Under the pieces are notes generated by a model. That model ran no database searches, was not told where the DNA came from, and saw only the letters and a program-made list of their open reading frames with translations. A program made the translations under genes and the position numbers. DNA of 51,692 nt from Spirochaetota bacterium (GTDB lineage: Bacteria; Spirochaetota; UBA4802; JAFGJZ01). The stretch lies in NCBI GenBank assembly GCA_027858855.1, contig JAQIBV010000027.1, positions 1 through 51,692 of the forward strand, given 5' to 3'. Below, piece after piece: positions 1 to 51,692 of this stretch. How positions within the stretch are numbered: position 1 is the first letter of the stretch; every line of letters begins with the position of its first letter.

Positions 1-305
1 AGTTGAGGAAGTCATGAGTAAAAACAGTACGGTAATTATTGAAATACTAACTGCAAATAAAAAGCCCCCTTTGGGGGTTGGGGGCATATAGATTAAGATT
101 TGTGGGTAGAAGTCAGGCCTCCGGTGGGGGGAGAATAAAAATTAAGAGTTCTTATTCCATGAGTTTTCCCTGTTTCATCGCATCTGAGGAAGTATGAAGA
201 AGTCGAGAAGATCATTTTCTATGGATTATTTTTGTCTCAACGCATCTAAAGGTATATTAGAAATTGAGAGGGTCTTAGAGTAGAATTTTTTTTGCATGTC
301 TCGGA
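1..305. other. Left-edge gap, no supported gene
   Basis: No convincing gene is seen before the lipid kinase. A frame open from base 2 to the TAG at 89-91 could be the tail of a gene entering from the left, but it runs through the hairpin at 64-85 and has no recognisable family signature, so it is not called. The only structured element is that hairpin. The remainder is AT-rich with G-runs near 125-132. Confidence 0.5.
59..85 (-). terminator. Rho-independent terminator, minus strand
   Basis: Read on the minus strand, GCCCCC and GGGGGC form a 6-bp all-GC stem around a 10-nt loop, followed at once by five T (59-63). No T-run follows on the plus strand, so the signal is directional. It would end a transcript coming from the lipid kinase gene, about 240 bp upstream in that direction. 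Confidence 0.55.
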
Positions 306-322
306 AAAAACTCAAGAATAGT

Positions 323-1306
323 TCAAACTAAAACAAAACGCATGGGAAGACCAGTTTCTATGGTCAATGACCCGTCAGAAAGATACATGTCTCCATCCAT
401 TGTAAATTCAAAGGGTTCACCGATCTCAACTTCAAGAAGCGAAACGACCTCATCTATATTAAGATTATTCTCGACCCTACTGCCAGCCGCAAAACGGCTT
501 AGTTGTGTTACCACATCCAGTGGGCGCATACCATTAATAAGACAGTGAAACGAAGATGTCATATCATCGGCTCTGTAGAGTGTCTTAAACCCCATACCGA
601 CCTGTTCGACTGTGCCTGCAAGTACAAATAGAACCTTCCGAAAACCAATCCGCTGTGAATCTATATGGATAGTCGCATCCATTGAACGCATAACGGAAAG
701 CTCTGATTCCTTCTTCAAAGTAAGATTATTCAGAACGTCTCCGATAGTTTCCGTTACCGTCTTACCGATAGCACTTATGTTCTTACGAAATCCTTTTTTT
801 CCATCGCTGTAGCACTCATTCAAAAAGTTGGCAACCATTCCAAAACCAAATAGAAAGCAGTACTTTTCACCAATTTTGAGCGTATCCCTGGTCACCATGC
901 GCGGAATGAAAGTTGTATCTACCATGTGCAGAAATGAACGTAATATCTGGCTACTGTCCCCCTTCAAGCCAATGCTAACTGCAATATTATTCATTGTACC
1001 ATCGTTAAGTAAAAGAATTCCGGGAACCGGCGCCGGGCGATAAAGCTGAATCAACCGAGAAATGACGTTGTGAATGGTACCGTCGCCACCAGAAATACCA
1101 ATATATTCATAATTTTTCTCTTTAAACTCAATAAGAACCCGGTCAAGATCTTCAAGCGATGAAGTCGTACGCACATCTACACGCCCCTGACCAATTACTG
1201 TGAAAAGCTCAACAGAGGCGCATTTTGTACGTAGATTTTTTCTGGAATAGGGATTAACAATAATTCCTATAACCGGTTTTTTTCTATTATATGGCGAGAA
1301 TGACAT
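323..1306 (-). CDS. Diacylglycerol kinase-family lipid kinase
   Basis: A protein of about 327 residues with the DAGK catalytic fold (YegS/DgkB type). It shows the N-terminal IIVNPYSRK strand-loop, the nucleotide-binding GGDGTIHNVI motif and a downstream LLNDGTMNNIA segment corresponding to the usual GTxNDFA. Such enzymes phosphorylate diacylglycerol or related lipids at the inner face of the membrane. The frame is open upstream to a GTG at 1351, but the ATG at 1306 is preferred: GAGG lies 6 nt before it and it puts the conserved domain about 10 residues from the N-terminus, as in the family. It stands alone, divergent from the tRNA gene. The exact lipid substrate cannot be read from sequence. 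Confidence 0.85.
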   Translation of the reverse strand: MSFSPYNRKKPVIGIIVNPYSRKNLRTKCASVELFTVIGQGRVDVRTTSSLEDLDRVLIEFKEKNYEYIGISGGDGTIHNVISRLIQLYRPAPVPGILLLNDGTMNNIAVSIGLKGDSSQILRSFLHMVDTTFIPRMVTRDTLKIGEKYCFLFGFGMVANFLNECYSDGKKGFRKNISAIGKTVTETIGDVLNNLTLKKESELSVMRSMDATIHIDSQRIGFRKVLFVLAGTVEQVGMGFKTLYRADDMTSSFHCLINGMRPLDVVTQLSRFAAGSRVENNLNIDEVVSLLEVEIGEPFEFTMDGDMYLSDGSLTIETGLPMRFVLV

Positions 1307-1602
1307 GTATAACCTCATAAAATTCAGGAGTCTTTTAAAATCAAACCTCACAGACTCCCGGTAGTTTTATCCACTTGTTTAAACTAAATATTGCGAAAAT
1401 AAACCATGACGAACCTGGCTGAAACCTATTTTAAAATAAGCTATTATTGTCTCTGGTATTTTCACAATATGTAAGTACTAATGTTAAGGCAAGAATTAAA
1501 AAAAGGGCAACTTCCTGCATGAACTCTTCTCACCGAAATTTTACTTTACAATTATGACTCATTTCATAACCTTGATTAATCACATACAATTATGTGTTTA
1601 TT

Positions 1603-1677
1603 CGGGGTGTAGCGCAGTCCGGTTAGCGCACATGACTGGGGGTCATGGGGTCGGAGGTTCAAATCCTCTCATCCCGA
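1603..1677 (+). tRNA. tRNA-Pro(GGG)
   Basis: The cloverleaf is complete by eye. The acceptor stem is CGGGGTG/CATCCCG with one G-T pair, and the anticodon stem is CATGA/TCATG around loop CTGGGGG, giving anticodon GGG. The T stem is GGAGG/CCTCT around TTCAAAT, and A is the discriminator. CCA is not encoded. The gene ends only 13 nt before the ATG of the next gene, whose ribosome site begins 4 nt after the discriminator base, so the two are probably one primary transcript. Confidence 0.95.
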
Positions 1678-1690
1678 CATAGAGGTACGC

Positions 1691-2503
1691 ATGCATTTTA
1701 AACACTTAACAAAAGACTCTATCAGCTTTTCAGACAAGACAGAAAAACAACACATCATCCGCGAAATGCTCGCCAAACTGGAAGAGCAGGGTAAAATCAC
1801 GAATACCATGCGCTACTACGCGCAGGTTGTTCATCGCGAATCGTTGGAAAACACAGGTATCGGAAACGGCTTTGCAATCCCCCACGCAAGGACCGAATCG
1901 GTAGAGACGCTATCCATGGTTTTCTGTATTCTGAAAGAGGGTATTGATTATGACTCGTACGACGGCAAACCTGTTCGCTTTGTTTTGCTTTCACTGTTCC
2001 CATCTTCATACAGTACTACCTATCTCTACTATATAAGTATGATGGCATCTTTTTTCAGTAACAATGACATTGTCTCCCAGCTTGAAGCGGCTGAAACAAC
2101 CGATGAGATTTATTCTATTCTTGAAGAGCAGTCGAACCACTACTACGAGAAAATCTCTAATCAGGAACGCAATGAGGTCGATCATAGTGCAAACCTGGCT
2201 GGTGTTCCCAGTGCAGAGCTTGATCTTCTGGTAAGGCTTGACAGACTCTACAAGATGAACGAATCACAAAAATGCTCGATAGTTTCTGAAAAAATATCCG
2301 ACCTAGAGCAATTGATCGACAAACGATCTTTGACCTATTACAAACGTATGCAAAAGAAATGCGCAACTCCATTCGCCTTTGTTGAAAAACAGGCTTGTTC
2401 TGGTTGCAACATGAATATTCCACCAATCGAACTCAATGCAATCAAAGAACGCAAAGATATTTCTGTCTGCTCTAACTGTGGACGTTTTCTTCTTTTTGTT
2501 TAA
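1691..2503 (+). CDS. PTS EIIA (fructose/mannitol-type) domain fused to a C4 zinc ribbon
   Basis: Residues ~5-150 are a PTS EIIA type-2 domain: GNGFAIPHAR carries the phospho-accepting histidine at position 65, matching the mannitol EIIA numbering. Residues ~175-235 are charged and probably coiled coil. The C-terminus is a CxxC-x20-CxxC zinc ribbon (C236, C239, C260, C263) like that of the CdsZ/DUF164 family. No EIIB, EIIC or HPr gene is nearby, so the role is more likely regulatory (a PtsN-like phosphorylation sensor) than sugar transport. Its SD AGAGG sits 5 nt before the ATG, just downstream of the mature tRNA-Pro end. I know of no defined function for this domain combination. Confidence 0.8.
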   Translation: MHFKHLTKDSISFSDKTEKQHIIREMLAKLEEQGKITNTMRYYAQVVHRESLENTGIGNGFAIPHARTESVETLSMVFCILKEGIDYDSYDGKPVRFVLLSLFPSSYSTTYLYYISMMASFFSNNDIVSQLEAAETTDEIYSILEEQSNHYYEKISNQERNEVDHSANLAGVPSAELDLLVRLDRLYKMNESQKCSIVSEKISDLEQLIDKRSLTYYKRMQKKCATPFAFVEKQACSGCNMNIPPIELNAIKERKDISVCSNCGRFLLFV

Positions 2504-2526
2504 TCATTCTCCCGGGCTACAAAATT

Positions 2527-2554
2527 TTGACTTTATCAGTTATTGGTATATAAT
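2527..2554 (+). promoter_or_regulatory. Sigma-70-type promoter for the chemoreceptor gene
   Basis: TTGACT (2527-2532) and TATAAT (2549-2554) are separated by 16 bp, about 70 bp before the chemoreceptor start. The near-consensus match to the housekeeping promoter suggests the gene is not read from the upstream EIIA gene, nor only from a flagellar sigma-28 promoter. Confidence 0.6.
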
Positions 2555-2624
2555 TGAATTGTGATAGCTTTTCACAGTGATTAAGAAGCAGATTTTAAAA
2601 CAGGACACTGATGGTAAGGTTTAT

Positions 2625-4184
2625 ATGAAACAGTTAGCCCTCTTTTCGAAAATAAATAACTCTTTGTTAAAAGCATACACAACTCGCTCCATGCTCGATC
2701 AACAAAGAGCACAACTTTTCATAAAGGTTCTTTTAATTTTTACTGTTCTGACCAGCTTGTCGGTAGTTAACACACTGTTAACTTCACCGGAAACTGCATC
2801 AACACTCTATCTTGGCGCCATGTCGTTCATAATGGTAGGCTATCTGCTCTCCTTTATTCTACTGAAATCAGGAAAATATTACATTGCAGTCAGTATTTCT
2901 ATCTTTCTTCCACTGATAATGCTCGTTATTCAGGGAATTACAATCGATTCGACTGCCGGTAAATATATCTACACAATGTACTACTATATATTCCTGGTAC
3001 TGGCCGCACTCTTCGGAAATTATGCCACAATTATTGTTACAACAGTTGCCGTTGTCGGTAGTGGTGCTGCGACCATACTTAGTTCAGGGAATCTAATCAA
3101 TTCTGAAAAATACGGGATAATAATAACCAGTATCTTTTTCATTTCCGTATTTATTTCGGTTCTCTGTGTTCTGATATTTAAGCTTGTAAAGGCCGCCGTA
3201 TCACAGGTTATAGAACAAAACGATTCGCTGGGCAAAAACGTCGATCGACTCAAAATGGTTATTGATACAGTTGACAAGGTGTCTCAGGCCCTCTCTGATA
3301 ATTCTGCTGAAATTTCGGCCTATTCCGAGAACTTCAGCGGAAACGCACAGACTCAGGCTGCCAGTATTGAAGAGATTACTTCTACACTAGAAGAGGTTCA
3401 GGCTTCGGCGGAATCTTCGGCCGACATGACCCTATCCCAGGTAAAGAAGACTGATGAACTGATTGAAAATTTGCGAAAGATGTTCTCACTAATTTCGGAA
3501 AATCGCACCAACCTGACAGGCGCACTGAATCTTAAGAAATCGCTGGACACAAGCATTCAGGTGGCAATAACCGAAGTGCAGAACTGTCAGAAGGCAATGA
3601 ACAATGTAGCAAGTAGTATAAGCAAGGTTAGTGACTCAACGGCTCTTATTAACAATATATCTGATCAGATTAACCTGCTATCCCTTAACGCATCAATCGA
3701 AGCCGCACGCGCCGGTGAACAGGGCAAAGGTTTTGCGGTGGTAGCAGATGAGGTCGGCAAACTGGCAGAAAACACACAGGAGAACGCCAAAGAAATAACA
3801 AACTTAGTTATTACAACAACCTACGAAATGGAGACAACTCAGAACAGCCTGACCAAGGTAATAAAGTCTTCCAGAGATGTTATGGAATACGCATCACATT
3901 TAGGCGTAATTATTCTGGAAGTTAATAAAATATCTGAAACAGATCTGGCAATAAACAGCGACCTTCAGAAAAGTGCATCAACAGTTGGAAGCGGGTCTGA
4001 AGAGATCAATAGATCTATGGAAGAGCTTAAACGGGCTATAATCGAAATAACAAGCTCTATATCAACTATTAACGACTCTACCCAGCAACTTGCCGCAGGG
4101 GCCGAAGAGATTAACGCCACAGCGCAGACCATATCGCAGAGTGAAGAGCAGATACGCAAACTGTTGACCGAAAAGAACGAATAG
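2625..4184 (+). CDS. Methyl-accepting chemotaxis protein without periplasmic or HAMP domain
   Basis: A receptor of about 519 residues. The N-terminal ~175 residues are several closely spaced hydrophobic helices (about six) with short loops. There follows a cytoplasmic signalling domain with the hairpin-tip motif [19 protein letters not shown] and the following GFAVVADEV, both diagnostic of MCPs. There is no sizeable periplasmic ligand domain and no recognisable HAMP linker. The frame opens at a GTG at 2577 lacking a ribosome site; the ATG at 2625 with AAGG 5 nt upstream is preferred. It would sense something in or near the membrane and signal to CheA/CheW, neither of which is in this window. 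Confidence 0.9.
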
Positions 4185-4214
4185 ACTGTCTTTATCTTAA
4201 TATAATAGAAGTCA

Positions 4215-4775
4215 TCAAACCTGACTGTATCTGAAACAATCCATGATATGGTCATTCACCAGTCCAACCGCCTGCATGTAAGAATAGACAATCACCGGCC
4301 CGACAAACTTCATTCCTCTTCGTTTAAGGTCTGCCGACAACTGTTCAGATAGCTCAGTTTTGGCCGGAATCTGATCAATTGAGATATAACAGTTTTTGAT
4401 TTGTGCACCTCTTACAAAGGCCCAGAGATATTCTGAAAAACTCCCGTATTCGGCCTGTATGTCACAATAAATTTTAGCGTTAGAGACCGAAGCATTAATT
4501 TTGTTTCTGTTACGAACTAAACCGCTATTGTTCATTAGCTCTTCAATTTTGTCATCGTTATAACCAGCAACAGTAGCTGGAACAAAATTATCATAGGCGA
4601 GTCGATAAGCCTCCCTTTTTTTTAGAACGATCTCCCAGGAAAGACCAGCCTGCACCCCCTCAAGAATAAGCATTTCAAACAACTTTCTGTCATCATAAAC
4701 CGGAACACCCCACTCCTTGTCATGATATTCACAATAAATAGAATTTTTTTCATTCACCCATTCACAACGTTTCAT
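4215..4775 (-). CDS. tag: DNA-3-methyladenine glycosylase I
   Basis: A 186-residue base-excision repair enzyme that removes 3-methyladenine from alkylated DNA. The zinc-site residues of Tag are all present: C4, H18, H176 and C180, each within one position of the E. coli enzyme. Glu39 in the ILEGVQAGLSWE segment corresponds to the catalytic-pocket Glu38. The frame extends 20 codons further up, but the ATG at 4775 has GGGAG 5 nt before it and gives the canonical MKRCxW start. It is convergent with the chemoreceptor and apparently monocistronic. Confidence 0.95.
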   Translation of the reverse strand: MKRCEWVNEKNSIYCEYHDKEWGVPVYDDRKLFEMLILEGVQAGLSWEIVLKKREAYRLAYDNFVPATVAGYNDDKIEELMNNSGLVRNRNKINASVSNAKIYCDIQAEYGSFSEYLWAFVRGAQIKNCYISIDQIPAKTELSEQLSADLKRRGMKFVGPVIVYSYMQAVGLVNDHIMDCFRYSQV

Positions 4776-5038
4776 GTTTTCTCCCAAATAGTTTATATTT
4801 TCAGTTTTGTTCATTAAATAATTCTTTAAAAGCAAAAATTATTTTTTGCAATAATTTTATCAAAGTTTAAACTCTATCATCAATTCACACCTGCTTAAAC
4901 ACTCCATGTAAAGCTGCATGAGTGTGCCGCCTAGAGTTAATAACTTTACAAAAACTAACTCATTCTTTATCTTAGTAAGAAATACTAATAAATATCACAG
5001 AGACTGGCTTATCAGAACCTGACAACGGAACGATATAA

Positions 5039-6220
5039 ATGAAACTGAAAAAATCAAGTCTTGTAATTCCACTCTCTTTTGCGGCATTCATTTCATTAGG
5101 GCTACCTGATGGCTTAATGGGGGTTGCATGGCCCGGCATTGCAAGCTCTTTCACATTACCTCTGGACTATGTAGGAATTCTGCTTATAACAGGTACAGCC
5201 GGATACATAATCTCAAGCTTTTTCAGTCCATCAATCACACGTATTTTAGGTGTGGGCGGTCTTCTTGCAGCAAGTTGTTTCCTTACAGCAACAGGCCTTC
5301 TGGTCTATGGCTCCACACCAACATGGATGCTCTTTATCCCCTTCTCGATTATTTTAGGAGTTGGAGCCGGAGCCATTGATGCTGGTATCAATACATATAT
5401 TGCACAGAATCATAGCGAACGACTGATGCACTGGCTTCATGCAAGCTTTGGAATCGGAATAACAGCAGGCCCTGTAATTATGACTCTGGGCATTAGATAC
5501 AGTGGAACCTGGCGTACCGGCTACTATATAACCGGAATAGCCCAACTAATACTTGCCACAATCTTTTTACTGAATCGCTCTCAATGGTCACTAAAGACAG
5601 ATTCATCTGAAATAAAAGTTGAAAATGAACAGCACAGCGACGCTCCAATGTCAGAAACACTTAAGCTCTTACCGGCTTACCTGAGTATGCTGTTATTTCT
5701 GCTTTATACAGGTGTAGAGCTTGGTTTTGGTCTATGGATATTTACAATTCTGACTAAATCTCGTGGAGTTGATCCTCAAATTGCCGGTTTTCTTACCTCT
5801 GCCTACTGGGGTACCTTCACAGTTGGTCGTGTTTTGGCAGGTTTTTCTTCAAACCTTTTCAATGGAACGCACCTTCTTTTCTGGGCAATGATATCTGCAA
5901 TATTTGGTTTATCCCTGGTAATAATAGACCTGAACATAATTGTTACAATTATGGGTATTACCCTTCTTGGACTTGCACTTGCTCCGGTTTTTCCAGGTCT
6001 TGTTTCTGACACAGAAAACCGTGTAGGTAGGCGTCACCAGGCAAACACCATAGGGATGCAGATCTCGGCAGCCGGTCTTGGCGCTGCAGCACTGCCGGCA
6101 TTAGCAGGAACTCTTGGTGAAAGCTATTCTCTTGAAATAATTCCAGCAATACTGCTTACAAGTCTTGTGGTACTTTTTATATGTTTTATACTCTCACATC
6201 TTTTTAAAAAAAGCTTATAA
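5039..6220 (+). CDS. MFS transporter, possible sugar permease
   Basis: A polytopic protein of 393 residues with about 12 hydrophobic helices split by a hydrophilic central loop near residues 185-205, the usual 6+6 MFS layout. The first helix carries SLGLPDGLMGVAWP, as in the MFS subgroup that includes fucose-permease-like carriers. The start has only a weak ribosome site (GGA, 9 nt spacer). It faces the GH94 phosphorylase operon tail to tail, so import of a beta-glucoside disaccharide is a reasonable guess, but no substrate can be assigned from sequence. Confidence 0.8.
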   Translation: MKLKKSSLVIPLSFAAFISLGLPDGLMGVAWPGIASSFTLPLDYVGILLITGTAGYIISSFFSPSITRILGVGGLLAASCFLTATGLLVYGSTPTWMLFIPFSIILGVGAGAIDAGINTYIAQNHSERLMHWLHASFGIGITAGPVIMTLGIRYSGTWRTGYYITGIAQLILATIFLLNRSQWSLKTDSSEIKVENEQHSDAPMSETLKLLPAYLSMLLFLLYTGVELGFGLWIFTILTKSRGVDPQIAGFLTSAYWGTFTVGRVLAGFSSNLFNGTHLLFWAMISAIFGLSLVIIDLNIIVTIMGITLLGLALAPVFPGLVSDTENRVGRRHQANTIGMQISAAGLGAAALPALAGTLGESYSLEIIPAILLTSLVVLFICFILSHLFKKSL

Positions 6221-6229
6221 TAAATTTTC

Positions 6230-6264
6230 AAAAAAAAACCGCCCCCGGGATACCCGAAGACGGT
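6230..6264 (-). terminator. Strong terminator of the GH94 operon
   Basis: On the minus strand, two 12-nt arms (6253-6264 and 6238-6249) pair fully when G-U is allowed, around a 3-nt TAT loop, and are followed by nine T. On the plus strand the same bases give several C-A mismatches and no T-run, so it works only for the minus-strand phosphorylase genes. It begins about 30 nt past the stop of the second phosphorylase. Confidence 0.85.
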
Positions 6265-6293
6265 CAGCATATGCCAAAAATTTTAAAAGGAGT

Positions 6294-8693
6294 TTAAAGG
6301 CCCATTGTAACCTCAACGGTACAACTTTCGCCTTTAGGTATATACGGAATAGCCATATGATCAACAGTAACACCGTTGACTGTACAGCCCTTCACGCCTT
6401 TTTCAATGTGCTCGGAGTTTGTAACCTTTATGGTGTAAACTGCTCCCCGAAGCTTCCTCATGACGGTAAAACCGTCCCAATGCTGTGGAATACATGGATC
6501 CACAATAAGTCCTTCAAAACCCGGTCTAACACCAAGTATGTACCATGTTGCAGCACGATAGGTCCACGCCGCCGTTCCTGAGAGCCAACTGTTGCGAGCG
6601 AGCCCCGATTGCGGGTGCTCATCACTCAGGATATTCTGAGCATAACAGTATGGTTCAAGCTCATAAATGTCAATATCTTTCTCGGCCGGGTTTATCTGCT
6701 GGTAATACTGAAACGCACGGTTTCCGTTACCCCGCATAGCTTCTGCAATCATCACCCACGGATTTGTGTGAAGAAAGATTCCCCCATTCTCTTTGGCACC
6801 CGGAGGATAGGTAGTTATACCACCTTTGTCGGGATCAAAACCATCGTATCCTGGCCAGCTTACTTTGATACCATTTTCAGTATTAAGTTTATTAAAAACC
6901 GATTCGAGTGCCTTTGAAGCATGCTCTTCTGTGGCGAATCCAGCCATAACGGGCCACGACTGTCCATTAACATATATCTTGCCCTTGTCGTTTTTGTGCG
7001 AACCAACCGGGTTTCCATTGTTGTCATAATAGCGTACAAACCATTCGCCGTCCCAGGCCTCTTTGTTCACAACCTCTTTCATCTTTTCCCACCAGCCACG
7101 ATAGCGGTCAGCGGTTTCAGTTTCTCCAAGATAGGTGAAAAGATCAATCATCTCGAGTAAAGCGACTCCATACAACGAAGCGTTGAATATTGATTCAGAG
7201 CCTGTTGGAAGGTTCACCGTGTCATTCCAGTCGGCAAATCCAAGAAGCGGTAATCCGTGAGCACCGGTATGGGTACATGTGAAATTCAGCGCCCTTTCAA
7301 TATGCTCGCGAACAGTTCCCGACTCTTTCGATTGACTGGACTTTGTATAAAATGGAATGACCTCATCAAGAATTGCTGTATTTCCAGTCTCTTTTATGTA
7401 TGTAGCCAGTGATACAAGTACCCACAAATGGTCGTCACCATAAAAGTCGGGACGATCGGGCATTTCACGAGAATCACCCTCATTCGCCTCTTTTGTAGAG
7501 GGATAGAACTGGTGCATTGCTGCTCCATCGGGTCGGTGAATCGCAAGAAGATCCCGCATAAGGAGCAAAGCCTCTTCCGGCATATGGGACATGACGCCCA
7601 GAAGATCCTGAGACGAATCACGCATGCCAAGGCCGCGTGCACCAAGCCCCAGCTGGTATGATGAAAGATAGCGCGACCAGTTCTTGGTAATATAGCATTG
7701 TTTAGGATGATGCACATTAAGCATATTATTCATGGTCGCCGACGGTGTATCAACAACAAGTGAGTCCAGGTAATCATCCCAGAAATCCGCCAGCCCCTTA
7801 CGCGCAGTATCTACGGCTTCCACGGTATTGAATTTATTGACAACCTGTTTCAAATCATCTATTTTATCAGTTTGGCCAAGCTGCAGTATTATCCGCTTCT
7901 GCTCTCCTGCGCCAAGATCTCCAAGCTGGTGAAGCAATGCTGCAATATTATCACCACGAAGAGCCTCAGTATCGGAAAGAGTACTATTCTGCAACGATTC
8001 AGGGGCTACCCATGAGCCATAACCATTACTCCCAAGGAATTTGGCACGGTCGGTCTCATAACTTGCAACAGCAGCATTAGATGTGAAGAAGTTCCACTGA
8101 GTGTCACGCCTCATAAAGGGATATTGTACAAGCACAGTCTGTCCATCAACATGATGCATTTTACTCTGCATTGTCTGTGGAACCCAGTCCGCATTTGTGA
8201 ACTGTTTTAATGCCTCAAAATGGGTGTATTCCACTACTGGTATAAAATCCAGATTTTTTGTTTTATCTGAAGTATTGGTTATTACACAATCCATAACCAG
8301 GGATGAAGCCTTATGCGGAACAAAGAAAGTAATATCCAGACTGACACCATTTGTTTCCGAAACTATTCTGTTATATGATAGCCCAACACGACACTCAAAA
8401 CGGTCCGGTTCAGTCGTACAGGGAACATAAAAGGGAGAGGTAACGGTATAACTGTTATCAGTTTTTTCACGAATATAAAAAGCTGTTCCATTCATTTCAG
8501 ATTGGGGTAACCCGGGTATATATTTAGTTATTCTGTTAAAGGCCGGGTCTCCTTTACAGATAAGTGTACCACCGGTCTGATCGATAAAGCCGCCAAAATC
8601 AAGTGTTCCCACATAGTTAATCCACCTTACCGGTGTTTTAAGGTTTGTTATAACATACTCACGTTTTTCATTATCAAAATGTCCGTACTTCAT
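6294..8693 (-). CDS. GH94 disaccharide phosphorylase of uncertain specificity
   Basis: A 799-residue glycoside hydrolase family 94 enzyme, which cleaves a beta-glucosidic bond with phosphate to give a sugar 1-phosphate. It keeps the family start MKYGHFD. It also keeps the +1-subsite Arg/Asp segment (ARGLGMRDSSQD, R353 and D359) and the catalytic WND (D491 general acid). It lacks the RYRYNNVP segment of cellobiose phosphorylases and has its own residues around it, so the acceptor is likely different (laminaribiose, chitobiose or another disaccharide). The frame opens at a GTG, but that codon overlaps the SD; AAGGAG then TGGAT precedes the ATG at 8693. It lies 86 bp after cbp in the same operon. 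Confidence 0.88.
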   Translation of the reverse strand: MKYGHFDNEKREYVITNLKTPVRWINYVGTLDFGGFIDQTGGTLICKGDPAFNRITKYIPGLPQSEMNGTAFYIREKTDNSYTVTSPFYVPCTTEPDRFECRVGLSYNRIVSETNGVSLDITFFVPHKASSLVMDCVITNTSDKTKNLDFIPVVEYTHFEALKQFTNADWVPQTMQSKMHHVDGQTVLVQYPFMRRDTQWNFFTSNAAVASYETDRAKFLGSNGYGSWVAPESLQNSTLSDTEALRGDNIAALLHQLGDLGAGEQKRIILQLGQTDKIDDLKQVVNKFNTVEAVDTARKGLADFWDDYLDSLVVDTPSATMNNMLNVHHPKQCYITKNWSRYLSSYQLGLGARGLGMRDSSQDLLGVMSHMPEEALLLMRDLLAIHRPDGAAMHQFYPSTKEANEGDSREMPDRPDFYGDDHLWVLVSLATYIKETGNTAILDEVIPFYTKSSQSKESGTVREHIERALNFTCTHTGAHGLPLLGFADWNDTVNLPTGSESIFNASLYGVALLEMIDLFTYLGETETADRYRGWWEKMKEVVNKEAWDGEWFVRYYDNNGNPVGSHKNDKGKIYVNGQSWPVMAGFATEEHASKALESVFNKLNTENGIKVSWPGYDGFDPDKGGITTYPPGAKENGGIFLHTNPWVMIAEAMRGNGNRAFQYYQQINPAEKDIDIYELEPYCYAQNILSDEHPQSGLARNSWLSGTAAWTYRAATWYILGVRPGFEGLIVDPCIPQHWDGFTVMRKLRGAVYTIKVTNSEHIEKGVKGCTVNGVTVDHMAIPYIPKGESCTVEVTMGL

Positions 8694-8779
8694 ATCCACT
8701 CCTTATTCCATGCGCCAAATAAATCTATCCGCCACCGATTGGCAGCGGATAGTGCAATTCTCATTGAAATCTAAATCAC

Positions 8780-11215
8780 TCAGCCAAGAGTTACTTCAAC
8801 AGCAACAACATCACCGCCCATCTCTATCGGCACAAGAGAGCCCTCAACCGGCTTTCCATCAACAAGAAGTGACTTCACCCCTTTGCTTACGCCATCCGGA
8901 TTTTTGATAGTTATGTTGTACGTTTTTCCACGAAACTTACGAGTTGCAGTGTAATCTTTCCATGCTTTTGGTATACACGGCTCTACCGCTAAGCCTTTAT
9001 AGTCTGGCTGTAATCCCAATATGGATTGAGATATTGCAACAAAATTCCATGCGGCAGTTCCCGAAAGCCAGGAGTTCTTGGCTTCTCCCGGTTTAAAAGC
9101 ATCTTTACCAGCAATCATCTGACAGTACACATACGGCTCCACCTTGTGCAGCTCAGAAATTTCCTCGTTATACGATGGAGCAATCTTTTTGTAATAGTCA
9201 AAAGCCTGATCTCCACGACCAATTTCAGTTTCAGCTATCATAACCCAGGGATTATTATGCGTAAAAATACCCGCATTTTCTTTATAACCTGCAGGATAGG
9301 TCGAAATTTCACCGTATTCGATATAGTACTTAGTGAATGCCGGCTGATTTAGCACTATACCGTAATCACAATCCAGATGTTTTTTAACAGAATCCATCGC
9401 CTTTTCGACAAGACCCTCATCCTTACCAATTCCAGCCATACCGCACCAGCCTTGTGACTCAATAAAGATCTTACCCTCTTCATTCTCTTTCGAACCGACC
9501 TTCTTGCCATAATAATCATATGCCCGAAGATACCACTCACCGTCCCAGCCGTGTTTCTTGACAGCTTCGACCATGTTGTCGATATGTTTCTGAGCATTAT
9601 CGGCCTCATCATTTTTACCGATTTCACGGCACAATTTGACATACTCTTTACCATACATCACAAAGAGCCCGGCAATCATCAATGACTCGGCAGTCCGACC
9701 CATCTTATTGTTTGTTGTCTGAAACGACTCGTTTGGATCTTCCGAAAAGCAGTTCAGGTTAAGACAGTCATTCCAGTCGGCACGGCCAATCAGAGGTAAA
9801 TCGTGTGGGCCAAGATTATTCACAACATGATAAAATGAGGCCTTCAGGTGGTCAAAGTGCGGCTTTTTGTTGTTTTCATCATTATCGAACGGAACCATCT
9901 CGTCAAGTATAGAGAAGTCTCCTGTCTCTTTGATGTATGCTGTAGTTGAAAGTATCAGCCAAAGCGGATCATCGTTAAAGTTACCACCAATGGTATCATT
10001 ACCACGCTTAGTAAGCGGCTGGTACTGGTGGTAAGCCGAACCGTCTTCAAACTGTGTAGATGCAATATCAATTATACGCTCACGCGCTCGTTCTGGTATC
10101 TGATGTACAAAACCGATGATATCCTGATTTGAATCACGGAATCCCATTCCACGTCCGATGCCTGACTCAAAGAAAGAGGCACTCCGTGAAAAATTGAAGG
10201 TAACCATACACTGATACTGGTTCCAGATATTGACCATCCGATCAAGTTTATCGTCATTGGTTTTCACATTGATCTTTTCAAGCAGATTATCCCAGAAAAG
10301 TTTCAGTTCATCAAAAGCAGCATCAACCTTTGCAACTGTATCAAAACGGGCAATCATCTCTTTTGCAGTTTTTTTGTTGATAACACCCTTTGATGCATAC
10401 TTCTCATCCCTTGGCATCTCTACATATCCCAGAACGAAAACAAAATCTTTCTGCTCACCTGGTTTTAATTCAACCTCAATGTAATGAGAAGCAATTGGCG
10501 ACCAACCATGCGCGATCGTATTTTTTGGAGAACCCGAAAGTACCACATCCGGTTCATTAAAACCGTTATATAAACCAATAAATGAATCCCGGTCTGTATC
10601 AAAGCCCTGTATCGGAGCGTTTACAGAATAGAATGCATAGTGGTCACGACGCTCCTTATACTCGGTCTTGTGATAAATCACCGAATCCTCGACTTCAACT
10701 TCTCCGGTCGAAAAATTCCGCTGAAAATTTTCCATATCATCAACAGCATTCCAAAGACACCACTCTACAAAAGAGAAAAGTTTCAGTTTTTTTACAGATT
10801 TGGAGTTATTTGTCAGCGTTACCTTTTGCAGCTCACCCCAGAATTTTTGCGGAATAAAATAGAGAACCTCTGCGGATACACCATTTTTTTCACCAGTTAT
10901 TTTTGTGTAGCTTAAACCGTGACGGCATTCATACGAGTCAAGCGGTGTCTTCATAGGTTTCCAGCCGGGTGACCAGACAGTCTCGCCGTCATTGATGTAG
11001 AAGTACTTACCACCATCATCTGCCGGTACATTGTTATAACGGTATCTTGTTAAACGACGGTATCGGGCATCTTTATAAAAAGTGTAACCCCCACCGGTGT
11101 TTGAAACAAGAGAGAAGAAGTCCTCATTACCAAGATAGTTTATCCATGGATAAGGAGTTTGAGGAGTTTCAATTACATATTCACGTCTTTCATCATCAAA
11201 ATGGCCGAATTTCAT
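8780..11215 (-). CDS. cbp: Cellobiose phosphorylase (GH94)
   Basis: An 811-residue cytoplasmic enzyme converting cellobiose and phosphate to glucose 1-phosphate and glucose. All landmark residues of the Cellulomonas gilvus enzyme are found at a constant offset of seven: R355, D361, W481 and the general acid D483 in ADWNDCLN. The RYRYNNVP segment typical of true cellobiose phosphorylases is present at 57-64. GGAGG stands 5 nt before the ATG. A second GH94 gene follows, a ROK regulator precedes it by 110 bp, and that gap carries 10-bp phased repeats. Overall this is an ATP-saving route for cellulose-derived sugar. Confidence 0.93.
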
Positions 11216-11240
11216 CGTGACCTCCGAATTATTTTATATA

Positions 11241-11290
11241 TAGGAAAATATAGGCAAATATAGGCAAATATTGATAAAAATGGGTAAATC
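11241..11290 (-). repeat. 10-bp phased direct repeats upstream of cbp
   Basis: Five consecutive 10-bp units on the plus strand read TAGGAAAATA, TAGGCAAATA, TAGGCAAATA, TTGATAAAAA and TGGGTAAATC; the middle two are identical and the outer ones degenerate. The period equals about one helical turn, so the units present the same face of the DNA. They lie 26-75 bp upstream of the cbp start, between the ROK regulator and its likely target, which suggests an operator or a bent promoter element. No clean -35/-10 pair could be fixed here. Confidence 0.6.
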
Positions 11291-11325
11291 GCAGACCTCT
11301 GCAACAATACCCGCAAGTTTCTATT

Positions 11326-12519
11326 TTAATAAAGAAAATCAATTCCTGTGGGCAATACAATCCCCTCGTGTGAAACAATAGCATCCTCAGCAAAAATCGC
11401 GTTGAGTATCATTCCGGCAGCACCATACGAAACAGCATCACCACCTCGACTCAAGAACGATATCTCACATTCCACACTGTTTGTATAGGGCCAATTTCTG
11501 TTAATTGCCTCATTTATAATGGCCGGTAACCGCTTTTCGAAAACCAACGCGTCACCACCGAAAAATACATGCGACAAATTAAACATGTTCACCAGAAAAG
11601 CCACATGCAGTGATAGCTCATTAAGAAAACGCTGTTGAACTTCACTATCTGTCGTAATTCGTTCGATCTCATCAGGTGTAAATGAAAACTGAGTCGTGCT
11701 GCCTTCATTCCAGAAAAGACTTCGAAACTCTCCGGATGAGTAATTTTTACCATAATAGACACGTCCGTCAATTACAATACCAACCCCAACTGCAACTGAA
11801 TGTGTATCATAAGCGGGATGTTTCGAATCGTTCAGCTCTATTAAAACCGTAATAAAATTACGGATCCCATTTCGGCGCCCCAGAGCAAGTTCACCCCAGG
11901 CACAGCATTTGGCATCGTTCTCATATAACACCGGTTTGCCTGATATACTATCCGCATTCATTCCAGGCGACGAAAACTGCGGCAGGCTGAAAGATTCAGC
12001 AACCTGTAAAGGAATCGACTGCTTTAAAACAGACCTGAACGGATCAACAACACCCGGAAGCCCAACACCAAGGCCAAGAATAGAACGCCCCTGATCAGAC
12101 TGTCGTCTCAGAAACTGATCTATTTCACTGTTCAAAAGGGCTTCAAAAGCACCCGGTGCATCGATAAAATATTTTTCACGCTCTACAATAGTACCATCAA
12201 GGTCAACAAGTACCGTTCTGCAGAATCCAGGCTGCAACTCGGCGCCCAGCACATAGCCGAACCCTGGATTTATCTTTAGCATTACGGGCTTTCGCCCTCC
12301 CAGCGGACCAGAATCACCCTCCGCAACGATCTGAATTAGATCTATCTCAATCAATTCATTGACTATATTAGTAACTGTCGATTTATCAAGATTAATTGAC
12401 CGTGCAATCTGCACACGGCTCGCAACCTTCTGTATCCACAAAGCATGCAGAATTTTCGAAATATTGGTACGCTTATCTCTTTTAAGCATCTCTGTCTCGT
12501 TAGTTGGTTTTAATTTCAA
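11326..12519 (-). CDS. ROK-family transcriptional regulator (NagC/XylR type)
   Basis: A protein of 397 residues. The N-terminal winged helix-turn-helix (~18-75) contains SRVQIARSINLDKSTVTNIV, followed by the GGRKP linker typical of ROK repressors and then a sugar-kinase-like ROK domain. The zinc motif CxCGxxGC of ROK kinases is absent, replaced around FRSLFWNEGS, so sugar phosphorylation is unlikely and a sensor role is favoured. The frame starts at a TTG with AAGGG 4 nt upstream; an ATG at 12489 is the alternative. It precedes the two GH94 genes in the same orientation and probably controls them through the phased repeats, with a beta-glucoside or its product as inducer. Confidence 0.88.
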   Translation of the reverse strand: MKLKPTNETEMLKRDKRTNISKILHALWIQKVASRVQIARSINLDKSTVTNIVNELIEIDLIQIVAEGDSGPLGGRKPVMLKINPGFGYVLGAELQPGFCRTVLVDLDGTIVEREKYFIDAPGAFEALLNSEIDQFLRRQSDQGRSILGLGVGLPGVVDPFRSVLKQSIPLQVAESFSLPQFSSPGMNADSISGKPVLYENDAKCCAWGELALGRRNGIRNFITVLIELNDSKHPAYDTHSVAVGVGIVIDGRVYYGKNYSSGEFRSLFWNEGSTTQFSFTPDEIERITTDSEVQQRFLNELSLHVAFLVNMFNLSHVFFGGDALVFEKRLPAIINEAINRNWPYTNSVECEISFLSRGGDAVSYGAAGMILNAIFAEDAIVSHEGIVLPTGIDFLY

Positions 12520-12643
12520 CTAACCCTTTCATAACTACTCCAAGTGTCAAACTTTTTTTTAATCCATTATGATTTTCGTCTATTTTCCAGAACTGGAATT
12601 TAAAGGTAGGCTTGGTATATGAAATCAGCTCAAGACTGTTTTT

Positions 12644-12681
12644 AAAAAAAAGGTGCAGTCGTAACACTAACAACTGCACCT
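12644..12681 (-). terminator. Terminator after the TMEM43-like gene
   Basis: Perfect 9-bp arms AGGTGCAGT and ACTGCACCT enclose a 13-nt loop. On the minus strand the stem is followed by a run of seven T (12644-12650). It ends the transcript of the TMEM43-family gene 49 nt downstream of its stop and insulates it from the ROK gene. Confidence 0.85.
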
Positions 12682-12729
12682 CCGAAACGTAAGCTATAAC
12701 TAACAAACTCTGTCACAGCACCTTTATCG

Positions 12730-13893
12730 TCAGGAAGCAACAGCAGCAGCTTTCTTTTTCTTAAGCATATAGATACCAACCCCAACTCCGACGGCCAGCA
12801 CAAGAAGCCCGATACCAACTAGTGGTCGAAAAATAATCCAGGCAATGGCAATAGTCATCAATGAGAGTGAAATGGATATAAGAAAAGCAACAAGAGTGGC
12901 GCCCATACCGATAAGGCTACCTATAACTGGAACAACATCACCCATAACAGAGAGGGGTTTTAAAATAAGTGTTAATCCACCAAACATCATCAGAAACCCG
13001 ACCAGACGCAATACCCAGGTCATGAGTGAATTAGCTGCCTTTGCAGTGCTAATCATTTCATCCTTCGATTTTAATCCGCGCTCAAGAAGGAACATGGTTT
13101 TGCCATTTTTGGCAGTGTAGGCACTTAATTGGGATCCTTGTTGCTGAGCAAGAACAGATATTTCCTGACTAGGACTGATAAAAGAGAAAGTAACACGGTA
13201 ATCCCCGATCTCCGGATTTGCCGGATCCTCACCCATGAAGAGTCCACCCTCCTGCAGTTTCGAACTATTTTTTATTATACCTGCAGTTTTATCCAGATGC
13301 TCCTGAGTATATTCATAGCGGGTACCCCCTGAAATCATAGTGATCTGCTCTCCGCTCAATTCATAGTCTCCAAATTTGGCAGAAGAGGCGTGAGAAGTCA
13401 GCTGTTTGATGACCATCCTTGGATTCAGGTGCCCTTCAGTTTTCTTAAAATCTTCTGAATCGATCTCGCTTGTAGACCACTCTTTCTTATACGAATAAGT
13501 CTTAACTGTTTCTGTTTTACCACCTACCTTTTTCTCTTCTTTAGTAGATACATGTTCATTCCATTGATACATCTCGACCTTTCGATCGAGCATCATTGCT
13601 TTTTCTGAAATCTTGAACATGGGATCAGACAGAACATCTTCCGTTACTGCAGTTCCTGATGTATGAATCAGTTTACCATCATTAGCAGACTGAAGATCGT
13701 CCACAGAAACAGTTATAGCAGCGCCACTCATCTCATCCAGGGCACGTAATGTTTTTACAGAATTACCCTCATTCCAGAACAGAACAACAAAAGAGAGCAG
13801 AAAAAGCAAAATCCCACCGATGACTCCACCAATACTCTCCTTGATACGACTACCCCACCCTTGAGTGGTTACCTCTGTGTAATTATCACCCAT
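12730..13893 (-). CDS. TMEM43 (LUMA)-family membrane protein
   Basis: A 387-residue member of the TMEM43/DUF1625 family. One helix lies at ~21-42 followed by the characteristic FWNEGxSV stretch. A long soluble region runs from ~45 to 285, and three to four helices close the protein before a lysine- and alanine-rich tail. Eukaryotic TMEM43 sits in the ER and nuclear membrane; the bacterial homologues have no established role, so only the family can be stated. The ATG has a near-perfect AGGAGG 5 nt upstream. It is monocistronic, with its own terminator. Confidence 0.82.
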   Translation of the reverse strand: MGDNYTEVTTQGWGSRIKESIGGVIGGILLFLLSFVVLFWNEGNSVKTLRALDEMSGAAITVSVDDLQSANDGKLIHTSGTAVTEDVLSDPMFKISEKAMMLDRKVEMYQWNEHVSTKEEKKVGGKTETVKTYSYKKEWSTSEIDSEDFKKTEGHLNPRMVIKQLTSHASSAKFGDYELSGEQITMISGGTRYEYTQEHLDKTAGIIKNSSKLQEGGLFMGEDPANPEIGDYRVTFSFISPSQEISVLAQQQGSQLSAYTAKNGKTMFLLERGLKSKDEMISTAKAANSLMTWVLRLVGFLMMFGGLTLILKPLSVMGDVVPVIGSLIGMGATLVAFLISISLSLMTIAIAWIIFRPLVGIGLLVLAVGVGVGIYMLKKKKAAAVAS

Positions 13894-14054
13894 AACGACC
13901 TCCTATTATATCCGGAAAAGATATTTTGCAAGCAGAATATTCAATATAATATTCCGGTTTTATGCTGTTTTAATATATTCAAATAGTTCAGTTTTTTTTA
14001 TAATCTTTCTGATTGAATTGATTATTTGGCATTATCCTATTTACCGTTTATCTC

Positions 14055-15434
14055 TCATTTAACATCCTGGATTTTCCACCCACCCTGCTTTTCAATATGG
14101 CGAATCATCTCTCCGGCTATATCCATGTTGGTAATTCCCTCAACACCCTCAAGTCCCGGTGAAGAGTTAACTTCCAGCACTCGCGGCCCATCAGACGAAC
14201 GAATAATATCGACTCCGGCAACCTTGAGGCCGGTAACTTTAGCGGCTCGGATGGCAAGCTTGCGCTCGTAGGGAGTAATCTTAATTTTGGCGGTACTTCC
14301 CCCCAAATGAATATTTGCCCTGAACTCTCCCGGTGCAGAAATACGCTGATATGCTGCAATAACCTTGTTATCAACAACGAAACAACGAATATCCCGCCCC
14401 TGTGCCTCTTTAATAAATTCCTGAACCAGAATGTTTGCCTTCAAACTCTTGAAGGCATTAATAACACTCTCGGCAGCCTTACGGGTTTCGGCCAAAACCA
14501 CGCCCTTGCCCTGTGTACCCTCTAACAGTTTAATAATCAGAGGGGCTCCACCGACCATGGTTATCAGGTCTTCCGTGTTCTCCGGTGAGTTAGCAAATCC
14601 GCTAAGTGGAATGTCAATCCCTTGAGAGAGCATCAGCTGCAACGATCGCAACTTATCCCGTGACTGGGCTATTGCCTCAGCCGAATTAAGACAGAAGGCA
14701 CCTAAAGATTCGAACTGCCGTACCAGAGCACAACCGTAAAAAGTAATTGCGGGTCGTATACGGGGAATTACTGCATCGATATCGATCAAAACCTCTCCGC
14801 CATGATAGTGAACTTCGGGAAGCATTGCCTCAAGCTTCATATAGCATTTCTTGATATCCAGAAATATCATCTCATGTCCGCGTTGTTGACCGGCCTCCAT
14901 AATACGACGATTGGAATATAGGTTCGGGTTACTGGCTAGCAGGCCTATCTTAAGACCACTTATCTGAACCCTCGAATTTTTATAAAGATCAGCTAAATTT
15001 GACTCTTCAAGAGCGCCCAGACAAAATCGCTTCTCGGGATCTACAAGCAGACGCCCCTTCATGGCTTCACGCCCAAGAAGCATTCGATATCCCATGGAGT
15101 CACGGTTAGTCAAGGTCAGTTCAATTTGCCAGAGATCCTCACCAATACGTACCGATGTGCTTATTACATATCTTTTTTCAGAATGGCCGCTAGAAGAGCG
15201 TATACTGCGCTTATCCACAACGGGAGCCTTACAATGAACAACTATTTTGCGATTGTTCTGAAGTGGATGTACATCAAATGAAACCCAGAGTGAGTTTTCG
15301 AAGTTGTATGGTTTTATATTTACAGCATGAAGCGATGAAGTCTTTGCACCAGAATCTATACGAGCCTTAACAGCCGGAATGGTAATCTCAGGCAGAAGTA
15401 TCCACTCCTCACACCCAATTATTGTTTTTTCCAT
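14055..15434 (-). CDS. RimB-RimK fusion: peptidase-like domain plus ATP-grasp glutamate ligase
   Basis: A protein of about 459 residues with two parts. Residues ~1-140 match the RimB / ATP-dependent zinc protease family (pepsin-like fold): [14 protein letters not shown] includes the DSGA motif, and LGREAM follows. Residues ~160-455 are a RimK ATP-grasp ligase with [18 protein letters not shown], the [11 protein letters not shown] strand and the metal-binding [14 protein letters not shown] end. RimK adds glutamates to the C-terminus of ribosomal protein S6, and RimB is its usual separate partner. The frame extends to a TTG at 15482; the ATG at 15434, with GGA upstream and the family N-terminus, is preferred. 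Confidence 0.85.
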
Positions 15435-15642
15435 TTTTTTTCCAATTTTTATGATTACCCAGCTACTGAAAGGAGAGCGCAACTATATAGTGCTCACCCG
15501 ATATATCAAGTCAATTTTTCCCAGTTACTCTTAATATTCAGAGAGCAACTGGGTTTACCGATCATGCTTTCAGAGATAAAAATACTTCCTGAACCTGTAA
15601 ACTGATGCATAATAATAACTACAGTAGGACACCATTTCCACG

Positions 15643-15673
15643 AAAAAGGGAGAGCCCTTTTACAGACTCTCCC
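15643..15673 (-). terminator. Terminator of the adh-SDR unit
   Basis: GGGAGAG and CTCTCCC form a 7-bp stem around a 12-nt loop. On the minus strand five T follow directly. It is about 68 nt downstream of the SDR stop codon and would end the two-gene alcohol dehydrogenase-SDR transcript. Confidence 0.75.
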
Positions 15674-15740
15674 GATATTATTTTGTAGTTTCAGAACTAC
15701 TTTTTTGAAAAATTGAGACTATGAGGCTGAGTGTCGAGCT

Positions 15741-16439
15741 TTAATCAACTCTGTAATCCTGTGCACAATAGAGTTGTCCACTTCCCTCTTTCTGATCAAG
15801 TAACACCGGCACCAGAGCACCAGGCAAAACCGAATCAGGATCGTTAGGAGCCTTTTCGCCTCCCAGATCTGTTCGAAGCCAACCTGGATCCATGAGATTC
15901 ATTAACACATCTGAATCCGCAAGTGTAGGCAGCATGTCCCGTACATAACGATCAAGAGCCGCCTTAGAACAGCTGTAGGCCATCAGTTGAGGCTGATCGC
16001 TTATTCCACTCGTAACATTAACAATGCGTCCGAAGTTACGCTCTAGCATACCGGGTACAAAGGCATCACAAAGTTTTGCCGGCGCTACACAGTTTACCAT
16101 AAAGCTCGACTGATACTCATCAACCGTAACGGTGTAGATATCACGGTAGGTAGTCATAATCGCTGCATTATTATACAGAATATCCAGTTTTCCGTCGGTT
16201 ATTTTTTTTACATCTTCAATAACGGAATCAAGAGCCTTTGCATCTTTCAAATCGCCTTCAACCTGCTCAACTGTACAACCTTTTAAACGTAGCTGTTGAA
16301 GAAGTTCGGCCGTACCGGATTTTGACCGCGAATGCAGTATAACCTTTGCCCCTTTAGAGGCCAATGCTTGAGCTACACGAAAACCAACTCCACGGCTTGC
16401 TCCGGTTACCAAAGCCCATCTATTTTCAATCGTAATCAT
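15741..16439 (-). CDS. Short-chain dehydrogenase/reductase
   Basis: A 232-residue classical SDR. It has the Rossmann motif TGASRGVG at 12-19, NNAA at 90-93 and the catalytic Ser144, Tyr155, Lys159 set (NVTSG, YSCSK). Arg16 and the basic residues after the second strand (HSRSKSG) suggest NADP(H) preference. Its ATG lies 12 bp after the alcohol dehydrogenase stop, so the two are co-transcribed and may interconvert related carbonyl substrates. The substrate cannot be identified from sequence. Confidence 0.88.
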   Translation of the reverse strand: MITIENRWALVTGASRGVGFRVAQALASKGAKVILHSRSKSGTAELLQQLRLKGCTVEQVEGDLKDAKALDSVIEDVKKITDGKLDILYNNAAIMTTYRDIYTVTVDEYQSSFMVNCVAPAKLCDAFVPGMLERNFGRIVNVTSGISDQPQLMAYSCSKAALDRYVRDMLPTLADSDVLMNLMDPGWLRTDLGGEKAPNDPDSVLPGALVPVLLDQKEGSGQLYCAQDYRVD

Positions 16440-16451
16440 TCTTTTCCCTCT

Positions 16452-17624
16452 CTATTTTAATGCAAGATTCAATATGTTCTGTATATCACTCTTTGTCAAT
16501 TCCTTGAATCCACCAATGGTATGAGAACCATCATCTGTTACCTTGGATGCCATCTTCTCGATATTTGTATCATCGATATCCATATCTGAAAGACGAACAG
16601 GTAAATTAATATCACGGAAAAACTGCTCTAATTCAGCTATCCCCTGAAGTGCTGTTGATTCAGGATTCTCAAAATCGTAATCAACATTAAAGACCTCATG
16701 AGCAAAACGCGCAAAGCGTCCAACATTACTCTTATAGACATGTTTCATCCAGGCCGGGAATACAACTGAAAGACCTGCCCCATGTGCGACATCATAAATA
16801 GCACTAATTTCATGCTCTATGCCATGCGAGCTCCAATCCTGCGAACGACCACAGCCAATCATATCATTATGAGCAATAGTTCCGGCCCACATAATTTCAG
16901 CACGGGCAGTATAATCCTCAGGATTCTGCATAACACGATAGGCCTGATGAATAACCGTTTTCATAACCGACTCGCACAAACGATCAGAGAGTTCTACTCC
17001 CTTGGTAGTCGTAAAATATCTCTCCATCACATGAGCAAGCATATCTGCAATTCCACAAGCTGTCTGATAATCGGGAAGTGTATAGGTAAGTTCAGGGTTT
17101 AATAGAGAGAACTCGGGACGTAAAATGATGTTAGTCAATCCCTTCTTCAACTCGGCCTCTTCGTTAGAGATAACCGAACTGGGGCTCGCTTCGCTTCCGG
17201 CAGCAGGAATTGTCAGTACAACAGCAACCGGCAACATCTTTTCCGGTGAAGCCTTTCCCATATAAAAATCCCATACATCACCCGCATACTCAACACCAAC
17301 ACCAATAGCCTTAGCAGAATCGGCAACACTTCCACCGCCTACAGCCAGGATCAGACCAATCTTTTCTTTACGACACAACTCGATGCCTTCTTTCACAAGT
17401 GACAAACGCGGGTTTGGTTGAACACCCCCCAACTCCACAAACTGAACATCCGCATCATTCAGAGATTTCACTATTCTATCGTACAGTCCGCTTTTTTTGA
17501 TACTACCACCACCATAGTGAAGAAGTACCTTTGCCCCTGTCGCCTTACATAAAGATCCCGCCTGCAGCTCGACATCTTTACCAAAAAATATCTTTGTTTT
17601 GTTGTAAAAATCAAAATTCAGCAT
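16452..17624 (-). CDS. Iron-dependent alcohol dehydrogenase (BDH/YqhD type)
   Basis: A 390-residue group III alcohol dehydrogenase reducing aldehydes to alcohols. The nucleotide motif GGGSVADSAK is at 96-105. The four metal ligands are at D194, H198, H267 and H281, exactly the YqhD/butanol dehydrogenase arrangement. GGAGG lies just before the ATG. In this family the usual role is disposal of reducing equivalents or aldehyde detoxification, which suits a fermenting saccharolytic cell. It is first in a two-gene operon with the SDR. Confidence 0.92.
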   Translation of the reverse strand: MLNFDFYNKTKIFFGKDVELQAGSLCKATGAKVLLHYGGGSIKKSGLYDRIVKSLNDADVQFVELGGVQPNPRLSLVKEGIELCRKEKIGLILAVGGGSVADSAKAIGVGVEYAGDVWDFYMGKASPEKMLPVAVVLTIPAAGSEASPSSVISNEEAELKKGLTNIILRPEFSLLNPELTYTLPDYQTACGIADMLAHVMERYFTTTKGVELSDRLCESVMKTVIHQAYRVMQNPEDYTARAEIMWAGTIAHNDMIGCGRSQDWSSHGIEHEISAIYDVAHGAGLSVVFPAWMKHVYKSNVGRFARFAHEVFNVDYDFENPESTALQGIAELEQFFRDINLPVRLSDMDIDDTNIEKMASKVTDDGSHTIGGFKELTKSDIQNILNLALK

Positions 17625-17706
17625 TGTTAACCTCCATTAACATTAAAATAATTGTACCTTTAACAAAATACCAATAATAATTGGATAAATCATGTTTTGA
17701 TTTATC

Positions 17707-17718
17707 TAACACGTGTTA
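17707..17718. promoter_or_regulatory. 12-bp perfect palindrome upstream of adh
   Basis: TAACACGTGTTA is a perfect palindrome 83 bp upstream of the alcohol dehydrogenase start, the right distance for an operator near a promoter. No regulator gene with an obvious match is adjacent. Chance occurrence in AT-rich DNA cannot be excluded. Confidence 0.35.
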
Positions 17719-17876
17719 TATGGAGACAACTTAATAAACACCCACCTGATTTCAAGAACTTGTTTGTTTTTTTCTCTGTTTTTCGTGTTTATTATGAATA
17801 GGTATGAATATTTGAAGGAATACACAGAGATAACCTGCTCGATCTTTTTGTTTTTCAGACTGGGAAAAATAACTCT

Positions 17877-18263
17877 CTATAAAACCGCTAAAGCCTTACG
17901 ACCGGTATCAGTAATCAGAAGCTGTATCATATCTGTATGCGAAAAGATATCACGCTCATCCCAAAGGTCGGGTCTTTTAAAAACAAGCTCCTTCTCTTCA
18001 GGGGTAAGCATGCGATCTGATATATAAGTACAGGATTCTCCATCCGGTGAATTCTCTTTATAAAGTGCCATCCGCAGGGTGATTTTATTTTCTGCGACCA
18101 TCGAGCTGATAATAGTCGATGCATATTGATATAGCTGTTGTCGGGGAATATCTCTGTTTGAATACCAGACATAGTTAACTACATTAATGATGCTGTCACT
18201 ATAATAGTCTGCCTCCAGTAATATTGAAAGTTCAATGTCATTTATTCCGCTTATGTTTTCCAC
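17877..18263 (-). CDS. Hypothetical protein, 128 aa
   Basis: Not recognised. A soluble, acidic protein with no signal peptide or membrane helix; the predicted secondary structure by eye is mostly helical, ending in LLITDTGRKALAVL, which resembles the wing or last helix of small winged-helix proteins, but this is weak. The start is taken as GTG at 18263 because AAAGGAGG lies 4 nt upstream; the frame itself runs 7 codons further to an ATG. It is alone, with long AT-rich gaps on both sides. Confidence 0.6.
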   Translation of the reverse strand: MENISGINDIELSILLEADYYSDSIINVVNYVWYSNRDIPRQQLYQYASTIISSMVAENKITLRMALYKENSPDGESCTYISDRMLTPEEKELVFKRPDLWDERDIFSHTDMIQLLITDTGRKALAVL

Positions 18264-18666
18264 AGCTCCTCCTTTCGGATACAATTATCTATTGCACCCT
18301 GAACAATATCGGGTAGTGAATAATCTCTACGAACACCGAATAATTTACACAGCCCACTAACCTATATAACTGCGTTTTCACAAGTTTTGTTAAATTTTTT
18401 TTTAGCTGATTAAAAAAAATCAGTAAAACAGCTCTTCTGAAACATAGAAACTTCTCGAATTTATCTATATATAGAAACCACCGAATTTATTGCTAATTTT
18501 GACTGGTGATTACTTCACTTCATCCGTTGGTTAAAAACAAAGTTGACACCCGATATGTACTCTTTAAATTTCACACTATAAATTCTACTAAAACAGAATT
18601 AATGAACCTATATCTGTCCTCAATACTTATATCCTTCAATTTTAATTTTTTACACAGAGGCAAAAG
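18264..18666. other. AT-rich intergenic region before aguA
   Basis: No gene is seen. The only promoter-like element for the agu operon is TTGACA at 18543-18548; the best paired -10 is TTAAAT at 18564-18569 with a short 15-bp spacer, about 95 bp before aguA. A short inverted repeat CTGATT/AATCAG around an A-run lies near 18402-18424 without the features of a terminator. Confidence 0.35.
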
Positions 18667-19713
18667 ATGAGCATTCGCTTTCCCGCCGAATGGGAATACC
18701 AGAGTGGCGTAATGATAGCATGGCCGCACGAAGAGAGTGACTGGTTAGAATATCTGGACGAAGCACGGCACTGCTTTCGTGAAATAGTGATGACTATTGC
18801 AGATTTTGAGCCGGTACTGATTATTACTAAAAACAAAGAAGATACTCTGACCTATCTATGTGATATAAACGGGAAACAGAACATCCGGATTGTATTTTGT
18901 GAAACTAACGACACCTGGTGCCGTGACTACGGTCCTCTTTCAATAATTCATGATGGAAAACCAGTTCTGCTCGACTTTTGCTTTAATGGATGGGGGCTCA
19001 AATTTGCCGCAGACCGTGACAACATGGTCACTAGTCATCTTTATAATAAAGAAACCTTTGCTCCACATGTCGTCCGTGCAAACATGCTCAACTTTGTGCT
19101 TGAGGGCGGCTCTATCGAATCTGATGGCTGTGAAACCATAATGACTACCTCTGACTGCCTAATGTCGCCTAACCGCAACGGAGGCTACAGTCGACTCGAA
19201 ATTGAACAAAATCTTTGCAAATTTTTCGGAGCCTCCCGAATTCTGTGGCTTACAAGCGGTGCTCTTGACGGTGATGATACCGATAGCCACATTGACACTA
19301 TTGCAAGATTCTGCGATAAACAGACTATCGCCTATGTACAGTGTAATGACCGAACTGACAGCCACTATGAGCAATTAAAAGAGATGGAACGCCAACTGCA
19401 ACTGTTCCGAACCGCTGATGGTACACCCTATAGGCTTATTCCTCTACCCATGGCCGATGCGGTTTACTACCAGCAAGAGCGACTTCCGGCAACCTATGCC
19501 AACTTTCTGATCATAAATGGCGCAGTACTATTCCCAGAATACGGCACAGACAAAGATCTTGTGGCACATGAGGCTCTACAACTGGCCTTTCCCGACTATA
19601 CTATAAAGGGTATCAACTGCTCTGTTCTGATACGGCAGCACGGATCACTTCACTGTATCACCATGCAGTTTCCAGGTAACATTCTAAATAACAGAAATAA
19701 TCAGGAGAATTAA
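18667..19713 (+). CDS. aguA: Agmatine deiminase
   Basis: A 348-residue enzyme of the peptidylarginine-deiminase-like guanidine-modifying family that hydrolyses agmatine to N-carbamoylputrescine and ammonia. It shows PAEWEYQSGVMIAWPH at the N-terminus, the substrate-site segment NDTWCRDYGPL, the central EGGSIESDG and the C-terminal HGSLHCITMQ with the nucleophile Cys330. The length is normal. It is directly followed by aguB with a 2-bp gap. No arginine decarboxylase is in the window, so agmatine must come from elsewhere. Confidence 0.95.
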   Translation: MSIRFPAEWEYQSGVMIAWPHEESDWLEYLDEARHCFREIVMTIADFEPVLIITKNKEDTLTYLCDINGKQNIRIVFCETNDTWCRDYGPLSIIHDGKPVLLDFCFNGWGLKFAADRDNMVTSHLYNKETFAPHVVRANMLNFVLEGGSIESDGCETIMTTSDCLMSPNRNGGYSRLEIEQNLCKFFGASRILWLTSGALDGDDTDSHIDTIARFCDKQTIAYVQCNDRTDSHYEQLKEMERQLQLFRTADGTPYRLIPLPMADAVYYQQERLPATYANFLIINGAVLFPEYGTDKDLVAHEALQLAFPDYTIKGINCSVLIRQHGSLHCITMQFPGNILNNRNNQEN

Positions 19714-19715
19714 CC

Positions 19716-20615
19716 ATGATAAACCAGCTTCCTCCGAAAATTGCAGCAGCCATTGTACAACATAAATGTACTTCAGACATTTCCTCGAACATCGCCTCTA
19801 TAACAGCAGATATAAATAGATGTGCAATAGACGGCGCAGAACTGATCGTGCTTCCTGAACTGCACAATACTCTCTACTTCTGTCAGAGTGAAGACCAGAC
19901 CCACTTTGACCTAGCCGAGACCATACCTGGCCCCTCTACACAGCATTTTGGAGAGCTGGCAAAGAAGCTGAGTATAGTAATTGTAATTTCACTATTCGAA
20001 AAACGCGGTACGGGGCTTTACCACAATACAGCTGTTGTTATCGAAAAGGATGGTTCAATAGCGGGAACTTATCGCAAAATGCATATTCCCGATGATCCTG
20101 GGTTTTACGAAAAGTTTTATTTTGCTCCGGGAGATAAGGGATTTAATCCTATTCAAACATCTGTCGGGAAACTGGGCCTTCTGATTTGCTGGGATCAGTG
20201 GTATCCCGAAAGCGCTCGACTCATGGCTCTGGCAGGAGCTGACATCCTGATTTATCCCACTGCTATCGGCTGGGATCCTTCAGACAGTGCCGATGAAAAA
20301 AAACGGCAGCAAACCGCATGGATAACAATCCAACGAGCTCACGCCATAGCTAACGGTATACCTGTTATTTCTGTAAACAGAATAGGTTTTGAAGAATCAC
20401 CTATTAAAGATGCAACGGGTATAGACTTCTGGGGCAGCAGCTTTATTGCAGGCCCGCAGGGAGAAATATTGTTGCAGGCATCATCCAATAAGGCAGAGTG
20501 CCATATTGTTAGCATAGATACCAGTCGCGCTGAAACCGTACGCAGAACATGGCCTTTCTTTCGCGACCGTCGCATTGACAGCTATCAAGACATTACGCGT
20601 CGTTACATCGACTGA
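19716..20615 (+). CDS. aguB: N-carbamoylputrescine amidase
   Basis: A 299-residue nitrilase-superfamily amidase converting N-carbamoylputrescine to putrescine, CO2 and ammonia. The catalytic triad is E48 (VLPELHN), K121 (YRKMHIPDDPGF) and C158 (LLICWDQWYPE). The family-typical YEKFYFAPGD follows the lysine. The SD GGAG lies inside the aguA 3' end, so expression is coupled. Together with aguA this completes the plant/bacterial two-step agmatine route to putrescine. Confidence 0.95.
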   Translation: MINQLPPKIAAAIVQHKCTSDISSNIASITADINRCAIDGAELIVLPELHNTLYFCQSEDQTHFDLAETIPGPSTQHFGELAKKLSIVIVISLFEKRGTGLYHNTAVVIEKDGSIAGTYRKMHIPDDPGFYEKFYFAPGDKGFNPIQTSVGKLGLLICWDQWYPESARLMALAGADILIYPTAIGWDPSDSADEKKRQQTAWITIQRAHAIANGIPVISVNRIGFEESPIKDATGIDFWGSSFIAGPQGEILLQASSNKAECHIVSIDTSRAETVRRTWPFFRDRRIDSYQDITRRYID

Positions 20616-20633
20616 GTAAACAAAGGAATAGAT

Positions 20634-21386
20634 ATGGCAACAAAGACTGGTCTTATAAAAACTATCAGTACTGCTATCGCCCTGATACTGATAATAACCG
20701 CAGCCCTGATACAAACAAACCGGAATACGGTTTCCTGTGAGTTACCTGAAACTATAAAAGTTGGCAGCCTGAACAGAATAAAACACGGCGCATTCTATTT
20801 GCCAAAAGGATATTCGGCCTCGAAGCTCTATCCACTTATTATTGTTTTACACCCTATGGGGGCAACAGAAGATCGACTAATTCGTCAGTTTGAACTGGAC
20901 AAAATCGCCGATAAACGTGGTTACATATTGCTTGCTCCACGAGCAACCAAACTAGTGTGGGAAGAGGACCCTGATATAAAGACCATACTTGCAATGACTA
21001 ATTTCATGAAAAATAACTTTCCAATAGATCAAAGACGGGTTCTGATGACCGGCTTCTCTTCAGGTGGCCACTTTACTCTGACCATGCTACTTTATAACAA
21101 GACCTTTTTTAACCGGAAGCAGCTTTTTACGGCCTTCGCTGCCGGTGGAGGTGGAGCCGGTTATGAACTTGGTCTGATGATGGAAAGAGATGAAACACCT
21201 GAACCTCAGGTTCCCGGCTATATCTACTGGGGGGCTAAAGAGCCGGGGGTTCCAGGGAAAGAGGTATCTCGTTATCTTATAGAACAGGGCTGGGATATCA
21301 TCGCACATGAACATGATGGATATCACTATGTGCCCGACGGCGAATTTCAAACGATATTTAACTGGTTTGATGCTCTTGAATTGTAA
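20634..21386 (+). CDS. Secreted or membrane-anchored alpha/beta-hydrolase
   Basis: A 250-residue protein. The N-terminal hydrophobic segment (~9-26) looks like a signal peptide or anchor. It is followed by an alpha/beta-hydrolase of the PHB depolymerase/feruloyl esterase-like type: LIIVLHPMGA as the oxyanion strand, GFSSGG as the nucleophile elbow, and HEHDGYHYVPDG near the expected catalytic His. It follows aguB by 18 bp and is probably co-transcribed, but no role for an exported esterase in agmatine use is known. The substrate is unknown. Confidence 0.75.
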   Translation: MATKTGLIKTISTAIALILIITAALIQTNRNTVSCELPETIKVGSLNRIKHGAFYLPKGYSASKLYPLIIVLHPMGATEDRLIRQFELDKIADKRGYILLAPRATKLVWEEDPDIKTILAMTNFMKNNFPIDQRRVLMTGFSSGGHFTLTMLLYNKTFFNRKQLFTAFAAGGGGAGYELGLMMERDETPEPQVPGYIYWGAKEPGVPGKEVSRYLIEQGWDIIAHEHDGYHYVPDGEFQTIFNWFDALEL

Positions 21387-21396
21387 TAACAGACGG

Positions 21397-22587
21397 TTAC
21401 AAAATATTTCTGAAACGGTAACTTAGCCACTCCAGGAAGAGTCTGCCAAATGAACGCTTTTTAATTGATTCCAGCTCTATTTTTTTACACAACTTAAGAT
21501 CATCGTCAAAGACCTTGATCATACGATCTCCGAACTTTTCATCAAGAATTACAGCATTCAACTCAAGGTTGATACGATAACTAAGCCGATCCAGGTTAGA
21601 CGAACCTACCATAGACCAGACTCCGTCAATTACAGCACTCTTTACATGGAGCACTGCTCCCTCATACTCGTACAGTTCTATACCGTGACGCAGATAACGC
21701 CGATACAAGTAGCGGACAGCATTTTTAACAATTGGCATCACGTATCGGGATGGCAACATTATCCTTACAGAGACCCCCCGTTTTGCAGCTGAAACAAGCG
21801 AGCGGTATATTTTCTGGTCAGGTATAAAATAGGCGTTGGCTAAGAGAATCGTATCACGGGCGCTGTCAATAGCTGACAGATAGGAGAAGTGTATAGGTCG
21901 TACATTCCGACGGGATTTAGTACAAAGAACCATCAGCATTTTTGAACCAGTCTTTTTCATATGCGGAAAATGGCGCGAATAATCAACAACTGAGCCTCCG
22001 TTACGAAACCAGTTCTCCATAAAAAAAAACTGAATGTCACGAACAGCAGGGCCGGTTATGCGTACATGAGTATCTCTCTGATATTCTTCGGTGTACATAT
22101 TACCTGCATACTCATTACCTATGTTCAGGCCGCCAATAAATGCACTTTTACCATCAACAACCAGTATCTTACGGTGGTCCCGAAGGGTGATATTCCAGAA
22201 CTTACGCCACGGAAATATTGGATGGTATTCGATTACTTCAACACCCGCCGTGCGCATAAATGAAAAAATTGATCGCGAAGTTTTAATCGATCCAATAGCA
22301 TCATAAACCAGATTGACCTCTACTCCCCGTCCAACCGCATCAACCAGACGTCCTGCTATATCCCACCCAGCCTCATCACTGCGAAAAATATATGTTTCAA
22401 GATTAATACTGGATCTGGCGTTTTCAATGGCTTCATAGAACTGTCTATAGCAATCGGATCCGTCAACAATGAGGCTAATCTCATTTCCACTTGAGAAACC
22501 ACCGATGTTCAACTTTTTCATTTCACGAAGGTACTTGGGAAGAGTATAGCGTTTCCAGTACAAAAATGTTGAGGACTTTTTTTTCAT
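21397..22587 (-). CDS. Cardiolipin synthase-type phospholipase D protein
   Basis: A 396-residue protein with two HxKx4D catalytic motifs: HRKILVVD starting at H138 and HVKSAVID starting at H314. Each is followed by the G-N or S-N strand (IGGLNIGNEY, GSSNLDRLSY). This is the arrangement of bacterial cardiolipin synthases, which join two phosphatidylglycerol molecules. The two N-terminal membrane helices of ClsA are absent, as in ClsB-like enzymes. It converges on the agu operon with a 10-bp gap and no evident terminator between. Confidence 0.88.
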   Translation of the reverse strand: MKKKSSTFLYWKRYTLPKYLREMKKLNIGGFSSGNEISLIVDGSDCYRQFYEAIENARSSINLETYIFRSDEAGWDIAGRLVDAVGRGVEVNLVYDAIGSIKTSRSIFSFMRTAGVEVIEYHPIFPWRKFWNITLRDHRKILVVDGKSAFIGGLNIGNEYAGNMYTEEYQRDTHVRITGPAVRDIQFFFMENWFRNGGSVVDYSRHFPHMKKTGSKMLMVLCTKSRRNVRPIHFSYLSAIDSARDTILLANAYFIPDQKIYRSLVSAAKRGVSVRIMLPSRYVMPIVKNAVRYLYRRYLRHGIELYEYEGAVLHVKSAVIDGVWSMVGSSNLDRLSYRINLELNAVILDEKFGDRMIKVFDDDLKLCKKIELESIKKRSFGRLFLEWLSYRFRNIL

Positions 22588-22736
22588 TTCATTGCCTGAA
22601 AGAGCCTACAAATAGAGCTCGTATTTATGGGAATTTTAAAACTCATGGTAATCTTTAATAATAAACTTTTCAATTTGTATTTATGATCCATATTGTCTTA
22701 ATGAAGTTTTTTAATCACCCTTAACACGATACTAAA

Positions 22737-25205
22737 TCAACTATTATGTAAAGCACTCACTTCTTTAATAACACGATCTTTTTTTTCCGGTTTTGTCTTT
22801 ATCATCACTTTGCCTGAGCGCACAGAAATCTGTACATTAGCTCCCTTAGGAATAGTTCCTCGTAATATTTCAAGTGCAAGTGCGTCCTCAATTTCATCCC
22901 GAATAAGTTTCTGCAGATAACGCGCCCCATATTGATGCGACATACCCTTTTCAGCTAAATACTTCTTTAAAGTTGGCGTATAACTGAGGGCCAGCTCCTT
23001 ATCCTTTACAAGTTCGGATATATCTTCAAGCATTAAATCGAGAATCTTCAAGATATGTGAATCATTAAGGTAATGGAAACAGACTATTTCATCAACCCGG
23101 TTTATAAACTCAGGATTGAAATTGGCTTTGACCGCCTCTAATACTTTGTCCTGTGAAGATCCGGCAACATCATTACTATCCAGAAAGCCGGTTTTTGCGG
23201 TCTTATCAAAGCGTGAACTTCCAAGATTAGAGGTCATTATAATTATTGTATCGCGGAAAGAGACAGTACCACCCATATTGTCGGTTAGCTCTCCCTCATC
23301 AAGTACCTGAAGCATAATATTAACAAAATCAGGATGTGCCTTCTCGATCTCATCCAGCAGTATAACCGAATAGGGTCGTCGTTTAACCTTCTCTGTTAAC
23401 TGCCCCCCCTCTTCATAACCGACATAACCGGGAGGCGCTCCCACCAGACGGGACACAGAGTGCTTTTCCATATACTCCGACATATCAAGTCTTATCAATG
23501 ACTTTCTGTTACCAAAGAGATACTCGGCTAGAACTTTAGCAACCTCAGTCTTACCGACTCCTGTTGGTCCGGCCAGAATAAAAACTCCTATCGGTCGATT
23601 TGTCCGGCGAAAGCCAGTTCGTGAACGGCGTATCGCACCACTAAGAGCCTTAACGGCATCCTCCTGACCGATTATTTTCCGGTGAATTTCGGCTTCAAGA
23701 TTCAAAAGCCTTTCGCTTTCAGTTTGGCTCAATTTCTCGACATTAACTCCCGACCATGCAGCAATTACACTAATTACATCATCCTCTTCAACCGTAACCT
23801 GATATTCATTTCTTCGCTCTTCCCAATCAAGCTTCTTCAACTCAAGCTCTGCACGTAGGCTCTGCAATTCATCACGTAAAGAGGCAGCCTTTTCATACTC
23901 CTGACTCTGAACAAAGGATATCTTTTGGTTATTTAGTGAAGAGATATGCTCTTCAAGTTTTACAATATCATCCGGTCGATTACAATTTCTCAGCCGGACA
24001 CGGGAACCTGCCTCATCAATTACATCAATTGCCTTATCAGGAAGAAAACGATCATTGATATATCGATTAGAAAGGAACACTGCCTGACGCAGAGCCTCGG
24101 GGGTAAATGTGACCTTATGATGCTTTTCATAACTATCCTGCAAACCGAACAGTATCTTGATCGTGTCATCAACAGAGGGCTCTGTTACCAGCACAGTCTG
24201 GAACCGTCGCTCTAAAGCAGGATCTTTTTCGATGTATTTTTTATGTTCACGAAGTGTTGTCGCTCCGATGCATTGCAGTTCGCCACGGGCAAGTACCGGT
24301 TTTAATATATTAGCAGCATCCAGGGCTCCCTCGGCAGCACCAGCGCCAATTATTGAGTGGAGTTCATCTATAAACAGAATTATGTTCTGCTGTTCGGCCA
24401 GCTCGGACATAATTTTTTTTAAACGGTCTTCAAACTCTCCTCTGTATTTTGTACCGGCAACAACAGAGGTCATATCCAGTGAAAGTATGGTCTTATTCTG
24501 CAGCAACTCGGGCACAGCTCCGTCTACAATGTGTTTTGCCAGTCCCTCTACAATAACCGTTTTACCAACGCCCGCCTCTCCAACAAGAACAGGGTTGTTT
24601 TTATTCTTGCGCCCCAAAATCTGTATAACCCGCTCGATCTCTAACTCTCTGCCAACAACACCGTCAATAAGCCCGCGAGTAGCACGCTCATTAAGATTAA
24701 TCGTGAAATCTTCAAGAGAACTCTTGGAACCGTCACGCCGTCTACTCCCTGGTCGTGAGGCATCTCTTGCAATAGAGTGCTCTTTCATCTCATTCACAAC
24801 AGTGGTATAACTGATCCCGGCATCAATAAGGTTTTTTATGCCCGAACTCAGCTTATGTTTAAAAAGCCCAAGTAAAAGATGCTCGGTCGCTATTCTGAAA
24901 TCTTTCAGAATAATCGCCTCATCACGGGCAAATTTCAAAATTTTATTATAAGCGGGTGAAACGGGTATGTCACCAATATAAATAGGGCCCGATTTTGACG
25001 CAAGTGACAGATCAAGATTTCGCTTGAGCACATCAAAATTAATTCCAAGACGGTTTAAAATCTTCATTGCTCCACAATCAGGAATTTTCATCAAAGCAAG
25101 AAGTATATGTTCAGGTTCAAGAAGAGACGAATTGATACGACGCCCTTCAGCCTGAGCTAAATCGTTAATTATTTTTTTCGCATGTGCAGAATATTCCACA
25201 GCCAC
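22737..25205 (-). CDS. clpC: ClpC-type AAA+ unfoldase
   Basis: An 822-residue Hsp100 ATPase. It has two Clp N-terminal repeats (~1-150), a first AAA module with Walker A GEAGVGKT (209-216), a middle domain with a UVR motif (~430-465), a second AAA module with GPTGVGKT, and a C-terminal D2-small domain. The ClpP-docking loop, usually VGF in Bacillus ClpC, reads TGF here. The start is a GTG; a second GTG two codons on has the better-spaced AGGGG. It is the last gene of mcsA-mcsB-clpC, 2 bp after mcsB, and delivers tagged or arginine-phosphorylated proteins to ClpP. Confidence 0.95.
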   Translation of the reverse strand: MAVEYSAHAKKIINDLAQAEGRRINSSLLEPEHILLALMKIPDCGAMKILNRLGINFDVLKRNLDLSLASKSGPIYIGDIPVSPAYNKILKFARDEAIILKDFRIATEHLLLGLFKHKLSSGIKNLIDAGISYTTVVNEMKEHSIARDASRPGSRRRDGSKSSLEDFTINLNERATRGLIDGVVGRELEIERVIQILGRKNKNNPVLVGEAGVGKTVIVEGLAKHIVDGAVPELLQNKTILSLDMTSVVAGTKYRGEFEDRLKKIMSELAEQQNIILFIDELHSIIGAGAAEGALDAANILKPVLARGELQCIGATTLREHKKYIEKDPALERRFQTVLVTEPSVDDTIKILFGLQDSYEKHHKVTFTPEALRQAVFLSNRYINDRFLPDKAIDVIDEAGSRVRLRNCNRPDDIVKLEEHISSLNNQKISFVQSQEYEKAASLRDELQSLRAELELKKLDWEERRNEYQVTVEEDDVISVIAAWSGVNVEKLSQTESERLLNLEAEIHRKIIGQEDAVKALSGAIRRSRTGFRRTNRPIGVFILAGPTGVGKTEVAKVLAEYLFGNRKSLIRLDMSEYMEKHSVSRLVGAPPGYVGYEEGGQLTEKVKRRPYSVILLDEIEKAHPDFVNIMLQVLDEGELTDNMGGTVSFRDTIIIMTSNLGSSRFDKTAKTGFLDSNDVAGSSQDKVLEAVKANFNPEFINRVDEIVCFHYLNDSHILKILDLMLEDISELVKDKELALSYTPTLKKYLAEKGMSHQYGARYLQKLIRDEIEDALALEILRGTIPKGANVQISVRSGKVMIKTKPEKKDRVIKEVSALHNS

Positions 25206-25207
25206 CC

Positions 25208-26248
25208 CTATTCTAATACCGATCGAATATATTCTGATCGATAAATATCAAAATCCATCAAAGATTCAAGCGGTCGATCGGCTAATTTAAGAAGATGCGC
25301 AGTCTGTATTTTCACAAGAAGATCATGAACAGTTTTTAAAGAGATATCCTTTATAATGAAAAGAATAATTCCCAGACGAATATTAGACAGATACTCGAGT
25401 GCTTCAACATAGGTAACTGAACGGGAATACTTTAATATACCGTAAGATCGCCACACCTTGTCCTCAAGTTGCAGCTTGAAGTCACTGCTATAATCATCAC
25501 GGGACTCCATCTCTAAACCTGCAACCATCTTAACAATGTCATCCACTATTTCAATTATCTCGGTCTCGGTCTGATTAATGGCCTTCTTGTTGGCAATCAA
25601 ATATAATGAACCATAGTTCTGATTCTGATCACCGCTAACTGACGTAAAGGCCGCCCCCATCTCTTCTGCCATTTTCTTGACCTCAACGATGGTGCCCAAA
25701 GCCGAAATTACTGGCAGGTGCAGAAGCGCAGAAGCCTTGAGTCCGGTTCCTGCATTATCAAGTGATGAAGAGAGATAACCATAGGTGTCGTTAAAAGCGT
25801 AATCGACAAAAAGATTCAGCTCTGTATCAATTTCAACTATATCACGGTATGCATCATATAAATCCATACCCGATCGGAGTACCTGTATTCTAAAGTGATC
25901 TTCCGAGTTGACCTGAATTGCAAATTGCTGACTGGTATTGAAAACCAGTGCTGAGAGATCATTGTTTTCCATCTCTTCAGTAATAATATTGCGTTCACGT
26001 AAAAAGCGGCGATCATACTCACCAAGTTCACCCATACGGTAAAACTTAAGATTTTCCCGATATTTAGACTTATTGACAAATTCGAGGAGTGGTTCTTCAA
26101 CACTGGAATGATCGGTAAAATCGCTTTTCAGTGGAAAATCAAGGCTCGCCTGGTTACGAGCAAGGCGCAACCGTGAAGAAAGTACAACATCAGACATTTG
26201 GCCTTCGGCAGACCAGAAAGAGGTATCGTCAAGCAGGTGTTTGAACAT
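25208..26248 (-). CDS. mcsB: Protein-arginine kinase McsB
   Basis: A 346-residue protein with a phosphagen-kinase fold. It carries the LSSRLRLARN nucleotide-site segment near the N-terminus, the SLDNAGTGLKASALLHLP substrate loop and GDQNQNYGSLYLIAN. McsB phosphorylates arginines on proteins, marking them for ClpCP. It overlaps mcsA by one base (TGATG-type junction) and abuts clpC, the arrangement of the Firmicute stress operon. Confidence 0.93.
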   Translation of the reverse strand: MFKHLLDDTSFWSAEGQMSDVVLSSRLRLARNQASLDFPLKSDFTDHSSVEEPLLEFVNKSKYRENLKFYRMGELGEYDRRFLRERNIITEEMENNDLSALVFNTSQQFAIQVNSEDHFRIQVLRSGMDLYDAYRDIVEIDTELNLFVDYAFNDTYGYLSSSLDNAGTGLKASALLHLPVISALGTIVEVKKMAEEMGAAFTSVSGDQNQNYGSLYLIANKKAINQTETEIIEIVDDIVKMVAGLEMESRDDYSSDFKLQLEDKVWRSYGILKYSRSVTYVEALEYLSNIRLGIILFIIKDISLKTVHDLLVKIQTAHLLKLADRPLESLMDFDIYRSEYIRSVLE

Positions 26249-26778
26249 CAGTTACCCCGGCAGATTTGTTCCAGATCTTTAATTTTATCGCGTAACAGAG
26301 CCGCCTCTTCATATTCTTCATTTTCGACAGCCAGATCAAGACGACTTTTCAGAATTGATACATCATTAACATAATTGACGGTATCGGTACTGTTGTCACA
26401 TTCAAGAGAAAAATCAGTATAGTTTTCAGGCCCACTACCTGTGTGGCGAACAACATCAAATCCGATTATTTGATTGATCTTATCAGCGAAGAAGTGATAG
26501 CAATAGGGACAGTTGACCCGGTGTGTTTTTTCGACAACACTCAGGTCAAGGCCGCAATTTCTACAAAGCACCGACCGCGAGTTTTCATTTATCTCTTTTA
26601 TCTCATCATTTAAGAAAGAGAGAAAATCCGGTACGGCAAGAGAAAAATTGGACAATTTAGAGTTCAGACCTATTTCACGAGCACAATCTTCACAAAGATG
26701 CACCTCAGACTTTACGCCCTTAATGATCTCGGTCAAATGAACTGTTGCATCTGTTTTACTGCATCTCTCACATATCAT
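26248..26778 (-). CDS. mcsA: McsA, activator of McsB
   Basis: A 176-residue protein with CxxC pairs at MICERC, HLCEDC, LCRNCG and NCPYC, forming two zinc fingers, and a C-terminal UVR motif (ENEEYEEAALLRDKIKDL) matching the one inside ClpC. McsA binds and stimulates McsB. It is first in the operon. The usual upstream ctsR repressor gene is not here; a divergent histidine-biosynthesis gene is found instead, and no clear CtsR heptad repeat was seen upstream. Confidence 0.93.
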   Translation of the reverse strand: MICERCSKTDATVHLTEIIKGVKSEVHLCEDCAREIGLNSKLSNFSLAVPDFLSFLNDEIKEINENSRSVLCRNCGLDLSVVEKTHRVNCPYCYHFFADKINQIIGFDVVRHTGSGPENYTDFSLECDNSTDTVNYVNDVSILKSRLDLAVENEEYEEAALLRDKIKDLEQICRGN

Positions 26779-27219
26779 AGTGTAACTCTTTTTTTACAGA
26801 CCTGTATTGAATATATCGCAAATATGCTCTTATGTCTACAAAAAATTTATTTCGCACCAATAACAATCAATATCAGACGAAGGTTAAGCGCAAGCCCGTT
26901 TTTTTTGAAACCGCTTGCATTATCCATTTTTATTCTTCTATTACATGATTATTTGAAACGATATCCTATCGAATCGCAGGTATATCTTTTTTCTTCTGAA
27001 ATTTCTGTACCAATCTTTAAATTTAGTAATTATCATGACAAGTAATGACAGCTAATGAAAATTAATGTATTTGGTTTACTAAATTCTTTTGATTGCAAAA
27101 TTCAGTCAGTAATTTATTAAAGCCACAGGGTTTTCTGATATTTCTTGCCTGATTACAAACTTTTATCCACAGAAAACCCGTTAAATAAATATTCGCATAA
27201 CTTAAACCCACAGGAAAAA
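26779..27219. other. Divergent promoter region between mcsA and hisC
   Basis: No gene is supported. The region is AT-rich. Around 27038-27069 TAATGA-like words recur at about 10-13-bp spacing (AGTAATGACA, GCTAATGAAA, ATTAATGTA), which could be a weak phased site. I found no HrcA (CIRCE) inverted repeat and no CtsR direct repeat by eye, so the heat-shock control of the mcs operon is unexplained. Confidence 0.4.
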
Positions 27220-28287
27220 ATGATGAAATACTGGAATTCTACATTAAAATCGATGTCTGAATACATTCCCGGAGAACAGCCGGACGATATAGATGAATAC
27301 ATAAAACTGAATACAAACGAAAATGCCTTCCCACCTTCGGCAGAAATAATTAACGCAATAACAAAAGCGTGCAACGGCAACCTGCGACTCTATCCTAATT
27401 CCAATGCCGATAACCTTTTACAGGTTTGTGCCGAAACCTGGGGACTTTCACCATCCAACTATTTCGCTGCAAACGGATCTGATGAGCTCTTTTCACTTTT
27501 CTTTAGAGGATTCATTGATCGTGATCAAACTGCTGCCTTCTCTTACCCATCTTACTCGCTCTACTACACAATGAGCGAAGCCAACGCAATACCCTATGAT
27601 AAAATAGAACTGAAGCCTGATTTCAGTGTAGATTACGCAAAATTCTTAAAGAAAAAATATGCCTTGGTAATATTCTGTAATCCCAACAACCCAACCGGTA
27701 CCGGCATCAATCGCGAAGGTCTTATATCATTTCTTGAAAAATTCAAAGGTTTAGCCGTTGTGGATGAGGCCTATGCCGATTTTTCTAAAAACTCGATGAT
27801 TGATCTGGTCAGCTCGTTTGACAACCTGATAGTCACCCGATCATTTTCTAAATCATATTCGCTTGCTGGTCTTCGTGTGGGCATGGCGGCAGCCGATCGC
27901 GGAATAATTGAGGGGTTAAGAAAAATTAAAGATTCATATAATGTTGATCGCCTTGCTCAGGCCGGGGCAATAGCCGCGTTAAAAGACAAAAAAAGCTTCA
28001 ACTACCGTGTCGAAATGATAAACAACAATAAAGAATACCTTATCGAGGCCCTTGATCTTATGGATTTTTCAACAACTCCATCCGATGCAAACTTTATATT
28101 CACCCGCCATAAGTCGATACCGGCCGAAAATCTTTACAACAGGCTCAAAGAAAACAAAATTCTTGTTCGTCATTTTAAAGGTCCACGGCTATCTGATTAC
28201 CTACGTATCACCGTCGGCTCGATGATCGAAATCAAAGCGTTTATTAAAGCTTTACAATCCATCACAGAGGAAACCAGGACGAACTGA
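27220..28287 (+). CDS. hisC: Histidinol-phosphate aminotransferase
   Basis: A 355-residue class I/II PLP aminotransferase. The N-terminal YIPGEQP and LNTNENAFPPS are typical of HisC. AANGSDELFSL, FCNPNNPTGTG and the PLP-lysine segment TRSFSKSYSLAGLRVG follow in order. The frame opens at a TTG at 27145, but the ATG at 27220 with AGGA upstream gives the normal HisC length. It catalyses imidazole-acetol phosphate to histidinol phosphate. A histidinol phosphatase gene lies 350 bp downstream on the same strand. Confidence 0.9.
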   Translation: MMKYWNSTLKSMSEYIPGEQPDDIDEYIKLNTNENAFPPSAEIINAITKACNGNLRLYPNSNADNLLQVCAETWGLSPSNYFAANGSDELFSLFFRGFIDRDQTAAFSYPSYSLYYTMSEANAIPYDKIELKPDFSVDYAKFLKKKYALVIFCNPNNPTGTGINREGLISFLEKFKGLAVVDEAYADFSKNSMIDLVSSFDNLIVTRSFSKSYSLAGLRVGMAAADRGIIEGLRKIKDSYNVDRLAQAGAIAALKDKKSFNYRVEMINNNKEYLIEALDLMDFSTTPSDANFIFTRHKSIPAENLYNRLKENKILVRHFKGPRLSDYLRITVGSMIEIKAFIKALQSITEETRTN

Positions 28288-28300
28288 ACCTGCTAAACAT

Positions 28301-28567
28301 CTATCTGAATATTTTTTTGATAGTCGGTAAAAACCTGGGGTTAACCAGTTCTCCTAGAGCTGCTTCGTCGCTTATGGTACCATCGGTAGGTGTTATGGTG
28401 CAGTTTCGGGAAATTATCTGATAAAGAGTACTGCAGTTGTTTACACATTCACTCTTTCCATTAACCTCCGCACATGACTGATAACAGATTTCGGTTGTAC
28501 CCAGCTGATAAGCTACAATCAACAGGATCGCAACACAAAGAGCAGATATATAGTATTTTTTAGCCAT
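28301..28567 (-). CDS. Small secreted cysteine-rich protein, 88 aa
   Basis: Not recognised. The N-terminus MAKKYYISALCVAILLIVA is a lysine-led hydrophobic segment like a signal peptide or anchor. The remainder has five cysteines (ICYQSC, SECVNNC, RNC) consistent with disulfides in the periplasm, and no known domain. It is antisense-oriented between hisC and the histidinol phosphatase, with no strong ribosome site. The hydrophobic leader and clustered Cys make a real gene more likely than chance. Confidence 0.5.
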   Translation of the reverse strand: MAKKYYISALCVAILLIVAYQLGTTEICYQSCAEVNGKSECVNNCSTLYQIISRNCTITPTDGTISDEAALGELVNPRFLPTIKKIFR

Positions 28568-28634
28568 AATCTTGTTGACGCCTCAATAAAACTAACCTGA
28601 TAAATAAAACAATTATTAATTTACGGATTATGCA

Positions 28635-29432
28635 ATGAAAAAATATGACTACCATGTTCACGGCACATACAGTAGCGACAGCTCTCTTTCATATAGCGAG
28701 CTTATAGGCAAAGCAGTTACAGAGGGGTACACCCAGATTGCGTTCACCGACCACTTCGACTATCTGCCATCAGAGGCAATCGAATATGGAATTCCCTCAT
28801 ATGTTGAATACATCAACTCTATTGAACGAATTCAAGCTTTACACAAAGAATCTATCTCGATTCTTGCTGGTGTAGAAATAGGTGAATTTCATCGAGTCAA
28901 CGCCTACACTCTCCCCATGTTCCAACACCGTAAGCCTGACCTTGTAATCGGCTCTATACACGTTCTTCCTGATGGTTTTAATGTGTCAGTCCCCTTCAAT
29001 GAAACCATGTCAAAAAAACAGATAATCGACTACTACACCGAGAATCTTGCAATGGTTGAAGAGAGCCCGATTAACATCCTCGGACACCTTGGTATACATA
29101 AACGCTACATGACGGAAACACCTGACGAAACTTATGCAGAAACGATTGTCGATAAAATTTTAGATATCATCATTAAAAGGGATATTGCACTTGAAGTCAA
29201 CTATTCCCCATTTCGCAAGCCTTATGGTAAGTTTCTTGCTGAACCCTCTGTTGTATATCGGTATCTAGAAAAAGGCGGCCGGCTTATAACCATAGGCTCC
29301 GACTCTCACTCAATAGATAATTTTAACGATTACTACAATAAAACGATAGAGGAGCTTATAGACTGCAATTGCCATGAAATCGCTGTAATCACCCCTCGAG
29401 GCTGGGAAACGTCTCCTATTTCAGAGAAATGA
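28635..29432 (+). CDS. hisK: PHP-domain histidinol-phosphatase
   Basis: A 265-residue protein of the HisJ/HisK type. It shows the metal-site DYHVHGTYSSDS at the N-terminus, FTDHFDYLP, the central LAGVEIGEF, LVIGSIHVL and LGHLGIHKRY, and the C-terminal GSDSHSIDNF. Together these supply the trinuclear metal ligands of PHP phosphoesterases. It dephosphorylates histidinol phosphate, the step after HisC. The neighbourhood with hisC supports histidine biosynthesis over other PHP functions. Confidence 0.82.
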   Translation: MKKYDYHVHGTYSSDSSLSYSELIGKAVTEGYTQIAFTDHFDYLPSEAIEYGIPSYVEYINSIERIQALHKESISILAGVEIGEFHRVNAYTLPMFQHRKPDLVIGSIHVLPDGFNVSVPFNETMSKKQIIDYYTENLAMVEESPINILGHLGIHKRYMTETPDETYAETIVDKILDIIIKRDIALEVNYSPFRKPYGKFLAEPSVVYRYLEKGGRLITIGSDSHSIDNFNDYYNKTIEELIDCNCHEIAVITPRGWETSPISEK

Positions 29433-29492
29433 ATATTACCTTAATCTAAAAAACAGACCGACCTTTTTTCACCCAAACTTTTTAGTTGCAAC

Positions 29493-29518
29493 AAGCCTTC
29501 TGCCGACTTAGAAGGCTT
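29493..29518 (+). terminator. Terminator after the histidinol phosphatase gene
   Basis: Perfect 9-bp arms AAGCCTTCT/AGAAGGCTT around an 8-nt loop, followed by a T-rich but broken tail (TGCTCTCTTT). It lies 60 nt past the phosphatase stop and also faces the 3' end of capA, so it may serve both directions. Confidence 0.55.
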
Positions 29519-29578
29519 TGCTCTCTTTACCGATACAAATAAAAATAACCCTAAATCAAATATTTATTGCAACACCCG

Positions 29579-30715
29579 CTACTTATCTATCACAACATTA
29601 GAAGGTAAAGCGCCCTTAAACAGTGTCAACTTGACAGCTTCCTCCTGCGCTTTATAATAACGGCTCAATTTTTTATCTGCCGCACTCTCCTTAATCAAAT
29701 CCTTCAAAGGTACAGTCTGAATATTCTTATAAGCCACACCGTCTTTCTTAACAAACTCGTGTACGCTGTGTACAGGCACAACAGTAAAAGTATCAACAAT
29801 GTCGGTTCGGTTCCTTTTCAGGTTAACCTTTATGATTGCAGAACTTTTAATACTGATACTCTTAGCGGTTTTCCGTATAGCAACCGATCGTGTCTGATCA
29901 GAAATAAAGTTACCAAGACTGTAAAAAATCTCAGTTTTTCGTCCATCTTTTGTTGTATAGGTCTCCATAGACTGAAGCATGTGAGGATGGTGACCGATTA
30001 TCAGATCGACTCCTGCATCTAAATATTCCTGAAACAGCAAACGATCCGAATTGCGAGGTTCAAGGACATACTCAACACCGGTATGGATCTGCATTATTAC
30101 ATAATCAGATCTTTTTTTCATTGAAGCTATATCTGCAAGCACCCGTTTTTTCTGATATATCCAGTTAATATGAAAAGTGTCGCTGTTATTAAGACCGGGA
30201 TAATTTACAAGTCCGGCATAGGCCATCATCCCAACTGTTATTCCATTTATTTTTGTAGTATATCCGGTACGTGTCGACTCCATTGACCTGCCGACGCCAA
30301 GATAGGGAATAGAATATTTTTCAAGAAAACCGATAGTGTCAAAAAGGCCCTGATGCCCCTGATCCAGTATATGATTGTTAGCCAGAACAAGAATATCAAA
30401 GCCGGCCTTTTTCATTGCCGGAATTGTGCCTTTGGGTGCATTGAAAATAATTCCACGGGATTTAAATGGAGGAGATACAGGAAACTCCATATTACCACTC
30501 ATAAAATCTACACTCTTTAATTCGGGAGCGATTCGTTCAAACAGATGATCAAACCCGTTTATAGAAGCACACTTCTTTACACGAATATGCATCATAATAT
30601 CACCGGTAAAACCTATAGTCGCCTCGTTAGCACCAAAAAAAGCATTTCCTGTTGTGTGAACGAACAGAATAGTTGAAACAACCAAAATTGTAACTATCAG
30701 ACCATATTTTCTCAT
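29579..30715 (-). CDS. CapA/PgsA-family metallophosphatase-like exported protein
   Basis: A protein of about 378 residues with an N-terminal signal/anchor (MRKYGLIVTILVVSTILF). It then shows the CapA family motifs IGFTGDIMMH, NMEFPV, LANNHILDQG, IMQIHTGVEY and GHHPHMLQ, which supply the metal ligands of a calcineurin-like fold. Homologues take part in poly-gamma-glutamate or cell-surface polymer handling; without pgsBC genes nearby the role is unassigned. The frame runs 22 codons further up, but the ATG at 30715 after GTAGG is preferred. It is last in the argH unit. Confidence 0.85.
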   Translation of the reverse strand: MRKYGLIVTILVVSTILFVHTTGNAFFGANEATIGFTGDIMMHIRVKKCASINGFDHLFERIAPELKSVDFMSGNMEFPVSPPFKSRGIIFNAPKGTIPAMKKAGFDILVLANNHILDQGHQGLFDTIGFLEKYSIPYLGVGRSMESTRTGYTTKINGITVGMMAYAGLVNYPGLNNSDTFHINWIYQKKRVLADIASMKKRSDYVIMQIHTGVEYVLEPRNSDRLLFQEYLDAGVDLIIGHHPHMLQSMETYTTKDGRKTEIFYSLGNFISDQTRSVAIRKTAKSISIKSSAIIKVNLKRNRTDIVDTFTVVPVHSVHEFVKKDGVAYKNIQTVPLKDLIKESAADKKLSRYYKAQEEAVKLTLFKGALPSNVVIDK

Positions 30716-30746
30716 TAACCTACCCCAAATTATTGTGTTCACTGAA

Positions 30747-31313
30747 TTACCAGTTGAACATGTAATAAACTCCACCGCCAATCAACACCACAGCGCAAAT
30801 ATAATAAAATAACATCGGAGTCGTAAAAAAACGTCGTTTCACTAATGTACAGTACTCTTCGTATCGCTCGCCAAAGCGCTTTTTCAATACATAGGTATCC
30901 TCAACATAACTGGCAATAATCTGGAAAAAAATCAATGCCATCAAAAAAATCAGACCATACAACGTACGTAAAGAGATGAAAAGTCCAAGCTCAATAATCA
31001 TGAAGGCACCATAAAGGGGATGACGAATTTTTCCAAACTCGCCATCGTTCAGGTCATCAAGATTCGACAAATGCCCTTTTTCAGAAAGTGACGCTAACCT
31101 TATAACACCATGGCAAAAGACCCACAGCCCGAAAGTAAAGAAGAGCATATCAAACATTGGAACGGAATAGTTATAGATGTCAAACGTCAAATCAAGCTGA
31201 CGATAGAGAGTCAAATCGGGCAAAATAGGCAAAACACTCTTTAGAAGTGTGTAAAAAACAAAATAGAAGATAACAGCTCCGAAAACTGTAAAAATGCTGT
31301 TTATAAATCTCAT
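30747..31313 (-). CDS. Isoprenylcysteine carboxyl methyltransferase-like membrane protein
   Basis: A 188-residue polytopic protein with about five hydrophobic helices. It has the ICMT/phospholipid methyltransferase C-terminal signature: FGKIRHPLYGAFM, a helix pair and then EDTYVLKKRFGERYEEYC. The RHP and E...Y...FG..Y motifs bind S-adenosylmethionine. The substrate in bacteria is generally unknown (lipid or small thiol). Its start overlaps the argH stop by 4 bp, so the two are translationally coupled, although no functional link to arginine synthesis is evident. Confidence 0.78.
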   Translation of the reverse strand: MRFINSIFTVFGAVIFYFVFYTLLKSVLPILPDLTLYRQLDLTFDIYNYSVPMFDMLFFTFGLWVFCHGVIRLASLSEKGHLSNLDDLNDGEFGKIRHPLYGAFMIIELGLFISLRTLYGLIFLMALIFFQIIASYVEDTYVLKKRFGERYEEYCTLVKRRFFTTPMLFYYICAVVLIGGGVYYMFNW

Positions 31314-32689
31314 TCAACAATCTCCCTGATAGACGAAATTTGTTTCATAACCTGCTCGACGGAGGTGCTGCCCTCAGAAAGTTTGCGCTCAGTTGAACCG
31401 GCCGGATTCAGGTACTCCAGAACATCCTCTTCGAATACCAGTGAGAACTTCTTTAGTTCATCAAGAGTCAGCGAATAAAAATTACATTTTTCTTTCTCAC
31501 AATAACCAACAAGTGAACCTACTATTTCATGTGATGTTCGAAATGGAACCCCTCTTGATGCCAGGTAATCTGCAACATCAGTAGCGGTTGAGAAGTTTGC
31601 GCCAAGAGTCTGGCTCATACGCTCTTTATTAAACACGATCTCGTCAAACATTGCTATCATGCCTTCAAGCGACAAATGAACTGTGTCCATAGAATCGAAA
31701 AGTGGTTCTTTGTCCTCCTGCATGTCGCGGTTATAGGTAAGAGGCAACCCCTTCATTACAGTAAGAAGTGATACCAAGTTGCCGGTAAGACGCCCGCTTT
31801 TACCACGGATCAGCTCGGCTAGATCAGGATTCTTTTTTTGCGGCATTATCGAAGAGCCGGTCGTAACCGTATCTGAAAGAGTAATATAGTTAAATTCATA
31901 GGAGGACCATAACACCAGCTCTTCACACATACGGGATAGGTGCACGCCTAAAAGAGAGGATGCATAAAGAACATCAGCAATATAGTCACGGTCGGCAACC
32001 GTATCCATCGAGTTGGGTGTTATGCCAGCAAAACCCAGTTTTTGAGCTAAAAATTGTCGATCATTCTTGTAATTAACTCCAGCCAGAGCCCCCACTCCCA
32101 GCGGACAAAGGTTATGGGTTTCGCGGAAGGTTTTGAACCGGTTAAGATCCCGCACCAGCGCCCAGGCATGCGCCAACAGGTGATGAGATAATCGAACCGG
32201 TTGAGCAATCTGCATATGAGTATATCCAGCCAGAACCGTGTCCTTCTGTTCTTCAGCATGTTCAGTTAAACGGATTATGAATTGTTTAAGTAGGCCTTCA
32301 ACTTTACCAACTTCTTCGCGAATATAGAGTCGTGTATCAACAGCAATCTGATCATTTCTTGAACGTGCAGTGTGAAGTTTTTTTCCGGCATCACCGATCT
32401 TTTCGGTTAATCGAGCCTCTATGTTCATGTGAATATCTTCGTATTCACTGTGAAACTCAAACTCTCCTGATTCTATCTCTATTTCAATCTCAGAGAGCCC
32501 CTTCAAGACAGCATCCAGCTCTTCTTGCGTTAAAATTCCCATATTACAGAGCATTTCGGCATGGGCTTTTGACCCGCGGATATCATGTCGGTAAAGACGT
32601 GAATCGTAATGAACCGACATAGAGAGCCGTTCTGTTACATCAGAATTTTTTTCACTAAAGCGCCCACCCCACATCTTCTTTACTGCCAT
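31310..32689 (-). CDS. argH: Argininosuccinate lyase
   Basis: A 459-residue fumarase/aspartase-superfamily enzyme splitting argininosuccinate into arginine and fumarate, the last step of arginine synthesis. The signature loop GSSIMPQKKNPD is intact, as are LHTARSRNDQIAVD and TVADRDY. The N-terminal KKMWGGRFSEK is standard, and GGGTG stands before the ATG. argF and argG are not in the window. It leads a three-gene unit with a methyltransferase and capA. Confidence 0.96.
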   Translation of the reverse strand: MAVKKMWGGRFSEKNSDVTERLSMSVHYDSRLYRHDIRGSKAHAEMLCNMGILTQEELDAVLKGLSEIEIEIESGEFEFHSEYEDIHMNIEARLTEKIGDAGKKLHTARSRNDQIAVDTRLYIREEVGKVEGLLKQFIIRLTEHAEEQKDTVLAGYTHMQIAQPVRLSHHLLAHAWALVRDLNRFKTFRETHNLCPLGVGALAGVNYKNDRQFLAQKLGFAGITPNSMDTVADRDYIADVLYASSLLGVHLSRMCEELVLWSSYEFNYITLSDTVTTGSSIMPQKKNPDLAELIRGKSGRLTGNLVSLLTVMKGLPLTYNRDMQEDKEPLFDSMDTVHLSLEGMIAMFDEIVFNKERMSQTLGANFSTATDVADYLASRGVPFRTSHEIVGSLVGYCEKEKCNFYSLTLDELKKFSLVFEEDVLEYLNPAGSTERKLSEGSTSVEQVMKQISSIREIVE

Positions 32690-33059
32690 ACTACACCCCT
32701 TCCCGAAACGGATTATTTATCTGTTTATAACGGCTATTTGCTGAATATTTCAAAATCTAACTTTATGGAGAAATTTCTAAAAAAATCAATCTGCTACTGA
32801 TTACTACAATTAAATATTATCTGAACTAAGCCCTTCTGAACTGCTTCGCTGAAACATTAGATCTATATTACAATCGGTACGGCAAGACCACTGTTAACTA
32901 CTATGAAAAAACAGTCCGTTTTGTAAATAAATAAACTTGATATTACAATTCACTATCGTTATAGTGAATTATTCTTTGAGTTCAAATAGTTTTCCTTCAC
33001 CCCAGGTGGGGAAAAAAAATACAAGCTAGGTTACGAATAACGGAAAAATTGAGGTAAAC
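32690..33059. other. Divergent intergenic region argH / PilZ gene
   Basis: No gene is seen. The notable element is the 24-bp perfect palindrome at 32947-32970. A 'CCCCAGGTGGGG'-like GC island at 33000-33012 (perfect CCCC-ACCTGG-GGGG style dyad with centre AGGT) lies about 50 bp before the PilZ gene. Confidence 0.4.
32947..32970. promoter_or_regulatory. 24-bp perfect inverted repeat, operator candidate
   Basis: AATTCACTAT and ATAGTGAATT are exact complements around CGTT. The stem is AT-rich with no T-run on either side, so an intrinsic terminator is unlikely; a dimeric repressor site about 90 bp before the PilZ gene and 260 bp before argH fits better. Confidence 0.45.
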
Positions 33060-33416
33060 ATGGCGGATAAAAGGCATCACATACGAGTAACTCCGGCTAC
33101 TGAAACCCCTGTAGAAATTCAAATTATGGGTAAAGGATTTTTAGACATTATTTTTGCGAAAGATATCAGCACACAGGGGATTGGAATAGAAGTTCCTCAT
33201 AAGTTTGAAGGTTCAGATATCGATTTTCCTATTGAACTGATTATAACCATTCCCCCAAACGACTGCTTTAAGGCAAACGGCATAATTAAGCATAGCAATA
33301 TTGAGCAAACTAGCAGGGGAATATTCGGAGTACAGTTTAGCTCCATACAGAAGGGTTATGAAAAGGTACTAAAACGCTATATTGATGAGCGCATCAAAGC
33401 AGGCGCATCTGTTTAA
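33060..33416 (+). CDS. PilZ-domain c-di-GMP-binding protein
   Basis: A 118-residue, single-domain PilZ protein. The two binding motifs are intact: RxxxR at R5-R9 (KRHHIR) and DxSxxG at D35-G40 (DISTQG), separated by the normal distance. Such proteins act as cyclic-di-GMP effectors on motility, polysaccharide or surface traits. It sits tail to tail with the gene following fliD, so an effect on flagella is plausible but not shown. The ribosome site is GAGG, 6 nt before the ATG. Confidence 0.85.
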   Translation: MADKRHHIRVTPATETPVEIQIMGKGFLDIIFAKDISTQGIGIEVPHKFEGSDIDFPIELIITIPPNDCFKANGIIKHSNIEQTSRGIFGVQFSSIQKGYEKVLKRYIDERIKAGASV

Positions 33417-33449
33417 AGCGGTAACCTAGGTAGCCCCAATCCGCTTTAA
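33413..33449. terminator. Hairpin shared by two convergent gene ends
   Basis: TTAAAGCGG and CCGCTTTAA form a 9-bp perfect stem with a 19-nt loop that spans both the PilZ stop codon and the opposing gene's stop codon. It has no long T-run on either side. The position between convergent ends suggests a bidirectional transcript-end structure. Confidence 0.45.
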
Positions 33450-34445
33450 CAGTTCATCGATAAAATCAGGAACGCTCTCGAGTGCCGGTTTCAGCTCATA
33501 CTCAAGAATATCTGAAGCCGAAATAATATCATCGCTCTCCATTACATCAACAATTTCGGCAAGCAACTCATTTATCTGCCTATTCTTCTCTGAAATCGAG
33601 ACACCATCTACCACCAGATCTTCTGGATCAATGCTGAAAACAGGAGCGCTCTGAATTGAAGTGCGCGAATAGGTATACATAAAATCCAAGAACGGGTGCA
33701 TCAGACTCGACGCCTCCTCATCCTTTCCGCTCTGAAACGCCTCAGATATCTTTTCAAGATTTTCCAGCTGATCAGGCAACTTCTCTTTCGATTCGATGAG
33801 GGATTTTATCAGCGCATCCGGCGAGTCGATACTACGAACAACCATATCCTTTATATTATCTGAAAGCATTGCCATCTTGAAAATACCCTTAAACAGAGTA
33901 AAAAGCTGCTTCTGCTCATCAAGCAGAGCAATAATCTTGGTAGTATCATCATCTCCGGCTGCTGTTTGCAAATTAGATGTAAGAACAGTAATATCTGCAA
34001 GATATTCAGCTACAGTTCTGTCCATGTGCTTAATATCTTTCATGTCAAGATCAAGCATCGAAAAAACCGAAGTCGTTACATCAATCAACCAGTCAATACC
34101 CGAAAAAAATGAATCCAAGTCAGAGCTACTGAAACAGTCGGCACTGTTACACTCATTTATATACTCAACTATTCTGTCACAATAGGCAATTCCCTCATTC
34201 AAGGACGAAATCACCAGATCAGCTCGTGACTGAATACTAAGATCACAAACTTCAATAGAATCAAGCGTAATATCGGGAAGATCATTGCCGGAATAGAAGA
34301 CATCATCTACAAGCATACCTGTAAATATCAAATCCCTCTTAGCAGCCCAGACCGACATCGACTCTCTGATGTCCTTAACAGTTTTCTCATTTTCAAATTC
34401 AAAGTCTACAACTTGTCCATTCATCAATAATTCCATAGAAAACAT
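33426..34445 (-). CDS. Hypothetical acidic protein downstream of fliD
   Basis: Not recognised. A protein of 339 residues, strongly acidic and almost wholly helical by appearance after a small beta-rich N-terminus (~1-70), with no signal peptide or membrane helix. It lies 34 bp after fliD, the position normally held by the flagellar chaperone gene fliS, so a cytoplasmic partner or chaperone of FliD or flagellin is a fair inference. The first ATG is only 2 nt from AGGAG; the ATG at 34436 is an alternative start. Confidence 0.65.
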   Translation of the reverse strand: MFSMELLMNGQVVDFEFENEKTVKDIRESMSVWAAKRDLIFTGMLVDDVFYSGNDLPDITLDSIEVCDLSIQSRADLVISSLNEGIAYCDRIVEYINECNSADCFSSSDLDSFFSGIDWLIDVTTSVFSMLDLDMKDIKHMDRTVAEYLADITVLTSNLQTAAGDDDTTKIIALLDEQKQLFTLFKGIFKMAMLSDNIKDMVVRSIDSPDALIKSLIESKEKLPDQLENLEKISEAFQSGKDEEASSLMHPFLDFMYTYSRTSIQSAPVFSIDPEDLVVDGVSISEKNRQINELLAEIVDVMESDDIISASDILEYELKPALESVPDFIDELLKRIGAT

Positions 34446-34479
34446 CTCTCCTGCATTACTTTACAAATTAACTAAGCGG

Positions 34480-36498
34480 TTACTGACCACCCTGTTGGGA
34501 TTTCATCCAGTTCGATTGCGACTTGGAACCGGAAATACTCATTTCCATATTCGCAAACTTTCTGCGAAGCTTATCTTCATAACTTTTCAGATGCCTTTCA
34601 AGTTTTTCAATACGCTCATTAGCTCGTTCCAGGGAATCATCCTGCAGGGTAATCTTAGCCGCAAGAATACTCTTTCCAGGCATGATATAAGGTCGCAACT
34701 TGTTTTTCATTGTGTAGGCAAAACCGTTATCAATTCTATTGTCTCCATCTGTATCGGATCCAAAAAGCAGTTGAACCCCTTCTGGATTCTCCATAATAGA
34801 AGTACGAAGCTTGCTATCATCAATGACGATCTTACCCTGTTTTATGGTCTCCCATGATGCGTTGATTTCACCGGTTGAAACACCAATTTGAGAAAGAAGA
34901 CGTATCGGATTATCAGCCCGTGATGGGTAGGCTGAACTCACAGTCTGTTTCAAGGAGTTTTCAAGCTGAATAATAGTCATGTCTCCAACGAAAGGACCAC
35001 TTTCTCTCTTTGTTTTTTTATAGTCGTTTTTGCGATCAGTCATGCCGGCTTTAGTCATAAGCGAATTATAATCCAAGTACGCATTATAGACTTCTGCAAA
35101 CTTTTTAATTTTTTCAACTGACTTATCTATATCATTATCAATTGTTATCTCTACTGCATCTTCTGGGTCGGACCGAAGCAATGAAAGAGTTACTCCCGCA
35201 ATAACATCATTTATACCATCATTAGTTTCACGTTCAAGCTCGATATCATCAATTTTCAAACGCGCATTACGGGCTTCCGTTACAGTATTCTTAGGTCGCA
35301 ACTCTTTGGTTGCATCCAGAGGAGTAACAAAAGCAGCATCCTTGAATGTCACCTCACCACTGTTTGAATAAAAGATAACCTGTTCTATACGCTTTCCTTC
35401 AAACTTCTCTCCAATTGGTATCTCTTGCTTGTCCTTTACATCTTTTGAGATTTTGAAGAGCTCTTCTTTACGAACCTCATCTTCACGATATACGATACCA
35501 ACACCAAGCACATCATCAGTATCAACTACACGTTCGGGTTTGTGAATAGGCCGTTCACGTGAAACATTGTATCCCTCAATCTCGATGCCCTTGATTGTTG
35601 TCGACTCTGTCGGGCCAGTCTCTACTTTGAAAGGTAAGGATTTAAACTCATCTTCCTCCTTTTCCGGTTCTTCAAAAAGTGTCTTGAACTCAAGGAGCGA
35701 ATTTTCTTTTACTTCAAATGGAGTCGCTAGATTATACTCGCGCCATAAAACACCGGAAAAAGTAACTGCACTACCGTCAGGCTGAACAGATAACGACCCA
35801 TCTTCCTCATATGGTCTACTTGTACCCGCATAATCAAGAAAGTATGTAGAATCAAAAACCAAATTAATCTGATCACGTTCATCTTCCCTGTAACCGTCAC
35901 TAAGACCTACATCTTTTAAGAATGGAAGGTCGCCGCTAATTCGCATTTCTCCCTTCTTTCCGGGAATCTTCGATTCAAGAACAAGCACCTGCTCGTCAGC
36001 TGTAATATTTACTACAATGGCTGTTAACTGTTCTTCACTGCTCTCATTAAGCTGTTCAGCCAGTTTCTCAAGTGTGCCCCCCCTAAAACGTAGAGAGGAC
36101 TCTTCATCATTAACAGAAATTCTGATTACACCAGCACTGAGCTTTTTATCTTTTTTTATATTGTCGGAGGTTATTTTGTGAGTACCTGCAAGCTGCAATA
36201 CGGTAATATAATTTGTTCCTTTTTTAGCCATTTTTGTAGCAACGGCATCCACCATTTCGGGTCGTGAAGAGATAGCCTTTTTATCATCATATGAGGCACG
36301 GAAGCCATAGAGATCCTTAACAGCCTTCTCAATATCTTTAAGATGGGTCTCAAGATTCTGAAGAGCACCCTTCTTTTGACGAAAAACATTTTTTTCGCCC
36401 TCAATTTTTTTTATCGGTTGTGCCTCAACCTCAACAAGTTTGGTAATTATCGAATCAGTATCAATACCTGACGCCATTCCACCCATTGTAATAGGCAT
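34480..36498 (-). CDS. fliD: Flagellar filament cap protein FliD (HAP2)
   Basis: A protein of about 672 residues. The N-terminal GMASGIDTDSIITKLVEVEAQP is the FliD_N signature. A central variable region of about 350 residues carries acidic stretches, and the C-terminal FliD_C part (GINDVIAGVTLSLL, then RIEKLERHLKSYEDKLRRKFANME) is present. It caps the growing filament and helps flagellin fold. The ATG at 36498 with GGAGG is preferred over the upstream extension. The sequence, with VEAQPIKKIE in helix one, recalls Leptospira FliD. The flagellum could be periplasmic if the host is a spirochaete. Confidence 0.9.
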   Translation of the reverse strand: MPITMGGMASGIDTDSIITKLVEVEAQPIKKIEGEKNVFRQKKGALQNLETHLKDIEKAVKDLYGFRASYDDKKAISSRPEMVDAVATKMAKKGTNYITVLQLAGTHKITSDNIKKDKKLSAGVIRISVNDEESSLRFRGGTLEKLAEQLNESSEEQLTAIVVNITADEQVLVLESKIPGKKGEMRISGDLPFLKDVGLSDGYREDERDQINLVFDSTYFLDYAGTSRPYEEDGSLSVQPDGSAVTFSGVLWREYNLATPFEVKENSLLEFKTLFEEPEKEEDEFKSLPFKVETGPTESTTIKGIEIEGYNVSRERPIHKPERVVDTDDVLGVGIVYREDEVRKEELFKISKDVKDKQEIPIGEKFEGKRIEQVIFYSNSGEVTFKDAAFVTPLDATKELRPKNTVTEARNARLKIDDIELERETNDGINDVIAGVTLSLLRSDPEDAVEITIDNDIDKSVEKIKKFAEVYNAYLDYNSLMTKAGMTDRKNDYKKTKRESGPFVGDMTIIQLENSLKQTVSSAYPSRADNPIRLLSQIGVSTGEINASWETIKQGKIVIDDSKLRTSIMENPEGVQLLFGSDTDGDNRIDNGFAYTMKNKLRPYIMPGKSILAAKITLQDDSLERANERIEKLERHLKSYEDKLRRKFANMEMSISGSKSQSNWMKSQQGGQ

Positions 36499-36721
36499 TT
36501 TGCACCTCCGTAAATAAAGATTGTACACATATTATGTCTACTAGTACGGGTATCGGCAATAACTTTATTTACATTAGCATATTATCCTCATTTTTCCTGT
36601 TTTTATGTCTCTTTACCAGAGCTTCTTAAAGTATTTAAAGCTTAAAAATGTTCTTTACAGAGGCGCTCTAAAACTATTTTTAATTATCATAATCGATATT
36701 CCATATTTTGAGGTTACAGCA

Positions 36722-37795
36722 TTGCAAATTCTAAATTATCTGTTACACAGCAAAAAAGCTCTTTTATTAATCCTGATTCTGCTTTTACTAACTGGGGCTT
36801 CAATATGGTTCCGATCAACAATTAAATATGTTATTACCCAGGGTACAGGCCAGCTTAAAATCCTGATGAACAGACAACCGATAAGTGAATACATAGCTCG
36901 GGAGACAACTACCAGCGAAGAACTGGAAAAACTTAAAATCATAGAAGAGGCGATCGATTTCGCAGTAAACCAGATAGGACTGACCGATAACGGAGCATAC
37001 CGTACAATATATGATCAAAAAAACAGACCTCTGCTCTATCTTGTCACAGCAGCTCCAGAATTCAGTCTGACCTCCTACCGATGGAAATTTCCAATCGCAG
37101 GTTCTTTCAGCTATTTAGGATTTTTTAAACTTAAAAACGCAAAAGTTGAGGCTGAATGTCTGCAAAATATGGGTTATGATACAAGAATACGAACGGTTAG
37201 TGCCTGGTCAACTTTGGGCTACTTTAAAGATCCTGTTTTTACAGGTATGCTGAAACGAAGTGAGGGTAGCCTTGTTAACCTCATTATTCATGAAATGACT
37301 CATGGAACTATTTTTGTAAAAAACAATATGCAGTTTAACGAGAATATTGCAACATTTACGGGTGATATGGGGACAATTATATTTTACGAAAAAAAATATG
37401 GTAAAAACTCCCCGCAACTAAAAAAATACCTGCAACAGGAAGAAGACAGCAAAATTTTTAGTGACCATATCCTCAATGGAGCAGAGCAACTAAAAAAACT
37501 CTACTCATCTTCATCAGAGGCAACGACAGTTCAAAAAAAACGAGAACAGAAGCAACAGTTAATAATCGAAATAATGGAATCGGTAAGAGATCTTCCAATT
37601 CACTACCCAGATAAATACAAGGGATATCATGAATTTCGCCCGAACAACGCCTGGTTCACAGGCTACCTTACCTATCGTGCCGATCTTACCGAACTGCATA
37701 AGCAGTTACAAAACGAATTCGATGGCGATCTTGCAAGTTTTATTACAGTACTGAAAGAAAGGTCGGTGGAGTTAAAAACTGCATCGAATCATTAA
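36722..37795 (+). CDS. DUF2265-type putative aminopeptidase
   Basis: A protein of about 357 residues from a TTG at 36722 preceded by GAGG; the same frame opens at an ATG at 36605 without a ribosome site. A membrane anchor (~12-25) is followed by a gluzincin-like metallopeptidase of the DUF2265/predicted-aminopeptidase family, with HEMTH (190-194) and a downstream NENIATF that offers the third ligand Glu. The active domain should face the periplasm. It is divergent from fliD, and no functional link is evident. Confidence 0.75.
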   Translation: MQILNYLLHSKKALLLILILLLLTGASIWFRSTIKYVITQGTGQLKILMNRQPISEYIARETTTSEELEKLKIIEEAIDFAVNQIGLTDNGAYRTIYDQKNRPLLYLVTAAPEFSLTSYRWKFPIAGSFSYLGFFKLKNAKVEAECLQNMGYDTRIRTVSAWSTLGYFKDPVFTGMLKRSEGSLVNLIIHEMTHGTIFVKNNMQFNENIATFTGDMGTIIFYEKKYGKNSPQLKKYLQQEEDSKIFSDHILNGAEQLKKLYSSSSEATTVQKKREQKQQLIIEIMESVRDLPIHYPDKYKGYHEFRPNNAWFTGYLTYRADLTELHKQLQNEFDGDLASFITVLKERSVELKTASNH

Positions 37796-37903
37796 AAAGA
37801 GTTATTCTGGAAATTTTAAATCGCAAAACACAGCAAACAATTATCTTGACATTATTATGACCAATATAAGAGTACAATGAGCCTCATAAGACCATCTGTA
37901 AAC

Positions 37904-38057
37904 AAAAGGGAACTTCGAAAAATTACAGAAGAATTTTGAAAAAATTTCTAAATTCCAGAGGGTAACATCGTTTAAGTACCTATTAAGGACAATTTTTCTC
38001 GCAAAGCTCAAAAAAGCGCAAAATTTTAGCTTATAAGAATTTTTCGTAAGTTCCTTT
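37904..38057. repeat. 154-bp inverted-repeat element upstream of cimA
   Basis: The ends, AAAAGGGAACTTCGAAAAATT and AATTTTTCGTAAGTTCCTTT, are near-perfect complements (one inserted base on each side), and weaker pairing continues inward for about 15 bp. The interior is AT-rich with no convincing gene; the minus-strand frame across it lacks any family signature. It is either a MITE-like palindromic insertion or a long structured leader of cimA, and lies about 130 bp before cimA. A CGCATATGCG palindrome lies just to its right (38086-38095). Confidence 0.55.
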
Positions 38058-38190
38058 GCTGGTCCCAAGATGACTCTTGCTGCTCGCATATGCGGCCTAG
38101 TTGAAAAGTTAATTATTAGAGGTTACCAAAAGATTTTAAGATTTTGCAAAACAACTGCAAAAGATAGGCAGTAACAACAAGGAGAAAATT

Positions 38191-39774
38191 ATGAACAAGC
38201 AGCCAGTAGCCATATTCGACTCAACACTCCGTGATGGTGCACAAGCAGAAGGCATCTCCTTTTCTGTTAAAGATAAAATAGATATTTTACAGACCCTTGA
38301 TAGTTTTGGCATTGCCTATATTGAAGCTGGAAATCCCGGTTCAAACCCTAAAGATCTGGAATTTTTTGAAGCGGCAGACAAAATTAAACTAAAAAACAGT
38401 ACTCTGGCAGCCTTCGGTAGCACGCGACGCCGCAACATAAAAGTAGAGGATGACGCCAACGTGCAATCACTGCTTAAAGCAAATACCCCTGCCGTAGTAA
38501 TCTTTGGTAAAAGCTGGGATTTTCATGTAACCGAAATTTTAAAGGCAACACTGAATGAAAATCTGGAGATGATAACCGACACAATTGCCTTTTTCAAAGA
38601 GAAAGGTAAAGAGGTCATCTTTGATGCAGAACATTTTTTTGATGGTTACAAAAACAACGCTGAATATGCACTCAGCTCGTTAAGGGCAGCAGTTAAGGGC
38701 GGAGCCGACAGCATCTGTCTTTGTGAGACTAATGGGGGTGCGTTTCCTGACGAAGTCGCCACTATTGTGAAAACAGTGTCTGAAAAATTCGCTGATATAC
38801 CTATTGGTATTCACACTCACAACGACAGTGGGATGGCTGTCGCCAATTCGGTTATAGCAGTAATTAACGGAGCAAGCCAGGTACAGGGAACATTCATCGG
38901 TTTCGGGGAGCGTTGTGGAAACGCCAACCTGTCTGCAATTATCCCCAACCTTGAAATAAAGCGGGGATACAGTTGTCTTCCTGAAGGAGCCCTGACCGAG
39001 CTCACCACTACAGCTCGTAAGATTGCAACAATTGCGAACATGCAGCTACCCGATTTTTATCCTTTTGTCGGAAACAGCGCATTTGCACATAAAGGCGGTA
39101 TGCATATTGATGGCGTAAACAAAAATTCACGAACATTCGAACATATCGAACCCTCACTGGTTGGTAACGAACGACGCTTTCTTGTTTCAGAAGTCGCTGG
39201 TCGCAGCATGATACTTTCGAGTATACAGAAAATTGATCCGTCAATTGGCAAAGATTCTGAAGAGACGAAAGATATAATCAATATACTAAAATCTATGGAA
39301 CATGAAGGTTACCAGTTTGAAGGTGCTGAAAGCTCGTTTGAACTGGTCATTCATCGCCACCTTAAGACCTACAAGCCCTTTTTCGACCTTGAGCACTTTA
39401 AGATTATCGGAGAAGAGCCAGCACACGACAGAACGGCCTGTACCAATGCCATAATTAAAGTAAAAGTGGGTGATACCAGCGAAATCACTGCTGCTGAAGG
39501 AGATGGCCCAGTTAACGCATTAGACAAGGCCCTTCGAAAAGCGTTAGACCGCTTCTTTCCTGAATTAAAGAATGTACGCCTCACTGATTTCAAGGTTCGT
39601 GTACTCGATACAAAAAATGCAACTGCGGCCAAGGTACGTGTACTAATTGAATCGACTGATGGAGAAAACATCTGGAGTACAATCGGAGTTTCTACTGATA
39701 TTATTGAAGCGAGCTGGAAAGCACTAGTCGATTCAATTGAATACAAATTGTTAATGAAAACTTTCGAAAACTGA
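38191..39774 (+). CDS. cimA: (R)-citramalate synthase
   Basis: A 527-residue acetyl-CoA-dependent synthase of the LeuA/CimA family. It has FDSTLRDGAQAEGISFS at the N-terminus, the metal motif IHTHNDSGMAVANS, KGGMHIDGV and a C-terminal regulatory (LeuA dimer) domain from ~375. The length and the AQAEGISFS variant favour the citramalate branch over isopropylmalate or homocitrate synthase. It condenses pyruvate and acetyl-CoA, giving isoleucine precursors without threonine, and is feedback-inhibited by isoleucine in characterised members. AAGGAG lies 6 nt before the ATG. Confidence 0.9.
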   Translation: MNKQPVAIFDSTLRDGAQAEGISFSVKDKIDILQTLDSFGIAYIEAGNPGSNPKDLEFFEAADKIKLKNSTLAAFGSTRRRNIKVEDDANVQSLLKANTPAVVIFGKSWDFHVTEILKATLNENLEMITDTIAFFKEKGKEVIFDAEHFFDGYKNNAEYALSSLRAAVKGGADSICLCETNGGAFPDEVATIVKTVSEKFADIPIGIHTHNDSGMAVANSVIAVINGASQVQGTFIGFGERCGNANLSAIIPNLEIKRGYSCLPEGALTELTTTARKIATIANMQLPDFYPFVGNSAFAHKGGMHIDGVNKNSRTFEHIEPSLVGNERRFLVSEVAGRSMILSSIQKIDPSIGKDSEETKDIINILKSMEHEGYQFEGAESSFELVIHRHLKTYKPFFDLEHFKIIGEEPAHDRTACTNAIIKVKVGDTSEITAAEGDGPVNALDKALRKALDRFFPELKNVRLTDFKVRVLDTKNATAAKVRVLIESTDGENIWSTIGVSTDIIEASWKALVDSIEYKLLMKTFEN

Positions 39775-39820
39775 ACTATGGGATTTAACAATTTATACAT
39801 TAATGTCCATCTGAATAATC

Positions 39821-39847
39821 AATTTTTCAGTGCAACACTGAAAAATT
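39821..39847. repeat. 12-bp perfect hairpin (T-rich arms) after cimA
   Basis: AATTTTTCAGTG and CACTGAAAAATT are exact complements around CAA, about 45 nt past the cimA stop. The A/T-runs are inside the stem, not after it, so it is not a standard terminator for cimA, though it may protect the 3' end. It adjoins a second perfect hairpin at 39854-39880. Confidence 0.5.
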
Positions 39848-39880
39848 AAAAAAGCTATATGGAGTTAAACTCCATATAGC
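39847..39880 (-). terminator. Intrinsic terminator pointing left, with no gene upstream of it
   Basis: GCTATATGGAGT and ACTCCATATAGC pair perfectly (12 bp) around a 3-nt loop. On the minus strand six T then AATTTTT follow. On the plus strand no T-run follows. No minus-strand coding frame exists to its right before the FecR lipoprotein gene (plus strand), so it appears to terminate a non-coding transcript. Confidence 0.75.
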
Positions 39881-40064
39881 AGATGACTGATGGCTTAAAA
39901 GATAATTGGTTATTTTTAAAAAGTCTCAAACAGGGCGCTCCATAAAGTCGTATTCTGCAAAAACGCCTTATCTTTTTCCCGCCTATAGTTTAGAGGCGAT
40001 CAGAGAAAAGACATTACTGAAAAACAATTTTAAGAAGTCCCAAATAATTATTATCTTCTATATT
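39848..40064 (-). ncRNA. Candidate small RNA, about 215 nt
   Basis: The interval lies between a consensus-like minus-strand promoter and the intrinsic terminator, and contains no open frame beyond a few codons on that strand. The predicted RNA has a 9-bp-plus-5-bp hairpin (TCTTTTCTC and CGCCT pairing with AGGCG and GGGAAAAAGA around loop CTAAACTAT) and a second GGCG/CGCC hairpin. It matches no family I recognise: tmRNA, SRP RNA and RNase P motifs are missing, and a 6S RNA fold is not clear. Confidence 0.45.
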
Positions 40065-40070
40065 TTAGAC

Positions 40071-40097
40071 TTTATATGCCGACGGCTGGCTTGTCAA
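40071..40097 (-). promoter_or_regulatory. Minus-strand promoter of the candidate small RNA
   Basis: A perfect TTGACA (40097-40092, minus strand) and TATAAA (40076-40071) are 15 bp apart, with TAAAGT as a 17-bp-spaced alternative. The expected start is near 40064. No coding gene lies downstream in this direction before the terminator. Confidence 0.5.
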
Positions 40098-40225
40098 TGG
40101 TTTCCTGGCTGTTTTTTAAAAAAACCAACCAGTCGGTTCGGAAATATAAAAAATCAGAAGCTTTTCCATTATATCCAATCTACAATTGCAGGTTACCATT
40201 ATAAAGTCACTTCCTCATAATAAAG

Positions 40226-40254
40226 TTGACATTAAGGTATAAAATTTGTTAATT
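40226..40254 (+). promoter_or_regulatory. Weak promoter candidate for the FecR lipoprotein gene
   Basis: TTGACA at 40226-40231 matches the -35 consensus; the hexamer at the 17-bp spacing, TTAATT (40249-40254), is a poor -10. The lipoprotein start codon is 42 bp further on. Confidence 0.3.
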
Positions 40255-40295
40255 ATAGATGTTCCATATATCCTGTTCGGCCTCTAGGAGGTATT

Positions 40296-41228
40296 ATGAA
40301 CAAACTATGTATATCCGTTCTTTTAGCAGCAGTAGTACTCACATCATGCAATAAAAAGCAAAGTGTTACTGATTATAGTGAAATCGAAGATCCACCGACT
40401 CCCCCCTCTTTCACCGTCAAGTTTGTTATTGGTGAAGCTCTGATCATTACGCCAGAATCTGAATCCCGGGCTATAACCGGCTCTACTCTAGGTATTAGCG
40501 ACACTATAAAGACCAAAGAGAAATCAACAGTCGATATTGCTTATGAAACATCAGGAATAATTCGAGTGAGCGAAAACAGTACACTAACAATTAAAGAGCT
40601 TATTGGCAGTTCTTCTAAAGAGACTTCTTTAACCCTCCCTGAGGGAAAGATTACAGTTACTCTTTCAAAGCTTAAAGAGGGAAAGTTTAAAGTTACCACC
40701 CCCACCATGGTAGCAGCCGTAAGGGGTACAACTTTTATGGTTCAAACCAGTGATAAAGCTTCTCAGCTCACTGTCCTTAATGGAACTGTAGAGGCCGCAC
40801 TCTCGCCTTCAGAAGCGGGAGGCTCAGATATAAAAGTCACTACCGCTCTGGGTGAAAAAGTCACCATCAATACTAAAGATATACCTAAATTAGTTAATAA
40901 AGAAAAAAAACTCAATGCTGTAAAAATGAAACGCGCTGAGCTGGTTCAAGCACAGACAGAACTAAAAAGTATACAGGACTCAAATTCAGAGTTGGATACA
41001 AGTGTAAAAAAAGAGCTTTCCGTGGTCTCTCCGAATGCAATTCAACTTAGTATCGATAAGATTGACAAAACCGCAGAGATGAAAGATACATCTGATGAAG
41101 ATGCTAAACGTCGCGCCGAAGAGGAAAGAAGGCTTCGCAAAGAAGAAGAGGCAAGGCGCCGTGCTGAAGAGAAGAAACGACGTATAGAGGATGCAAAAGA
41201 AAATGCAATAACAGCCCCTCCGATATAA
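40296..41228 (+). CDS. FecR-domain lipoprotein
   Basis: A 310-residue lipoprotein. The signal peptide ends in the lipobox LTSC with Cys18. Residues ~40-165 form a FecR-like beta-rich domain, including VTTPTMVAAVRGTTFMV, which matches the family core VxTPxxxAxVRGT. The C-terminal ~45 residues are an R/E/K-rich charged helix. FecR domains normally relay signals from TonB receptors to ECF sigma factors, but no such genes are adjacent; the spirochaete-type stand-alone FecR lipoproteins are of unknown role. AGGAGG lies 6 nt before the ATG. Confidence 0.85.
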   Translation: MNKLCISVLLAAVVLTSCNKKQSVTDYSEIEDPPTPPSFTVKFVIGEALIITPESESRAITGSTLGISDTIKTKEKSTVDIAYETSGIIRVSENSTLTIKELIGSSSKETSLTLPEGKITVTLSKLKEGKFKVTTPTMVAAVRGTTFMVQTSDKASQLTVLNGTVEAALSPSEAGGSDIKVTTALGEKVTINTKDIPKLVNKEKKLNAVKMKRAELVQAQTELKSIQDSNSELDTSVKKELSVVSPNAIQLSIDKIDKTAEMKDTSDEDAKRRAEEERRLRKEEEARRRAEEKKRRIEDAKENAITAPPI

Positions 41229-41291
41229 ATGAGCTTCAATAATTGCGGCTTCTCAGTCAGGAGGGGACGGTTATATATAAAGGAGTAAAAA

Positions 41292-41648
41292 CTGGATACC
41301 ACAACAATACGCAACTATTGCATGCAAAAACCGGGGTCTGTTGAAGATTTTCCCTTTGATAACAAAACACTGGTTTTCAAAGTTGGTTCAAAGATGTTCG
41401 GGCTGATCTCTCTGGATAAAGATCCCTTAAGAATTAACCTAAAATGCGACCCCGACCGAGCCATTATTTTACGTGAGAAAACAACCGGAATAGAGCCCGG
41501 TTTTCATATGAATAAACGGCACTGGAATACCGTTACAGCCGATATTGTTCCCGAAAAGCTTCTGTTTGAATTAATTGACCACTCATATGATTTGGTATTC
41601 AAATCTCTGACAAAAAAAGAGCGTTTGAAAATCGAAGAGACCTCCTAA
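41292..41648 (+). CDS. MmcQ/YjbR-family protein, apparent CTG start
   Basis: A 118-residue protein of the double-wing DNA-binding-like YjbR family, with YCMQKPGSVEDFPF, TLVFKVGSKMFGLI, PGFHMNKRHWNTV and a closing helix pair. The first ATG (41322) would remove the conserved N-terminal helix. The frame upstream contains a CTG at 41292 with AGGAG and a 6-nt spacer, and the codon two before it is a stop, so CTG is the natural start. Biochemical function of the family is undefined. It lies between the FecR lipoprotein and mazG in the same direction. Confidence 0.75.
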   Translation: MDTTTIRNYCMQKPGSVEDFPFDNKTLVFKVGSKMFGLISLDKDPLRINLKCDPDRAIILREKTTGIEPGFHMNKRHWNTVTADIVPEKLLFELIDHSYDLVFKSLTKKERLKIEETS

Positions 41649-41739
41649 TACAAAAGTGCTTCTCAAAATCAGAGCATTAATTATTCTTGTCATTAGTTAA
41701 GATCTGAAAATAAAAAAAACCAAGAAATGAGGTGTTCCC

Positions 41740-42510
41740 ATGAAATTTACCGAACAGCGGTCGTTGTACCGATTGCAGGAGCTTGCGAGAACACTTCGTG
41801 GTGAAAATGGTTGTCCCTGGGATCGAAAACAGACACACGATTCTTTAAAAAAATATCTTATCGAAGAGACCTATGAAGTCGTTGACGCTATTGAAAGTGG
41901 CAGAAGCGATATTTTAAAAGAGGAGCTTGGAGATCTTCTGTATCAGGTATATGCGCATGCAGAAATCAGTCCCGATTTTACAGTCGATGATATTGCCGAG
42001 GGAATAATCACCAAGCTGGTATCACGCCACCCCCATGTGTTTGGCTCTGAAACAGCCGACACCCCAGATGCAGTAGCCGACAAATGGGAACGCATAAAAA
42101 AAAAGGAGCGCACTGATAAAAAGATACTGGAAGGTGTTCCAGCTCACCTGCCGGCTCTGCTGAAGGCCTATCGCGTACAAGAGAAAGTTTCACGTGCCGG
42201 CTTTGACTTCCCTGATCTTTCCGACACAATTGTCAGGCTTGAAGAAGAACTCGAAGAGCTCAAAGAAGCAGTCGAGAAAAACGACAGAAATTCGGTTGAA
42301 AACGAATTTGGAGATATACTTTTCTCAATTGTAAACATAGCACGATTTAGTTCAATTGATCCGGAAGAGTCGTTACGCGCGGCGATTGAAAAGTTCACTG
42401 GCCGATTTAACATAGTGGAGAAGATGGTCGATGATTCCGGGAAAAATTTTGACGATTACACCACTAACGAGCTAGATATGATGTGGAAATCTGCTAAAGA
42501 AAAGAAATAG
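41740..42510 (+). CDS. mazG: Nucleoside triphosphate pyrophosphohydrolase MazG
   Basis: A 256-residue protein with two MazG repeats. The first shows GCPWDRKQTHDSL, the metal motif EETYEV and EELGDLLYQV. The second shows the weaker EEELEELKEA and EFGDILFSIVN. The linker RHPHVFG and KWERIKKKER are typical of the full-length enzyme. It hydrolyses NTPs to NMP and pyrophosphate for nucleotide-pool cleaning and stringent-response damping. GAGG precedes the ATG at 9 nt. It is convergent with batD. Confidence 0.93.
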   Translation: MKFTEQRSLYRLQELARTLRGENGCPWDRKQTHDSLKKYLIEETYEVVDAIESGRSDILKEELGDLLYQVYAHAEISPDFTVDDIAEGIITKLVSRHPHVFGSETADTPDAVADKWERIKKKERTDKKILEGVPAHLPALLKAYRVQEKVSRAGFDFPDLSDTIVRLEEELEELKEAVEKNDRNSVENEFGDILFSIVNIARFSSIDPEESLRAAIEKFTGRFNIVEKMVDDSGKNFDDYTTNELDMMWKSAKEKK

Positions 42511-42526
42511 CCAGATTTTCTATACA

Positions 42527-44254
42527 TTAAACCAAAATTTTATCTATCTTCTGTTTAATATCAGTCAGAATCTCAAGAGACAACGATCCTCCCCCATAGC
42601 GTGTACTCACTAAATACTTTTGCATACCCTCGAGTTGAGTTCTGCTCTGACCTGTCAGCCGCTTTTCACGCAAAAGGTAGTTTACCACATTTAGCAACTC
42701 TTTAAAACAGCTCGCCGCTTCACCCGTTGTGAATGCCTCGTCCAGTCGCATCTTGAATAAAATATCCAACTCAGCCATCGGTGGAAGCTCACCAATACAG
42801 TTTAAAGCCTCACCCTTTTTAGTTTCATGGCTCTCCTGGAACTTGCGGTTACGGGTAAGCTCTCGGTACACAAGAAAACAGGCTACACCAACGACGGTTA
42901 AAAGAATCAAAAGAACAGACAGATATAAAAGAATATTATTTTCGTTTTCAGCTTCTTCAACGGAGTAATCATAATTGAAATCAACGGCTGCTTCTGTTAC
43001 CGACAAAAGCAATGGGTCGGGATTTATGGTTTTATATTCTCCACGGTCCGGATCAAAGAGGCTGAACTCAATAAGAGCAAGTCGATATTCTCCAGGATTA
43101 TCCGCAATAACCGTATAGCGATACAGCACAGAACCACTCTCTCGACCATTAACTAATGAGAAGTTTTTCTCCGTTCCGGAAAAGAGTATTGTAACCCCGG
43201 GAATATTTTCAAATTGGGGAGCCGAAAGTTGTGACAACTCACCAACACCTGAAATCTTTAATTCAAGTGATACTTCTTTTCCAGTTTCAGTCTGAAGGGC
43301 TTCACTGTTCTGAAAAGCAATATCGAAATTTCCGATATTCCCTGTAAAATTACCCGGTTTATTATCAGCAGGTAGTGGAAGCACATCCACATCAATGGCA
43401 TTTGTTGGCAAAATATTTCTCATCCGCATGGCAAAGCGACTTGATGGGTCCTGGTAAACAAAAGATATTACATCACCGGTAAAATCGTAATTACCCGAGT
43501 TTGTGGGAATCAACTGATAGGTAATAACATGATGGCGTGTCATTGTTTTCCCGTTAAAGGAATAGGGAGTAGGCGGTATTCGCTCCTCAATAGGTTTGAT
43601 AATAAAGCCATCCCACTTGTTGTTATTAATGGCCTCTACCTGCAAATTAATACGTGGCTCGGCAACAATATAATAACGCAGTAATATTGTCTCCCCTGTG
43701 TAGACAATATCACGAGAAACACTCTTTTCGGCAAGGAAAACGGCTTTTTTTGCCGGCTCTTCAGTGATATCGCCAAAGAAAAGATCAAAGGGATCATGAC
43801 CACGCCGTGTTGAACGCCCAGTTGGATCTGAACCTTCCAGCACAGTAAGAGCCATTGAACGGGATTGGACATTTACGCCATCAGCCTTTATTTTAATTGG
43901 AGAGATGGTAAATGATCCGGATCGGCGAGGAGTTACACGAAAATTAAGAATTGTTGCCGATCGGCTGCCACCAGTACCGAAACTGAACGACCGACTCTGA
44001 CCGGCAAACTCTATACTCAAATCACCATTTTCCGGAATCTCCTGAATTGAAACCCGCGAAGCACCTTCTATAGCAATCTCGATAAGGGTAAATTCATCCT
44101 CGTAGATTTCAGACCGATGCAGGTTTGTCTCAATTTCGGCCGAATACAGGTTTGCTGTGCATAAAACAAGAATAGCAAAAATTACACAATTAACACAGAT
44201 ATCTGAAAATGAAATTTTACCAGTTTTTTTCAAGAGACCTTCCTGCACGTCCAT
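42527..44254 (-). CDS. batD: BatD, oxygen-tolerance membrane protein
   Basis: A protein of about 575 residues with a signal segment (~15-38). Large tandem beta-sandwich domains (~40-430) include IETNLHRSEIYEDEFTLIEI, which is the usual BatD opening. A single membrane helix at ~440-465 is followed by a cytoplasmic helical tail. Start choice is uncertain: ATG at 44254, its preceding GTG, or TTG at 44236 after AGGAAGG. All overlap the batC end, indicating coupled translation. It is last in the Bat operon, which in other bacteria affects stress and oxygen tolerance. Confidence 0.85.
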   Translation of the reverse strand: MDVQEGLLKKTGKISFSDICVNCVIFAILVLCTANLYSAEIETNLHRSEIYEDEFTLIEIAIEGASRVSIQEIPENGDLSIEFAGQSRSFSFGTGGSRSATILNFRVTPRRSGSFTISPIKIKADGVNVQSRSMALTVLEGSDPTGRSTRRGHDPFDLFFGDITEEPAKKAVFLAEKSVSRDIVYTGETILLRYYIVAEPRINLQVEAINNNKWDGFIIKPIEERIPPTPYSFNGKTMTRHHVITYQLIPTNSGNYDFTGDVISFVYQDPSSRFAMRMRNILPTNAIDVDVLPLPADNKPGNFTGNIGNFDIAFQNSEALQTETGKEVSLELKISGVGELSQLSAPQFENIPGVTILFSGTEKNFSLVNGRESGSVLYRYTVIADNPGEYRLALIEFSLFDPDRGEYKTINPDPLLLSVTEAAVDFNYDYSVEEAENENNILLYLSVLLILLTVVGVACFLVYRELTRNRKFQESHETKKGEALNCIGELPPMAELDILFKMRLDEAFTTGEAASCFKELLNVVNYLLREKRLTGQSRTQLEGMQKYLVSTRYGGGSLSLEILTDIKQKIDKILV

Positions 44255-44933
44255 CACCCTTACCTTTTTGTACTGGTCTTTGTTTAAAATGGTTCAGGAT
44301 ATTGTCAATCTGTTCCTGTGATAACTTCTGTTCAATAGGCTCGCCCTTCTTGCGGTCACTATTTCGTGAAGCACCGGACTCTTTTTCTTTATCAGAACCA
44401 TCCGATTGAGGAGAACCTTCTGAATTATCCTGTGATTCATCATCTTCATTCTGATCTTTCTTCTGTTTATCATCTTCATTATTCTGATCGCTTTTCTGTT
44501 CCTCTTCCTTCTGCTCTTTTAAAAGGGCCTCGATATTCTGCTTTGGTTTATCATAGTCAGGATCGACACGAATCGCATTCATGTAGTGCTCAAGGGCTTC
44601 TTCGATATCACCCTTCTTATAATAGCTGTTACCAAGATTATAAAAAGCACGCTTCTGAAGATCAGTATCGGTTCCGTTAAGTGCCTTTTTAAAATAGTCT
44701 ATAGCCCCATCATAGTTCCCAGCCTTGTACTGTGCGGCTCCCTTGTTAAAATCTACATAAGGACGCTCAGAATCAGACGGCATATACTCAAGGGCACTAT
44801 CGTAGGCATCATCAGCGTCTGTATACTTCTTATCGTTATAATACCGGTTGCCCCTGTCCATATTGTCAAAATAGGGATCGAGTAAGGCAAGAGATGATAA
44901 GGCGGCTATAATCATTAATATCCGTATAATCAT
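44217..44933 (-). CDS. batC: BatC, TPR protein
   Basis: A 238-residue protein with an N-terminal hydrophobic segment, then TPR repeats (~25-135, including AFYNLGNSYYKKGDIEEALEH). It continues as a very acidic low-complexity tail (Q/E/D/K-rich, ~140-205) and ends in a basic C-terminus (QRPVQKGKGDGRAGR). The ATG at 44933 with GGAGG overlaps the batB stop as ATGA. Likely a periplasmic or membrane-bound scaffold for BatA/BatB. Confidence 0.85.
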   Translation of the reverse strand: MIIRILMIIAALSSLALLDPYFDNMDRGNRYYNDKKYTDADDAYDSALEYMPSDSERPYVDFNKGAAQYKAGNYDGAIDYFKKALNGTDTDLQKRAFYNLGNSYYKKGDIEEALEHYMNAIRVDPDYDKPKQNIEALLKEQKEEEQKSDQNNEDDKQKKDQNEDDESQDNSEGSPQSDGSDKEKESGASRNSDRKKGEPIEQKLSQEQIDNILNHFKQRPVQKGKGDGRAGRSLEKNW

Positions 44934-45919
44934 GATCTCCTCCATTTGACATGAACAAGAAGTTCACCAAGCATTACAAGAACCAGCAGTAGGGCAAAAT
45001 AGTGAAACTGGTCATTCGGTTCTTTAACATACCGAGAACCCTTATCTTTACTGCTATCGGCATTAAGGGTATCAATGACCGACTTAAGCCCACCCAGAGA
45101 CAGGGATATATCTGTAAAGGTTCCACCGGTGTCGCGCGCGATTTTTTTTAATAAAGCCCGGTCAGGAATACTTGTAACAAGGTTTCCTTCCATATCTTTT
45201 AAATAGACTCCGGCATTGTCTGAATCAACAACAGGTACCAGATCTCCGTCAGAAGTGCCCAGTCCTACTGTATACACAGTTACATCCTGACTTTCAAGCC
45301 GATCGATGACCTGCTCGACATTGCCCTCATGGTCTTCTCCATCAGTAATTAGAAGTAGCACTTTTTTGTTAATTCGCTTTTTTTCGAAAATTCGTTCGGC
45401 TTCAACAAGAGCCTTCGCAAGATCAGTTCCCTGTAGAGCAATAGACGTAGTATCAGTATAATCGAGAAACAGCGCAAAAGCCGAACGGTCAGTCGTTAAG
45501 GGACACTGTAAAAACGATTCACCGGCAAATATTATAAGGCCGGCTCTTCCAGGAACCGATTCTGAAACATAGCGAATAGCCTCTTTAGCTCGATGCAGTC
45601 TATCCGGCGCCACATCCTTCGAGTTCATACTACGACTGACATCGAGTGCTACAAGAAGATCAATGCCCCGAACATGCTTTTCACGCATGTGAAATCCCCA
45701 TTGCGGACGCAGAAGTATTAATGAAAACAGAAGAGCTGTAATTATAATCAACAACGAAGAGACCAGATAACGGCGTCTGAAAATGGGCACATTTACTACA
45801 CGGTTGAAGTAACTTTTAAGAATATATCCCCGATACACCGAAAAGAGTATAATAAGAAGCGCAGGAACTAGCGCTCCGGTTGCTATTATTATCAAATAAT
45901 CTAAATTATTGAAAGTCAT
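44930..45919 (-). CDS. batB: BatB, von Willebrand factor A membrane protein
   Basis: A 329-residue protein. Two helices lie near the N-terminus (~8-28 and ~52-70). A VWA domain follows with the full metal-site set DVSRSMN, the Thr in ALQGTDLA and LLITDGEDHEG. A closing helix is at ~305-325. It pairs with BatA, 6 bp upstream in the operon, and probably forms a VWA complex in the inner membrane. Confidence 0.88.
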   Translation of the reverse strand: MTFNNLDYLIIIATGALVPALLIILFSVYRGYILKSYFNRVVNVPIFRRRYLVSSLLIIITALLFSLILLRPQWGFHMREKHVRGIDLLVALDVSRSMNSKDVAPDRLHRAKEAIRYVSESVPGRAGLIIFAGESFLQCPLTTDRSAFALFLDYTDTTSIALQGTDLAKALVEAERIFEKKRINKKVLLLITDGEDHEGNVEQVIDRLESQDVTVYTVGLGTSDGDLVPVVDSDNAGVYLKDMEGNLVTSIPDRALLKKIARDTGGTFTDISLSLGGLKSVIDTLNADSSKDKGSRYVKEPNDQFHYFALLLVLVMLGELLVHVKWRRS

Positions 45920-45925
45920 AATACC

Positions 45926-46918
45926 TCACGGAATCTTTCTGAAGAACAGCACACGCAACAATACTTCTGTCATAAATAACAGCGCTGCCGCTATCAGGTA
46001 CTTCATCCATTTGCCATCAAACTCGTGATACTGTTTAATAGTAAATTTTGATTTTTCGAGCATGTTAATCTCATCAATGTATTCTACGAATTCAGCTTCA
46101 GTTGTTGCGCGAAAAAACTTTCCACCCGTAATTTCTGATATTTTTTTCAAGCTCTCTTCATCATAGTCACCCGAGCCTCGGTAACGTCCAGCCTTTGGAC
46201 CATGCGGAACAATAATGGTATAATCACCCTTTGTACCAATACCAACAGTATAAATTTTTATTCCTTTCTCTGCTGCAATACGTGCAGCATCTTCGGGTTC
46301 TATAATTCCACTGTTACTCGATCCGTCCGTTATCAAAATTATTATTTTGCTTTTGGTTTCTGAATCACTCATTCGAGCTACAGAGAGCGCAATCGCATTT
46401 CCGATAGCGGTACCCTCTTCCGAAACAGAATCAAAATCGACCTCATCTACCAGTTCTGAAAGGATGGCATAGTCGGTAGTCATTGGGCACTGAATGTAGG
46501 CCTCTCCTGCAAAAACAACCATGCCGATACGATCAGTCGAACGATCCGTGATGAATTTCTTAATCAGTTTTTTCGAAACTTCAAGCCTGTTTCCAGGTTG
46601 AAAGTCGGTCCCTAACATCGATAGTGAGACATCCTTGGCTATCATTATATCGACGCCAAAAGATGATACTTCGCTGAAACTGATATCATTACCGGGACGT
46701 GCAAGCGCAAAAATTATAAGTCCGGCCGAGATAAACCGTAGCAAAGGTGGTAACACCGGATAGAGCCGTACACGAAGCCCTTTTTTTCGAGAAATCAGAT
46801 TTACCGATGAAAGTGGTAATGAATGTTCACGATAATTAAGACGCTTTAACCAATACCAAAGAATAAAGATAGAGAAAGGGATAAAAAGCACAAGCATTTC
46901 AGGAGTCTGAAAATCCAT
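45926..46918 (-). CDS. batA: BatA, von Willebrand factor A membrane protein
   Basis: A 330-residue protein built like BatB: two N-terminal helices, a VWA domain with DVSLSM, the GTAIGNA threonine and LITDGSSNSG, and a C-terminal helix. The start codon overlaps the preceding gene's stop (TAATG). Duplicated VWA proteins side by side are the hallmark of Bat operons. Confidence 0.88.
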   Translation of the reverse strand: MDFQTPEMLVLFIPFSIFILWYWLKRLNYREHSLPLSSVNLISRKKGLRVRLYPVLPPLLRFISAGLIIFALARPGNDISFSEVSSFGVDIMIAKDVSLSMLGTDFQPGNRLEVSKKLIKKFITDRSTDRIGMVVFAGEAYIQCPMTTDYAILSELVDEVDFDSVSEEGTAIGNAIALSVARMSDSETKSKIIILITDGSSNSGIIEPEDAARIAAEKGIKIYTVGIGTKGDYTIIVPHGPKAGRYRGSGDYDEESLKKISEITGGKFFRATTEAEFVEYIDEINMLEKSKFTIKQYHEFDGKWMKYLIAAALLFMTEVLLRVLFFRKIP

Positions 46919-47817
46919 TATTCCTCCCTCCGATCTAGCTGCGCAACCAGTTTAAGCGCTACGGAACCATTGCTTTCGATTATTTCCGATGAAGGACGCA
47001 GCTCGGCAAATTTGGCCAGATCCCATAAATACATAAGTTGTTTCATTTCGGCCGCCACATCGGGTTCAATGCCAAACGAAGAGGCACTGTTATATATCTC
47101 ATCAGTTGTCAGATCCAGTGCCCCCATCCTGAACCTGTCATCAAGAAAATGGCGGAATATAAACGAGAACTCGGTACAATACTCTTCAACCTTATTCTGT
47201 TCAAGCAGCTCTTTTTCCTGCAGGCTCTGATATGCTTCCATAAAGCGCTCGGCGGGTATAACGACCAGCTGTGGAGCCTCTTTACTAATTCGACTGAGTA
47301 TAAATCTAACCAGAAAAAAGATAAGCACGGCAAGAACAACAAGTGTCAAAACCAGAATAATGATTCGTGTATAGTTTCCGGAACGTGAAAACGGCGGTTC
47401 AATATCTGCAAAAGTGTCCTCCTCTTTTGAAACCGAGGTGACCTCAATGCGGGGGACATCGTAATCGATGAGATTTTCCTGCGCGTCGTATACAAATAGC
47501 TGTGGCAACTCATACACGCCAACCATAAAGTAGACTATGTTATATGTGAGTGTTCGGATAAAGAGTCCGTTTTCATGATAATCGCGTACATCTGTGTTCG
47601 TAATATTATAAAGAGGAATAGACTCACTCTCTTCGCTAAAGAAGGTTTTATCTAACTCTTTTACCTTAAAATCAGGAGTATCCGATGTTATTTCTACGGT
47701 ATACGTGTTCTCGACACCTACAGTTGTTGTTGGGTTATCGAGAGCCGTAGAGACACGTACCTGTGCAAATAATGGGCTGGTTAATAAAATTATTCCCAGT
47801 AATAGAATTTTTTTCAT
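46918..47817 (-). CDS. Unnamed Bat-operon protein with signal peptide and one membrane helix
   Basis: A 299-residue protein. The signal peptide MKKILLLGIILLTSPLFAQ is followed by a beta-rich periplasmic domain (~20-145), one membrane helix (~150-172) and a helical cytoplasmic part with LTTDEIYNSASSFG and LMYLWDLAKFAELRPSSE. The layout recalls DUF4381-like proteins found in Bat clusters. The cytoplasmic half also resembles the C-terminus of BatD proteins. It lies between the DUF58 gene (2-bp gap) and batA (overlap), so it is surely part of the system, with unknown function. Confidence 0.75.
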   Translation of the reverse strand: MKKILLLGIILLTSPLFAQVRVSTALDNPTTTVGVENTYTVEITSDTPDFKVKELDKTFFSEESESIPLYNITNTDVRDYHENGLFIRTLTYNIVYFMVGVYELPQLFVYDAQENLIDYDVPRIEVTSVSKEEDTFADIEPPFSRSGNYTRIIILVLTLVVLAVLIFFLVRFILSRISKEAPQLVVIPAERFMEAYQSLQEKELLEQNKVEEYCTEFSFIFRHFLDDRFRMGALDLTTDEIYNSASSFGIEPDVAAEMKQLMYLWDLAKFAELRPSSEIIESNGSVALKLVAQLDRREE

Positions 47818-47819
47818 GT

Positions 47820-48647
47820 TTACCTGTGTAAGCGTTTTCTATTCCTTTTTTTGAAAAACTCCAGAACATCATGCTCAACAACCCTGTCGGTTGATAGATT
47901 CAGAGGTTCAAGACCATACTGTTTCAGATTCAAATCTTCACGTCGTGTTTCAGTTGCGTAAAGCACCTTGTCTGATTCGAGATCGTAAAAAGAGGCTAGC
48001 CCGAAAAACGAAAGACGTGACTCCTGAGGATCTGAAATAACCACTGGAATGAAATCGTGTTTACGAACTACCCGTTTTAACTGAGTCTCATAGGCCTGGT
48101 CAATAAAGTCAGAAATCATGAAAACAACGCTTCTTTTTTTTGTTACTTTGATTAAATACTCCAGCGCTCCGTTAATATCGGTTTTGCGATTTTTTGGTTT
48201 ATAATGAATAATATCATTAAGAACCTTCAAAACATATCGCCGCCCCCTCTTGGGTTTAAAGTACCACTCTACATGATCAGTAAAGAGAAGTACAGAAACA
48301 CGATCGTTTGTATACTCGGCCAAAAAAAGCAACAGAGCCGAAAGCTCCATAAGGACATCTTTTTTTGTACGCTGAGAGCCAAAATCCATTGAACCCGAAA
48401 AGTCGATCATGACTACAATATTCAGTTCACGCTCTTCCTGATACTGTTTAACATACAGATGGTTCATCCTTGCGGAGACCTTCCAATCGATATTCTTGAC
48501 ATCATCACCCATCTGATACTCGCGTATTGTATCAAAAAGCAGACCATTTCCCTTGAACGCTGAACGATATTGGCCGATAAAAGCGGTATTGATCTTTTTT
48601 GATACGTTGAACCGAATTTTTTTCAAATAAGTAGATGATGCAGTCAT
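47820..48647 (-). CDS. DUF58-domain protein of the Bat operon
   Basis: A 275-residue protein. The DUF58 core YQMGDDVKNIDWKVSARM is followed by a VWA-like fold (VVMIDFSGSMDFG, with an intact DxSxS metal site) and FMISDFID. No signal or helix, so it is cytoplasmic. Its ATG overlaps the moxR stop (TAATG). DUF58 proteins are the standard partners of MoxR ATPases. Confidence 0.88.
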   Translation of the reverse strand: MTASSTYLKKIRFNVSKKINTAFIGQYRSAFKGNGLLFDTIREYQMGDDVKNIDWKVSARMNHLYVKQYQEERELNIVVMIDFSGSMDFGSQRTKKDVLMELSALLLFLAEYTNDRVSVLLFTDHVEWYFKPKRGRRYVLKVLNDIIHYKPKNRKTDINGALEYLIKVTKKRSVVFMISDFIDQAYETQLKRVVRKHDFIPVVISDPQESRLSFFGLASFYDLESDKVLYATETRREDLNLKQYGLEPLNLSTDRVVEHDVLEFFKKRNRKRLHR

Positions 48648-49630
48648 TACGGAACCTCTACATTATCAAAAATCATCTGACATACATTTTCGTTTGTGAT
48701 GTCTTCAGCTTCAGCTTCATAAGAGAGAATGATACGGTGACGCAAAACATCGAAACCGATCTCTTTTATATCATCAGGTGTTACAAATCCACGACCATTC
48801 AAGAAGGCTACACAACGTGATGCCTTCATTAATGCAATAGATGCCCGTGGGCTTGCACCAAATTCAAGGAATCGTGCAACATCAGGATTTGATGGATTAC
48901 GTGTGAAATTTACAATCGATACAATGTACCGTAGGATCTTCTCATCAATATAGATTGATTCGATAAATTCGCGCTTTCGAACAAGATCTTCACTTTTGAT
49001 TACCGGCGATATAGCATCTACCGAGATGGAGGAATAATTATTTAAGACCTGAAACTCCTCCTCAACACTTGGATAATGAATCAGACATTTCATAAAAAAT
49101 CGGTCAAGCTGTGCCTCGGGTAATGGATAAGTTCCCTCCTGTTCAATCGGATTTTCTGTGGCAAGAACCATGAAAGGCACCGCAAACGGATACGAGGTAT
49201 CTCCAATCGTTACCTGACGCTCTTCCATCGCTTCAAGTAGAGCTGACTGAACCTTAGCCGGAGCCCGGTTAATCTCATCAGCAAGTACGATGTTTGAAAA
49301 TATAGGCCCCTGCTTTGTCGAAAACTCCATGTTTTTAGGATTGAAAATCTGAGTTCCAATAATGTCAGATGGAAGAAGATCAGGGGTAAACTGAATGCGT
49401 GAAAAATCGGCATCGATTGTACGTGCAAAAGCCCGAACAGCGAGAGTCTTTGCCAACCCAGGAAGACCCTCCAGCAAAATATGGCCATTACATAAAAACG
49501 AGATTATTATACGATCTATCAGATAATTCTGACCAATAATAACCTTTTTAATTTCGTCCCGCATCTGTTGAACAGCACCGTTTTCCTGTTGGGCTCGTTC
49601 TGTAAGTTTCTCAATTTCAATATAATCCAT
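48647..49630 (-). CDS. moxR: MoxR-family AAA+ ATPase
   Basis: A 327-residue AAA+ protein. Walker A is GLPGLAKT (55-62), Walker B is LADEINRA, and the family signature ATENPIEQEGTYPLPEAQLDRF with the sensor residues is intact. It is the first gene of the seven-gene operon and presumably a chaperone acting on its VWA proteins. AGGAG lies 7 nt before the ATG. All downstream junctions overlap or are within 6 bp, so the complex is probably made in fixed ratio. Confidence 0.93.
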   Translation of the reverse strand: MDYIEIEKLTERAQQENGAVQQMRDEIKKVIIGQNYLIDRIIISFLCNGHILLEGLPGLAKTLAVRAFARTIDADFSRIQFTPDLLPSDIIGTQIFNPKNMEFSTKQGPIFSNIVLADEINRAPAKVQSALLEAMEERQVTIGDTSYPFAVPFMVLATENPIEQEGTYPLPEAQLDRFFMKCLIHYPSVEEEFQVLNNYSSISVDAISPVIKSEDLVRKREFIESIYIDEKILRYIVSIVNFTRNPSNPDVARFLEFGASPRASIALMKASRCVAFLNGRGFVTPDDIKEIGFDVLRHRIILSYEAEAEDITNENVCQMIFDNVEVP

Positions 49631-50155
49631 AAAACGACTCCTGTAAAAATCTTCAAAAAATTAAAGTGGATTTTCAAATCTCATATACACTGCCTGGCAA
49701 CTTTCAAAATACTGATTGAAGAAAGCCAGAGTCTATTGCCTGCTAAAAATTTTGTAAGTGCCATAACCAATGAAACCACCATACTAAAAAATGCGGTATC
49801 TTTAACAGCAAAAATTTTATTGTTGTTGTACTGCAAAAATGCAACCAAAAAGGGTCGCCTGTCGGACTAATGAACAGCCGTTATTTTAAGTGATACATAT
49901 ACTGATAATATGTTACAGAAACAAACCGTTCACAATTGTTTAAATTTAATAAAACCAATCTGCTGTCAACAGAATTTAGATTTAAATGATTTTATTCTCT
50001 GGCGTTGAATAATATTATATGGTAAACATAACTCTGGAATGGGTGGCAGTATTGACCGGAATATGTAGCTGTAAATGATTGGTAATATTTTAAACATAAA
50101 ATCAATATACAATGCACATTCTCTGGTTTGTTCGATGAATGCTTTTATAAATATT
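49631..50155. other. Gene-poor region upstream of the Bat operon
   Basis: No gene is supported over ~525 bp; the plus-strand frame crossing the moxR start is treated as chance. A weak promoter for moxR is possible (minus strand TTGAAA at 49707-49702, TATGAG at 49685-49680, 16-bp spacer). The rest is AT-rich without repeats or hairpins that I could identify. Confidence 0.4.
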
Positions 50156-50410
50156 TTATATTATCTTTGATAAGCTCCAAATTCCAGTAATCAATAAAGC
50201 AGTGCCAATCACACAACCTAATGGCAAAAATATTTTTTTTGATAAAGAAACCGTCTTTTCAACACCAAATTTACTTACCCATAATTTTGCCTTCGGACTA
50301 CTTTCTAAATATTTGCGGAGCTTTCCTTCATTTCGAAGAAAAATTACGTTTCGCACGATAAAAAATACACCAGCAACAATGCTAATAATAGGTAAAAAAT
50401 ACGTTTCCAT
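50156..50410 (-). CDS. Small two-helix membrane protein, 84 aa
   Basis: Not recognised. Two hydrophobic helices (~5-22 and ~60-80) flank a basic linker (LRNEGKLRKYLESSPKAKLW). GGAG lies 8 nt before the ATG at 50410, and the frame runs only six codons further up. Small membrane proteins of this type are common in cassette-like accessory DNA. Confidence 0.5.
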   Translation of the reverse strand: METYFLPIISIVAGVFFIVRNVIFLRNEGKLRKYLESSPKAKLWVSKFGVEKTVSLSKKIFLPLGCVIGTALLITGIWSLSKII

Positions 50411-50601
50411 AAATAACTCTCCAATCAATAATTCAGATGCTCTTTACGACTTTTGCAATAACAAATGTATTCGTATTTAATAAAAGATTACTCAAAGAAA
50501 TCGGAATAAGCAATAACCCTCATCAAACCATCAAAAAAACGGCTTCACAGATTTCATTACAATTACGTACATCAGTGCTTCTAATAGACAAATTAGTTTC
50601 A

Positions 50602-50637
50602 TTATATGACACTTAACATATCATCTGATAAGTGCAT
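50602..50637 (-). CDS. Tiny 11-codon ORF with strong ribosome site
   Basis: MHLSDDMLSVI then stop. GAGGAG lies 6 nt before the ATG, a better site than many genes here have. Its TAATG overlaps a second short frame (23 codons, MKLICLLEALMYVIV and on) ending near 50532. It may be a leader peptide, a toxin-like micro-protein, or the broken start of a lost gene. Confidence 0.25.
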   Translation of the reverse strand: MHLSDDMLSVI

Positions 50638-50714
50638 GATTGTCTCCTCTTTATAATTCAGATCAGGCGACAACCAGCCTGACACAGTGGGGTAAGACCT
50701 TTTAAATTCAACCG

Positions 50715-51056
50715 TTATGTGAATGATGTATGCAAATCAACACGAAACCCACATTTTCTACACTTTGCAAGAACAGTATCGTTTTCTTTGATTTTTTCCA
50801 TTTCAATATTACACTTTGGGCAAATTCTTACTCTAAAATAATTAATACCCAATACAAGGCAAAATAAAATAAAAAAAACTATTCCACAGCAACCTGAAAA
50901 TTCAAAATACACTGAAGCACTAGTTAAATAGTTCATCAAAATAATAGAAACTAAAATTCCTGCAAATAAACCTATAATTACTCTCCAAAAAATAACTTCT
51001 ATTAAATAAAATTTATCAATTTTATTTTCAATCGTATCTTTCTTTTTAATTAACAT
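50715..51056 (-). CDS. Small membrane protein with C-terminal zinc ribbon, 113 aa
   Basis: Not recognised. Two hydrophobic helices (~22-45 and ~55-75) are followed by a CxxC-x14-CxxC zinc ribbon (ICPKCNIEMEKI, CRKCGF). The frame opens at a TTG two codons upstream of the ATG at 51056; no good ribosome site is visible at either. Composition is very AT-rich compared with the main gene blocks. Confidence 0.5.
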   Translation of the reverse strand: MLIKKKDTIENKIDKFYLIEVIFWRVIIGLFAGILVSIILMNYLTSASVYFEFSGCCGIVFFILFCLVLGINYFRVRICPKCNIEMEKIKENDTVLAKCRKCGFRVDLHTSFT

Positions 51057-51080
51057 TTTCAATATTCGTTTGCATATTCT

Positions 51081-51266
51081 TTATAAATTCGGACTCTTCA
51101 TCTTTTCAAGTGGGTTAATTTTAGAAGAAAAAGCCTCGAATCCTTTATAGCTTAAGGGCAAACTGCTCGTCAATATTAAAAATATTTTGTAGCAATTTGA
51201 AAATGAGAAAAACACGAAAATTAGTAGATGAATTTGCATATCCCTGATTTTACTCATTAACAGCAA
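51081..51266 (-). CDS. Doubtful 61-aa ORF
   Basis: A short frame with one hydrophobic stretch (HLLIFVFFSFSNCYKIFLIL), ending 24 bp before the zinc-ribbon gene. No ribosome site and no family signature. It could be a small membrane protein or chance. Confidence 0.2.
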   Translation of the reverse strand: MLLMSKIRDMQIHLLIFVFFSFSNCYKIFLILTSSLPLSYKGFEAFSSKINPLEKMKSPNL

Positions 51267-51362
51267 TACGCGTTCATCCTAAAATTACAGATGCTCGGAT
51301 TATAACCATGGGACGACATCAAAAAAAAACAGTTTGTGGTACTTGTCGAGCTATTATCCAAA

Positions 51363-51456
51363 CAATTGCTGAGGCAAGCGACGTCGCCGGCTTACCAAAA
51401 ACTTAAACCAGACAAAAGCCCCGGCGATGTGCGTAGCGAACGCTTGCCGACAATTA
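51363..51456. repeat. Large imperfect hairpin, attC-like in shape
   Basis: Three complementary blocks in order: CAATTG/CAATTA, GGCAAGCG/CGCTTGCC and TCGCCGG/CCGGCGA. A 13-nt one-sided bulge lies between the last two pairs on the right arm, and the terminal loop is ~30 nt. The stretch is clearly more GC-rich than its surroundings. A folded, bulged palindrome with this block order recalls integron attC sites, but canonical RYYYAAC/GTTRRRY ends are not intact. Confidence 0.4.
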
Positions 51457-51558
51457 TGCTGAAGGTGCTAGTGAAAGAGTACGACTCAACTTTCTACATA
51501 GTCCTTTGCACAGACTGCAAAAATAGGCTTCAACTATGCTGACATATAGGGGCCTCCG

Positions 51559-51631
51559 GGGCTTCAAAAAATTATGATAAAATCTTTTTGTACAACTAAC
51601 ACCTTAGATATATGGATATTTTTTGAAGCCC
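51559..51631. repeat. 73-bp element with 14-bp perfect terminal inverted repeats
   Basis: GGGCTTCAAAAAAT (51559-51572) and ATTTTTTGAAGCCC (51618-51631) are exact complements around a 45-nt AT-rich centre. It may be a MITE-like element or a long hairpin at a gene end. No coding content. Confidence 0.5.
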
Positions 51632-51692
51632 ACATGCATTTTGTTCATTAGCTCTTTCTTAACCGCCCCGAACATTGCGCTTTTGCAATGTG

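Follow-up and report, generated by a model that had tools for sequence, protein, structure and literature searches.

A candidate genus-restricted small-RNA gene in the intergenic gap between cimA and a FecR-domain lipoprotein gene of a spirochaete

Organization of the cimA-fecR region

The window analysed here (51,692 nt) corresponds to contig C30 in the draft genome (3.35 Mb) of a spirochaete that is represented only by a metagenome assembly. It contains an intergenic gap between cimA and a gene for a FecR-domain lipoprotein (fecR), both on the plus strand, so that, as a sequence-only reading of this stretch had stated, a minus-strand terminator in the gap has no coding gene to serve. The features of the locus are as follows.

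38191-39774, plus strand: cimA, citramalate synthase (TIGR00977, 713 bits), convergent with the candidate RNA
39775-40295: intergenic gap between cimA and fecR
39848-39880, minus strand: intrinsic terminator, a 12-bp hairpin followed by U6
39887-39900, minus strand: conserved linker TTTTAAGCCATCAG, predicted to be mostly unpaired, a candidate target-pairing site
39897-40060, minus strand: predicted body, a long interrupted rod-like hairpin, conserved neither in sequence nor in length in the sister species
39849-40062, minus strand: predicted small RNA of about 214 nt, with a putative start about 7 nt past the -10 element
40069-40097, minus strand: promoter, with TTGACA at 40097-40092, a 17-nt spacer and TAAAGT at 40074-40069
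40118-40137, minus strand: ACCGACTGGTTGGTTTTTTT, an imperfect palindrome with a T-tract that lies 20 nt upstream of the -35 element
40296-41228, plus strand: fecR, FecR-domain lipoprotein gene (PF04773, E 7e-17), divergent from the candidate RNA

The locus was compared with that of one sister species, ‘Spirochaetes bacterium isolate Zod_Metabat.857’ (contig L025, evidently the same as G001:C30), whose cimA is 87% identical to that of the window at the amino acid level and 76% at the DNA level. The order fliD, aminopeptidase, cimA, gap, fecR, yjbR, mazG is the same in both species. In the window, no plus-strand intrinsic terminator was found after cimA. Identity between the congeners is only 36% for the FecR-domain lipoprotein, as against 87% for CimA. 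The lipoprotein shows weak similarity, below cut-off, to the Leptospira LipL45/Lsa33 models; from its sequence it reads as a fast-evolving surface protein.

Several other elements were observed in the neighbourhood. In both species, the gap that precedes cimA carries ACAATTATCTTGACA (37837-37855, plus strand), which is likely the cimA promoter and would be a sign of TTGACA promoter use in the genus. Just upstream of fliD, a block at 36529-36583 (minus strand) is strongly conserved with the sister species and contains TAAA...GCCGATA, as in flagellar sigma28 promoters. The gap before cimA in the window also holds GGGAACTTCGAAAAATT (37908-37924, plus strand), which in the sister species forms an inverted-repeat arm within the cimA-fecR gap (L025 5847-5935) and is found again in L163; it probably represents a small mobile repeat dispersed in the genus.

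Promoter and terminator signals on the minus strand

A perfect TTGACA followed by TATAAA had been proposed as the minus-strand promoter. The TTGACA is indeed there (40097-40092), but TATAAA (40076-40071) leaves a spacer of 15 nt, and we replaced it by TAAAGT, an imperfect -10 element (4/6 matches) that has the better spacing of 17 nt and is kept in the sister species. The 12-bp perfect hairpin with six T, expected about 190 nt past the promoter, was found 189 nt from the -10 element: GCTATATGGAGTTTAACTCCATATAGC at 39880-39854 forms 12 bp, five of them G-C pairs, around a 3-nt loop TTA, and is followed by TTTTTT. Another inverted repeat with perfect 12-bp arms, AATTTTTCAGTG CAA CACTGAAAAATT (39821-39847), lies directly past this terminator; it is not evident in the sister species.

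Generic counts of promoters and terminators in the 4-kb region equal the shuffle mean; thus, each signal alone is weak and the pair alone proves little. When a strict pair was defined as a perfect TTGACA and a hairpin of at least 8 bp with at least 5 T, located 40-350 nt apart, it occurred once in the whole 51.7-kb window, counting either strand. A minus-strand promoter with a perfect TTGACA and a score of at least 10/12 appeared in 1.4% of shuffles of the window gap and 2.0% of shuffles of the sister gap, giving a joint frequency of about 3e-4 for both promoters, counted post hoc.

Conservation in the sister species

The syntenic cimA-fecR gap of the sister species contains a promoter and then a terminator on the same strand, in the same order and with the same 17-nt promoter spacing (TTGACA-17-TAAATT, L025 5753-5725; a 14-bp hairpin with T5, L025 5654-5621). 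The best local match between the two gaps coincides exactly with the linker and the terminator (window 39900-39849; L025 5674-5616). Its score of 44 compares with 24.1 ± 2.8 for shuffles (maximum 38 of 500; 24.6 ± 3.0 in a repeat run), the probability of this match being a post hoc one. The linker has the consensus TTTTAArCCATCAG, and in the predicted fold its CCATCAG portion stays unpaired on the 3′ side of the body.

Within the terminator stem, ten pairs are unchanged, while both partners differ in two: the basal pair (G-C to T-A) and the top pair (T-A to A-T). The T-tract (T6 in the window, T5 in the sister species) stands on the minus strand only, directly after the stem, and in both species no more than 110 nt separate the hairpin from the cimA stop codon. 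Its arms, CTATATGGAG and CTCCATATAG, are 5 nt apart in the window and 12 nt in the sister species. A difference in arm spacing fits an RNA hairpin better than an operator, and the reading of the two arms as a DNA operator was rejected on account of these 7 nt. No other copy of the terminator hairpin was found in either genome; since it occurs once per genome and within the genus only, a repeat, a REP or a regulon element was rejected as well.

The sequence-only reading had suggested an alignment of the gap with relatives. In the sister species, this alignment shows the promoter and the terminator to be kept, the latter with the two compensatory stem changes, but not the structure of the body: the body and the rest of the gap are unalignable between the two species. 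Conservation above the neutral background is thereby limited to the 3′ module, in one sister species. The two gaps downstream of fecR gave no match above shuffles. In the gaps before cimA and before fliD there are conserved blocks, both at promoter-like sequence, so that conserved blocks in this neighbourhood seem to mark functional signals.

Ranking second among the local matches of the two gaps is the upstream palindrome (score 25, not significant alone), which in both species lies collinear with the promoter (L025 5764-5783 in the sister species). ACCGACTGGTTGGTTTTTTT has one copy in its own genome and is possibly a regulator site or an UP element. In the form ACCGnCYGGnnGGTTT, the palindrome sits between the divergent small-RNA and fecR promoters in both species, and the sister genome has a perfect version of it in front of a gene for a sugar-binding protein (L144 around 1501). 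We take it to resemble a TetR-type operator; a search along this line identified no regulator.

When a covariance model of the linker and terminator was run against 46 genomes of the order (the class-level search took in the same 46), only the two congeners matched and the 44 others did not. DNA comparison likewise gave no homologue of the body in its own genome and, in the 46 genomes of the order, nothing more than chance matches of 25 bp. On present data, the element is thus genus-restricted, as the module matches the two congeners only.

Predicted fold, coding potential and RNA family

The positions of the promoter and terminator predict an RNA of about 214 nt, in agreement with the ~215 nt given earlier. 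The whole predicted RNA folds at -57.2 kcal/mol (z -4.3) into a rod, an unpaired linker and the terminator. It had been credited with at least two stable hairpins, which holds for the terminator; the rest is one long interrupted rod, with a z-score of only about -2 when folded without the terminator (+0.25 for the plus strand). Among 66 background windows, 6% fold at z -2 or lower, so the rod is weakly supported. In the sister species, the distance from the -10 element to the hairpin is 70 nt, versus 189 nt in the window, and the predicted RNA of ~103 nt consists of a short 5′ hairpin, an unpaired linker and the terminator. The predicted plan common to both species is therefore a hairpin, the linker UUUUAArCCAUCAG and the terminator.

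No minus-strand open reading frame of at least 30 aa lies between the two signals, as the earlier reading had stated; the longest frame has 24 codons, starts with TTG and lacks a convincing Shine-Dalgarno site. A small protein was rejected because no short frame is common to the window and the sister species, and a riboswitch or leader of a downstream gene because the next minus-strand gene, fliD, is more than 3 kb away. The RNA had been said to match no recognised family, and the Rfam comparison proposed with that statement bore it out: no family reached threshold here or at the sister locus, and permissive searches of both loci gave chance scores only.

Interpretation of the locus

We consider it probable, judging from the sequence, that the gap holds a free-standing intergenic small-RNA gene that is restricted to the genus and has the layout of an Hfq-dependent trans-acting RNA. 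A free-standing small-RNA gene is supported by a promoter and a terminator that are kept in position, in strand and partly in sequence, and the linker with the terminator is the sole module with evolutionary support from the sequence comparison. The restriction of the T-tract to the minus strand, the better fold of the minus-strand body, the single strict pair in the window and the lack of a shared frame speak for it as well. Transcription would start on the minus strand from the gene's own sigma70-type promoter, proceed away from fecR and towards cimA, and end at the intrinsic terminator short of cimA. The working module would be the 3′ end, comprising the A/U-rich, mostly unpaired linker, the terminator hairpin and the U-tail; with Hfq bound, the linker would pair with targets in trans. 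We infer transcription, Hfq binding and pairing through the linker from these signals. An unpaired linker followed by a terminator hairpin and a U-tail is the usual layout of Hfq-dependent trans-acting base-pairing small RNAs, and the genome has an Hfq gene (PF17209, E 6.3e-30). A search of both genomes with the linker complement, CTGATGGYTTWA, gave matches that mostly fell within coding sequences, and a target common to both was not evident. Points against a small RNA are the single informative relative, the lack of conservation of the 5′ body, the twofold difference in predicted length, the imperfect -10 element and a body fold that falls within the tail of the background.

The main rival is an effect in cis on cimA, which we regard as unlikely. 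Here the cimA mRNA would run into the gap, and the minus-strand RNA would overlap its 3′ UTR and regulate cimA through duplex formation or polymerase collision. The convergent geometry is kept in both species, and cimA has no plus-strand intrinsic terminator in the window, both of which suit such an effect. Yet read-through from cimA is an assumption, the RNA stops short of the coding sequence, and the sequences of linker and stem are conserved, though pairing in cis requires no such conservation. The term ‘antisense’, used in the sequence-only reading, is thus not established: the RNA opposes no coding sequence and at most possibly a long cimA 3′ UTR.

It is rather improbable that the hairpin serves the plus strand as a 3′ end or stabiliser of the cimA mRNA (for example, after Rho-dependent termination), with an incidental minus-strand promoter. 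The hairpin does form on the plus strand too, close to the cimA stop codon in both species. But neither species has a T-tract on the plus side, whereas T6 or T5 comes right after the minus-strand stem; both have a perfect TTGACA upstream on the minus strand, with the low joint frequency given above; and, read on the plus strand, the conserved linker falls beyond the hairpin.

We give little credence to an extended form of the small-RNA reading, in which a genus-specific RNA, its 5′ body evolving fast and its linker-terminator module fixed, would share a palindromic operator (ACCGnCTGGnnGGT) with the FecR-domain surface lipoprotein and thereby be divergently coupled to it. If true, it would link the state of the envelope to citramalate (isoleucine) metabolism by an RNA undescribed in spirochaetes.

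There is a slim chance that the gap is a chance or decaying sequence, AT-rich and with random promoter- and terminator-like matches. The equality of generic regional counts with shuffles and the unalignable body are what chance would give; the significant conserved block, the compensatory changes and the conserved order in the sister species are not.

A second, diverged 6S RNA is highly improbable and largely refuted: the window RNA resembles 6S RNA (RF00013) in its predicted rod with an asymmetric central bulge or internal loop and a small side hairpin, but the covariance model gives no match at the locus with an E-value of 1 or lower, the sister RNA has no rod with a central bulge but just a short 5′ hairpin, and a canonical 6S RNA lies elsewhere in the genome (G000:C59:39767-39942, 73.6 bits to RF00013, the sole 6S match there). 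RF00013 matches are present in all four genomes of the family.

Relation to known small RNAs

The candidate resembles Hfq-associated trans-encoded intergenic small RNAs in having its own promoter, a predicted length in the range of 100-215 nt, no reading frame, an unpaired A/U-rich linker and a hairpin with a U-tail, in a genome that encodes Hfq. Unlike them, it is a predicted RNA and shares no sequence family with the class. Orphan small RNAs were predicted in Sinorhizobium meliloti from intergenic promoters and terminators that point the same way and are separated by 40-500 bp, and this locus has such a pair; the candidates in that study were checked by Northern blot and microarray, whereas the one in the window is predicted (PMC2573895).

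Small intergenic RNAs of spirochaetes are already known in numbers (PMC5243855, PMC5051733); the candidate itself is previously uncatalogued. Those of Leptospira interrogans, found by RNA-seq, are about 100 nt long and are reported mostly to lack an intrinsic terminator (PMC5243855), in contrast to the strong one at this locus; no homologue was identified. In Borrelia burgdorferi, 62 purely intergenic ncRNAs were described (PMC5051733), which are likewise short intergenic spirochaete transcripts, but based on RNA-seq rather than on prediction.

Two points follow, neither of which overturns current understanding. Through this locus, a spirochaete lineage that has been little studied would gain a small RNA of the Hfq type with an intrinsic terminator, and the locus would offer a small-RNA gene whose 3′ module has been kept between congeners while its 5′ body has fully turned over.
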